Below are positions 1-38,474 of a stretch of 38,474 nucleotides of DNA, piece after piece (position 1 is the first letter of the stretch; every line of letters begins with the position of its first letter). The notes below the pieces were generated by a model. The model made no database searches, was not told where the DNA came from, and worked only from the letters and a program-made list of their open reading frames with translations. The position numbers were made by a program, and so were the translations under genes. The DNA is taken from IMG/VR virus record IMGVR_UViG_3300032163_000051, positions 1-38,474 of that record; one strand, written 5' to 3'. Source of the DNA: a virus.

Positions 1-1
1 A

Positions 2-247
2 GACCTGTCCCAACTCTACGCATGGAGGCAGAAGCAGGGGGCGACGGACTCAACGCTCGTGCTGGTTGCGAACGTCGCGGGTCTCTACGGGAAGCCCTTC
101 TCCTTCACCGACGAGCAGCCGGAGGGAACGTATCTTTATTGGGTGGCTGTTGCTGACGCGACGGGGAACCGTAGCTGCATGGCGACGAAGGTAGCGAACA
201 CGGTGGTGCTGAGTCCCGCGCCGGTCTCTGGGTTCTCGAAGCGGTGA
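2..247 (+). CDS. C-terminal end of a fibronectin-III-like tail or adhesin protein (5' truncated)
   Basis: The frame is open from base 2 to the TGA at 245-247, and the start lies outside the window. The visible 81 residues include a stretch like the last strands of an Ig or fibronectin-III fold (GTYLYWVAVADATGNRS, then a VANTVVLSP strand). Such domains are common in phage virion surface proteins, where they bind cell-surface sugars weakly. The next gene starts with a GTG that overlaps this stop (GTGA), so the two are probably translated together. The fold is inferred from strand pattern only; the full-length function is unknown. Confidence 0.5.
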   Translation, partial: DLSQLYAWRQKQGATDSTLVLVANVAGLYGKPFSFTDEQPEGTYLYWVAVADATGNRSCMATKVANTVVLSPAPVSGFSKR

Positions 248-396
248 GCGTAGAGGTAAAACGAATCCCTTTGGGAGTCAGCGGTGTGGAGCTGCGCGAG
301 ATCCCGCAGCGCAGGCTCAAGGAAAAACGCGAACGACAGAAGCGGGCGGGTAGGCGTGGGGCGCGCCGAGACTCGCAGGCGAAGGAGCGGGCGTGA
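244..396 (+). CDS. 50-residue highly basic protein
   Basis: GTG at 244 overlaps the preceding stop, and the end overlaps the next GTG start (393) in the same GTGA way, so this small gene fits exactly between two coupled genes. The C-terminal half is almost all Arg, Lys, Glu, Gln and Ala (KEKRERQKRAGRRGARRDSQ) and should form a positively charged helix, so nucleic-acid binding is plausible but unproven. No family is recognised. Confidence 0.5.
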   Translation: MSVEVKRIPLGVSGVELREIPQRRLKEKRERQKRAGRRGARRDSQAKERA

Positions 397-1130
397 CTGT
401 GCGTGTTTGGCCTTCGACTTGCGCTCGATGCGGCTGTTCGATCATTCCAAAGACGATGACTAAGTACTGTCGGCCCTGTTCCGCGCTCCGCGACACCGAG
501 CGAAAGGCAACGTGGGCTCGCGCAAATCCAGCTTCTGCCGACGCTTTGAAACGTGGCAAGTCTCTGTATAAACAAAAGATTCGTGAACGCGCGGCATTGG
601 TAGCGTCGGCTGTGCCGCGGTCGCTCCTGTGGCAGTTCGACATGCCCATGCCAGATATGGTCAGGTCGCAGAGCATACGCATCCCCTTCGACCGGGACCT
701 ATCGAAGAACGCTATCTACTCGGTCGGGCGAGGCGGGCATGTGTTCCTAAGGCAGAGACAGCGCGCCTTGAGAGAGGCGATCGCTTGGAGCCTGAAGGAA
801 ACGCCCAACCGGGAGCCGTGGCCGCAGCGCAAGACCTACCTGGACATCCTGGTCCAAAAGCCTCACCACAAGTTCGACGCGATCAATGTCATAGACGGGA
901 TTTGCGACGCTCTCAAGGCCGGCATAGGCGTGGATGACAAGTGGTTCGCCATTCGTAGGCTTGACTGGTTGATCGTCAAGGGGAAGCCTGAAATCCTGAT
1001 AGCGATAAGCCAGGACGGTACCGAGCCGCAGACGGCTTGCTCGAGTTGCGGCCGTGTGCTGGACGACAAGTATTTCACTGGCCACAAGCGAATATGCGTA
1101 GGCTGCACCAGGGGAGAAGAGATTCCCTAG
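393..1130 (+). CDS. RusA-like Holliday-junction resolvase with flanking zinc ribbons
   Basis: This 245-residue protein has three parts. An N-terminal CxxC...CxxC ribbon lies at about residues 10-30 (CARCGCSI, YCRPC). The middle segment at about residues 145-185 matches the RusA active-site pattern: acidic residues in FDAINVIDGICDALKAG, then VDD before the last strands. A second zinc knuckle follows (CSSCGRVL...RICVGC). RusA-family enzymes are dimeric nucleases that cut four-way junctions using paired Asp residues. In phages they resolve recombination or replication intermediates before packaging. Cellular RusA is about 120 residues, so the ribbons are extensions. The GTG start is supported by coupling to the upstream gene. 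RusA assignment is by motif pattern, not alignment. Confidence 0.7.
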   Translation: MTVRVWPSTCARCGCSIIPKTMTKYCRPCSALRDTERKATWARANPASADALKRGKSLYKQKIRERAALVASAVPRSLLWQFDMPMPDMVRSQSIRIPFDRDLSKNAIYSVGRGGHVFLRQRQRALREAIAWSLKETPNREPWPQRKTYLDILVQKPHHKFDAINVIDGICDALKAGIGVDDKWFAIRRLDWLIVKGKPEILIAISQDGTEPQTACSSCGRVLDDKYFTGHKRICVGCTRGEEIP

Positions 1131-1234
1131 AGGTAGCGCGCCCGAAACCCAGGGATGAGTGGCGGGCGCGACAAGGCCCAGGCGGCAGGGACGCTACCTG
1201 GGCCGATTCTTTGGTGCCGTCCGGTCACGGCGCC
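1131..1234. other. Dense hairpin cluster at a convergent gene junction (terminator or structured RNA)
   Basis: Between the resolvase stop (1130) and the converging minus-strand gene end (1285) lie four perfect or near-perfect stems: 1131-1138 with 1192-1199, 1137-1144 with 1163-1170, 1175-1182 with 1197-1204, and 1213-1220 with 1227-1234 (one G-U). The first and third share bases 1197-1199, so they compete. A short T-rich run (ATTCTTT) follows 1204. A bidirectional terminator is the simplest reading; a switching RNA is possible. No protein gene is supported in 1131-1284. Confidence 0.5.
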
Positions 1235-1284
1235 ATGCGGGTCGTCGGGGGAGCCGGCCCCATCCCGCGGCTAGGACGCGGGGT

Positions 1285-1431
1285 TCACTTCTCGGCTTCG
1301 ATCAACTTATTGCCGGCGTGAGGCTTTCTGGGGACCACCTGGGCCACTATCGCGGCCACGACAAGGTATCCAGCTAGGATCAGCAGTAGCACGCTCCACG
1401 CGGGCCGGTAGACGGGTTGCCAGCCGTTCAT
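1285..1431 (-). CDS. 48-residue single-pass membrane protein
   Basis: ATG at 1431 overlaps the upstream stop as ATGA (1428-1431), which sets the start. The protein has one hydrophobic segment (about residues 11-33, WSVLLLILAGYLVVAAIVAQVV) followed by a short basic and acidic tail. It is the last gene of the minus-strand operon. It could be a small holin-like or inner-membrane effector, but nothing in the sequence fixes a role. Confidence 0.55.
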   Translation of the reverse strand: MNGWQPVYRPAWSVLLLILAGYLVVAAIVAQVVPRKPHAGNKLIEAEK

Positions 1432-1712
1432 ACGGCCATCCTCCGGCGCAGCTCGTCTAGCTCGGCCTGCTTCGCGCCCAAAGGCACCATGACGAGACCC
1501 GAGGCACCCACGGTAAGCAGGGCAACGCATTTGCATCGTTGGCAGCCGTAGATACGCGAAAGAAGGCGGACCATCCCGCGGCGTCCGCACTCGGGGCACG
1601 CCGGCCCAAACTCTCGAGGCTCGATTCTCGGTGCTCCGTTAAAGAATTCCCTGCCTGAGCGCGTGAGAGGCAGCCAATCGGAGCCCATGATTCGATTCTG
1701 TTCCCCGCTCAT
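1428..1712 (-). CDS. Zinc-ribbon protein, 94 residues
   Basis: The protein carries CPECGRRG and, about 20 residues later, CQRCKC, a zinc-ribbon layout. A helical C-terminus (KQAELDELRRRM) ends exactly at the overlap with the next gene. A purine-rich ribosome site (AGGGGGGAT) precedes ATG 1712. The early part (SDWLPLTRSGREF) has no known match. Zinc-ribbon miniproteins in phage early operons are usually transcription or nucleic-acid adaptors; the target is unknown. Confidence 0.6.
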   Translation of the reverse strand: MSGEQNRIMGSDWLPLTRSGREFFNGAPRIEPREFGPACPECGRRGMVRLLSRIYGCQRCKCVALLTVGASGLVMVPLGAKQAELDELRRRMAV

Positions 1713-1787
1713 TCCATCCCCCCTTAGCGAAGGCCGGAGACCGGCGGATCTCCGGCGAACTGGACGGCGCGCCGCCGCGCGATGGGC

Positions 1788-2162
1788 TTACCGCCCAGGG
1801 GTTTCATCCGTGGAATCGCACTTGTCGCAGAGCAACGCCGCCGGGTCTGGAATCTCGCCGGGGTCTGGGATAGGTATGCCGCACCTAGCGCAAGGGATGC
1901 GCGTCGGTTCGAGCGGTAGGGGTAGCTGGTCGGGGTCGGGCATCCCCAACCCGGAAAGCGCATCGATGCTGTTCTCGGTCTCGGCGATCTTCTCACGAAG
2001 CCATGCGAGCACGGCTTTAGGGTCGCCGCGATTCATTCCCGGCTTCCACCTATCCGCGCCCTCATCCAATGCGAACCTTAGAGCGTCGTCAAGCATATCG
2101 AGCGCCGCTAGATCGTTCTCAAGGTCTTCGAGCGTCGAGCCAGGTGAGCTAATCGCTGGCAT
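1788..2162 (-). CDS. Acidic protein with C-terminal zinc knuckle, 124 residues
   Basis: The N-terminal two thirds are acidic and helical (EDLENDLAALDMLDDAL, then DPKAVLAWLREKIAETE). The C-terminus carries CARCG and CDKC pairs about 20 residues apart, a likely zinc site, with a Pro-rich linker. A GGAAGG ribosome site lies nine bases before ATG 2162, and the start overlaps the end of the upstream gene by 14 bases. A 75-base gap with only a ribosome site separates it from the next gene. No family recognised. Confidence 0.6.
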   Translation of the reverse strand: MPAISSPGSTLEDLENDLAALDMLDDALRFALDEGADRWKPGMNRGDPKAVLAWLREKIAETENSIDALSGLGMPDPDQLPLPLEPTRIPCARCGIPIPDPGEIPDPAALLCDKCDSTDETPGR

Positions 2163-2394
2163 GGAGCACCGCCTTCCCGGTCTGTGTGTTTACCTCGGTC
2201 CAGCCTTCGTGGAAGCCGTAGAGCGAGCGGATCGACGACAAGGGCCGGTGCACCGCATACCGCCCGACCCGCCGCCATGCGCCTTGATACTCCTTCTGCA
2301 ATACCGTTCCGTCGCTCATGTAGGCGAACTCCATCCCCGAGACGTGCCGGAACCGAAGCCACTCCCTGCGCCCGCGAGCCGATAGTTTGGCCAT
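2149..2394 (-). CDS. Small hypothetical protein, 81 residues
   Basis: ATG at 2394 overlaps the upstream TGA by one base (TGATG), so this start is preferred over one four codons earlier. The sequence is rich in aromatic and basic residues with beta-type stretches (MEFAYMSDGTVLQKEY, then YAVHRPLSSIRSLYGFHEGW). The pattern suggests a small beta barrel or KTSC-like fold, but no family can be claimed. Confidence 0.55.
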   Translation of the reverse strand: MAKLSARGRREWLRFRHVSGMEFAYMSDGTVLQKEYQGAWRRVGRYAVHRPLSSIRSLYGFHEGWTEVNTQTGKAVLHASD

Positions 2395-2774
2395 CAGTCC
2401 CACCAACAGCGCAGCCCGGGGTCAATCGAGAACTCGTCGGCATGCCTAAAAGAGTTCACGAAATCGGTTAGCAAGCCGGAGTTGACGTGCTGGCGTCCTA
2501 CTGTCAATCCTTCAATCGACACGCGAGCGTCATCCCTGCCTCCACCAATCGTGTAGCCGTGGGCCAATGCTCCCGGATGCTTCCGCATAAAATCAACGAA
2601 CTCCGATACGGTTGGGGACTCGTTCTGGGTTTGCTCTGGGTCCATGAGGCCAGCGGCGATGAGGGCGTCGCATGTCGAAAGCCCGAGGCAATCAAAATGC
2701 ACGTAATCAGCCCGTGTTGATAGATGCATCAGCTTGTCGCGTTCTGAGAACTGTGCGTCCGAGAGCTTAGCCAC
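2394..2774 (-). CDS. Hypothetical protein, 126 residues
   Basis: The frame stays open further upstream, but that part overlaps the better-supported Cys-rich gene, so I place the start at GTG 2774, overlapping the upstream stop by eight bases. The product is mixed alpha/beta (SERDKLMHLSTRADYVHFD, then VSEFVDFMRKHPGALAHGY) and ends in a Trp pair (CWWD). It is coupled to the next gene by TGATG. Function unknown. Confidence 0.55.
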   Translation of the reverse strand: MAKLSDAQFSERDKLMHLSTRADYVHFDCLGLSTCDALIAAGLMDPEQTQNESPTVSEFVDFMRKHPGALAHGYTIGGGRDDARVSIEGLTVGRQHVNSGLLTDFVNSFRHADEFSIDPGLRCWWD

Positions 2775-3066
2775 GGGGCACCTCAGCTTTCTGCTGCACC
2801 TGGTAGGTCGCGGCCACGCCGTCATGCTCGTTCTCGATCCACCATTTTGCACACGGGGCGCACATCGCAAGGCGAACCCTGCCGCGCGGCATCGTCGGGG
2901 TCTGAGTGACTTCGCATTGCCATTCGAGCACAACCACGCAGACGGCGCGATCCCGACAAGGACATTTGGGACCGTGCCCCGGCGAATGAGTACAAGCATG
3001 GCCCGTACATTTCACCGAATCGCACGCGCACCGCTCGCTCGCTCCTACCTTGCTCTTGCTTTCCAT
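2767..3066 (-). CDS. Cys/His-rich protein, 99 residues
   Basis: Starting at ATG 3066 behind a GGGGAGG ribosome site, the protein has many metal-ligand-type residues: CACDSVKCTGHACTH, then CPCRDRAVC, then CEV and CAPCAKWW. This could bind two or more zinc ions. A good sigma70-type promoter lies about 60 bases upstream (3123-3151), so this gene may begin its own transcript. No family recognised; a nucleic-acid or protein adaptor role is inferred from composition only. Confidence 0.6.
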   Translation of the reverse strand: MESKSKVGASERCACDSVKCTGHACTHSPGHGPKCPCRDRAVCVVVLEWQCEVTQTPTMPRGRVRLAMCAPCAKWWIENEHDGVAATYQVQQKAEVPRG

Positions 3067-3122
3067 CTCCTGCCTCCCCTGCGTCTGGTGACGGCCACCC
3101 ATTGACCGCCCCGTCACTACCA

Positions 3123-3151
3123 AAGATACACCGAAGTTTACTTGGTGGCAA
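3123..3151 (-). promoter_or_regulatory. Sigma70-type promoter, minus strand
   Basis: Read on the minus strand: TTGCCA (3151-3146), a 17-base spacer, then TATCTT (3128-3123). Predicted start of transcription is near 3115, giving a leader of about 50 bases before ATG 3066. It lies just after the end of the HNH-like gene. Confidence 0.5.
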
Positions 3152-3154
3152 ACA

Positions 3155-3544
3155 TTATTTCTTAGGGGAACGATGCCAGAGGCGATGGCAACGGCGGCAA
3201 AGCCAGATGATTGAGAGTGGCTCGGAGTAGTCGGGGTGGTGGGCGTCGAGGATCGGGGTTTGCTTCTCGCAGTCCTGGCACGCTGGCGGTTTGGCAATCC
3301 TCCCCGAAACGATCTCGCGCCGGAGAAGCCGAAGAGCGCGCTCTGCGACTGCCACGGACTCAGGGCCGGACGGAGACTTGTCGGTCCTGTGAATGGCGAA
3401 TCTGCGAGCCGCCGCAATTCGAGACCAGCAGAGCAGGCAATCCCGACGGCGCGCCGAGCCATAACCGTACTTCGGGAAATCCGCCTGCAACTTCTTAACC
3501 CCGCAAGTGCGACAAGTCTTCAGCACGCCGAAAGCGTGTGACAT
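3155..3544 (-). CDS. HNH-like zinc-finger protein, 129 residues
   Basis: The protein has an N-terminal CRTCG...CLLC pair, a helical middle, and a C-terminal HNH-type beta-beta-metal core: CQDCEKQ, then LDAHHPDYSEPLSIIWLC, then CHRLWH. The two Cys pairs would hold structural zinc and the HH/H residues would form the catalytic metal site. Small proteins of this kind are common in phage early operons, and whether they cut DNA is often unclear. The start is the first Met of the frame; the region upstream is gene-poor. Confidence 0.65.
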   Translation of the reverse strand: MSHAFGVLKTCRTCGVKKLQADFPKYGYGSARRRDCLLCWSRIAAARRFAIHRTDKSPSGPESVAVAERALRLLRREIVSGRIAKPPACQDCEKQTPILDAHHPDYSEPLSIIWLCRRCHRLWHRSPKK

Positions 3545-4090
3545 ATCGGCAAGGCTGTCAAGCGAAACCGCGTGACAGATACGCCCCCCTCGCGCCTACG
3601 CGCGCGAAGAACAACAGAGAGAATACACAGACGACCGTACGGGGACATACGTACACGGCTTGAAGCAAAGGAAAGGATCGCAAGCTCTCCGGCCTCTGCG
3701 CTCTTGAAGGCGCTTTTACGGTCGGTCGCGGCGCGGGAGTGTTGATGCGCGCCGGGCCGGTGCCGCTGGCCGATTGCGCTCTGGGGCGCTTGCGGGGCGT
3801 CTGGCGGCTATCGAGCGGGGCGCGCGGGGGCAAGGTAGGCAAAGGGCGGGTCGTGCGTCCAGGGCGTTCTGGCGCGGTCTGGGGCGCACCGTGGCAAGCA
3901 CTCCCTGGGCATAGCGGGGTCAGGCAGCGCGAAGCGTGGGACAGCGGGGGCGCATCCGGCAGGCAGGGGACCGCGGGCCGGCATCCGGGCACCTGGCGCT
4001 ACAAGGCGTCACCACCTGGCGCGGAGTCCCAAGCGTACCTGCGGCAGTGCGGGGGTGAGGGTGGTACTTCGGCGTGCGTCTTGGGTCCCA
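3545..4090. other. Gene-poor, G-rich segment inside the early operon
   Basis: No convincing gene is seen in 546 bases. The plus strand is strongly G-rich (runs of GGGG and GCGGGG, with TCTGGGGCGC occurring twice, near 3779 and 3878). An inverted repeat of GTACG lies near 3637-3652. A minus-strand open frame (3558-3992) is possible, but it is Pro/Arg/Ser-rich, has no ribosome site and looks non-coding. A replication origin or a long structured leader are possible readings; neither is shown. Confidence 0.35.
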
Positions 4091-4378
4091 TCATTGCTGG
4101 TCGTCTGGGGTATGGGACCAGAGGTTATCGCGGATGGCGAGGTATCTGAGGTGGTCGTACATTCTGCGAGCGGTGGAGTGGTGCCTGTGGGAGTCGAGGG
4201 AGCGTTGTCTTGTGGCGTAGGGGGTATTGAGGCGGCGTTGGTCTTGGTTCCAGACGCGGTAGTAGGAGCGGATGTGGTCGCAGGCTATGCAGTGGCATCC
4301 TTTTGTGGTGCCTAGCTTTTTGGTGATTCGGCATCGGTAGTGGTTGAAGGTTTGTGGTGGGGGCATGGTGGGTCCCAT
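4091..4378 (-). CDS. Small Cys/His zinc-finger-like protein, 95 residues
   Basis: Likely metal ligands are HYRCR and GCHCIACDH, within a basic, Tyr- and Arg-rich sequence (IRSYYRVWNQDQRRLN). A second Met four codons in (4366) is an alternative start; neither has a clear ribosome site. It lies eight bases after the upstream gene, in the same direction. A GGGTCCC box covers its first codons. DNA or RNA binding is plausible; no family recognised. Confidence 0.5.
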   Translation of the reverse strand: MGPTMPPPQTFNHYRCRITKKLGTTKGCHCIACDHIRSYYRVWNQDQRRLNTPYATRQRSLDSHRHHSTARRMYDHLRYLAIRDNLWSHTPDDQQ

Positions 4379-4386
4379 ATTTGTGG

Positions 4387-4743
4387 TTAGGGGGTCAGGT
4401 TGGGTCCCCTATTTTGGTGGGGTGGTGTGGGGGTGGGTCCCTTTGGGGTTGGGGCTCCTATTCGTTTGAGTTCTCGGGCCACGGCGCGTTCGAGGTTTGG
4501 GTCCACGTGGTCGAACGTGAACGGGAGTTGGTTGGGGTCCCGTTTGGGTGGTTTGGGGTGGTGGATGCGTGCGTGGATTTTACAGAGTTGGGCGCCTGTT
4601 TCTGGCATAGCGTGGGCTTTGAAGGTGCAGCGGTGGCCCTTGACGCTGATCCGGTCTCCGTTTCCGCGGAGGCCGAAGTAGTTCCATCGCTCTGGGACGT
4701 GGGCGATGCACTGTGGGAGTGGTGGGCGCCTTTGGCGTTTCAT
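4387..4743 (-). CDS. Hypothetical basic protein, 118 residues
   Basis: ATG 4743 overlaps the upstream TGA (ATGA, 4740-4743), so the earlier in-frame Met at 4779 is rejected. Possible metal ligands are spread through the chain (C12, CTFKAHAMPETGAQLCKIHARIHH). The middle is basic and beta-like, and the last 20 residues are Pro/Thr-rich (the minus-strand reading of the G-rich plus strand). Function unknown. Confidence 0.5.
   Translation of the reverse strand: MKRQRRPPLPQCIAHVPERWNYFGLRGNGDRISVKGHRCTFKAHAMPETGAQLCKIHARIHHPKPPKRDPNQLPFTFDHVDPNLERAVARELKRIGAPTPKGPTPTPPHQNRGPNLTP
4419..4454 (+). repeat. Potential G-quadruplex motif
   Basis: Five runs of at least three G occur at 4419-4422, 4429-4433, 4435-4437, 4445-4448 and 4451-4454, with loops of 6, 1, 7 and 2 bases. 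This meets the usual G-quadruplex pattern. It is on the template strand of the minus-strand gene that covers it. Confidence 0.45.
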
Positions 4744-4958
4744 GTGGTCCCTCGAAGTCCAAGCCAGCGTTTCCACCACGGGAGGCGATTGGGTAGACGC
4801 ACTAGGGTCCCGGGTTCTATTCCAGGTCCCGTGAACCAGGTGTTTGTTGGGTAGGTGTCGTCGTGCCGGCGGAACAGGTTTATTTCGGGGCAGGTTGCCG
4901 TGACGCGGGTTAGGGCTTCGCGGTCCTGTCGCGTTGGCACGAGGTCGGAGCGGCTCAC
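4740..4958 (-). CDS. Small hypothetical protein, 72 residues
   Basis: GTG 4958 overlaps the upstream stop (GTGA), and the stop overlaps the next start (ATGA), so it fits tightly in the operon. The sequence is basic with a Trp-rich end (LPWWKRWLGL) that could be amphipathic. No family recognised. Confidence 0.5.
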   Translation of the reverse strand: MSRSDLVPTRQDREALTRVTATCPEINLFRRHDDTYPTNTWFTGPGIEPGTLVRLPNRLPWWKRWLGLRGTT

Positions 4959-5470
4959 TGGGGTGTTCCTTCGCTCGAAGGCGGGTCAGGGTGGGCGGGG
5001 GCGCCGGTCTGCGGTTCCGGGGGGGCGGCGGTGATCTCGAGGGTTCCGTGTTCTTGGTCTCGGTGGAAGGTGAGGATCCAGCCTCGGTACTTGGCGATGA
5101 TGGCGCGGGAGAGCGAGAGTCCTCCGGAGCGGTCTGCGAAGGCGGCGAGGGCGGCGGCCTGCTCGGACTCGGCGGCCATCTGGCCTTTCTCCTGGCTCAA
5201 GAGGAGCTGGTCTAGGGGGCGTTCGATCCACGGGTAGGAGCACCCGCTACACATGCGGTGGACGTGCTCGCCGTCGAGTTCGCATGCTCGAAGTCTTGGT
5301 AGCAAGGATTGTCCTGGCAGGCAGAACATCATCATCTGCTTGTCGCATCCGCACTTGGGGCAGTGGCCGTTGGTGTGGTTGAAGGCGTGGGCGACGGTTG
5401 AGTCGTGTCCTTGGACTGACTCCAGGACCGCTAGGCGGTCGCTGTGGGCTTGGCGGGTTTCTTTGCTCAT
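4955..5470 (-). CDS. Zinc-binding hypothetical protein, 171 residues
   Basis: A ribbon-like site is formed by CPKCGCDKQ (about residue 37) and CSGCSYPW (about residue 74). A helical Gln/Ala-rich middle follows (about residues 85-115), then a beta hairpin-like segment (KYRGWILTFHRDQEHGTLEI), and a Pro-rich tail. The ribosome site GGAGGT sits within the end of the upstream gene, seven bases before ATG 5470. It is probably a nucleic-acid-associated early protein; this is inference from composition. Confidence 0.6.
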   Translation of the reverse strand: MSKETRQAHSDRLAVLESVQGHDSTVAHAFNHTNGHCPKCGCDKQMMMFCLPGQSLLPRLRACELDGEHVHRMCSGCSYPWIERPLDQLLLSQEKGQMAAESEQAAALAAFADRSGGLSLSRAIIAKYRGWILTFHRDQEHGTLEITAAPPEPQTGAPAHPDPPSSEGTPQ

Positions 5471-5473
5471 CTC

Positions 5474-5857
5474 TCAGACCTCCGGTGGCGGGGGAACGTC
5501 CTCCGCGGGTTGGGGTTCTTCTGCTTCCCATGCGTCGCCTTTTGGTAATATGTCCCTTGGTATTACGAATCCTTGAGCTGGTGGGATCCAGGCCGATTCC
5601 GGTATATCCGCCGGCGGTGTTGTGTAGTTTGTGTCATGGCGCATCGAAAACATCGACCGGCATGTCTCTGGGTGGCGGCTGGCGCAACTGGCCGCGTTTC
5701 TGAGCAGCCATGTCGCGTAAGCCTTGGCCTCGATGGATCCTCGGTGCTCCCTGGGTGAGTCTCCGAGCGGTTCCCATCCCGACGGTATGAGTCCTTCGTT
5801 CTGATACCCTCCCAACACGTCCCACAGCTCGCTCGAGAGTTCCTTTGGGCGGGTCAT
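5474..5857 (-). CDS. Hypothetical protein downstream of the replication gene, 127 residues
   Basis: ATG 5857 overlaps the stop of the replication gene (ATGA). The first half is helical (PKELSSELWDVLGGYQNEGL, then IEAKAYATWLLRNAASC). The C-terminus is acidic and Pro-rich (AEEPQPAEDVPPPPEV). Its place directly after a replisome-organiser-like gene is where phages often keep helicase-loader or partner proteins, but it lacks a Walker motif, so it is not a DnaC-type ATPase. Function unknown. Confidence 0.55.
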   Translation of the reverse strand: MTRPKELSSELWDVLGGYQNEGLIPSGWEPLGDSPREHRGSIEAKAYATWLLRNAASCASRHPETCRSMFSMRHDTNYTTPPADIPESAWIPPAQGFVIPRDILPKGDAWEAEEPQPAEDVPPPPEV

Positions 5858-6630
5858 TTTTGGTTCTCCCGTTCCCAGTTCAGCCGGTCGGCTTGGGCTT
5901 TTCTAAGCGCGGCGCCACCGTCGCTACCAGGTCCCTGTGGGCGCTTTTGAGCGCCGTTCTGTGGGGCTATGTCGTTGTGCTCCCACGTTCTAACCGCTGC
6001 TTTCCAAGACTTCATCGTGGCCTTGCCAACCCTCCAACCGTTCGACTCGTAGTGGTCCATCCACGCCTGGGGGTCCACCGAGTTCTTCCGCTCCAGGCAG
6101 TACGCTTTGACCTCCTCGAGAGTTGGTGGCGTGAACCGTGACCGCGCAGCGGGCACAGTGTCTTTCTTCTTCTTTGCCTCTACCTCTACTTCTGCCTCTG
6201 CCTCTGCCTGTATTGAATCGCTTGAAGGTTTCTGACGCTCTTTGACGTTAGTTGAGTCCTTGCGGCGCTTTGGTTTGAGTACCGTTTCGTAGTATCGCTG
6301 CATGTACTCTTTCTTGTCCTCTTCGGTCTGCATGGCTCGGTATTTCTCGTAATTCACGACCTTGATTCCGCGGGCGACCAACCCGTTTGACAGTATGCGC
6401 CGGCCCTCTTCCTCGGGGCTCCCGCTGTTGGGGTCTGGAGAGAGCAGGACGGTGGCCGCGGCCTCGAGGCGGTCTTTGGGCCATCGGAGGATCTGCCCGA
6501 AGGAGGTGAGGTTCATGTCGATGAACCCGGTCTTGTCGCAGTGGACGCACAGGCAAATAAAAAGCTCGCGGGCGTCCTCCATCTCCGCGAGCGATCCGTA
6601 GTACACCGTCCTGAATATCTTCCCGTACAC
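5854..6630 (-). CDS. Phage replisome organiser-like replication protein
   Basis: I place the start at GTG 6630, behind GGGAGGT, because the product then begins VYGKIFRTVYYGSLAEM, like the opening of phage replisome-organiser N-terminal domains. The frame is also open to a TTG at 6648. The N-terminal domain (about residues 1-95) is winged-helix-like. A Lys/Glu/Ala-rich linker follows (about 110-160). The C-terminal module TPPTLEEVKAYCLERKN...WMDHYESNGW...MKSWKAAVRTWEHN is a hallmark seen in many phage replication-initiation proteins. Such proteins bind the phage origin and recruit the host helicase. It heads the minus-strand operon. Assigned from motif recognition. Confidence 0.75.
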   Translation of the reverse strand: MYGKIFRTVYYGSLAEMEDARELFICLCVHCDKTGFIDMNLTSFGQILRWPKDRLEAAATVLLSPDPNSGSPEEEGRRILSNGLVARGIKVVNYEKYRAMQTEEDKKEYMQRYYETVLKPKRRKDSTNVKERQKPSSDSIQAEAEAEVEVEAKKKKDTVPAARSRFTPPTLEEVKAYCLERKNSVDPQAWMDHYESNGWRVGKATMKSWKAAVRTWEHNDIAPQNGAQKRPQGPGSDGGAALRKAQADRLNWERENQK

Positions 6631-6658
6631 GGCACCTCCCTTCGCCAATCAGGATGAT

Positions 6659-6740
6659 GTCAACCAAGCCAACGTTGACGCATGTTTGCGCCCGTCCAAG
6701 ATCGGAGTCAACAGAAATCTTTAGAAATCTTTGCTTGACT
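6659..6740. promoter_or_regulatory. Operator-like repeats in the divergent control region
   Basis: GTCAAC occurs at 6659-6664 and 6707-6712, and its inverse GTTGAC at 6674-6679, so the first and third form a perfect inverted repeat with a nine-base gap. A ten-base unit AGAAATCTTT is repeated back to back at 6713-6722 and 6723-6732, directly against the plus-strand -35 box. These are plausible operators for the HTH protein encoded next door, and could control both directions. Binding is inferred. Confidence 0.45.
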
Positions 6741-6763
6741 GCAAATAACTTGTTTGGTACTTT
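6735..6763 (+). promoter_or_regulatory. Sigma70-type promoter with almost no leader, plus strand
   Basis: TTGACT (6735-6740), a 17-base spacer, then TACTTT (6758-6763). The expected transcript start near 6770 is only about three bases before ATG 6773, and no ribosome-binding sequence precedes that ATG, so translation would be leaderless or nearly so, as known for some phage repressor transcripts. Confidence 0.45.
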
Positions 6764-6772
6764 CCAGGCACG

Positions 6773-7408
6773 ATGGACTCGAGATTCGAAGGGGACGAGC
6801 TTCCGGACGCGACCTGGGGGATCTGCCAGGTCCACTCGCCGACCGGAATCGTGCGGCTGGTAGGCGACGACGGCCGACCGACGGCGAACGGGATCTGTGA
6901 ACACTGCTGGAAGGAGGCGAAAAGTGGCGAGTTCTACAGTTGCCCAGTCCACGGGCTCAACCCAAAGGCGCCGGGCAAAGACGGGTGCCCAGTCGCAGAC
7001 TGCCTGGGAGAGAGTGGTGGACCGACTGAGGGAGAGATTGCCCGGGAAGCCGAGTCGCTCGGCGGTATTTGGCCGGGCGGGTTTGCGCTGCGGAAAGATG
7101 TACTGGCTGCGCCGGAACCCGGACCTCCGATCGAGCGTGGTGGTGAAGCTCGCGAGGGTGCTGCGAGTGAAGCCCGAGAAGTTCCTCGCGATGATGGTGG
7201 CGGAGTCGAAGACCGACAGCCTAGGCGAGATCATCTTCTAGGGCGGAAAAACTGCACGTCCTGTGGTGCCTTCCACAATCCCCACGGTCCTTGTATCGTT
7301 CCGCCGCCGCCCAGCCACTCTCCGGTCTCCCCTGAAAAGGCCAGCGCGGCTCTGTTGAAAGCCGTGTTTGAGGGAACTCCGTGGCGCGACGTATTTCTAG
7401 ACCCGTGA
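6773..7408 (+). CDS. Cys-rich protein from the divergent control region, 211 residues
   Basis: The frame runs from ATG 6773 to TGA 7406-7408. The N-terminal part (about residues 15-75) has zinc-type ligands: GICQVH, GICEHCW, FYSCPVH, GCPVADC. A second site lies near the end: NCTSCGAFHNPHGPC. Third positions are GC-rich in the first 60 codons and more mixed over about 7020-7240, where a different frame encodes an HTH protein. So either two proteins share the DNA, or the true product is shorter or frameshifted. Position next to a divergent promoter suggests a regulator. Confidence 0.5.
   Translation: MDSRFEGDELPDATWGICQVHSPTGIVRLVGDDGRPTANGICEHCWKEAKSGEFYSCPVHGLNPKAPGKDGCPVADCLGESGGPTEGEIAREAESLGGIWPGGFALRKDVLAAPEPGPPIERGGEAREGAASEAREVPRDDGGGVEDRQPRRDHLLGRKNCTSCGAFHNPHGPCIVPPPPSHSPVSPEKASAALLKAVFEGTPWRDVFLDP
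6924..7241 (+). CDS. XRE/Cro-type helix-turn-helix protein in an overlapping frame
   Basis: GTG 6924 follows a strong site (GGAAGGAGG, six bases before it), giving 105 residues. A shorter start at GTG 7014 or 7017 is possible, since the first 28 residues are low-complexity. From about residue 28 the product reads like a Cro/cI-type domain: RVVDRLRERL, SRSAVFGRAGL, MYWLRRNPDLRSSVVVKLAR, VLRVKPEKFLAMM. Third positions in this frame are strongly GC, which supports real coding. The role would be repression or activation at 6659-6740. It lies wholly inside the 6773-7408 frame, which is unusual. It could also be a small-terminase HTH. Confidence 0.55.
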   Translation: MASSTVAQSTGSTQRRRAKTGAQSQTAWERVVDRLRERLPGKPSRSAVFGRAGLRCGKMYWLRRNPDLRSSVVVKLARVLRVKPEKFLAMMVAESKTDSLGEIIF

Positions 7409-7421
7409 CCTAGGAGGAGAA

Positions 7422-7778
7422 GTGACCGAAACGCTATGGCTTCTGCTGCTGATCTCCGCCGTCGGCGCCGGATGTTTTTATGCAGGTTGGCGGTCCGCCG
7501 CGGCGTACTTGAGCGCCGCGAGCGCCGTGTCCACCCAGACCAACATGGTCATCGCTCAGTCGAACTCCTACAGCGTCGCACTAGACAAGGCACAGGCTGA
7601 AAGTGCATCCTTGCGCGCGGCGGTTGACCGTCAATCGGAGGCGCTGGTTGGAAAGCAACGAGACATCGAAGCCGCACTACAGGCCATATTCGTCGGGTTC
7701 GAGCGGGCCGGTGTTGTCCGTAGCCAAGCAAGAGCGGTTGGCCGCCAAGTTGGCGAGACAGGAACGGAACAGGGCTGA
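7422..7778 (+). CDS. Membrane-anchored helical protein, 118 residues
   Basis: GTG 7422 lies behind a strong AGGAGGAG. The N-terminus is a single membrane helix (about residues 4-24, LWLLLLISAVGAGCFYAGW), and the rest is Ala/Gln/Glu-rich and helical (DKAQAESASLRAAVDRQSEAL). The layout resembles i-spanin or other membrane-tethered coiled-coil proteins, but it lies far from the lysis genes. The 3' end overlaps the upstream extension of the terminase frame. Function unknown. Confidence 0.55.
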   Translation: MTETLWLLLLISAVGAGCFYAGWRSAAAYLSAASAVSTQTNMVIAQSNSYSVALDKAQAESASLRAAVDRQSEALVGKQRDIEAALQAIFVGFERAGVVRSQARAVGRQVGETGTEQG

Positions 7779-10700
7779 ACACAGAGCGAAAACCGAACGT
7801 CTCGAAGCGGACCGGAAACGACAGAAGGAGGCGGAACGTGCAATTCACATGCAGGGTCGTCGGGCACGATCGGGTCAAGTACCCGTCCGGGTCCAGCGCG
7901 GTTCTGGACTTCGAGGTCCAGCAAGCCATTCCGTTCGCGAAGTAACGACACGCAGGGTCGGTTCACAGGACGAGCCACCCCCGCCCGAGTTTCCGGGACT
8001 CGACTACTACGCCGACCTCACGAACTTCGAGGAGTTCTGCCGAGACTGCCTCGTCATCATCACTAAGCAGGGCAAGCGCGTCCCGTTCGTCCTGAACAGC
8101 AGCCAGCGCATCATCCTCCGCAAGATCCGAGAACTCATCGCCTCCGGCATCCCGCCACGAGTCGTCATCCTCAAAGCAAGGCAGGTCGGCGTCTCCACGC
8201 TGACCGAAGCACTTCTCTTCTGGGACTGCGTTGTGCGGCCCAACCGCTCCGCGCTCGTCATCGCTCACACGCTGAAAAGCTGCAAGACGCTCTTCCGCAT
8301 GAGCCGGAACTTCCACCGCTTCCTCGAAGGCGACCTGAAGCAGAACACCCGCATCCAGAACGTCCACGAGATCGAACTCGATTCCGGCTCAAGGATGCAG
8401 GTCGAGGTCCAGGGCGAGCCGCGAGGATACACCGCCCAGAAAGTGCATCTCTGTCTAGCTCCCGACGTTCCCGTTCTGATTTCCGATGGCAGGGAGGTTC
8501 GGGCCGATGCCGTCCGGGCCGGGGATCTCGTGGTGACGCATCTAGGAAACTCCGCCGTCGTCACGGGCGTCTCGAAACGCTTCAATGCCGACCCGTGCGT
8601 CGCTGTCACGCCTTGGCTCGGCCGTCCGGTGACGCTCACGAAGACGCACCCGGTCTACACGCAGCGCGGATGGGTAAGGGCCGGGGATCTGGGGCTCGCC
8701 GATGAGGTTTCGATGCCGGTAAGGAAAATCACTCGCCGACTACGCACCCTCTGGCTTCTCAACCACGCCCGCAACGGTCTCAGGAAACACCGCCGTTTCG
8801 GATCTGGGGCTCGCATATCGCTGAGTGAGGATTTCGGGTATTTCGTTGGCTACTATCTCGCCGAGGGATGCATCATCCGCAACAAAAAGAGACTGCCGAG
8901 TGCGGTCGTGATGGCGAGGGACTGCGACGAAAACCGTTACGCCGATCGAGCGTGGAAAGCCGTGTCTCGCGTTTGTCCGTCGCGAGCGCAGAAACGCCAC
9001 TCTAAAAGCAGGACGGTGAGCGACATCTTCTACGGCTCGGCGATGGCCGAATTGGTGGAAAGGAATTTTGGCGCGGTAGACCAGAAGCGCGTGCCCGACT
9101 GGGTATTCTCGGCGGGCCGTCCATTCTGCCACGGATTGTTGATCGGGTATCTCTCTGGAGACGGGAGCAAGGTAGCGGCTCCGCAGGCGACGGTCGCGGC
9201 GACATCAACGCGAGAGTCCCTCACCTACCAGATGCGCGACATCGCGGCTGCGCTGGGATACGGTTGGGCTGCCGTTGACTTCAAGTCTCCCGGACTGAGA
9301 TTCGGGAGGCAAGAGAAGGCGGCGTGGATCGCCCGTTGGCACGGAGAAGGAGCGCGACGGATTCGCGAAGAACTCTGGCTTTTTAACTCCCCGCTTGGTA
9401 AACGCGCCGACGCGAAGTATCCGAAGCATGTGGTTAGAGGCGGCCACGTTTGGATGAGACTTCGTTCGCTGACCACGGCTGAGAAATCTTTAGTTTGCGA
9501 TATTGAGGTAGACCATGCCGACCACTCCTTCCGCACCGGCAGCTTTGCGGTGAAGAACAGCGAGATCGCTTACTTCGAGCAGGCGAAAGACACGCTGACC
9601 GCTGTGATGCAGACCGTTCCCTTGACCCTGGACTCCCTCGCGGTCCTCGAGAGCACAGCGAACGGCATGGGCGGGATCGGTGAGGCGTTCCACAAACTCT
9701 GGCAGCGCGCCGTTGGCCTCTCGCTCGACACCGACGTTCCTGAGTACGAGAAGGGCTGGACTCCGATCTTCATTCCCTGGTTCCAGCACGAGGAGTACGA
9801 ACTGGCGCTGACCGGAGGGGAGCAGCTCTACCGCACCCCAGACGAGATGAAACTGTGCCGGGATCACCACGAGATCACGAACAGAAAACTCAAGTGGCGC
9901 CGCTGGTGCATCAGCACGAACCTCGACGGAGACGTTGAGAAATTCGCTCAGGAGTACCCGGCCACAGACCAGGAAGCGTTCAGTTTGTCGGGCCGCCCCG
10001 CGTTCGACACCGAGGCCGTCGCGCACTACACGAAGGAACTCAGCGTGGTGGTCCTGGCGCACAAACTCCCGGAGCGAAGCGAGATCGAGGCCGAACCATC
10101 AGGTTCCGGTGTTCCGAAGATCATCGTCCAGGAGAAGGGCCGGCTCCGCATCTTCTTCGACCGTGAGCCGCGGCACACCTACCGAGTCGGAGCCGATCCC
10201 TCGGAGGGGGACCCGGGCTCAGACCACTCTCCGCTGGCCGTACTCGACGATCAGACCATGAACCTAGCGGCGACCTGGTACGGCAAGGCCCCGCCCGACG
10301 TGCTCGCCTGCTACGCGATCGACTTGGCGCACTACTTCAACGAGGCGGAGATCATCGGCGAAGCGAACAACCACGGGATCCTCTTCCACAACACGATTTC
10401 TCAGATGGGATACCCAAACCTCTACTACCGGCAGGTGAGCCCCGAATCGGTCGCGCAGGAAATCACCGACAAGCCCGGCTATCTCGCGACCACCCGGAAC
10501 CGCCAGCACCTCTTCGACACGCTGCGGAAGTACGTCAGGATGAAAATGGGCAAGATCCACTGCCCTCACATGATCCAGCAGATACAGACTCTCGTTTACG
10601 TTGACGACAAGGTTCAGGCGGGCGTAGGGTCGGAGAAGGACCTTCTCGTGGCCTTCGGGTTGTGCCTGATGTCGCACCGCGGGGACATGCACAGCCCGCT

Positions 10701-10899
10701 CGAGCCGCATCCTGAGACGATGATGCGGGCCGTTGCGAACACCGCGGCTATCATCAAGGAGCGTGAGGGCGCGGAGGCGTCGGATCGGTACGTCATGGTG
10801 GAGACCGGAATGACCGCAGCGCAGTGGTTGGCGACACAGGATGCTATCCTCGAACACGAGAAGCATCAGCGCAAGAACGGGCTGGGAGGATCTCGATGA
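7711..10899 (+). CDS. terL: Terminase large subunit (packaging ATPase/nuclease) containing an intein
   Basis: The packaging motor cuts and pumps DNA through the portal. The Walker A variant KARQVGVST is at about residue 155. Walker B is split by an intein just before SEIAYFEQ. The coupling motif LESTANG follows. The C-terminal RNase-H-like nuclease has acidic residues at GADPSEG (about 829), IIGEANN (about 884) and KDLLVAF (about 977). Without the 369-residue intein the protein is about 693 residues. The start is uncertain: GTG 7711 gives a charged helical extension, ATG 7849 is an alternative, and no good ribosome site or start codon lies close to the conserved part (about 7976). A 35-residue gene overlaps this extension. 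The stop overlaps the next ATG. Confidence 0.9.
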   Translation: MLSVAKQERLAAKLARQERNRAEHRAKTERLEADRKRQKEAERAIHMQGRRARSGQVPVRVQRGSGLRGPASHSVREVTTRRVGSQDEPPPPEFPGLDYYADLTNFEEFCRDCLVIITKQGKRVPFVLNSSQRIILRKIRELIASGIPPRVVILKARQVGVSTLTEALLFWDCVVRPNRSALVIAHTLKSCKTLFRMSRNFHRFLEGDLKQNTRIQNVHEIELDSGSRMQVEVQGEPRGYTAQKVHLCLAPDVPVLISDGREVRADAVRAGDLVVTHLGNSAVVTGVSKRFNADPCVAVTPWLGRPVTLTKTHPVYTQRGWVRAGDLGLADEVSMPVRKITRRLRTLWLLNHARNGLRKHRRFGSGARISLSEDFGYFVGYYLAEGCIIRNKKRLPSAVVMARDCDENRYADRAWKAVSRVCPSRAQKRHSKSRTVSDIFYGSAMAELVERNFGAVDQKRVPDWVFSAGRPFCHGLLIGYLSGDGSKVAAPQATVAATSTRESLTYQMRDIAAALGYGWAAVDFKSPGLRFGRQEKAAWIARWHGEGARRIREELWLFNSPLGKRADAKYPKHVVRGGHVWMRLRSLTTAEKSLVCDIEVDHADHSFRTGSFAVKNSEIAYFEQAKDTLTAVMQTVPLTLDSLAVLESTANGMGGIGEAFHKLWQRAVGLSLDTDVPEYEKGWTPIFIPWFQHEEYELALTGGEQLYRTPDEMKLCRDHHEITNRKLKWRRWCISTNLDGDVEKFAQEYPATDQEAFSLSGRPAFDTEAVAHYTKELSVVVLAHKLPERSEIEAEPSGSGVPKIIVQEKGRLRIFFDREPRHTYRVGADPSEGDPGSDHSPLAVLDDQTMNLAATWYGKAPPDVLACYAIDLAHYFNEAEIIGEANNHGILFHNTISQMGYPNLYYRQVSPESVAQEITDKPGYLATTRNRQHLFDTLRKYVRMKMGKIHCPHMIQQIQTLVYVDDKVQAGVGSEKDLLVAFGLCLMSHRGDMHSPLEPHPETMMRAVANTAAIIKEREGAEASDRYVMVETGMTAAQWLATQDAILEHEKHQRKNGLGGSR
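7838..7945 (+). CDS. 35-residue protein just before the terminase core
   Basis: GTG 7838 stands six bases behind AAGGAGG and the frame closes at TAA 7943-7945. The product includes TCRVVGHDRVKYPSGS and AVLDFEVQQAIPFAK, a plausible beta-rich miniprotein, with GC-rich third positions. It overlaps the upstream extension of the terminase frame, so one of the two readings there is probably wrong, or both are used. Confidence 0.45.
   Translation: MQFTCRVVGHDRVKYPSGSSAVLDFEVQQAIPFAK
8452..9558 (+). other. Intein with LAGLIDADG homing endonuclease inside terL
   Basis: The 369-residue insert starts at Cys (TGT 8452) and ends at Asn (AAC 9556-9558), with Ser as the first residue after it. Splicing blocks are visible: block A begins CLAPDVPVLISDG, block B is TKTHPVYT, and block F is VCDIEVDHADHSF, ending AVKN. 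Two LAGLIDADG-type helices are present (YFVGYYLAEG at about 8839-8868 and GLLIGYLSGDGS at about 9133-9168), so the endonuclease domain looks intact. The residue before the terminal Asn is Lys instead of the usual His. The insert splits the ATPase Walker B, so splicing is needed for packaging. Confidence 0.9.
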
Positions 10900-11114
10900 A
10901 GAAGTTGAGCGAGGAGTTGGACGAGGAAACGCTCGCCATCATCATCCGCAAGCAGACCTACCAGGGGACCGGCGCCACTGGCAGTTGCGAGTGCTGTGAG
11001 GTTGCCATAGACGGCAGCGCCTACGACGTGCTTCGCCAGCCCGAACGCCGGTGCCAGGTGTGCAAGATGCTCGGGGAACGGAAGGACAGGTTCACGTCTG
11101 GGATGGACGGATGA
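10896..11114 (+). CDS. Small zinc-knuckle protein, 72 residues
   Basis: ATG 10896 overlaps the terminase stop (ATGA). Likely zinc ligands are CECCEV and CQVCKM, about 27 residues apart, after an acidic helical N-terminus (KKLSEELDEETLAIIIRKQ). Its place between terminase and portal suggests a packaging accessory, but no family is recognised. Confidence 0.6.
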   Translation: MKKLSEELDEETLAIIIRKQTYQGTGATGSCECCEVAIDGSAYDVLRQPERRCQVCKMLGERKDRFTSGMDG

Positions 11115-11371
11115 GCGGACATCGCCCGTTTGACGACGACAGGTTCATGGATGCGGAGGGGTTTGGAGCCTGCTTCATCTGCGGGAAAAAGGTGGACCCA
11201 AGCGACCCCAAAGGCGGAACCTACGAGATTGCTCCATCGGGCTGTCAAGTGCCGATTCACCTGCCCTGCGCAGGTGCGTTTCTCGCCTTCAACGGCCCCA
11301 CGCAACTCGAAATCCTATACCGCAGCACGATCGGCGAAATGGCCCGCCACCCAACACCGATAGCGCACTGA
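11111..11371 (+). CDS. Small zinc-finger-like protein, 86 residues
   Basis: ATG 11111 overlaps the previous stop (ATGA). The CFICGKKV and CQVPIHLPC segments form a likely CxxC...C...HxxC zinc site similar in spacing to LIM or treble-clef fingers. The C-terminal third is helical. It is coupled at its own stop to the FmdB-like gene by TGATG. Function unknown. Confidence 0.6.
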   Translation: MSGHRPFDDDRFMDAEGFGACFICGKKVDPSDPKGGTYEIAPSGCQVPIHLPCAGAFLAFNGPTQLEILYRSTIGEMARHPTPIAH

Positions 11372-11661
11372 TGGCCATCTACGAGTACCGCTGTAGGATA
11401 GGCCATGTCGAGCAGCTCGTTCAGAGCATGGCTGCCCGCCATCCAAAGACTGTCAAGTGCAAAGTTTGCCAGCGCCGGGCCGCCCGAATCTTCTCCACGC
11501 CAGCCGTCGTCGATGACTTCCCAGAGCATTTCAACGTTTCTCTAGGCTGCGTCGTGAAGAACCGGGCTCACCACAAGCAGTTGCAGCGCGATAGAAACTT
11601 GCAAGACTGGGAGCCCTGCAAGGACTCGCCGGGCAGCCAACTCTCGCTTGGGAGACGGTGA
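11371..11661 (+). CDS. FmdB-like zinc-ribbon protein, 96 residues
   Basis: The opening MAIYEYRCRIGHVEQLV with a CKVCQRRAARIF pair about 20 residues later matches the FmdB-type putative regulatory zinc ribbon. The C-terminus (about residues 55-96) is a charged tail (KNRAHHKQLQRDRN). The start overlaps the preceding stop by one base. In cells such ribbons are thought to regulate genes; in phages the role is unknown. Confidence 0.7.
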   Translation: MAIYEYRCRIGHVEQLVQSMAARHPKTVKCKVCQRRAARIFSTPAVVDDFPEHFNVSLGCVVKNRAHHKQLQRDRNLQDWEPCKDSPGSQLSLGRR

Positions 11662-13481
11662 TGGCTGGGAATCTCTTCAACGAGCCGGACGGATCAACCT
11701 TCGTCGCTTCAGAGCGGCATGTTCCCGAGACTCCTCCGTTCGGCTCCTTCGGCGAGGACGAGGACAAGCTCAAGGCGTGGGTCTGCGAGAAGTGGAACAC
11801 GCTCTTCCACCTGAAGCGGGGAGAGGCCGAGCGGCTCAAAACCTGCGAGCTTTACTACGCCGGGTTTCACTTCATCGACCCCTGGGAGAACCGCAACAAC
11901 GCGATCACCAACTACTGCTTCCAGACCGTCGAGACAGTCTGGCCGATTCTCACGCAGGCTCGCCCGCGGCCCGAGCCGGTCCCGCGTCGCTTCATGGACG
12001 CTCAAAAGATCAAGGGGCTGAAGGACTTCGCTACCTACAAGATGGACAGCACGGGGTTCGACCGGCTCTTCCGCGTATCCGTGCGCGACCTGCTGAAATA
12101 CGGCTGGTGTTGCCCGATGATTGGCTGGGACGCTCAAGGCGCCGCGATACCCCGCTACCTCTCCCCGTTCGATTTCTACCCAGATCAGGCCACAGACGAA
12201 TCCGAACTCGAGTGCTTCGCCATTGCACGTCCCGCATCGACGCGGCGCCTTCGCGCACTGTTCCCGCGCGTCGCGGAGAAGATCAAGCCTGACAACATCG
12301 CCAGCCCAAGTTACGAAGTCCTCGTGAAGCCCTACCTCGAGGCGGCGGGCGTTCTCGGCGGACTGAGTTTTCCCCAGTTCATCGGGACGATGCCCTCGGC
12401 GATCTTCGAGGGAGACCCGGCGGCCACGACAAGCGGGGAGTACGGGATCGATACCGGCTCTTTCTCCGTGTTCGGCCAGACCACGTTCCTGATCCAACTC
12501 TTCGTTCGCGACTACACCACGATGGACGTGAAGTACGTCGGGCAAAAACTCATCGACCACGAGACCGGAGAACTCAGGATTCCCCACTCAAAGACGGTCA
12601 AGGAGCCCTGTTGCCCCTCCGGGTGGCGCATGGTTCCGATGACCGCCTCCGGAGTCCTTCTGGACCGGCCTCGGCCCGTCGATCCCGTGCTCGGCGGGAT
12701 CCCCCTGGTGATTGGGCGAGACTACGAGCAGGGCGGGCGGTTCTACGCCAAGGGCGAACTGGACGACGTGATCCCGCTCCAGCGGGGCATCAACCGCTCC
12801 GACGCGATGATCGACCGCGGCCTTGAACTCTCGTCCGATCCCCCCGTGCTCCTATCCACCGATTCCGGCCTCTCGATCGACAAGCAAGCGGTCTCTGGCG
12901 GAGAGATCCTTCGCATCAAGCGCGGGGCGACGATGCAGTACCTCCAGCCTCAGGGGATCGCGGAGTCGCACTTCGTTCGCCGTGCCGCCCGCCGCCAAGA
13001 CGTTCAGATCGTCTCCGGCACACCGGACGCGCTCCAAGGCCAGAGGCCGATCGGCGTCGAGGCCGCCGCCGCGATCCGTCAACTCACCGAGACGGCTGGT
13101 GGCCGTGCGAGGGCGAAGGGCGCGGGCACGTTAGAGTTCGCGGCGCTCCTCCTTCAGAAGATGATCCAGGCTGACATCAGGAAAAGCAGGGATGTGATCT
13201 ATTTCCTGGACAGCAGCGGAGCCGATATGTGGCTCAATCCAGACGACTACCGCGCCGATGATTTTGAAATTCGGTGGAGTCAAGCTAGTGGGTCAGCCCA
13301 AAACGAACAGGACAGGCAAGATCTCAACCTTCAGCTTTATCAGATGGGGATCGTGGACGCTCAACAAGTTCTAGAAGACGCCGATTATCCCGATAGAGCC
13401 AACATTCTCCAGCGCGTCGGTCTGCGACAGATGCAGGCCGCCGCGGCCGCGCAGGTCGCTGGAAACGGGAAGAAATCATGA
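11661..13481 (+). CDS. Portal protein
   Basis: The 606-residue protein follows the terminase and small zinc genes, the usual portal position. It has segments typical of podovirus portals: an aromatic N-terminal stretch (CELYYAGFHFIDPWENRNNAI), a conserved wing (RVSVRDLLKYGWCCPMIGWD, YLSPFDFYPDQ), and a long C-terminal helix region (DALQGQRPIGVEAAAAIRQL, then QQVLEDADYP). Twelve copies would form the ring through which DNA enters and leaves the head. GTG 11658 is an alternative start. Assigned by order and pattern rather than search. Confidence 0.8.
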   Translation: MAGNLFNEPDGSTFVASERHVPETPPFGSFGEDEDKLKAWVCEKWNTLFHLKRGEAERLKTCELYYAGFHFIDPWENRNNAITNYCFQTVETVWPILTQARPRPEPVPRRFMDAQKIKGLKDFATYKMDSTGFDRLFRVSVRDLLKYGWCCPMIGWDAQGAAIPRYLSPFDFYPDQATDESELECFAIARPASTRRLRALFPRVAEKIKPDNIASPSYEVLVKPYLEAAGVLGGLSFPQFIGTMPSAIFEGDPAATTSGEYGIDTGSFSVFGQTTFLIQLFVRDYTTMDVKYVGQKLIDHETGELRIPHSKTVKEPCCPSGWRMVPMTASGVLLDRPRPVDPVLGGIPLVIGRDYEQGGRFYAKGELDDVIPLQRGINRSDAMIDRGLELSSDPPVLLSTDSGLSIDKQAVSGGEILRIKRGATMQYLQPQGIAESHFVRRAARRQDVQIVSGTPDALQGQRPIGVEAAAAIRQLTETAGGRARAKGAGTLEFAALLLQKMIQADIRKSRDVIYFLDSSGADMWLNPDDYRADDFEIRWSQASGSAQNEQDRQDLNLQLYQMGIVDAQQVLEDADYPDRANILQRVGLRQMQAAAAAQVAGNGKKS

Positions 13482-13981
13482 ACGCCAATACCGAGAAAAG
13501 ATTCTGGGCAAGGGTCCAGATGGGCCTGTTCTGCTGGGACTGGCTGGGAGCCTTAAGTCAGGGCTACGGCCATCAAGAGGTCGCCGGTAGCAGGACCAAG
13601 GCGCACCGGCTCTCTTGGGTAATCCACTTCGGCCCGATCCCAGATGGCCTCTGCGTCCTCCATCGCTGCGACAATCCTCGGTGCGTGAATCCAGCCCACC
13701 TCTTCCTCGGCACGCAGGCCGATAACATTCAAGACATGATGGCGAAGGACCGCGGTCGATGGCCTGTGAGATCCGGCGAGGATGCCAACAATGCTAGGCT
13801 GACCGCCGCTCAGGTTCGCACGATTCGAGAGCGCGTGGCGGCTGGCGAGACTAGGGGATCGCTGGCCCGTGAACTTGGCGTCCACAAAACGACGGTCGCA
13901 AAGATCGTATCGGGCAAACTGTGGGCTACCGTTCCGATGGCCGCCACGCAGAACAGTGGCAAGAAGAAAGGCGGGAAGTGA
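13478..13981 (+). CDS. HNH homing endonuclease with HTH tail, 167 residues
   Basis: ATG 13478 overlaps the portal stop (ATGA). The N-terminal part has the HNH_3-type core: AHRLSWVIHFGPIPDG, then VLHRCDNPRCVNPAHLFLG, then ADNIQDM. The last 55 residues hold a helix-turn-helix (SLARELGVHKTTVAKIVSGK) that would read the target DNA. Free-standing enzymes of this type spread between related phages by cutting intact copies of their insertion site. A second HNH gene lies at 22014. Confidence 0.85.
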   Translation: MNANTEKRFWARVQMGLFCWDWLGALSQGYGHQEVAGSRTKAHRLSWVIHFGPIPDGLCVLHRCDNPRCVNPAHLFLGTQADNIQDMMAKDRGRWPVRSGEDANNARLTAAQVRTIRERVAAGETRGSLARELGVHKTTVAKIVSGKLWATVPMAATQNSGKKKGGK

Positions 13982-13982
13982 G

Positions 13983-14195
13983 ATGCCGGCGAAGAGCGTA
14001 GCCCAACAGGAGTTTTTTGGGGCCGCTTTGAGTAGGAAGCGAGCGGGGAAAGCGCGGTCCTCCGACCCCAAGATGAGCGAGGTTGGCCTGAAAGAGTTTG
14101 CGTCAACCAAGCGCAAGGGCTTACCGTACCGGGCGAAGTCGTCGCAGAAGAAGCGGCGGCAGAAGATCGCCGAGATCCGCCAGAGAACGAGGTAG
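13983..14195 (+). CDS. DUF3008-like small basic protein, 70 residues
   Basis: The opening MPAKSVAQQEFFGAALSRK and the middle VGLKEFASTKRKGLPYR match a short family often seen in phage structural or packaging regions (MPAKS..QQ.FFG). The C-terminus is a Lys/Arg run. ATG 13983 follows the previous stop by one base. Function of the family is not established. Confidence 0.6.
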   Translation: MPAKSVAQQEFFGAALSRKRAGKARSSDPKMSEVGLKEFASTKRKGLPYRAKSSQKKRRQKIAEIRQRTR

Positions 14196-14205
14196 GAGGA
14201 GCGAG

Positions 14206-14724
14206 ATGACCGAACTAGCTGGATACACTCAGTTGCCCGGAGGCGCTGTGGCGTGCGGTCGAAAGGGCTCGCCTCAGGTTAATCTGCAAGCGACCCGGAT
14301 CATCGGCCACTTCCTAGTGCGAGGCAAGGCAGCCGTCCAATCGGTCAATGACGGATGGGTCGTAAAGGCAGAGGATGGCTACCTATTGGGCGTGGAGGTT
14401 GCCGACTTCAACGCTCTGTTCAACGCCCCACCCTCCTTGTTCGTGGATTCCGTGGTAGCCCAGACCAACGGGCAAGAGGGAGTCGCCTACAGCCAGCAAG
14501 TCCTCCATCCGGACAATGGTTCTGCGACGGTCGTCTCAGCTTCTCTCTCGTTTGGTTCGGTCTACGATGGGCTGACACTGAACGTGTCGGACCCGACGAA
14601 TATCGTCTTGTCCGGTACGCCAGCCCTGTCCTCCCCTCGGTGGTCCTACTTCGAGATCGGATTTGTGTGGGACGACGGCAAATCCGCCTGCCAGAGATAC
14701 TGCATGTCCGTTCTCCCTGCATAG
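14206..14724 (+). CDS. Possible virion protein with Ig-like domain, 172 residues
   Basis: ATG 14206 lies behind GGAGGAG. The C-terminal half (about residues 85-165) resembles a putative Ig (He_PIG) domain: AYSQQVLHPDNGSATVVSAS, then LTLNVSDP...LSGTPALSS, then FEIGFVWDDG. The N-terminal part is beta-rich (TRIIGHFLVRG, YLLGVEVADF). It lies among head genes, so a capsid accessory or surface role is likely. Fold inferred from pattern. Confidence 0.5.
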   Translation: MTELAGYTQLPGGAVACGRKGSPQVNLQATRIIGHFLVRGKAAVQSVNDGWVVKAEDGYLLGVEVADFNALFNAPPSLFVDSVVAQTNGQEGVAYSQQVLHPDNGSATVVSASLSFGSVYDGLTLNVSDPTNIVLSGTPALSSPRWSYFEIGFVWDDGKSACQRYCMSVLPA

Positions 14725-14736
14725 GAGGTAGAAATC

Positions 14737-15057
14737 GTGCCAATGAGCCCTGAAACAGCCGTCGCGCCGCTTCAGCAAGCGCCGCCAGACCGGCCCACCC
14801 GGCGACTCGAGGACTGGGCCCGCGAGGGCCTTGCGCTCCTCTTCGGAGACCGCAGGCTCGACGACAACGAACGGCAGGTTCTCCGAGAATTCATGGAGGA
14901 AGTGGCGCTGCGCGCTGCGAACGGCGGGGTCGGCAACGGGGGCACTCCGGCTGCCGGCGCCGAGCCAGCGATGCCTCCGCCGGGCGCAGGAGACATGAAC
15001 CAGAACGTCGAGGACATGGGCGCCGTCGAAGGCGCGGTCCCCGAGGAGGCGTACTGA
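14737..15057 (+). CDS. Small acidic protein before the scaffold gene, 106 residues
   Basis: GTG 14737 is six bases behind AGGAGGT; ATG 14743 is possible. The first half is helical (RRLEDWAREGLALLF, then DNERQVLREFMEEVALRA), and the rest is low-complexity, rich in Gly, Pro and Ala, ending in an acidic tail. It may be a head-assembly cofactor given its position; no family recognised. Confidence 0.5.
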   Translation: MPMSPETAVAPLQQAPPDRPTRRLEDWAREGLALLFGDRRLDDNERQVLREFMEEVALRAANGGVGNGGTPAAGAEPAMPPPGAGDMNQNVEDMGAVEGAVPEEAY

Positions 15058-15058
15058 T

Positions 15059-15880
15059 ATGACCGGACCGATGATTCCCGCCGACGCTATGGCGAAGGCT
15101 GAAGGGAAGGCCGAGAAGGTCGACTTCTACGCTGAGTTGACCGATGCGGAACGCGCTGAGGAAGGGCTGCCCCCGCGGGAGACTCCGAAACCGGAACCCG
15201 CGCCCGGCGAGAAACCCGGACCCACCGCAACCCCGGACGAGGAAGAAGAGTCCGAGGACGAAGAGGACGAAGAGGAGGGCGGTGCCGAGGACGCCACCGC
15301 GAAGCTCTTCGAGGAGATCGCGAGCCTGCGAGAGGAAATCGGTGACGCACTCGGAAAGAGCGAGCCCGCACCGAAGGGTGGGGAGAAAGACGAAGAACTC
15401 CAAGCACTCCTCGAGCACGACGATCCCGCGATCCGCGCCAATGCCGAGCGCCTTCAGCGCGCCGAGACCCGCCTGGCGGAATTGGAAACCAGTGCGCGTC
15501 AGGAACGCTACGACCGCCAACTCGCCAAGGACGCAGCCGAGTTCGCCGACGTGAAGGAGAACTACACGGTCGGCGGCGCCCCGATCACCAAGTCCCAGAT
15601 CAAAGAGGTCGAGAATTACATCTTGCAGAACCCCGAAATCGGAAGTCGCCTTTCGATCGAGCAGATCACTCGGTTGGTGTACCCCAATGCGGTGAGATCA
15701 GAGCGCAGGTCGCCCCCAGCCAAAGGCTCCGGCGGCTCGAACAACGGCAGAGAACCCGCCGTCGCCACGATCGTAACCGAGGGTGCCAGCGGAGGCGCTT
15801 CGTCGGAGGGGTTCAAGCCAAGGCCCAACGAAACAATCGAGTCCGCGCTCGGAGAGGCGAGAAAACGCTTCGGCTGGTGA
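15059..15880 (+). CDS. Capsid scaffolding-like protein, 273 residues
   Basis: It directly precedes the major capsid gene. It is highly charged and helical: an acidic run (EEEESEDEEDEEEGG, about residues 61-75), a long coiled-coil region (about 85-165, LEEIASLREEI-type and RLQRAETRLAELETSARQER), and a flexible Gly/Ser/Pro end. This composition and position are typical of scaffolding proteins, which guide shell assembly and then leave. No protease domain is seen. Confidence 0.7.
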   Translation: MTGPMIPADAMAKAEGKAEKVDFYAELTDAERAEEGLPPRETPKPEPAPGEKPGPTATPDEEEESEDEEDEEEGGAEDATAKLFEEIASLREEIGDALGKSEPAPKGGEKDEELQALLEHDDPAIRANAERLQRAETRLAELETSARQERYDRQLAKDAAEFADVKENYTVGGAPITKSQIKEVENYILQNPEIGSRLSIEQITRLVYPNAVRSERRSPPAKGSGGSNNGREPAVATIVTEGASGGASSEGFKPRPNETIESALGEARKRFGW

Positions 15881-15908
15881 CGCGGGCTAGAAATAGGAGA
15901 CGACGGAA

Positions 15909-16937
15909 ATGACTTCATCCTTCCCCTGGAACCAAGTAAACGTGATGGTCCAGGATTACATCATTCCGACGATCCACGACCAGATTTTCCTCTCGAACGC
16001 GATGTTCATGCGTATGAAGGGCAAAGCCAAGAACTTCACGGGAGGTCGTCGCATCGTGGTCCCGCTCGCGTGGCGCACGCAGGGCGGAATCAAGTGGTTC
16101 GCCGGAGCAGACGTGTTCGCGCCAACGATTCGCGACCCGTTCCAGGCTGCGGAGTTCACGCCGAAGAACGCCGTCGTCGATCTCACGATCGACTGGGACG
16201 AGCAGATGACCGCCTCGGGCCCGCAGAAGGTGCTGGACCTCATGGAAGAGAAGGGCGAAATGGCCCGGAACACCTTCTTCGACGGCATGGGTTCGGACAT
16301 CTACAACGACGGCACCGACCCCAAGGCGATGGCTGGCCTTCAGTACGCCCTGAAGGTTGGTGCCAGCGGATTCGTCCCGCCCACGATGACCTACGGCGGG
16401 ATCTCGCGCAGCTCCACCGTAAACACCTGGTGGAACCACAACGTCGACCACACCGGGTATATCACCGGAGCGTCGAGCACGTTCGCTGGCGTTCAGTTCG
16501 GTCCGATCAACCGGATGTTCGCCGCGATCAAGCTCCGGTCCGGAAAGGCCCCCACGATGATCCTCAGCAACGTGGGTTCGTGGAGCGACGTGCATTACGC
16601 GCTCGTGAAGAACGAGCGGTATCAGAGGCCGCAGCAGCAGTCGGACTTGTTCAAGGCGGGGTTCGAGAACTTCATGTTCCGCAACGCGACCTGGGTGCAG
16701 GATGAAAAATCGCCGCGCGGAACGACCTCGAACAAGTACGAGAACGTCTACTTCATCCACGAGCCGGCTGTCCGGCTCCACGTCGACTCGCGGGCGGACT
16801 TCGCGTTTGAACCGTTCCGCAAGCCCCACAACTCGATGACGCGCACCGCCTACATCCTGTGGCGCGGTGAGTTCATCATCTCCGAGCCGCGTTCGTGCGG
16901 TGTCATGGACAACATTGACACCAGCGGCGTTTCGTAA
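15909..16937 (+). CDS. Major capsid protein, 342 residues
   Basis: Position after scaffold and portal, and a size of 342 residues, fit a major head protein, presumably HK97-fold. Features include NQVNVMVQDYIIPTIHDQIF at the N-terminus, a strand pair (VDLTIDWDEQMTASGPQKVLD) followed by a helix (EKGEMARNTFFDGMG), and a late domain (SVYFIHEP-like strand, then YILWRGEFIISEPRSCG). No cleavage site is evident. It is expected to be the most abundant virion protein. Confidence 0.8.
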   Translation: MTSSFPWNQVNVMVQDYIIPTIHDQIFLSNAMFMRMKGKAKNFTGGRRIVVPLAWRTQGGIKWFAGADVFAPTIRDPFQAAEFTPKNAVVDLTIDWDEQMTASGPQKVLDLMEEKGEMARNTFFDGMGSDIYNDGTDPKAMAGLQYALKVGASGFVPPTMTYGGISRSSTVNTWWNHNVDHTGYITGASSTFAGVQFGPINRMFAAIKLRSGKAPTMILSNVGSWSDVHYALVKNERYQRPQQQSDLFKAGFENFMFRNATWVQDEKSPRGTTSNKYENVYFIHEPAVRLHVDSRADFAFEPFRKPHNSMTRTAYILWRGEFIISEPRSCGVMDNIDTSGVS

Positions 16938-16952
16938 GGGGGCGGGCCAACC

Positions 16953-17507
16953 ATGTTGAATATCGGACTGGAAACACAGCAGCAGATCCGCGGCGGTGAC
17001 GGCACCCTCCTCTGGAGCGGAGCCCAGGTCGTCGGCGTGGATTACTTGGTCCAGAGCAACGAGGCGTCGGCAACCGCGCTCATGGGCGAGGCGATGACGT
17101 TCGACCCTCAGACGGTGGCGCTCGGTTTCATCCCGAGACAGGAGACCACGGCCGCGGGCGCAACCCCGGCGTCGGATCTTCCGGGCACTCTGGTCATCGG
17201 CGCTCTGAGAACCCCGGCTTCGGCCGGCGCGTCGGTCCCGTTCTTGGGAGTGGCCCAGGAGCCGATCAAGGCGGGCGGCAAGGGTCTCGTGGCTGGCGCG
17301 GGAAGCCTCACGAGCGTTCTCGTGACCACGGCGGCTCTCACGCTCGGCCTGAAGATCGGAACGTCCGCGACGGCAGGGCTGTGTGCAGCCGTCACGGCCA
17401 GCACGACTGTCGGGTTCGTACTCGGAATCTGCATCAAGATCAACACGACTGGCGCGACGGGAACCGGCAGCACTAGCTGGGCTGGCGTCCTGGTTAACCC
17501 GGCATAA
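16953..17507 (+). CDS. Probable capsid decoration protein, 184 residues
   Basis: It follows the capsid gene by 15 bases. The sequence is rich in Ala, Gly, Thr and Val with short beta stretches (DYLVQSNEASATALMGEAM, then GKGLVAGAGSLTSVLVTTAA) and no charged domains. Genes here commonly encode decoration or capsid-stabilising proteins. A terminator-like hairpin lies 25 bases after its stop. Confidence 0.55.
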   Translation: MLNIGLETQQQIRGGDGTLLWSGAQVVGVDYLVQSNEASATALMGEAMTFDPQTVALGFIPRQETTAAGATPASDLPGTLVIGALRTPASAGASVPFLGVAQEPIKAGGKGLVAGAGSLTSVLVTTAALTLGLKIGTSATAGLCAAVTASTTVGFVLGICIKINTTGATGTGSTSWAGVLVNPA

Positions 17508-17531
17508 GGAGAGGGTTCACGATGAAGCGGG

Positions 17532-17564
17532 CGCCGCGCGCAGACCATCGCGCGCGGCGTTTCT
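17532..17564 (+). terminator. Intrinsic terminator-like hairpin
   Basis: A 10-base GC stem (17532-17541 with 17550-17559) and an 8-base loop are followed by TTTCT. It lies between the decoration gene and the next gene. It could reduce transcription of later genes after the capsid genes. The T run is short, so termination may be partial. Confidence 0.55.
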
Positions 17565-17586
17565 AAATGGGATAGGAGGAAACTCG

Positions 17587-18045
17587 ATGCGCAAGGCGAC
17601 GGCGTTGCTGATTCTTCTCGTGGCTGGGTTGGCGCTGCTCGCCGCGACTCAGGTGAACACGAGAGACCCGACCGAAAGGGTGCTATGGAACGGCCCGAAG
17701 GCGTCTCCAGACACGCTCGAGCTGACCCCGGTGAGCGCGGGCACGCTGACCGACATTGACTACATCTACGTCTCCAACGTCGCCGGCGGGACAGCGACGA
17801 ACGCGAACGTCGCCATCTGGCGGTACAGTCGCGGCTACACCGGCGCAGACACGACGATCGACTCGGTTGTCGTCTATCAGTACAAAGCCATTGGTGGGCC
17901 GGCCGCGGCGCCGAACCTGGGGCACCTCCTCGCTCCCCCGGGCGGTATCTACAAAAGTGCCATGAAGGACACGCTCAAGATCATCGTTACGATGGCCTCG
18001 GCATCGAGTCTTTACGTCGCCTGCAAATACCACGAAGGAAGGTGA
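17587..18045 (+). CDS. Exported or virion-surface beta-rich protein, 152 residues
   Basis: ATG 17587 follows a good ribosome site (TAGGAGGAAA). The N-terminus is a signal-peptide-like helix (RKATALLILLVAGLALLAAT). The mature part has Thr/Ala-rich beta stretches (DIDYIYVSNVAGGTATNANV, then TLKIIVTMASASSLYVAC). An N-terminal signal is unusual for a virion protein; the protein could be processed or membrane-attached in infected cells. Confidence 0.5.
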   Translation: MRKATALLILLVAGLALLAATQVNTRDPTERVLWNGPKASPDTLELTPVSAGTLTDIDYIYVSNVAGGTATNANVAIWRYSRGYTGADTTIDSVVVYQYKAIGGPAAAPNLGHLLAPPGGIYKSAMKDTLKIIVTMASASSLYVACKYHEGR

Positions 18046-18134
18046 CGGTGCCCGCGATCCCGCAGTCGGTCGCCTTGGTCTCGGATCTGGCGAGTTGGAT
18101 GCTGCGGCTCATTGCGCGACGACGTGAAGCCTGA
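18042..18134 (+). CDS. 30-residue small protein
   Basis: GTG 18042 overlaps the preceding stop (GTGA) behind GAAGGAAG. It encodes a short amphipathic helix (SVALVSDLASWMLRLIARRR). Very small and without a match; kept because of the tight coupling and ribosome site. Confidence 0.35.
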   Translation: MTVPAIPQSVALVSDLASWMLRLIARRREA

Positions 18135-18150
18135 AGTGGAGACCTGGTAA

Positions 18151-20004
18151 ATGGCAGCAGGGATAAGCCAACCGACTCCCAACGGCGGGAACATCCTCTA
18201 CGAGGACGACGCCCATGCCGACGCTTCTGGCGACGGCGTAGCGGGGTCTTACGGTGCGGAGGACTGGTACCAGAAGGTCGTAGCGATGGGCTGGAAGGCG
18301 GCCGACGGCGTGACTCCGGCTATCGAGAAGCGCACCGGGGCGACTCCGCACTACGTCTCCCACGTGTCGATCCAGAACGGGGACGGCTCGGGAACGGCAA
18401 CGACGACCTGGCGCGACTCGCGCATCAAGATCGACTTCGACGCCGGAAAGACCCACCTGTTCAGCGGCACCGGCACGGCGAACCGATGGGCGAAGCTGGG
18501 GAAGGTCATCGACGACGGCGTGAACCCCCCGTTCGGCTACGACGGAGTGGACGCCACGTTCGGACTGTCCACGACGTTCAACGGGCAGAACCAAATATAC
18601 GGTTCGCACTTGAGAACCGTCGTGGCGTCGGGCAACGCGCTTTTGACGATTCGGCGGTCTGCGGGCGGCGAGTCGGACTTGGTGGACTCGATTCTTGAGG
18701 TGGTCGGTCCAGGAGTCGCGGCCATCGGGATCGGCTTCACGACGACGATACGCCGCGCTATCGGAAACAAGTTCATTGTCACGGCACCCACGGCCGCCAA
18801 TTCTGGTCTCACGTCCTACGGCACCGATTCCGCGTCGAACAATCAGGTGGCGGGAGCAAGTCCGCAGTACCTGATAAACGTCTTCAACGCGCCGGTCTTC
18901 ACGATTGACACCCGGCTCGCGGGCACTCCGACTGTGGCGGACATCTTAGGCTCGACGCCCGGAGAGGATCACGTTGATCTCACGTGGTCCAAGCGCGCGG
19001 CGCAGATGGGCGTCAGGGGTCCCGCAACCGACTGGCGCACCTGGCTCCCGACCATCGTGGACGCATCGGGCAATCCCGCGTCAGGAAAGCTCGCGGAACT
19101 CGTGAACGCCGCAGGAGCGGTGGTCGTCTCGGCAACGTCGGATTCGCGTGGGCAGATCGCCTACACGACCAGCGGGTACAGCGGCCACGTGATTTCCGGC
19201 GCTGCCAAGGCGAGGCTGTGGGCCTTCGATACCGGCTGGACCGAGCAGGGGCCGTTCACCGTGAAGATCGACGGGCAGAAAGTCCTGACGTTCGCCTGGC
19301 CGAGGACTCAGTACACGGTCGGCGGCACCGTCTACGACCAACTGCTGCCGGTGAGGGACACCATCGGCCCGGCGGAGACCCTGAAGGCAAACTTCAGCGT
19401 GAATCCGGGCGGAGGGCAGCCGTCTCTCTCCGTGCAGTTTACGGACCGGAGCACGACGAGGCCGCTAGACACGATCACCGCATGGCTTTGGAGCTTCGGA
19501 GATGGCCAGACGAGCACGGCGCAGAATCCGTCTCATACCTATTCGGCGGCGGGACTCTACGCTGTCACGCTGACAGTGACCGACGCTAGCGGGCAGGTGT
19601 CCGAATCGGATGTCGCTGCCATCTACGTCGCGGCGGTGCCTGGCAGTTACGTGCGCCAGAGCGTGCCAGCGACACCATTCGTGCCGATCGACGTTCCAGG
19701 GACGCAGTTCGCGACACAAGACGTGCCCGCAACCCCGTTCGTGCGGACCATCGAGCCCGCGAGCGCGTTCACTCCTTGCCGAGAGAATACCCCCGTTGTC
19801 GAGGAGACCGGCGAGTACGTCATATTTGGGGACGTTGTATTGCCAGTAGAAGTCGAAGTGCCAGCGTTCACTCATCGCAGCAGACCAGCCACCGCATTCG
19901 CCCGTAAGCCCGTCACTGCGGTGGAGTACGGCGAGTGTGGAGCGCCTACTGAGAAGACCGAGGAGTTCGTGATCTTCGGCGATGTCGTGCTACCAGTAGC
20001 CTAG
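18151..20004 (+). CDS. Tail fibre or surface protein with PKD domain and C-terminal repeats, 617 residues
   Basis: The N-terminal half (about residues 1-270) is beta-rich. A PKD domain lies at about residues 415-500 (LKANFSVNPGGGQPSLSVQF, then WLWSFGDGQTST and HTYSAAGLYAVTLTVTD). After it come repeats: a VPATPFV-type unit occurs several times, and the 12-residue unit EYVIFGDVVLPV recurs 50 codons later as EFVIFGDVVLPV (at 19813 and 19963). PKD domains bind carbohydrate or protein surfaces, and repeats often build fibre shafts. Host attachment is therefore likely. Confidence 0.65.
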   Translation: MAAGISQPTPNGGNILYEDDAHADASGDGVAGSYGAEDWYQKVVAMGWKAADGVTPAIEKRTGATPHYVSHVSIQNGDGSGTATTTWRDSRIKIDFDAGKTHLFSGTGTANRWAKLGKVIDDGVNPPFGYDGVDATFGLSTTFNGQNQIYGSHLRTVVASGNALLTIRRSAGGESDLVDSILEVVGPGVAAIGIGFTTTIRRAIGNKFIVTAPTAANSGLTSYGTDSASNNQVAGASPQYLINVFNAPVFTIDTRLAGTPTVADILGSTPGEDHVDLTWSKRAAQMGVRGPATDWRTWLPTIVDASGNPASGKLAELVNAAGAVVVSATSDSRGQIAYTTSGYSGHVISGAAKARLWAFDTGWTEQGPFTVKIDGQKVLTFAWPRTQYTVGGTVYDQLLPVRDTIGPAETLKANFSVNPGGGQPSLSVQFTDRSTTRPLDTITAWLWSFGDGQTSTAQNPSHTYSAAGLYAVTLTVTDASGQVSESDVAAIYVAAVPGSYVRQSVPATPFVPIDVPGTQFATQDVPATPFVRTIEPASAFTPCRENTPVVEETGEYVIFGDVVLPVEVEVPAFTHRSRPATAFARKPVTAVEYGECGAPTEKTEEFVIFGDVVLPVA

Positions 20005-20023
20005 GGGAACGGAGCATGAAAAC

Positions 20024-21964
20024 ATGAGAAAGTTACTCGCAGTCCTCCTGGTAGCGTCGCTATGGTGCGGCTCTGCCCTCGGCTTCCTTGGAACCGGGGT
20101 GGGTGGTTTGTGGGGCACTCCTAACGGTTCTTTCACCTCATTTAATTACCCAGGCACCGATGCAGGGTTGGCCTCGATGGACGCTTCGTTCCTCACGACC
20201 GGGCTCGGGCAAATGTTCGTGGGCACCGAAGGCTTGGCGATGCCTGCCTACCGTCCTGGCGTCATCTACATCCGCCACAGGTACGACAAGTATCAGATTT
20301 GGGGTGTCCCCTTCGAGTCGGCGCACCGCGGGGTGACCACGTTCCGAGCAGACTCGACGGGCATCGCGGTAGCCGGCAAGGCGGTCGCGTCCGATTCCAT
20401 GCGTACTCCTCAGATCATGGCGACGAACGGGATCGTCTCGCGTCTCGGTCCCGCGTCCTCGGCTGGCAGCGGTGGAGCGATACGGTTCGTGGACGGGGGG
20501 ACGTTTCTAGCTACGGGACCGGGAATACAGGCGGCGTTGGACGATCTGCCGATGGCTGGCGGAGAAGTCTGGGTGATGACTCCAGTGAGTGGGATCACCA
20601 CGACAATTAACATCGGCAGTTCGGACAGCACGCTCAGTTCGGCTAGCTGGAAGTCGGCCACGCTCCGATTGTTCAGTCACGATTTTTCAGACAGTGGTGG
20701 TGGGACTGGAGCAATCCTATCTGGATCGGCCAACCCGTTGATCGCCATGTACGGAATCGGTTCAAGAATCATAGGCGAAGGACGGGCCACGGGAATCAAG
20801 GCTACCAGCACCAACCGGATCATCGACATAACGAATGAATGTACCAACGCCAGGGTACAAGGGTTGTCTCTCATTGGCGGCTCAACGGCCATAAAAGCGC
20901 ATGGCACAACGTCCGGATTGAGACTATCGGATTTGTTCTTACAGAGTCAAAGCGCCAATGCCATTGAGACTCAAGACCTTGAAGACTTGTGTGAGTTTGA
21001 CAATATCGCCGTGTACAACGCAGGCGGTGCCGGATGGAGAAACGGGATAACGGGTAGCGTCGGGCACGGCGCCTCTGCTGGTCTCACCAACTACGGGGGC
21101 CATAATTCAGTATTCAGGAATTTGTTTTTTACGGCCAGTACGGGACCGGCAATTTGGTGGGAAAGCGACGCAGCCACGTTTGCAGTAACAAATGTATCAT
21201 TCGAGAATATTCAGATATGGAGTAGCCACAGAGACGCCATCCGAATGATCCTCAAGGGCGGTGGCCCCTCAACGGCCATTGCAATCAGGGACGTTGACAT
21301 ATCCGCAGCTGCCGTTGACTCCTCTGGTGTTTATCCGGCTATCTGGTTAAAGAACACCAACAAAGCGGTACTCGACAATATACACATCAACACCACAGGT
21401 TATAAGTACTTGGTTTGGATGGATGCTACCGTCGGAATGAGGAATGCAATATCCAATCTCTACGGAGAGGTAGCAGGGGCCACGGCCTATGATTTGAGGT
21501 TGACGGCTGGCGAGATAAGTGTAGCGAATGTTTGGGGTTCTGGAGCCTATCCGACATATATCCCAACAATTGACCCCGCTTCGGCTGCGACGGTGACCAA
21601 CTCATTTCCTTACGGATTTCGTGCCAGGGGTTCGGCAAGTGCCGACTCCCTCCGCGCCGACAAGGGCCTCTACCTCGGCGGCCAGTTCATCACCAAGATG
21701 ATCTTGCCTACTGCGCTCACGTTCGCCATCGGCTCTATCCCGGCGGCCTCCACGTTCGACACCACGTTGACCGTGACCGGCGTGGACGTGGCGAGCACAT
21801 GGGAGTGCAACATATCTCCTGTGGGCGCGAGCATGCCTACCGGAACCGGGGTCGGGTCATGCCGCGTCACGGCGGACAATACCGTCACCGCGCGGTTCTT
21901 CAACGTGACGGCGGGGGCCATAAACGTGCCGAGCCAGACGTGGAGAGTGAGGGCGTTTAAGTGA
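20024..21964 (+). CDS. Secreted-type beta-helix tailspike-like protein, 646 residues
   Basis: The protein starts with a signal-like peptide (MRKLLAVLLVASLWCGSALG). The central region (about residues 165-520) shows repeated short strands with Asn, Gly and Ser turns, as in pectate-lyase-like right-handed beta helices (SRIIGEGRATGIKATSTNRI, then NARVQGLSLIGGSTAI). Such domains form trimeric tailspikes that bind or cut polysaccharides. The C-terminal 100 residues form a separate beta domain. The central part of the gene is clearly richer in A and T than its neighbours, pointing to domain exchange. Confidence 0.7.
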   Translation: MRKLLAVLLVASLWCGSALGFLGTGVGGLWGTPNGSFTSFNYPGTDAGLASMDASFLTTGLGQMFVGTEGLAMPAYRPGVIYIRHRYDKYQIWGVPFESAHRGVTTFRADSTGIAVAGKAVASDSMRTPQIMATNGIVSRLGPASSAGSGGAIRFVDGGTFLATGPGIQAALDDLPMAGGEVWVMTPVSGITTTINIGSSDSTLSSASWKSATLRLFSHDFSDSGGGTGAILSGSANPLIAMYGIGSRIIGEGRATGIKATSTNRIIDITNECTNARVQGLSLIGGSTAIKAHGTTSGLRLSDLFLQSQSANAIETQDLEDLCEFDNIAVYNAGGAGWRNGITGSVGHGASAGLTNYGGHNSVFRNLFFTASTGPAIWWESDAATFAVTNVSFENIQIWSSHRDAIRMILKGGGPSTAIAIRDVDISAAAVDSSGVYPAIWLKNTNKAVLDNIHINTTGYKYLVWMDATVGMRNAISNLYGEVAGATAYDLRLTAGEISVANVWGSGAYPTYIPTIDPASAATVTNSFPYGFRARGSASADSLRADKGLYLGGQFITKMILPTALTFAIGSIPAASTFDTTLTVTGVDVASTWECNISPVGASMPTGTGVGSCRVTADNTVTARFFNVTAGAINVPSQTWRVRAFK

Positions 21965-22023
21965 TCCCCTTCCTGATCGCGGCACTCGCGCTCCTGCCGT
22001 TCGGGATAGTGACATGCAACTGA
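21961..22023 (+). pseudogene. Truncated signal-peptide start cut off by the HNH gene
   Basis: GTG 21961 overlaps the tailspike stop (GTGA) and opens a 20-codon frame of a hydrophobic leader (VIPFLIAALALLPFGIV) that stops at TGA 22021-22023, inside the HNH start. A similar leader (VLSILLTILATLPLLLG) begins the gene after the HNH gene. It is most simply read as the cut-off 5' end of that gene, though a tiny real peptide is possible. Confidence 0.4.
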
Positions 22024-22469
22024 CCGGCCTGTGTATCAATTGGGGTGGTGGGATCGCCGCAGATGGTTATGGATGTACTAGGCTACGAGGCAGAACGATG
22101 AAGGCGCATCGCGCCGCCTGGATCTCGGTCAATGGTCCACTCTCCGGCGGAAGGAATACGTTGGTTCTCCACCGATGCAACAACAAACGCTGCGTGAACA
22201 TCTCGCACCTCTACATTGGCAGCGACCACGATAATGTGATGGATTCCATACGAGACGGGAAGCATCCCTCGGTCGCCGTCGCGCGTAAGACTCATTGTGT
22301 ACACGGGCATCCGCTCTCTGGAGACAATCTCCACCTATACCCGTCCAAGTCGCCAAAACGCAGGTGGAGAGGGATGCAGCGGGTATGCCGAGAGTGCCAC
22401 AGACAGAATGCCAGAAGGCAACGTGATGCCATGAAAGCGAGGAAGGCCGCGTGCTCAGTATCCTCCTAA
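22014..22469 (+). CDS. HNH homing endonuclease, 151 residues
   Basis: The HNH_3-type core is clear: KAHRAAWISVNGPLSGG, then LVLHRCNNKRCVNISHLYIG, then HDNVMDSIRDG. A C-terminal zinc ribbon (CVHGHPL, then CRECHRQNARRQR) replaces the HTH seen in the other HNH gene. It lies inside the tail-gene series with no other link to virion assembly, so it is probably a selfish mobile gene. Its start region overlaps the end of the 20-codon leader frame. Confidence 0.85.
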   Translation: MQLTGLCINWGGGIAADGYGCTRLRGRTMKAHRAAWISVNGPLSGGRNTLVLHRCNNKRCVNISHLYIGSDHDNVMDSIRDGKHPSVAVARKTHCVHGHPLSGDNLHLYPSKSPKRRWRGMQRVCRECHRQNARRQRDAMKARKAACSVSS

Positions 22470-22690
22470 CGATCCTCGCCACCCTGCCGCTGCTCTTGGG
22501 ACAGGGAACGCCTAAAGGGGCGAGGGCGTACATCGCCCCGTGTGCCCCCGATACCGTGGAGGTCATCGAGCAGCAGATTCTCGCGCCGGATACGACGTAC
22601 ACGATGGACGGAATTCCTCACGTGACTTGCCGCGTGGTACTGTGTGTGCCGGAGGGCGTGGACTTGAACGAGGGAAGGAAAGCGAAATGA
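22451..22690 (+). CDS. Small exported protein with two Cys, 79 residues
   Basis: GTG 22451 lies inside the end of the HNH gene. The N-terminus is a signal peptide (VLSILLTILATLPLLLG). The mature part is short with cysteines (IAPCAPD, then VTCRVVLCVPEG) that could form a disulphide. The stop overlaps the adaptor start (ATGA). Function unknown; its 5' end may have been rebuilt after the HNH insertion. Confidence 0.5.
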   Translation: MLSILLTILATLPLLLGQGTPKGARAYIAPCAPDTVEVIEQQILAPDTTYTMDGIPHVTCRVVLCVPEGVDLNEGRKAK

Positions 22691-23352
22691 GCACACAAGT
22701 CAGTTACCTCGTTGACGATGCCGCTCAAGCGATCGGGGACCCGAACAAGCAGCGGGTTCAACTCTCTCAGTGGCTCTCGATCTATAACCGGAGCAACCGC
22801 GAACTGTGCGAGAAGGCCAACGTCCTCAAGTTTCGAGACAAGTTCACGCTCGTGCCCGGCCAGATCGACTACGACTATCCCGAGGGCATGGTCGTGATGT
22901 CGGCCATCCACGTCTCGGAGACACCCGCCGACGACAGCACCTTCCGAGTGATCAATGAGTACCGCGAGGACGAGTTCCGGGAGATGACCAGCGGTGCTTA
23001 CCCGAGCGCGACATTGCCGTCCGGTTACTTCGCGGACTCCAACTGGTTTTACCTGGTGCCTATGGTTGACGTGCAGATCGTTGACGGAGGGTGCATCACC
23101 TACTTCGGACTTCCGGACCGGGTGTTGGACCTCAACGGCGTCATGCAGGCGGACGACTTAGCGCAGGACTATCTCTTGCGCCGAATGATTATCCACGGGC
23201 TCACATCGCGGAATCGGAGGGCCGAAGCAGACGACGAACTCAAGCTCTGGCTCGCGGACATGGAATCTCTTCAGGACAAGCTGGAGGACCGAAGCATTGA
23301 TCGGCGGTCCAGCATCGCTCCGCGCAGACGCGGATACAGTGGGATGCGGTAA
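22687..23352 (+). CDS. Head-tail adaptor (gp4-like head-completion) protein, 221 residues
   Basis: ATG 22687 overlaps the previous stop. The layout matches podovirus adaptors that form a ring under the portal: a helical N-terminus (VDDAAQAIGDPNKQRVQLSQ), a middle beta segment with DKFTLVPGQIDYDYPEGMV, and a C-terminal helix with basic tail (DELKLWLADMESLQDKLEDR). It is coupled to the nozzle gene by TAATG. Assigned by order and pattern. Confidence 0.65.
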   Translation: MSTQVSYLVDDAAQAIGDPNKQRVQLSQWLSIYNRSNRELCEKANVLKFRDKFTLVPGQIDYDYPEGMVVMSAIHVSETPADDSTFRVINEYREDEFREMTSGAYPSATLPSGYFADSNWFYLVPMVDVQIVDGGCITYFGLPDRVLDLNGVMQADDLAQDYLLRRMIIHGLTSRNRRAEADDELKLWLADMESLQDKLEDRSIDRRSSIAPRRRGYSGMR

Positions 23353-25487
23353 TGCCGCGCACCGTCACGCGAGAAATCACACTCTCGCTCCGCGATTTCA
23401 GCGGCGGCATTAAGGGTGGGATCTCGGAACGGGGAATCTCAAATCCTAAGTTTTTGGCCGCCGCGGACAACTTCTACGGTCGTCCCTACCGAGGACTGCG
23501 TGTGCGCCCCGGCTCGCGCGCTCTCTCCTCGGCGATACTTTCCGACCAGCCGCACAGCCTCATGGGTTTCTACTCATCGGGCGGGAACAAACTCTTCGTC
23601 GGAGCGGGCCAGAAGATACTCGAAGTCACGAGCAGTGCCTACACGCTCCAAACTCTTCCCGGAGGCCATCCGGGTTCGTCCGACATCTTCACGCACGCGA
23701 ACCTGGACGGGATGCTGCTGGCGACCCAGCGCACCGGATCGCTTACTCCGCTCATGTACGACGGCACCTGGAAAGAACTGAAATTGCCGAAGCCGACGGA
23801 CGCGATCGGATTCGCAGCCGACACCGCAGGCACCGGAGTCGATGTCGGCACCCACTACTATCGAATCCGGTGGCGTTTCGCGAAGGGCTCGAGTCTCGTC
23901 GGTCCAGTAAGCGCCGGAAGAACGGTCGTCATCAACGTCCAAACGGTCAACATCAACGCTGGCCTCACCGCGTCCTCGCGCAACGATTACGTCGGCTGGA
24001 CGCTTGAGCGCACGAAGGTCAACGGCACCATCGCAGGCCCGTTCTGGTTCGTCAAGGACGGCACGGGAACCACAGCCACGGATAGCACGCCCGACGCCTC
24101 GCTGGGCTACATGGCGGACGAGGGCCTCCACGGGGAGCCGCTCCACTTCGATGGGATCACGAGCTTCACGGGACGGCTCTGGGGCTGGGCTGGTTCGACG
24201 CTCTACGCGAGCCAGGCGGCGTTCGGGGACCTTGAGGCTACTGGGATAGCGAACTTCGACGCGGACCTCACGTTCCCGGTGGCGAAGGACGATGGAGACT
24301 CCGTACAGGTCTGCCTCGTGGTGCTGGACGAGCTGCTGATCCTCAAGAAGCGCAGCGTCCACGTCATCTCGGGCGTGGACCCGGACAGCTACGTGCTCAC
24401 GAGCGTCGTCTACGCCGACCCGGCTCGCGGCAGTGAGGCGGGATGCGCTGGTCCAAGAGCGGCCTGCGTGATCGGCGGCGTCGCCTATTTCTGGGGCGAG
24501 TCGGGCGGGCTCTTTACCTACTCACGGGGATCTGTGAGGCCGGTGGGGTGGCTTGAGATGGGCGCGTATCTCGACTCCGTCAACACGGCGGCACTCGACA
24601 ACCTGCTGCTCATCAATCACCAGGGCAACTACCTGCTCGCCTGGTATCCGAAGGGCTCCACCAGCACGGCAGAGGACCAGATCGTCTACGACGCTAGGTT
24701 TCAACGGTGGTGGCACTGGAAAGGGTGGGTGGCTAGGGATGCGATCGAACTCAAGTCCGGGATTCTGGGGGCCTCCTCGCTGGCCTTCTGCGATCCTCGG
24801 AACATAGCGTTCTTCAGCGCTATAGCCTCTGGAACGGCCATCTCCGGGCCCGGCATCCCCGCGCTAACCACGGTGAGCGTCGCGGTCGCTCTGAAAGACA
24901 CTACCTTGACCATGAGCGCCAACGCCACAGCGACCGCTCAGAATGTTACGCTGACGATCGGGGCCTTCCAGAACATCCACTGCAACACTGTATCCGGGTC
25001 TCCGATCGTGACGAAATCGGAATATCACTGTTGGTCTGCTTTCGAGGGGTTCAAGGACAACAAATTAGTTGATGGAACAGGCGGGTTCCCGGTGTCGGTG
25101 TCCTTGGAAACCCCGTGGCTCGACTCCGGGATGCCCGACGATTGGAAGGACTTGGACCGGATTTCGTTCAGCGCCGAAGGAGACCAAACGGATGTCTCGG
25201 TTTCGGTGTCCACCGATCCCGAAGGTGCCTCTTCTAGTTTCCAGCTCACTGTCGTTGGCTCAGGACCCGAGTGGGCTCCCGAAAGCGGCGATGGCGCGAA
25301 CGACCTGGTATGGGACTCGGGGAATTGGTCGGGTTCGGTGCCGGCGACGGTCGCTTCGGGCGTTCCTGCCGGGACTCTCGGGAGGCGGTTCAAGATTACG
25401 GTTGCGGCGTCCGCGACAGGAGACTTCCGGCCTTCGGCTATCGAGGCTGTTGCGATTCTACTTCCAGACAAGGAGTACAACGTATGA
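23352..25487 (+). CDS. Tail nozzle/tubular-like protein, 711 residues
   Basis: The N-terminal opening (LRDFSGGIKGGISERGIS, then FYGRPYRGLRVRPGSRAL) is typical of podovirus nozzle or stabilisation proteins, which start by describing a pipeline to the adaptor. Most of the chain is beta-rich with propeller-like blades (FTGRLWGWAGSTLYASQ, LLINHQGNYLLAWYP, DARFQRWWHWKGW). It would form the hexameric end of the tail through which DNA leaves. The stop overlaps the next start. Confidence 0.7.
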   Translation: MPRTVTREITLSLRDFSGGIKGGISERGISNPKFLAAADNFYGRPYRGLRVRPGSRALSSAILSDQPHSLMGFYSSGGNKLFVGAGQKILEVTSSAYTLQTLPGGHPGSSDIFTHANLDGMLLATQRTGSLTPLMYDGTWKELKLPKPTDAIGFAADTAGTGVDVGTHYYRIRWRFAKGSSLVGPVSAGRTVVINVQTVNINAGLTASSRNDYVGWTLERTKVNGTIAGPFWFVKDGTGTTATDSTPDASLGYMADEGLHGEPLHFDGITSFTGRLWGWAGSTLYASQAAFGDLEATGIANFDADLTFPVAKDDGDSVQVCLVVLDELLILKKRSVHVISGVDPDSYVLTSVVYADPARGSEAGCAGPRAACVIGGVAYFWGESGGLFTYSRGSVRPVGWLEMGAYLDSVNTAALDNLLLINHQGNYLLAWYPKGSTSTAEDQIVYDARFQRWWHWKGWVARDAIELKSGILGASSLAFCDPRNIAFFSAIASGTAISGPGIPALTTVSVAVALKDTTLTMSANATATAQNVTLTIGAFQNIHCNTVSGSPIVTKSEYHCWSAFEGFKDNKLVDGTGGFPVSVSLETPWLDSGMPDDWKDLDRISFSAEGDQTDVSVSVSTDPEGASSSFQLTVVGSGPEWAPESGDGANDLVWDSGNWSGSVPATVASGVPAGTLGRRFKITVAASATGDFRPSAIEAVAILLPDKEYNV

Positions 25488-26080
25488 GCCTGACCATAAC
25501 GAACACGTTCGTTGCGGGAGCGAAGGCGCGTGCCGCCGAGGTAAACAAGAACTTCACGGACGTATCGGGGAAGTTCACCGAAGGGACCGGCGGAATCGCC
25601 GACGGCGACATCTCCTCCGCGGCGGCGATCAAGAGCAGCAAACTCTCGTCCGTCTCCGGGAACCGCATCACGCAGGCCCAACTCGAGGACGATGCGGTAG
25701 ATCTGCGGGTTCTCAAGGACGACGCGGCTAGCGGCTCGCCCAACGCCGCAGTCAACAACGCGAACCACATCAAAGACGGCATCATCACGAACGCGAAGTT
25801 GGTCGCGGGCACGCTGAAGAAGGGGAGCCTGAACCTAGCGAGCGTGCTTGTCGCTGTGCCCGCACTCGCGCCTGGCGTGACATTCAATGTCAGCACAACG
25901 CTGAATTCCAGTTCCGCCTTTCCGTTTGCGGTCGTGCAGGAAAATGGGGCCGAGTATTGGGTCCACGCCAAGGTGAAGTTGACAACGGGCACCGGGGCCT
26001 ACGATCTGGTCGGCAGCAACAGCAGCGGCGTCAGCAACTCGGCTATCTTCAACATCCGCGTCTGGTATCTCGTGGTCTAG
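25484..26080 (+). CDS. Tail fibre or collar-fibre-like protein, 198 residues
   Basis: ATG 25484 overlaps the nozzle stop (ATGA). The N-terminal half is a string of short repeats with the DGDISSAAAIKSSKL and DGIITNAKLVAGTLK patterns, common in trimeric phage fibres. The C-terminal 85 residues form a small beta domain that may bind a receptor (EYWVHAKVKLTTGTGAYDLV, then FNIRVWYLVV). It probably attaches to the tail tip. Confidence 0.6.
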   Translation: MSLTITNTFVAGAKARAAEVNKNFTDVSGKFTEGTGGIADGDISSAAAIKSSKLSSVSGNRITQAQLEDDAVDLRVLKDDAASGSPNAAVNNANHIKDGIITNAKLVAGTLKKGSLNLASVLVAVPALAPGVTFNVSTTLNSSSAFPFAVVQENGAEYWVHAKVKLTTGTGAYDLVGSNSSGVSNSAIFNIRVWYLVV

Positions 26081-26082
26081 CG

Positions 26083-26463
26083 ATGACCCCTCGCCCCGAC
26101 TGGCGCAGCAAGACGAGGAGCGTCCCGGCTTCCGACCTAACCGAACGGGCGCTGGGCGTCGGCGATCCGACCTCTGCAAGCAAGGCTGTCGGCAAGCAGA
26201 AGGCTCGGTGGGCGAGCGTGGACCTGACGGGCGGCGGTGCTGTGGTGGGGACTGTCCTCGAATACGACTTGGCGCACGATCTCAGAGAGGTGCCTACGGT
26301 CGTGACGCTGGAATCGTATGAGAACGCTTCCGGCCCTGTTACGATCACGGCGAGGGGCATCCGGCGGGAGAACTGGTCCCACAGTCATGCACACGTGGAA
26401 GTGACGTTGATCGCCGGGTCCCTTGAGGGATGCAGGGCGACTTTTAAGGTTCAAGGTCGATAG
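26083..26463 (+). CDS. Hypothetical beta-rich tail-region protein, 126 residues
   Basis: ATG 26083 is two bases after the previous stop. The basic N-terminus (RPDWRSKTRSVPASDLTER) is followed by beta stretches (AVVGTVLEYDLAHDLREVP, then HVEVTLIAGSLEGCRATFKV). No family recognised. Position between fibre and ejection genes suggests a tail accessory part. Confidence 0.5.
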   Translation: MTPRPDWRSKTRSVPASDLTERALGVGDPTSASKAVGKQKARWASVDLTGGGAVVGTVLEYDLAHDLREVPTVVTLESYENASGPVTITARGIRRENWSHSHAHVEVTLIAGSLEGCRATFKVQGR

Positions 26464-26473
26464 GAGGTAGAAG

Positions 26474-27163
26474 ATGGCTTCGTTCGAGGGTGCAGTAGGA
26501 GGCGCCTCACTCGGCGCAACTGTTGGCGGGCCATACGGCGCAGCTATCGGCGGAGTCGCTGGCCTACTGTTCGGGGGCAAGAAGAAGAAGCGCCCGGACA
26601 ATCGCCAGGCCATCGCGGAACTGCGCGCATCGAGGCCAGTCGGCTATTTGACTCCCGAGGACATGCGCGCTGCGGAACTCACTCGCGGCAGACTGACCGA
26701 GGGCGTGCAGGCGCAAGGGCAACTCGGTGGATACGAAATCGGGCGGCGATTCCGGGCTCGCGGCCTCGCGGGTTCGCCTTCCGAGGAGCGATCGCGCGCG
26801 CGGCTGGAGCAGCAGACGCTCCTGGGGGCCCAGCACGCAGGCGAGACATCAGCGGAACAGCTCTACAACATCCGCACTGGCCGCGAGACTTACCAGCACC
26901 AAAACGATCTAGCCATCTTCGGCGCTCAGGTCGGGGCGAACCAGCGGGAGTCCGAGAGGCAGCAGGCCCAAGACTCAGCGTTCTGGAACAGCCTGAACGA
27001 GTTCGTGCCCACCATTCTCTCTGGAATCGGTGGCGGTGCTGCGGGAACCGACTTCGGCGGCTATGTTCTTGGCAGCGATGGCCAGTACCGTCCTCCGGTG
27101 CAGGGGCCTCCTGTTCCGGGCGGATTCGATCCCGCCAGTCCGATCCCTAGTATTCCGAGGTGA
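26474..27163 (+). CDS. Glycine-zipper ejection/internal virion protein, 229 residues
   Basis: The N-terminus is a Gly/Ala-rich hydrophobic zipper (EGAVGGASLGATVGGPYGAA, then IGGVAGLLFGG), as in podovirus DNA-transfer proteins that enter the host membrane. A Lys run follows, then a long Ala/Gln/Arg-rich helical region (about residues 60-190) and a Gly/Pro tail. ATG 26474 follows AGGAGGTAG. It likely works with the next two genes during DNA ejection. Confidence 0.65.
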   Translation: MASFEGAVGGASLGATVGGPYGAAIGGVAGLLFGGKKKKRPDNRQAIAELRASRPVGYLTPEDMRAAELTRGRLTEGVQAQGQLGGYEIGRRFRARGLAGSPSEERSRARLEQQTLLGAQHAGETSAEQLYNIRTGRETYQHQNDLAIFGAQVGANQRESERQQAQDSAFWNSLNEFVPTILSGIGGGAAGTDFGGYVLGSDGQYRPPVQGPPVPGGFDPASPIPSIPR

Positions 27164-27167
27164 TCTG

Positions 27168-28043
27168 ATGCCATCTGCCTTTCAGGTTTCCAGAGACTTC
27201 GCAGCGAACGCCATAGCGAGGGTGAGGTCTGGGCTCAATGAGTACGACCGGCAGACCAAGATGCCGGGCCAGGAGATCAAGGTCGAGCCCTTCGACGCCC
27301 AGAACGTCTCAACGCCCGCCGCGTTCATCAAGCTCGGCACGTCGATCGCCGCCGTGCGCCGCCACAAGGCGAATCTTCAAGAGGCCCAGAAGAACGTTGA
27401 ACTGGAGCGGGAGAAGAACCGCGAGCAGATCGCGCTGATCCGGGCCCAGACCGCGCACCAACTGGCGCCGACAAAAGGGGCGGCTGTTTTGGGCCGCGAC
27501 GTTGGCCAGTACAAAGCGGGGACCCCACTCACCGACGTGACTGCGGACATGGCTGAGAGGCGGATTGGGCTCTCAGCGGCCCGAGAAAGAGAGAGCAGTC
27601 GCAGCCGCAGTCGCCTTTCGGCCGCCAAGGCAGGGCTCACTCAGATCGACGCCGAGGCCGGGAGGCAAGCTGCGATCAAAGCCCAAGCCGAGTGGCAGGT
27701 GAGTTACGGGGAGTTCAGCGGCAGGATCGCCAATCCAGGCACCCGCGACAGAGCCCTCGCCGCGCTGGGCATCAACCCAGCGGAGTTCTCGCTCCCTTAC
27801 TCTGACGGAGGGCCGGGCCCACAGCAGAAAGCCAAGATGCTCTCCGACGCCTACGCTGCCTATCAGACCCGCATCCTGACCCGCAACAAGGCCGAGGCGC
27901 TGACTGCTCGCGAAGCCGACCGCAAGAAGTACCAGCAGATCATCGACGAGGAAGCCCTTGGGGCCGGACAGGCCGACGAAGGCTCGTCGGCCGGGGACAT
28001 CAACGCCTTGATCCAGGCAATCCAGAACGCTGGGCAGGACTGA
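27168..28043 (+). CDS. Coiled-coil internal virion protein, 291 residues
   Basis: The protein is almost all helical with strong coiled-coil runs (AVRRHKANLQEAQKNVELER, then EKNREQIALIRAQTAHQLAP, and later KAEALTAREADRKKYQQII). An N-terminal part has a conserved-looking FDAQNVSTPAAFIKLGTSI. Ejection proteins in podoviruses have this composition and location. It sits between the glycine-zipper protein and the giant protein. Assigned by context. Confidence 0.6.
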   Translation: MPSAFQVSRDFAANAIARVRSGLNEYDRQTKMPGQEIKVEPFDAQNVSTPAAFIKLGTSIAAVRRHKANLQEAQKNVELEREKNREQIALIRAQTAHQLAPTKGAAVLGRDVGQYKAGTPLTDVTADMAERRIGLSAARERESSRSRSRLSAAKAGLTQIDAEAGRQAAIKAQAEWQVSYGEFSGRIANPGTRDRALAALGINPAEFSLPYSDGGPGPQQKAKMLSDAYAAYQTRILTRNKAEALTAREADRKKYQQIIDEEALGAGQADEGSSAGDINALIQAIQNAGQD

Positions 28044-28047
28044 CCCG

Positions 28048-31000
28048 GTGCCGACCCTTGGCGAACTGATCCCGAGCAGTGTGCGGGCTCGGTTCCCGGA
28101 CTCCACGCTCACCCCAAAGGCGCTGAAAGTCCTTTCTCTGCCGGCGCCCGGCAAACTCTCCCCAACAGATCTCTCCAGGATTTCGGCGGCGCTCACCGCG
28201 GCGCTCCCTAGCTACACCTTGGCGGCCAGGGAGCAGCGGGTCCGCTCCAAGCCAGTCATGCGGACTTCGGAGAGCCCCGAGGATGCCCGAGGAGTAGCGG
28301 TCGCTCCCCCTGGAAACGCTGGTCGTCCTGCCATCCAGAACCCAGACGGCTCGTTCTCAACCGAACGGACCATCACGGTTGGTGTTGACGGAAGATTTCT
28401 CAATATTCCGACGATAGTGGACGGCAGGCAACGGACGCCATCAGAAGCGATCAGCCTATACCGCGCAGGCCAGAACCCAGCAGTGGACAGCGCATTTACC
28501 GAGGCGGATGCGCTCACGCTTGCGACGGCTCGCTCGGCTCAGATCGGAGCGTCGCGATCCCAGGATGCCCGCACAGCCATCGCCAGCCCGTCTGGGGCTA
28601 CAACGCCACCTCAGCCACCCCAGACTGCCGCCGAGTACGAAACGGCCCACTACACGGCTCTCCCTCCATTCCAGAGGGCGCTCCTCCAGTTCTCTGCGGG
28701 GGCGCACGCAGCACTCCCAAGCAGGGAGACAAAGACGGTCGAGAAGTTTCCGGGACCGCAGGGACCACTCGAGTCAATGGCGCGGACATCTGGGGGCGTG
28801 GCGGGTTTCAGCGCGGTAGCTATCCCGGCAGCGGAAGTTACGGCCATGACGCTAGGAGCGGCCCCACTCGTAGCTGGCGCTGTCGGCGCTGGTATCGCTG
28901 GCGGGGCGGCAGCGGGCACCCAGAAGGAGCGTATCGCGCGAGCCGGAACTATGGCGGTGTCCTCAGCGGTCTTGGGCCGATTCACGAACGCCGTCACGGC
29001 GACCTTGGCGAAGCGGCTCGCTACCGATGCTCCGGAGGTAGCCGCGGCGCTCGGCAAGGAGTTCAACGACTCAGTTGCCAGGGCGGTAAGGCGCGGCGCG
29101 CCCCAAGCCGATGCCGAGGCCGCAGCCCAGAAGGTACTCTGGCGGAAGATGGCGGACGCTACGCTATCGGCTAAGGCCAAGGTGGCGGCCATCCAAAGTG
29201 GCGCTTCAGCGGTGGGTGGAGCTGCCGTATTCGGCGCCGGCCAACCTCTTGCGGAACACGCGGTGCTTGGGGCGATGGGCGAGAAGACGCGGTACCCGTC
29301 GACCGACCAGATGGTCCAGTCCGGACTCGAGCTTCTTGCGATGAACCTCATTACACAGGGACACGGACTCGCCAGGGGCTTTGCGGCCGAGGGCGTGAGG
29401 GTTGGCGAACCATCTCCACTGGACTTTCGGCCGACCGCCACAGAGACGGACGCCATCAAGCAGAACATCAAAAGGCCGACGGCATTGGTGCCTCACATGG
29501 CGAAGGTCAGCAACGAGGCCAGCACCGAACTCGCTAACGCCATCGCCAACATGCAGAAGACAGCGACAGCCCCCATTGGCATCAAGACACCGGATCTCTC
29601 GATCGCCAATGTTCACATCGTTCCGACACTGGTGAGGGTCTTCCCGGGCGATACCAACCCGGTGCGTGTGACGGTACTGGACAACACGACCGGCAAGATG
29701 CACTCGATAGGATTGCCAAGTATCGCCGCGTTGCGCGGTGCCCTGGTACTGGGTCCACGCCCGCTTCCGCCAGGACTAGAAGTGCCCGCCGCGGCTGAAG
29801 TCCCGGGGCCCAAGCCGACCCAGTCAAAGACGACTGTACCGGGGCCAATGGTCACGCCGGAACTGCACCCAGCGCCAGCGTATGCCGCGTTTGGGGAGAA
29901 GGCCGCAGCGCGGAAACAAGCAATCCTTGAGGTAGGGACTCTCGCCGCGCAACTCACGGCGAAGGCCCAGGAGAGGATCGCGACGGCTCCGAAGGCCATC
30001 GCGGCGCTCGAACGCCAGATCGCTGAACGCCCCAACGACGCCAACGTGAATCGGTGGAAGCGCAGGCTAGAGAAACTCAAGGCGCTGCCTGTGCCAGAAG
30101 CGCCATTAGAGAAGGCGGCGGTAGCGGAACAGCCAAGGAAGGGTCCAGTGGCAGGGGGGATAGCGTCCAAGGAGGCCGCTCCGCCGCCGAAACCGAAACC
30201 GGGACGCGGGGAACAGCCCCCGCCTAAAGCAAAGCCATCCTTGCCCCCCACGGGGGAGGCTCCGCGTCCCGTTCCTACCGTTGGGGGAGGCGGGTCAAAG
30301 GTTGTACGAGAGCCAACCGCCAAAGAACGCGCCACGATGAAGTCCGGCGAGACCAAGGTGATCGGAGGGCAGATCGTCCACCGTATTACGGAGGAGACCG
30401 AACGCAGGCTTGCGAGAACGGAACGGCGGACAGCCGGGGCCACTAGCCTCGAGGGTGGCGAACCTATCGTGGAGCGCAGAAAGGCCGAGTCTCCTGCGAG
30501 ACGAGCTGCGGACCGTCAAAAGCTCCTCGCCATCCAGCGCGAGGCCGAATCCGAACTCGGACGAACCAAGGCCGAGAAGGGACCGATAGCGGAGGAGCGG
30601 CGCCGAGAGATTGAGGCCAGGGCTCGCGGTGCCAGAGAGGCGGCTGCCGGCGCGGAGCCGCCAATTACGAAGACCACGCGCAAGCCAACGGGTCCGCTTG
30701 AGCGTGGGGACAGGGTTTCGGCTGTGAGGGGCTCGTATAAGGGCGAGAACGGCTTCGTATTGTCCACTGGAGCCGGCGGTCACTACATTCGGTGGGACAC
30801 TGGCCGAAGTTCGGTCGAGTCTCCAGAGAACCTGAGACCGCGGGCCGGTTCGGCGAGGGCGACGGAGGCTGAAGTGAAAAGGCTGGAGTCCGTCGAAGAG
30901 CCGACAATCCCGCGGTCCTACGCTAAGGGCCAGGAGCCTCCGCAGAGGCCGGACGTTGAGGGCGAAGTAGCGGCATCGGTTCGCAAGCGTGCTGGCCTGC

Positions 31001-34000
31001 TCCCGGTTGAGGAGATGCCTTACAAACCGACGCGCGGCTTCGTCTCGACGCAGGCTATGGCGACGAAAGATTATCTGACGGACGGCCACATGCTACTCGT
31101 CGCCTCCGAGACCGAAGCGAAGATACATGAACGGCTCGCTAGGCTGGCGATCGAGTCGGCCAGACCGTCCCCTAAGGCTGAGGGGTTCAAGCAGGTTATA
31201 GATGAAGCTACCGCGAAGCCTTCGGTACAACTCCAGGCACGCGGTTGGGCGACTGTGGTGGGCGGCAAGTACATGAATACCACGGGCGAACACCCGGTCG
31301 CTGTCTTCTACGATCCGAAGACCGACAGGGTTGTCACGGTCGACCCCGACAAATGGAAACTGGCCGTCAAGGCCGTCTCGCCGGATTCCTACGAGCAACG
31401 CCTAAATCCGAAGGCGGTGCCGAGTTTCAAGGGCAACAAGGAAGCGAACCTCGCCCAATGGGCACCACTCGCCATGTACAGGGGCGGCAAGTTCGTTGGA
31501 CTCATCATGCCGATACGCGAGACAGACGCGGGAGTGGCTGAGATCCGCGGCTTGCTCGGGAAGTCTGCCGAACTTGTGACCCACGAGTCCCGCATGGGCG
31601 GTGCGCCGTCAGCCGGGCGCCAAGCGCCGGCACCGGGTCGCGGCATCCCTATTGCCTCCAGAGCGCCAAGGATACCGACTGAAGCCGAGTCGCGGGCGCT
31701 CCCAGAGGCAACGGTCCCGGCCCTGCCGCCAGAAATGAGAAAAGGCGTCTTGGCAGGAACGGTTGAGAAGGCGCGCGAGGTTCTGCATGAGTTCGTGGCG
31801 ATTACGAATCCAGTTCGCTACGCCGTTGGACCGAATCTCGACGTGCTGATGAAGGCCAAGGGGAGCATCAAGCGGGCGCTCTTCCGGACCGAACAAGCGC
31901 AGAAGGCGATGCACCGATACTGGGAAGGAAGGCCCAAAGCGCAGGTCATGGACTTCTGGGACCGATTGGAGTCCGGGAAGCAACCAGCCCCGCATCTTGC
32001 AGAGATCGACGCTCTGTATCGGGAACGCGCCGAGAATATGTTCAAGGCCATCTCCCGCTACAAGGAGATCCCGTACTGGGAAAACTGGTTCCCCCATCTG
32101 TGGAAGGATCAGAAGAAAGCTAGGGAGTTCTTTGCGTCTCGTCGCCCGATGGAGGGGCGCAAATCGTTCCTGAAGAAGCGTCTGTTCGAGGACATCCGCT
32201 CTGGCATCGAGGCTGGGCTCGAACCTGCATCGTGGAATCCCGAGGAAATTATGCAGGCGGCGGAGCACAACGCTCGCAAGTACGTCATGGTTCAGGAGAT
32301 GGTCGAGGACTTCAAGGCGCTTGGCTCGATGAAACTGGTGCGACTTGGGGAGAAACCCCCGGAGGGGTTCAGACCCCTCAACCAAAACTGGGCGCAACTC
32401 TATCTGAACCCCGAGATCCAGTTGAAGGAGTACCACGACAAGAAGATCATGGAGGGCCTTGCTGGGGTCGCCGACGCCATCGGTATTCGGCGTGAACGCA
32501 AAGTCCGTATCGGCGGAACACGCCTTGGATATTCCGAGTCCCGCGCCGGTTCCACGGGCCGCGTGGTCACGAAGTTCGCTACTCCTGAGAGTGTTTTGGC
32601 TCACGAGATCGGCCACCAGATCGACTCGAAGTACGGGCTCCGGAATGAGTTCATCCGCAAGTCAACGCCTGCGGAGAAGAAGGAGCTTAGGGCTCTTGTA
32701 GACCTTCGGCTTGGCGGAGAAGAGACGACACCCGCCTTCAAGAGGTACATCCGGGAAGGCCCGGAGAAAATGGCTACGCTGCTCGAGGCACTGATCCACG
32801 CGCCCGAGGAGTTCCGCCGGGTCGCTCCGACGAATTATGGGAAGTTCGTCGCGTTCCTATCCGCGAGGCCTGAGTTGGCCCCGCTTGTCCATATCAGGCC
32901 CTCGCTCCAAGTGATCGAGGGCACCGGGACCGTTCACGCTGGCGGGGTCGTCTTGGGTGGAAAATACTGGGCGGAGGAGAACCTGGCGCGGCTGCTAGAT
33001 AACCACATGAGCCGCGACTTCATCACTGAGACTCGACTGGGGCGCGGCATCATGGACAGTCGGAATACTCTCAACGCGATTAATCTCGGCGTCTCTGCGT
33101 TCCACGCCACAGGAACGACGCTGCTCGCCATGATGTCCCGCATGGGGGTTGGAATTTCCGACATCGCACACGGTGAGGTGAGGCTGGGCACCTACAAGGT
33201 GCTCACCTCACCGGCGGCTTCGATCGCTTACGCGCGGGAGGGCTGGAAGTTCTTCCGGGGGGCCCCGGAATTGGCTCACATCGAGGAGGCGCTGTTCACG
33301 GGCGGCGCCAGCCTGGAGCGCAAGCAGTACTACAAGAACCAGATGCTCGACGCCTTCGTCAAGAACGCTCGCCAGGCGGTTGCGCTCGGCACTCCGTACG
33401 AACGCCTTGGGGGAGCGGCGAAGGCGGTCGCGCTCGCTCCGTTCGCCGCGATCGAGGCGCCGATGCGGCTTCTTTCGACGAAGTACATTCCCCAGATGAA
33501 AGTGGGCGCGTTCCGAGATCTGTTCTCAAGCCAGCTCCGCATCAAGGCGAAGGACATCGCCGCCGGAAAGACGAGCGAAGCGGACGTAGCGCGCATCGCC
33601 TGGAGAGACGTAGAGGACCGCTTCGGACTCATCAATTACGACAACGAGTTTTGGAACAGTACGCTCAAGACCAGCGTCATGGTGCTTATACGCGCCCCGG
33701 GATGGACGCTCGGGACCATTCGCGGTCTTGGCGGCGCTGCGTTCGCCGATCTTCCTCGGTTCGCGGCGCGCGCTGCCAGGGGCAAGGCCCCAGAGTGGAC
33801 CTCTCGTATGTCCTTCGCGCTCTCTATGGTGTTTTCGACGATGGCCGTGGGCGCGGTCTACCAGTTCTTGCACACCGGCAAGTGGCCGAACACCCTCGAG
33901 GACTATCTGCATCCCCAGAACGGGCTAACCGACGAACGGGGAAGATCGCAGCGGGTCAATCTCCCTACCTACATGAAGGATGTTGAGGGATGGTCGACCG

Positions 34001-34347
34001 ATCCGGTGAAAACGTCGTTTGGGCGGATTCAGCATGGTCGCGGCGCTTCGACCATCGGCCACGGGGGAAAACTCGCACCGGAGATAACGCTCACGCTCGA
34101 CCTCCTGGAGAACCAGTCCTACCGGGGACCGATCCGCAACGTCAACGATCCGGCCTACGAGCAAGCTGGCCAGGTGATGCGATACATCTTCGCGAGAGAG
34201 CAACCGTTCGCCGTCCAGCAGGCTAGGCGGATCGCCCGAGAGGGCGGCGGCAAAGCGAAGATCGCGGAGTCATTCTTCGGAATCACGCCTTACTATCCGC
34301 GGAGCGGTAAGCCGCGACCGTTCCGCTACCACGAACAGGGGGAATAG
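28048..34347 (+). CDS. Giant internal virion ('polyvalent') protein with zincin motif, 2,099 residues
   Basis: GTG 28048 starts a 2,099-residue chain. A domain at about residues 92-165 (NIPTIVDGRQRTPSEAISLY) recurs in phage internal proteins. A Gly/Ala hydrophobic region is at about 250-300. Low-complexity Pro/Lys/Glu linkers span about 690-880. A KOW/SH3-like piece is near 885 (RGDRVSAVRGSYKGENG). A further domain is at about 1000-1180. A metallopeptidase-type HEIGHQID is at about 1519-1526, followed by an acidic helix (LLEALIHAPEEFRR) that could supply a third ligand. The last 600 residues are helical and hydrophobic in places. It is probably ejected into the cell with the DNA, where the peptidase could cut wall or host proteins. 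Function inferred. Confidence 0.75.
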   Translation: MPTLGELIPSSVRARFPDSTLTPKALKVLSLPAPGKLSPTDLSRISAALTAALPSYTLAAREQRVRSKPVMRTSESPEDARGVAVAPPGNAGRPAIQNPDGSFSTERTITVGVDGRFLNIPTIVDGRQRTPSEAISLYRAGQNPAVDSAFTEADALTLATARSAQIGASRSQDARTAIASPSGATTPPQPPQTAAEYETAHYTALPPFQRALLQFSAGAHAALPSRETKTVEKFPGPQGPLESMARTSGGVAGFSAVAIPAAEVTAMTLGAAPLVAGAVGAGIAGGAAAGTQKERIARAGTMAVSSAVLGRFTNAVTATLAKRLATDAPEVAAALGKEFNDSVARAVRRGAPQADAEAAAQKVLWRKMADATLSAKAKVAAIQSGASAVGGAAVFGAGQPLAEHAVLGAMGEKTRYPSTDQMVQSGLELLAMNLITQGHGLARGFAAEGVRVGEPSPLDFRPTATETDAIKQNIKRPTALVPHMAKVSNEASTELANAIANMQKTATAPIGIKTPDLSIANVHIVPTLVRVFPGDTNPVRVTVLDNTTGKMHSIGLPSIAALRGALVLGPRPLPPGLEVPAAAEVPGPKPTQSKTTVPGPMVTPELHPAPAYAAFGEKAAARKQAILEVGTLAAQLTAKAQERIATAPKAIAALERQIAERPNDANVNRWKRRLEKLKALPVPEAPLEKAAVAEQPRKGPVAGGIASKEAAPPPKPKPGRGEQPPPKAKPSLPPTGEAPRPVPTVGGGGSKVVREPTAKERATMKSGETKVIGGQIVHRITEETERRLARTERRTAGATSLEGGEPIVERRKAESPARRAADRQKLLAIQREAESELGRTKAEKGPIAEERRREIEARARGAREAAAGAEPPITKTTRKPTGPLERGDRVSAVRGSYKGENGFVLSTGAGGHYIRWDTGRSSVESPENLRPRAGSARATEAEVKRLESVEEPTIPRSYAKGQEPPQRPDVEGEVAASVRKRAGLLPVEEMPYKPTRGFVSTQAMATKDYLTDGHMLLVASETEAKIHERLARLAIESARPSPKAEGFKQVIDEATAKPSVQLQARGWATVVGGKYMNTTGEHPVAVFYDPKTDRVVTVDPDKWKLAVKAVSPDSYEQRLNPKAVPSFKGNKEANLAQWAPLAMYRGGKFVGLIMPIRETDAGVAEIRGLLGKSAELVTHESRMGGAPSAGRQAPAPGRGIPIASRAPRIPTEAESRALPEATVPALPPEMRKGVLAGTVEKAREVLHEFVAITNPVRYAVGPNLDVLMKAKGSIKRALFRTEQAQKAMHRYWEGRPKAQVMDFWDRLESGKQPAPHLAEIDALYRERAENMFKAISRYKEIPYWENWFPHLWKDQKKAREFFASRRPMEGRKSFLKKRLFEDIRSGIEAGLEPASWNPEEIMQAAEHNARKYVMVQEMVEDFKALGSMKLVRLGEKPPEGFRPLNQNWAQLYLNPEIQLKEYHDKKIMEGLAGVADAIGIRRERKVRIGGTRLGYSESRAGSTGRVVTKFATPESVLAHEIGHQIDSKYGLRNEFIRKSTPAEKKELRALVDLRLGGEETTPAFKRYIREGPEKMATLLEALIHAPEEFRRVAPTNYGKFVAFLSARPELAPLVHIRPSLQVIEGTGTVHAGGVVLGGKYWAEENLARLLDNHMSRDFITETRLGRGIMDSRNTLNAINLGVSAFHATGTTLLAMMSRMGVGISDIAHGEVRLGTYKVLTSPAASIAYAREGWKFFRGAPELAHIEEALFTGGASLERKQYYKNQMLDAFVKNARQAVALGTPYERLGGAAKAVALAPFAAIEAPMRLLSTKYIPQMKVGAFRDLFSSQLRIKAKDIAAGKTSEADVARIAWRDVEDRFGLINYDNEFWNSTLKTSVMVLIRAPGWTLGTIRGLGGAAFADLPRFAARAARGKAPEWTSRMSFALSMVFSTMAVGAVYQFLHTGKWPNTLEDYLHPQNGLTDERGRSQRVNLPTYMKDVEGWSTDPVKTSFGRIQHGRGASTIGHGGKLAPEITLTLDLLENQSYRGPIRNVNDPAYEQAGQVMRYIFAREQPFAVQQARRIAREGGGKAKIAESFFGITPYYPRSGKPRPFRYHEQGE

Positions 34348-34348
34348 G

Positions 34349-34852
34349 ATGGGGTTGCGTATCTCAGAGCACTTCACGCTGGAGGAGTTTCTGCCGAAGG
34401 ACGCGCAGACATCGGCCGTGCCGCTCGACATCGCCAAGAACATCGAGGCGCTGGCGGCGAGCCTGCTGGAGCCGTTGCGCGCGCACTGCGGGGCCCCCAT
34501 CGCGATCCACTCTGGCTGGCGTCCGCCAGCGCACAATGCCGAGGTAGGTGGCGTTGCCGGCTCGGATCATCAGCGCGGGGCCGCGGCGGATTTTCACGTC
34601 GCGGAGACCTATGGGGCCACGTGGGAAGAAAACACGATCGCAGCCTTTGACTGGTTGCGGGAGAACAAAGCGGGAGAGTTCGGGCAACTCATTCTGGAGG
34701 ACCATCGCCATCACTACGATCTCCCGGGAAAGTTGTGGGTTCATGTTTCGCTCAGGAGCGCCAAGCACGGCGGTACGAACGGAGACAAGAACCGGCTTCT
34801 GGTCTCCTACGCGCCGCGCGAGTACGCTACTTGGGTGGATCCGCTCGCGTAG
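34349..34852 (+). CDS. Endolysin: M15-type zinc peptidase, 167 residues
   Basis: The M15 pattern is clear: IAIHSGWRPPAHNAEVGG, then GSDHQRGAAADFHV (SxHxxGxAxD, zinc His and Asp), then LWVHVSLR (third zinc ligand His). M15 peptidases cut peptide cross-bridges of peptidoglycan. There is no signal peptide, so release needs a holin, found just downstream. ATG 34349 follows the giant gene by one base. Confidence 0.85.
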   Translation: MGLRISEHFTLEEFLPKDAQTSAVPLDIAKNIEALAASLLEPLRAHCGAPIAIHSGWRPPAHNAEVGGVAGSDHQRGAAADFHVAETYGATWEENTIAAFDWLRENKAGEFGQLILEDHRHHYDLPGKLWVHVSLRSAKHGGTNGDKNRLLVSYAPREYATWVDPLA

Positions 34853-34929
34853 CATTGTCGTGGTAGCGGTTCGCGGCCGGTTCGCCCCCGGCATACGGAA
34901 CACACAAAGGGATCGGTACGGAGACCTGA

Positions 34930-35163
34930 ATGAAGCCAGGATGGGTCGTGGTGGCTCAGATTCTCGTGACGATTCTGCTTGCGGCGTTCGCTTCATACGG
35001 AGGGGTGCGGGCCGGCCAGGCTCAGTCGACGGCCAAAAGCGAAGCCCTGCAAGAACGCGCCGATCTCCAGCAGGCGCAAATGAACCGGATGGAGGACAAT
35101 ATCAACTGGCTCGTCCGGCACGAGATCGAGAAGGCGGATCGCGCTTCAGGGAGGACCAAGTGA
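34930..35163 (+). CDS. Membrane-anchored coiled-coil protein of the lysis cassette, 77 residues
   Basis: ATG 34930 is six bases behind GGAG. One N-terminal membrane helix (about residues 5-25, WVVVAQILVTILLAAFASYG) is followed by a Gln/Glu/Ala-rich helix (TAKSEALQERADLQQAQMNR). The layout fits an i-spanin-like or antiholin-like protein next to the endolysin. A matching outer lipoprotein was not found. The 77 bases before it hold no gene. Confidence 0.55.
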   Translation: MKPGWVVVAQILVTILLAAFASYGGVRAGQAQSTAKSEALQERADLQQAQMNRMEDNINWLVRHEIEKADRASGRTK

Positions 35164-35182
35164 ACCAATGGAGGGACCGACG

Positions 35183-35518
35183 GTGAACGAACTTAAGGCG
35201 TACCTGCCCGGCCTCATGGTTGCGGCCGGGGGGATGCTTCAGTGGTTTCGGCAGTTCAGCGCCTTCCGCGAGCAGTACTACCATCTCGTCGCGGTGGCGC
35301 TCGGCGTCCTGGCCTTCTGGCTCGTGACGCCCTACACCGGGGGCGATTGGCGCGGCTGGTGGCTTTCGTGCATCGACTTCCTCACCGTCGGAGGCGGTGG
35401 CCTGGCGCTCATCTACGGTGGTACGTTCCTCGTCAGCAACGGTGCCAAGGCGGCCGCGGCGGCGAATCCCTCGGCGGCTGCGAACAACATTGGGCTGCCG
35501 CTAACGAATAGCAAGTGA
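35183..35518 (+). CDS. Holin-like membrane protein, 111 residues
   Basis: GTG 35183 is seven bases behind GGAGGG, so it is preferred to ATG 35168. Three hydrophobic segments are seen (about residues 8-22, 38-54 and 68-88: LMVAAGGMLQWF, VAVALGVLAFWLVTP, TVGGGGLALIYGGTFLVS), with an Ala/Asn-rich tail. Size and place fit a class-I-type holin that releases the M15 endolysin. Confidence 0.6.
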   Translation: MNELKAYLPGLMVAAGGMLQWFRQFSAFREQYYHLVAVALGVLAFWLVTPYTGGDWRGWWLSCIDFLTVGGGGLALIYGGTFLVSNGAKAAAAANPSAAANNIGLPLTNSK

Positions 35519-35535
35519 CCCCAAAGGAGGTCCGC

Positions 35536-35862
35536 ATGAAACGCCTTATCCTCGCAGTCGCAGTTCTCGCACTTCTCTCGGTCTGGATGGCCGGGCCAGT
35601 GCCCGCGCAGACAACGAACGCGCCGCTCCTGTCTCTCCAGCGGGTGTCGGTCGGGTTGCGCGGTGAGTACGTGGCGTACTGGCCGGAGCACTCGCTGGGC
35701 CTGGAGAACTCCGGGGAGTTCAAGCTGGGCGTCCCCATCGCCTACAACCTCGGCCGCTACTCCTCGCTGGGGCTCAACTACCGATACGGCCTGACGAGCA
35801 AGGTGAAGGAACTTTCGGTGGGCGTCACACTCCACCTGCTCGCTAGAGGTAAAACCCCGTGA
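35536..35862 (+). CDS. Exported beta-strand-rich (outer-membrane-like) protein, 108 residues
   Basis: ATG 35536 follows AAAGGAGGTC. A signal peptide (MKRLILAVAVLALLSVW...) is followed by alternating hydrophobic/polar strands (RVSVGLRGEYVAYWP, FKLGVPIAYNL, SLGLNYRYGL, LSVGVTLHLL), as in small outer-membrane barrels or half-barrels. Such phage proteins could block receptors against other phages or assist lysis. It is coupled to the next gene by a GTGA overlap. The fold is inferred from strand pattern. Confidence 0.5.
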   Translation: MKRLILAVAVLALLSVWMAGPVPAQTTNAPLLSLQRVSVGLRGEYVAYWPEHSLGLENSGEFKLGVPIAYNLGRYSSLGLNYRYGLTSKVKELSVGVTLHLLARGKTP

Positions 35863-36122
35863 AAATTGCCGACCTGATAGCGATCGCGAAGCGGATGCTC
35901 GAGGACGGAACGGCGCGGGAAGACGTGTTCGCCTTCCTGGACGCGCAAGCCGTGCGGGATCCGGCTCTGGCCTCGGCGGTGACTGCGGCGAAGGCGATGC
36001 TGGAGGCACTGTTGAACCAGGGGAACATCACCGACACCTTCAGCAAGGCGCTGGCGGAAGTTCTGGCTCTGCTCAAGGAGAAGCACGGGCCGGTCTCAGA
36101 CGCGCCGGAAATCGGTTTGTAG
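35859..36122 (+). CDS. Small helical protein, 87 residues
   Basis: GTG 35859 overlaps the preceding stop. The chain is Ala/Leu-rich and fully helical (AIAKRMLEDGTAREDVFAF, then VTAAKAMLEALLNQGNIT and KALAEVLALLKEKHG). No membrane helix or signal. Function unknown; partner of the upstream exported protein by coupling only. Confidence 0.5.
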   Translation: MKIADLIAIAKRMLEDGTAREDVFAFLDAQAVRDPALASAVTAAKAMLEALLNQGNITDTFSKALAEVLALLKEKHGPVSDAPEIGL

Positions 36123-36139
36123 CAGCCAAAAGATTTTAC

Positions 36140-36168
36140 TTGACATCAAGTGTCCCCTGGCCGATACT
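36140..36168 (+). promoter_or_regulatory. Strong sigma70-type promoter
   Basis: TTGACA (36140-36145), a 17-base spacer, then GATACT (36163-36168). The start of transcription should be near 36174-36176, exactly at the beginning of the structured segment below. It is the best promoter in the window. Confidence 0.7.
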
Positions 36169-36174
36169 TCGTGT

Positions 36175-36267
36175 GGGCCTAGGGAACGGCAACGACTGAC
36201 GCGCGGCACCGAAGCTGACCTGACCCTTCCCTGGCCCAAGGTTGGTAGAGGTGCCGCGCTCGTTTTT
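36175..36267 (+). ncRNA. Predicted pseudoknotted small RNA, about 93 nt
   Basis: A promoter ends at 36168 and a terminator ends at 36267 with no gene between. Stem 1 pairs 36175-36186 with 36227-36237 (11 pairs, one bulged T at 36180). Stem 2 pairs 36201-36210 with 36250-36259 (10 perfect pairs) and is followed by TCGTTTTT. The 5' arm of stem 2 is inside stem 1 and its 3' arm outside, so the two form an H-type pseudoknot if present together. An RNA with its own promoter and terminator is likely; its role is unknown. Leader attenuation of the downstream genes is the alternative. Confidence 0.6.
36250..36267 (+). terminator. Intrinsic terminator (3' arm and T run)
   Basis: The 3' arm of a perfect 10-base GC stem (paired with 36201-36210) is followed by a run of five T (36263-36267). 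It would end the small RNA, or attenuate read-through into the RecT-like operon. Confidence 0.6.
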
Positions 36268-36487
36268 GTGGTGTGCGGTGAGCCGTCCCAAGGGAGCGGT
36301 GAAACCGAACCTAGTGGTCTACGGGGGCCAAAGTGGGCTTGTCGCGAGCCCGGCCCAGTGCACGCGAAAGTCCTGATACGGAGACCGGCTCTGCGCGGCT
36401 GGGGCAAGGACTGGTGGCTCGAGACAGGGGCGATTAGAAAAGTGAACCGTAGCGCCGCACATCGCACTTACCGAAAGGAGCATGGGG
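36268..36487. other. 220-base spacer before the recombination operon
   Basis: No credible gene is seen. It contains a small hairpin (GGGCT/AGCCC, near 36332-36353) and a ribosome site (AAAGGAG) at its end. A second promoter was not recognised, so downstream genes may rely on read-through. Confidence 0.35.
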
Positions 36488-37777
36488 ATGGCAGAAAAGA
36501 GGGAAACGGCGGTGGTGGTCTCCGGATTGACCGCGATCGTTGGTACGCTGGACGAGAAGGCGCGTGCGTTCCAGCAAATCGCGTCGGCAGCATCGAGCGG
36601 GCTATTCCCCGCCGGCTATGACACCGTGCCGAAGATCTTGGCCGCCAGTTGGTTCGGGGACGGTCTCGGTGTCCATCCGACGATCTACATGGAGGGCATC
36701 CAGCCGGTTCAATTCGGTGGCAAGACGGTACGCGAACCGAAGTGGGAGTTCGTGAACGCGCTCCTGCGTTCTCGGTTGCCAGGCTTCGACTTCACTGTCC
36801 TAGAGGAGTCGGACACGGCATGCGAGATCGAGTTCTTCGCCGCGGGGCGTAAGTCGCAGAAGTCCAAGTACACGATGCAGGAAGCGGTAAAGCAGGGACT
36901 CGCTGGCCCCTCCGGGCGTAACCGGGACGGCTACGAGAAGAACGCTCGGAAGATGCTATGGAAACAGTGCTTCAAGATGGGCGCCGATCGGATCGGAGCG
37001 GACGTGCTCGCGGGACTCCCGGCGATGTCGTTCGACACCGAGGATGTTTCCGTGAGTGCCCCGACCCCGGCGCAGGCCATCGAGAGCGCCATCGCCAAGG
37101 CGACGGGCAAGCCGGTCGACGTGCCGTTCGAGGAAGAGGCCGAGCAAGTCGCTAATATCGGCGGAGTTCTCGAGCATATCCCAGCCGAACCCCCCGCCGA
37201 GCCAGAATCGGCCCGCGTGCGCCTGGCGGGAGCGGTGAAGCGCCGCTACGGGAACCTCTCGAAGGCCGTGCTGTCCGAGAAGGTGAACCTCCTCTACAAC
37301 GTGATGATCGAGGAGCAGACCGGCGTGAACCCGAAGCAGGAGTTCACGGCGAAGCGCCCAATCGGCCCGGTCGAGGCCGAGCAACTAATCACGTATCTCG
37401 ACGAGACGCGGAAGAAGAAGCCCAACGGCGGGAACGGGCAAGCCGAGAACGTCGAGGAGGCGCCCGCAGCGGAGGAGACGCCAGAGCCGGAGACAAACGA
37501 GACCGCTGGCGGGACTACGCTCGTCGAGTCTTACGACAACCTGATGGGCACCGTGCTCCGAGCGCGCAAGCTCTTTGGGCGGAAGTTCATTCAGGAAGCC
37601 CCGCCGGAGTCCGGGAAATACTGGTTCGTTGACCAACTGACCTTCGCACAGGCTGGCTACAAGGCGTCGGTCAAGATGCAGGTGGGCCCGGACATCGTTG
37701 CGCCCCCGGAATTGCTGGAGCAGTTGAACTGTATTCTCTCCGAGGCGTGTGACGCGAAGGAAAGGAACGGACGATGA
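36488..37777 (+). CDS. RecT-like single-strand annealing protein, 429 residues
   Basis: ATG 36488 is seven bases behind AAAGGAG; ATG 36482 is closer than usual. The N-terminal 180 residues resemble RecT-type phage recombinases: AASWFGDGLGVHPTIYMEGI, then WEFVNALLRSRLPGFDFTVL, then YTMQEAVKQGLAG and NARKMLWKQCFKMGADRIG, before VLAGLPAMSFDTEDV. These proteins anneal complementary strands in replication and repair. A Glu/Pro-rich linker and a second domain (about 240-310 and 350-429) are extensions. It heads an early-type operon. Family call by pattern only. Confidence 0.6.
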   Translation: MAEKRETAVVVSGLTAIVGTLDEKARAFQQIASAASSGLFPAGYDTVPKILAASWFGDGLGVHPTIYMEGIQPVQFGGKTVREPKWEFVNALLRSRLPGFDFTVLEESDTACEIEFFAAGRKSQKSKYTMQEAVKQGLAGPSGRNRDGYEKNARKMLWKQCFKMGADRIGADVLAGLPAMSFDTEDVSVSAPTPAQAIESAIAKATGKPVDVPFEEEAEQVANIGGVLEHIPAEPPAEPESARVRLAGAVKRRYGNLSKAVLSEKVNLLYNVMIEEQTGVNPKQEFTAKRPIGPVEAEQLITYLDETRKKKPNGGNGQAENVEEAPAAEETPEPETNETAGGTTLVESYDNLMGTVLRARKLFGRKFIQEAPPESGKYWFVDQLTFAQAGYKASVKMQVGPDIVAPPELLEQLNCILSEACDAKERNGR

Positions 37778-37968
37778 GGATAGCCCTCACTGCCCTGGCG
37801 GTCTCGATGGCGTTCCCAGTGTTCATGTTCGCGGGCTCCATCGTGAAGTCCGTCGTCGAGTGGGACAAAGCGCCGGATGGTGTGAAGGAGTTCTTCACCG
37901 GCGCGTGTGCCCTGTTCAGTTTGGCGGTAGTCGCGGTCGCCATCGCGGCGATATGGAGGTTGAAGTGA
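37774..37968 (+). CDS. Small membrane protein with two helices, 64 residues
   Basis: ATG 37774 overlaps the upstream stop (ATGA). There are two hydrophobic segments (MRIALTALAVSMAFPVFMFA and FTGACALFSLAVVAVAIAAI) with a short charged loop between. Possible early membrane effector; unknown. Confidence 0.5.
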   Translation: MRIALTALAVSMAFPVFMFAGSIVKSVVEWDKAPDGVKEFFTGACALFSLAVVAVAIAAIWRLK

Positions 37969-38213
37969 GCGCGAAATACCCAGTTCAGTACGTCTCCGGC
38001 AGCAAGAAGTCCTCGCTCAACATCGAGGACATGGTGACGAGCCACCTCTGCAATGCCTGGAGGAAGCTGGTGAAGGACGAGACTCACCCTGACCAGTTCG
38101 AGTTGGTCAAGGCGATGGACGAGGAGCTGCGGGCCCGCGGCGGCATCTTCGACTCGGAGACGGGCCAGTGGGACTTCCCGCCGAAACCGGAGAGTGCTGG
38201 GGCAACGCCATGA
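37965..38213 (+). CDS. Small hypothetical protein, 82 residues
   Basis: GTG 37965 overlaps the previous stop (GTGA), and the stop overlaps the next ATG. The helical middle (EDMVTSHLCNAWRKLVKDE) and acidic tail give no family. Part of the recombination operon. Confidence 0.5.
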   Translation: MSAKYPVQYVSGSKKSSLNIEDMVTSHLCNAWRKLVKDETHPDQFELVKAMDEELRARGGIFDSETGQWDFPPKPESAGATP

Positions 38214-38474
38214 AACACGTCCTGGCGCCAGATCAAGTGACTCAGACCCTACTGGGCAGTCCAGCCGATCTCGAGCATGCCCTGACCACGGCGATGCGCT
38301 CGGTTGGACGCCGGATCACCGAACGGCCAGAAATCATCCGGGCGCTCACGGCTGCCGAGCAACTCAAGCCCGGCTACACCATCACGAACGAGGCTCAGGC
38401 GGCAGAGATAGCCGACCTGGTTGCGGAGGTCATTGACGGCGAGAAGATGCTGGCCCAAGAGGTCAAAACCGCCC
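38210..38474 (+). CDS. Early protein, 3' end outside the window
   Basis: ATG 38210 overlaps the upstream stop (ATGA). The visible 88 residues are helical (ADLEHALTTAMRSVGRRITE, then TITNEAQAAEIADLVAEVID), and the last part resembles the helical N-terminal region of many phage replication or host-takeover proteins. Truncated by the window end; no function assigned. Confidence 0.4.
   Translation, partial: MKHVLAPDQVTQTLLGSPADLEHALTTAMRSVGRRITERPEIIRALTAAEQLKPGYTITNEAQAAEIADLVAEVIDGEKMLAQEVKTA

Follow-up and report, generated by a model that had tools for sequence, protein, structure and literature searches.

The DNA analysed here, called the window below, is the whole 38,474-base record of an uncultured virus, IMGVR_UViG_3300032163_000051. 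Towards its right-hand end, a gene for a RecT-like single-strand annealing protein is preceded by a promoter-like sequence, by two crossing RNA stems that together would form a pseudoknot, and by a second structured RNA (RNA-B). Upstream of the element lie lysis-type genes, with an M15 peptidase endolysin at 34349-34852. Apart from RNA-B, the features of the locus are:

36138-36151, no strand assigned: perfect palindrome ACTTGA-CA-TCAAGT (ACTTGACATCAAGT) over the -35, a possible operator (read from the sequence)
36140-36145, plus strand: -35 hexamer TTGACA (sequence match; TTGACA with a 17-nt spacer in five of five phages)
36163-36168, plus strand: -10 hexamer GATACT (sequence match; predicted start at about 36175)
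36175-36186, plus strand: 5′ arm of stem 1, GGGCC[U]AGGGAA, by prediction the first transcribed bases, with U36180 bulged (pairing analysis)
36201-36210, plus strand: 5′ arm of stem 2, GCGCGGCACC (pairing analysis)
36214-36220, plus strand: 5′ arm of stem 3, GCUGACC, an inner extension of stem 2 (folding; kept in the relatives G004 and G010)
36227-36237, plus strand: 3′ arm of stem 1, UUCCCUGGCCC, inside the loop of stems 2 and 3 (pairing analysis)
36240-36246, plus strand: 3′ arm of stem 3, GGUUGGU (folding)
36250-36259, plus strand: 3′ arm of stem 2, GGUGCCGCGC (pairing analysis)
36260-36267, plus strand: U-rich tract UCGUUUUU, a possible but unproven terminator tail (read from the sequence)
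36474-36480, plus strand: Shine-Dalgarno AAAGGAG of the recT-like gene (read from the sequence)
36488-37777, plus strand: RecT-like single-strand annealing protein gene, with 36482 as an alternative start (profile, tblastn and structure matches)

The product of 36488-37777 has no Pfam, NCBIfam or significant PHROG match. Its relative in G001 matched annotated RecT-like proteins of actinobacteriophages (tblastn E = 7e-4 to 3e-3), and a profile built from four sequences scored about 38 bits to each of two actinobacteriophage RecT-like proteins. The structure model of the protein was poor overall (pLDDT 53.5); RecT-family models were among its viral structure matches, and it had no PDB match. A RecT-like search of bacterial and archaeal genomes returned no match and so pointed to no host. 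Elsewhere in the window, the terminase large subunit ORF (7603-10899, 1098 aa) has terminase matches towards both ends with weak Hint and LAGLIDADG matches between them, and probably carries an intein with a homing endonuclease. The portal gene is followed immediately by an HNH_3 endonuclease gene (13478-13981), which is likely a free-standing homing endonuclease.

The promoter (TTGACA-17 nt-GATACT, 36140-36168) agrees with the consensus at 10 of 12 positions and is the sole promoter-like match in a promoter scan of the right-hand 8.5 kb (30000-38474). Because that scan found no other promoter-like match in the window between the pseudoknot and the recT-like gene, the recT mRNA should carry the element. 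The initial annotation had placed a promoter, a first stem and a second stem crossing it at this site, with transcription starting at the first paired base. All three features were found there, and the predicted start, 36175, is both the seventh base past the -10 and the first base of stem 1.

The 11 pairs of stem 1, with one bulged U among them, interleave with the 10 perfect pairs of stem 2. Stem 3 prolongs stem 2 inward into one long hairpin, and the terminal loop of that hairpin contains the 3′ arm of stem 1. Stems 1 and 2 are probably able to coexist sterically, which counts against proof of a switch between them. AACGA between the two stems (36190-36194) is also complementary to UCGUU, the first five bases of the U-tract (36260-36264); with the full hairpin formed, stem 1 could hardly exist beside this pairing, which might thus be the competing arm of a switch. 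Taken by itself, the window gives modest evidence for the pseudoknot that is suggestive only: the 5′ segment pairs with the stem-2 loop at -25.5 kcal/mol, compared with -17.4 +/- 3.1 in dinucleotide shuffles (p = 0.012), and the z-score of the fold is -1.9.

We take the pseudoknot to be real because it is kept before the same recombination gene in four other phages, a comparison of five sequences only that makes the structure near certain as a conserved feature. The relatives are four other IMG/VR records with a recT-like gene, obtained from portal-gene and RecT-like searches, and their stems (5′ arm/3′ arm) are:

G001, IMGVR_UViG_3300017605_000599: stem 1 GAGACCUUCGAGU/ACUCGAAGGUCUC, stem 2 AGAAUCACGGCA/UGCCGUGAUUCU
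G004, IMGVR_UViG_3300036859_000534: stem 1 GGGUCAAGGGG/CUCCUUGACCC, stem 2 GCGCGGCGC/GCGCCGCGC
G010, IMGVR_UViG_3300036861_000464: stem 1 GGGCCUAGAGG/CCUCUAGGCUC, stem 2 AGCGCGGCGCC/GGUGCCGCGCU
G012, IMGVR_UViG_3300031576_000106: stem 1 GGUGGGGGCG/CGCCUCCACC, stem 2 GCUUCCCCUCGUC/GACGGGGGGAAGC

All four have TTGACA, 17 nt and a -10, then arms 1a, 2a, 1b and 2b, preceding the recT-like gene or its operon, and their RecT-like proteins are only about 34-47% identical to that of the window. The spacing from the -10 to the 5′ arm of stem 1 is 6 nt in the window and 7-10 nt in the relatives, and stem 1 sets in about 0-4 nt from the predicted start in all five phages. In G001 and G012 both stems are wholly different in sequence and unalignable with the other three; despite this, those of G001 form 13 and 12 perfect pairs. 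The least clean case is G012: its -10, CAGACT, is a weak one, and a nested hairpin shares bases with the 3′ arm of its stem 1. Other portal-based relatives (G002, G003 and G005-G009) are fragments without a recT-like match, which neither support nor oppose the structure.

A MAFFT alignment of the five leaders failed to align the stems of G001 and G012, and pairs were therefore counted on hand-taken stems. Three pairwise comparisons among the window, G004 and G010 gave 3, 5 and 3 two-sided changes in stem 1, with no broken pair, and 1, 0 and 0 in stem 2. Compensatory changes in both stems of relatives were what the initial annotation had looked to for support, and it had regarded loss of stem 1 with retention of stem 2 as the contrary sign; no such loss was seen, stem 1 being present in all five phages and bearing more two-sided changes than stem 2. 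The H-type pseudoknot that it had proposed at the predicted start is strongly supported by this five-phage comparison. Shuffle tests of the 5′ segment against the stem-2 loop point the same way (p = 0.012, 0.006, 0.047, 0.001 and 0.010 for the five phages; Fisher combined p = 6e-7), and no 5′ segment pairs as strongly with the loop of another phage as with its own. When both strands of a sequence stretch from each phage were scanned for any two interleaved stems (145-415 candidates per stretch), the leader ranked second in G010 and first in each of the other four phages. The first rank in the window belongs to a minus-strand reading of the same inverted repeats, and the plus-strand reading came 15th because the script left stem 1 unjoined across its bulge.

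A nucleotide search of the phage collection gave chance matches only or none, and Rfam, searched with the window and its relatives at gathering and relaxed thresholds, gave no credible match for either RNA. In Gordonia phage SmokingBunny and Corynebacterium phage Bran, the RecT-like genes lie inside operons and have no leader gap before them, which indicates that the element is not a general feature of recT.

Inverted repeats also occur at the promoters. The palindrome over the -35 is perfect in G010 too, as GCTTGACATCAAGC (L086 1314-1327), and a palindrome of this type was not found in G004 or G001. In G012, inverted-repeat arms of 14 bp flank the -35 (L104 4789-4830), and in G004 the repeat AATATTC-CTA-GAATATT lies just upstream of it (L085, upstream of 965). 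These repeats at or around the -35 in the window, G010, G012 and G004 look like repressor operators.

Directly after the U-tract, three of the phages (the window, G004 and G010) carry RNA-B, of about 200 nt:

36268-36465, plus strand: RNA-B, a second conserved structured RNA (alignment and folding of the window, G004 and G010)
36268-36280 with 36453-36465, plus strand: outer stem of RNA-B, 13 pairs
36319-36324 with 36447-36452, plus strand: inner stem of RNA-B, CUACGG/CCGUAG, with CCACGG/CCGUGG in G004

Its counterparts lie at about L085 1102-1290 (G004) and L086 1634-1830 (G010). Conserved stretches GGUGAAACCGA and GAAAAGUGA accompany a variable centre, and 15 predicted pairs, some of them in the outer and inner stems, show two-sided change, in an alignment that is poor over the central region. 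G001 and G012 lack RNA-B at the equivalent position. Searches of Rfam gave no match to it, and those of the viral collection none that was genuine outside these three phages. L090 was rejected as a carrier: its pattern match is a chance one, apparently in a coding region, in a record without a recT-like gene. In G010, an insert of about 180 nt between pseudoknot and RNA-B (L086 1447-1628) is closed by a perfect 10-bp stem, GGGTGGTCCC/GGGACCACCC, and is possibly a third structured RNA.

What follows stem 2 differs among the phages. A U-tract is present in four of the five, clean in the window and in G001 (UUCUUUU) and interrupted in G004 and G010, where UCGUUGUUU makes a poor terminator. No tract is present in G012; there, a stem-2 arm contains the recT Shine-Dalgarno. 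A terminator scan allowing loops of up to 8 nt did not flag the element of the window. The terminator of its own that the initial annotation gave to a separate RNA is therefore the weakest part of that claim: it stands as a clean U-tract in the window, and is imperfect in G004 and G010, absent in G012 and unflagged by the scan. The distance from stem 2 to recT ranges from overlap with the Shine-Dalgarno (G012) through 27 nt to the start codon (G001) and about 230 nt in the window, where RNA-B intervenes, to about 450-640 nt in G004 and G010, where the interval contains a small conserved ORF (74 codons in G004) as well as RNA-B. This variation is an argument against a simple operator of the gp32 kind that serves recT only, and points to a role at the level of the operon or of the 5′ end.

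In G001 an exonuclease gene comes next after the recT-like gene; the G010 record has recT at its right end and an exonuclease at its left end. G004 has about 9 kb of further sequence after its recT-like gene, ending in a leftward gene that matches one near the left end of the window. From the gene placement in G004 and G010, the records seem to be permutations of a single layout, cut at different points, with the element at the head of the early (recombination) region.

A terminator U-tract and masking of a Shine-Dalgarno are two usual outputs of cis-regulatory leaders. Finding one or the other at stem 2 favours a cis-acting leader with stem 2 as its output and stem 1 as its modulator. Judged by sequence, the element is likely a cis-regulatory leader of the recT operon, and such a leader would most likely be an attenuator-type switch, which makes the attenuator, among the three functions that the initial annotation had offered, the one closest to the comparison. 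We infer transcription itself, as well as the switch and its input. The full explanation that we favour, which we hold with even confidence, is that of a 5′-terminal pseudoknot leader on the transcript of an early recombination operon, acting in cis through a switch at stem 2, with the RecT-like protein as the likeliest input. Transcription would begin at the first base of stem 1, which could close once its 3′ arm had been made; the 5′ arm of stem 2 would then be caught in the stem 1 loop while its own partner arm was still to be transcribed. Stem 2, together with stem 3, would form next, cross stem 1 and act as the output: an early transcript end in the window and G001 (less clearly so in G004 and G010), and masking of the recT Shine-Dalgarno in G012. 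How much RecT-like protein is made, and how much of the products of the genes behind it, would depend on the balance among three outcomes, namely stem 1 alone, the full pseudoknot and read-through. The most plausible input would be the RecT-like protein itself, as with T4 gp32 on the pseudoknot of its own mRNA; such autogenous control is the most attractive choice because the gp32 proteins of T4 and RB69 act through a leader pseudoknot of differing sequence.

Other readings differ in how much of this pattern they account for. One is a free-standing small RNA with its own terminator, resembling RydC, which would pair with host or phage mRNA or titrate a protein. Promoter and terminator-like end do frame a unit of about 92 nt in the window and about 100 nt in G001, its folds are stable, and pseudoknotted small RNAs have a precedent in RydC (PMC8383071). 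However, the U-tract is imperfect in two of the five phages and absent in one, stem 2 overlaps the recT Shine-Dalgarno in G012, there is no conserved seed across the group, and the longest complement in the phage sequence was within the range of shuffled RNAs. A trans-acting small RNA is thus possible but less likely than a cis-regulatory leader, and as a full account of the element we consider it unlikely. The small RNA acting on mRNA and the decoy proposed by the initial annotation found no support, since the element heads a recT-like operon and has no antisense target beyond chance in the phage sequence. A type III toxin-antitoxin pseudoknot RNA was also rejected, there being no repeats and a RecT-like neighbour.

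The varying distance between stem 2 and recT keeps alive two readings that place the function at the start of the transcript. The leader could be a protein-free antiterminator that binds the RNA polymerase transcribing it and carries it past later terminators of the early operon, as put of HK022 does. This would suit the constant place of the element at the transcript start whatever comes next after it, and the several kb of genes beyond the recT-like gene in G004, but put RNAs are two simple stem-loops with no pseudoknot, stem sequences are not conserved between subgroups, Rfam gave no credible match, and a U-tract after stem 2 would be odd; we think this rather improbable. Alternatively, stem 1 might simply bury the first nucleotides and guard the early mRNA from 5′-end-dependent decay, with no switching. 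Its onset about 0-4 nt from the predicted start in all five phages, while the sequence drifts freely, is what such a stabiliser would show, but a crossing stem 2 kept together with a U-tract or Shine-Dalgarno would be left unexplained, and this reading seems quite improbable. Inverted repeats that arose by chance in GC-rich DNA, or repeats that serve as DNA operators and were read as RNA, would be compatible with the modest p value and z-score of the window alone and with the promoter palindromes that exist here as well. Recurrence of the same interleaved order and position at five of five loci, with compensatory changes, makes them highly improbable.

Beyond the favoured reading of a cis-acting recT operon leader, we tentatively suggest that these elements form a new family of 5′-terminal pseudoknot leaders controlling the early operon of an uncultured phage group, some with RNA-B adjacent. 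Within the same tentative proposal, members would act on the transcribing polymerase or sense the annealing protein, the structure being conserved and the sequence free, and terminator or Shine-Dalgarno-masking outputs would be interchangeable. Sequence search cannot reveal such leaders, and they may be widely missed.

Known systems share some of these properties. HK022 put consists of two simple stem-loops near the start of the early transcript and antiterminates in cis. Its likeness to the present element is that of RNA structure early in such a transcript, whereas here two stems cross in all five phages, without conserved stem sequence. RydC is a bacterial small RNA with a 5′ pseudoknot (PMC8383071), which is the point of likeness; it acts in trans through a seed, whereas here no seed or target was found and the recT operon follows in cis. 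The repZ leader of ColIb-P9 also contains a pseudoknot, near the ribosome binding site of a replication gene, which is needed for translation and is blocked by an antisense RNA (PMC8383071), while no antisense RNA was seen here.

The best-known leader pseudoknot that controls a phage single-strand DNA-binding protein is the one of T4 gene 32. The single-strand DNA-binding gp32 proteins of T4 and RB69 repress their own mRNAs by way of a leader pseudoknot, which is not the same in sequence in T4 as in RB69, and how far such control reaches other single-strand DNA-binding proteins is described as not known (PMC535899). As in these phages, a putative pseudoknot lies here in the 5′ mRNA leader of a phage single-strand DNA-binding or recombination protein, and structure is kept while sequence diverges. 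However, the T4 pseudoknot is of about 28 nt, whereas the present one spans about 85-98 nt, with long stems, at the predicted 5′ end of the transcript, and has a U-tract or Shine-Dalgarno at its second stem. UUAAA repeats and the ribosome binding site follow the pseudoknot in T4, while the window has the GC-rich RNA-B there, and a pyrimidine-rich stretch after the pseudoknot occurs in G001 only. The product, too, is RecT-like and not a gp32-type Ssb, and that it may bind the leader is a proposal drawn by analogy. A RecT-like operon leader kept by compensatory change would extend the gp32-type idea to phage annealing proteins.
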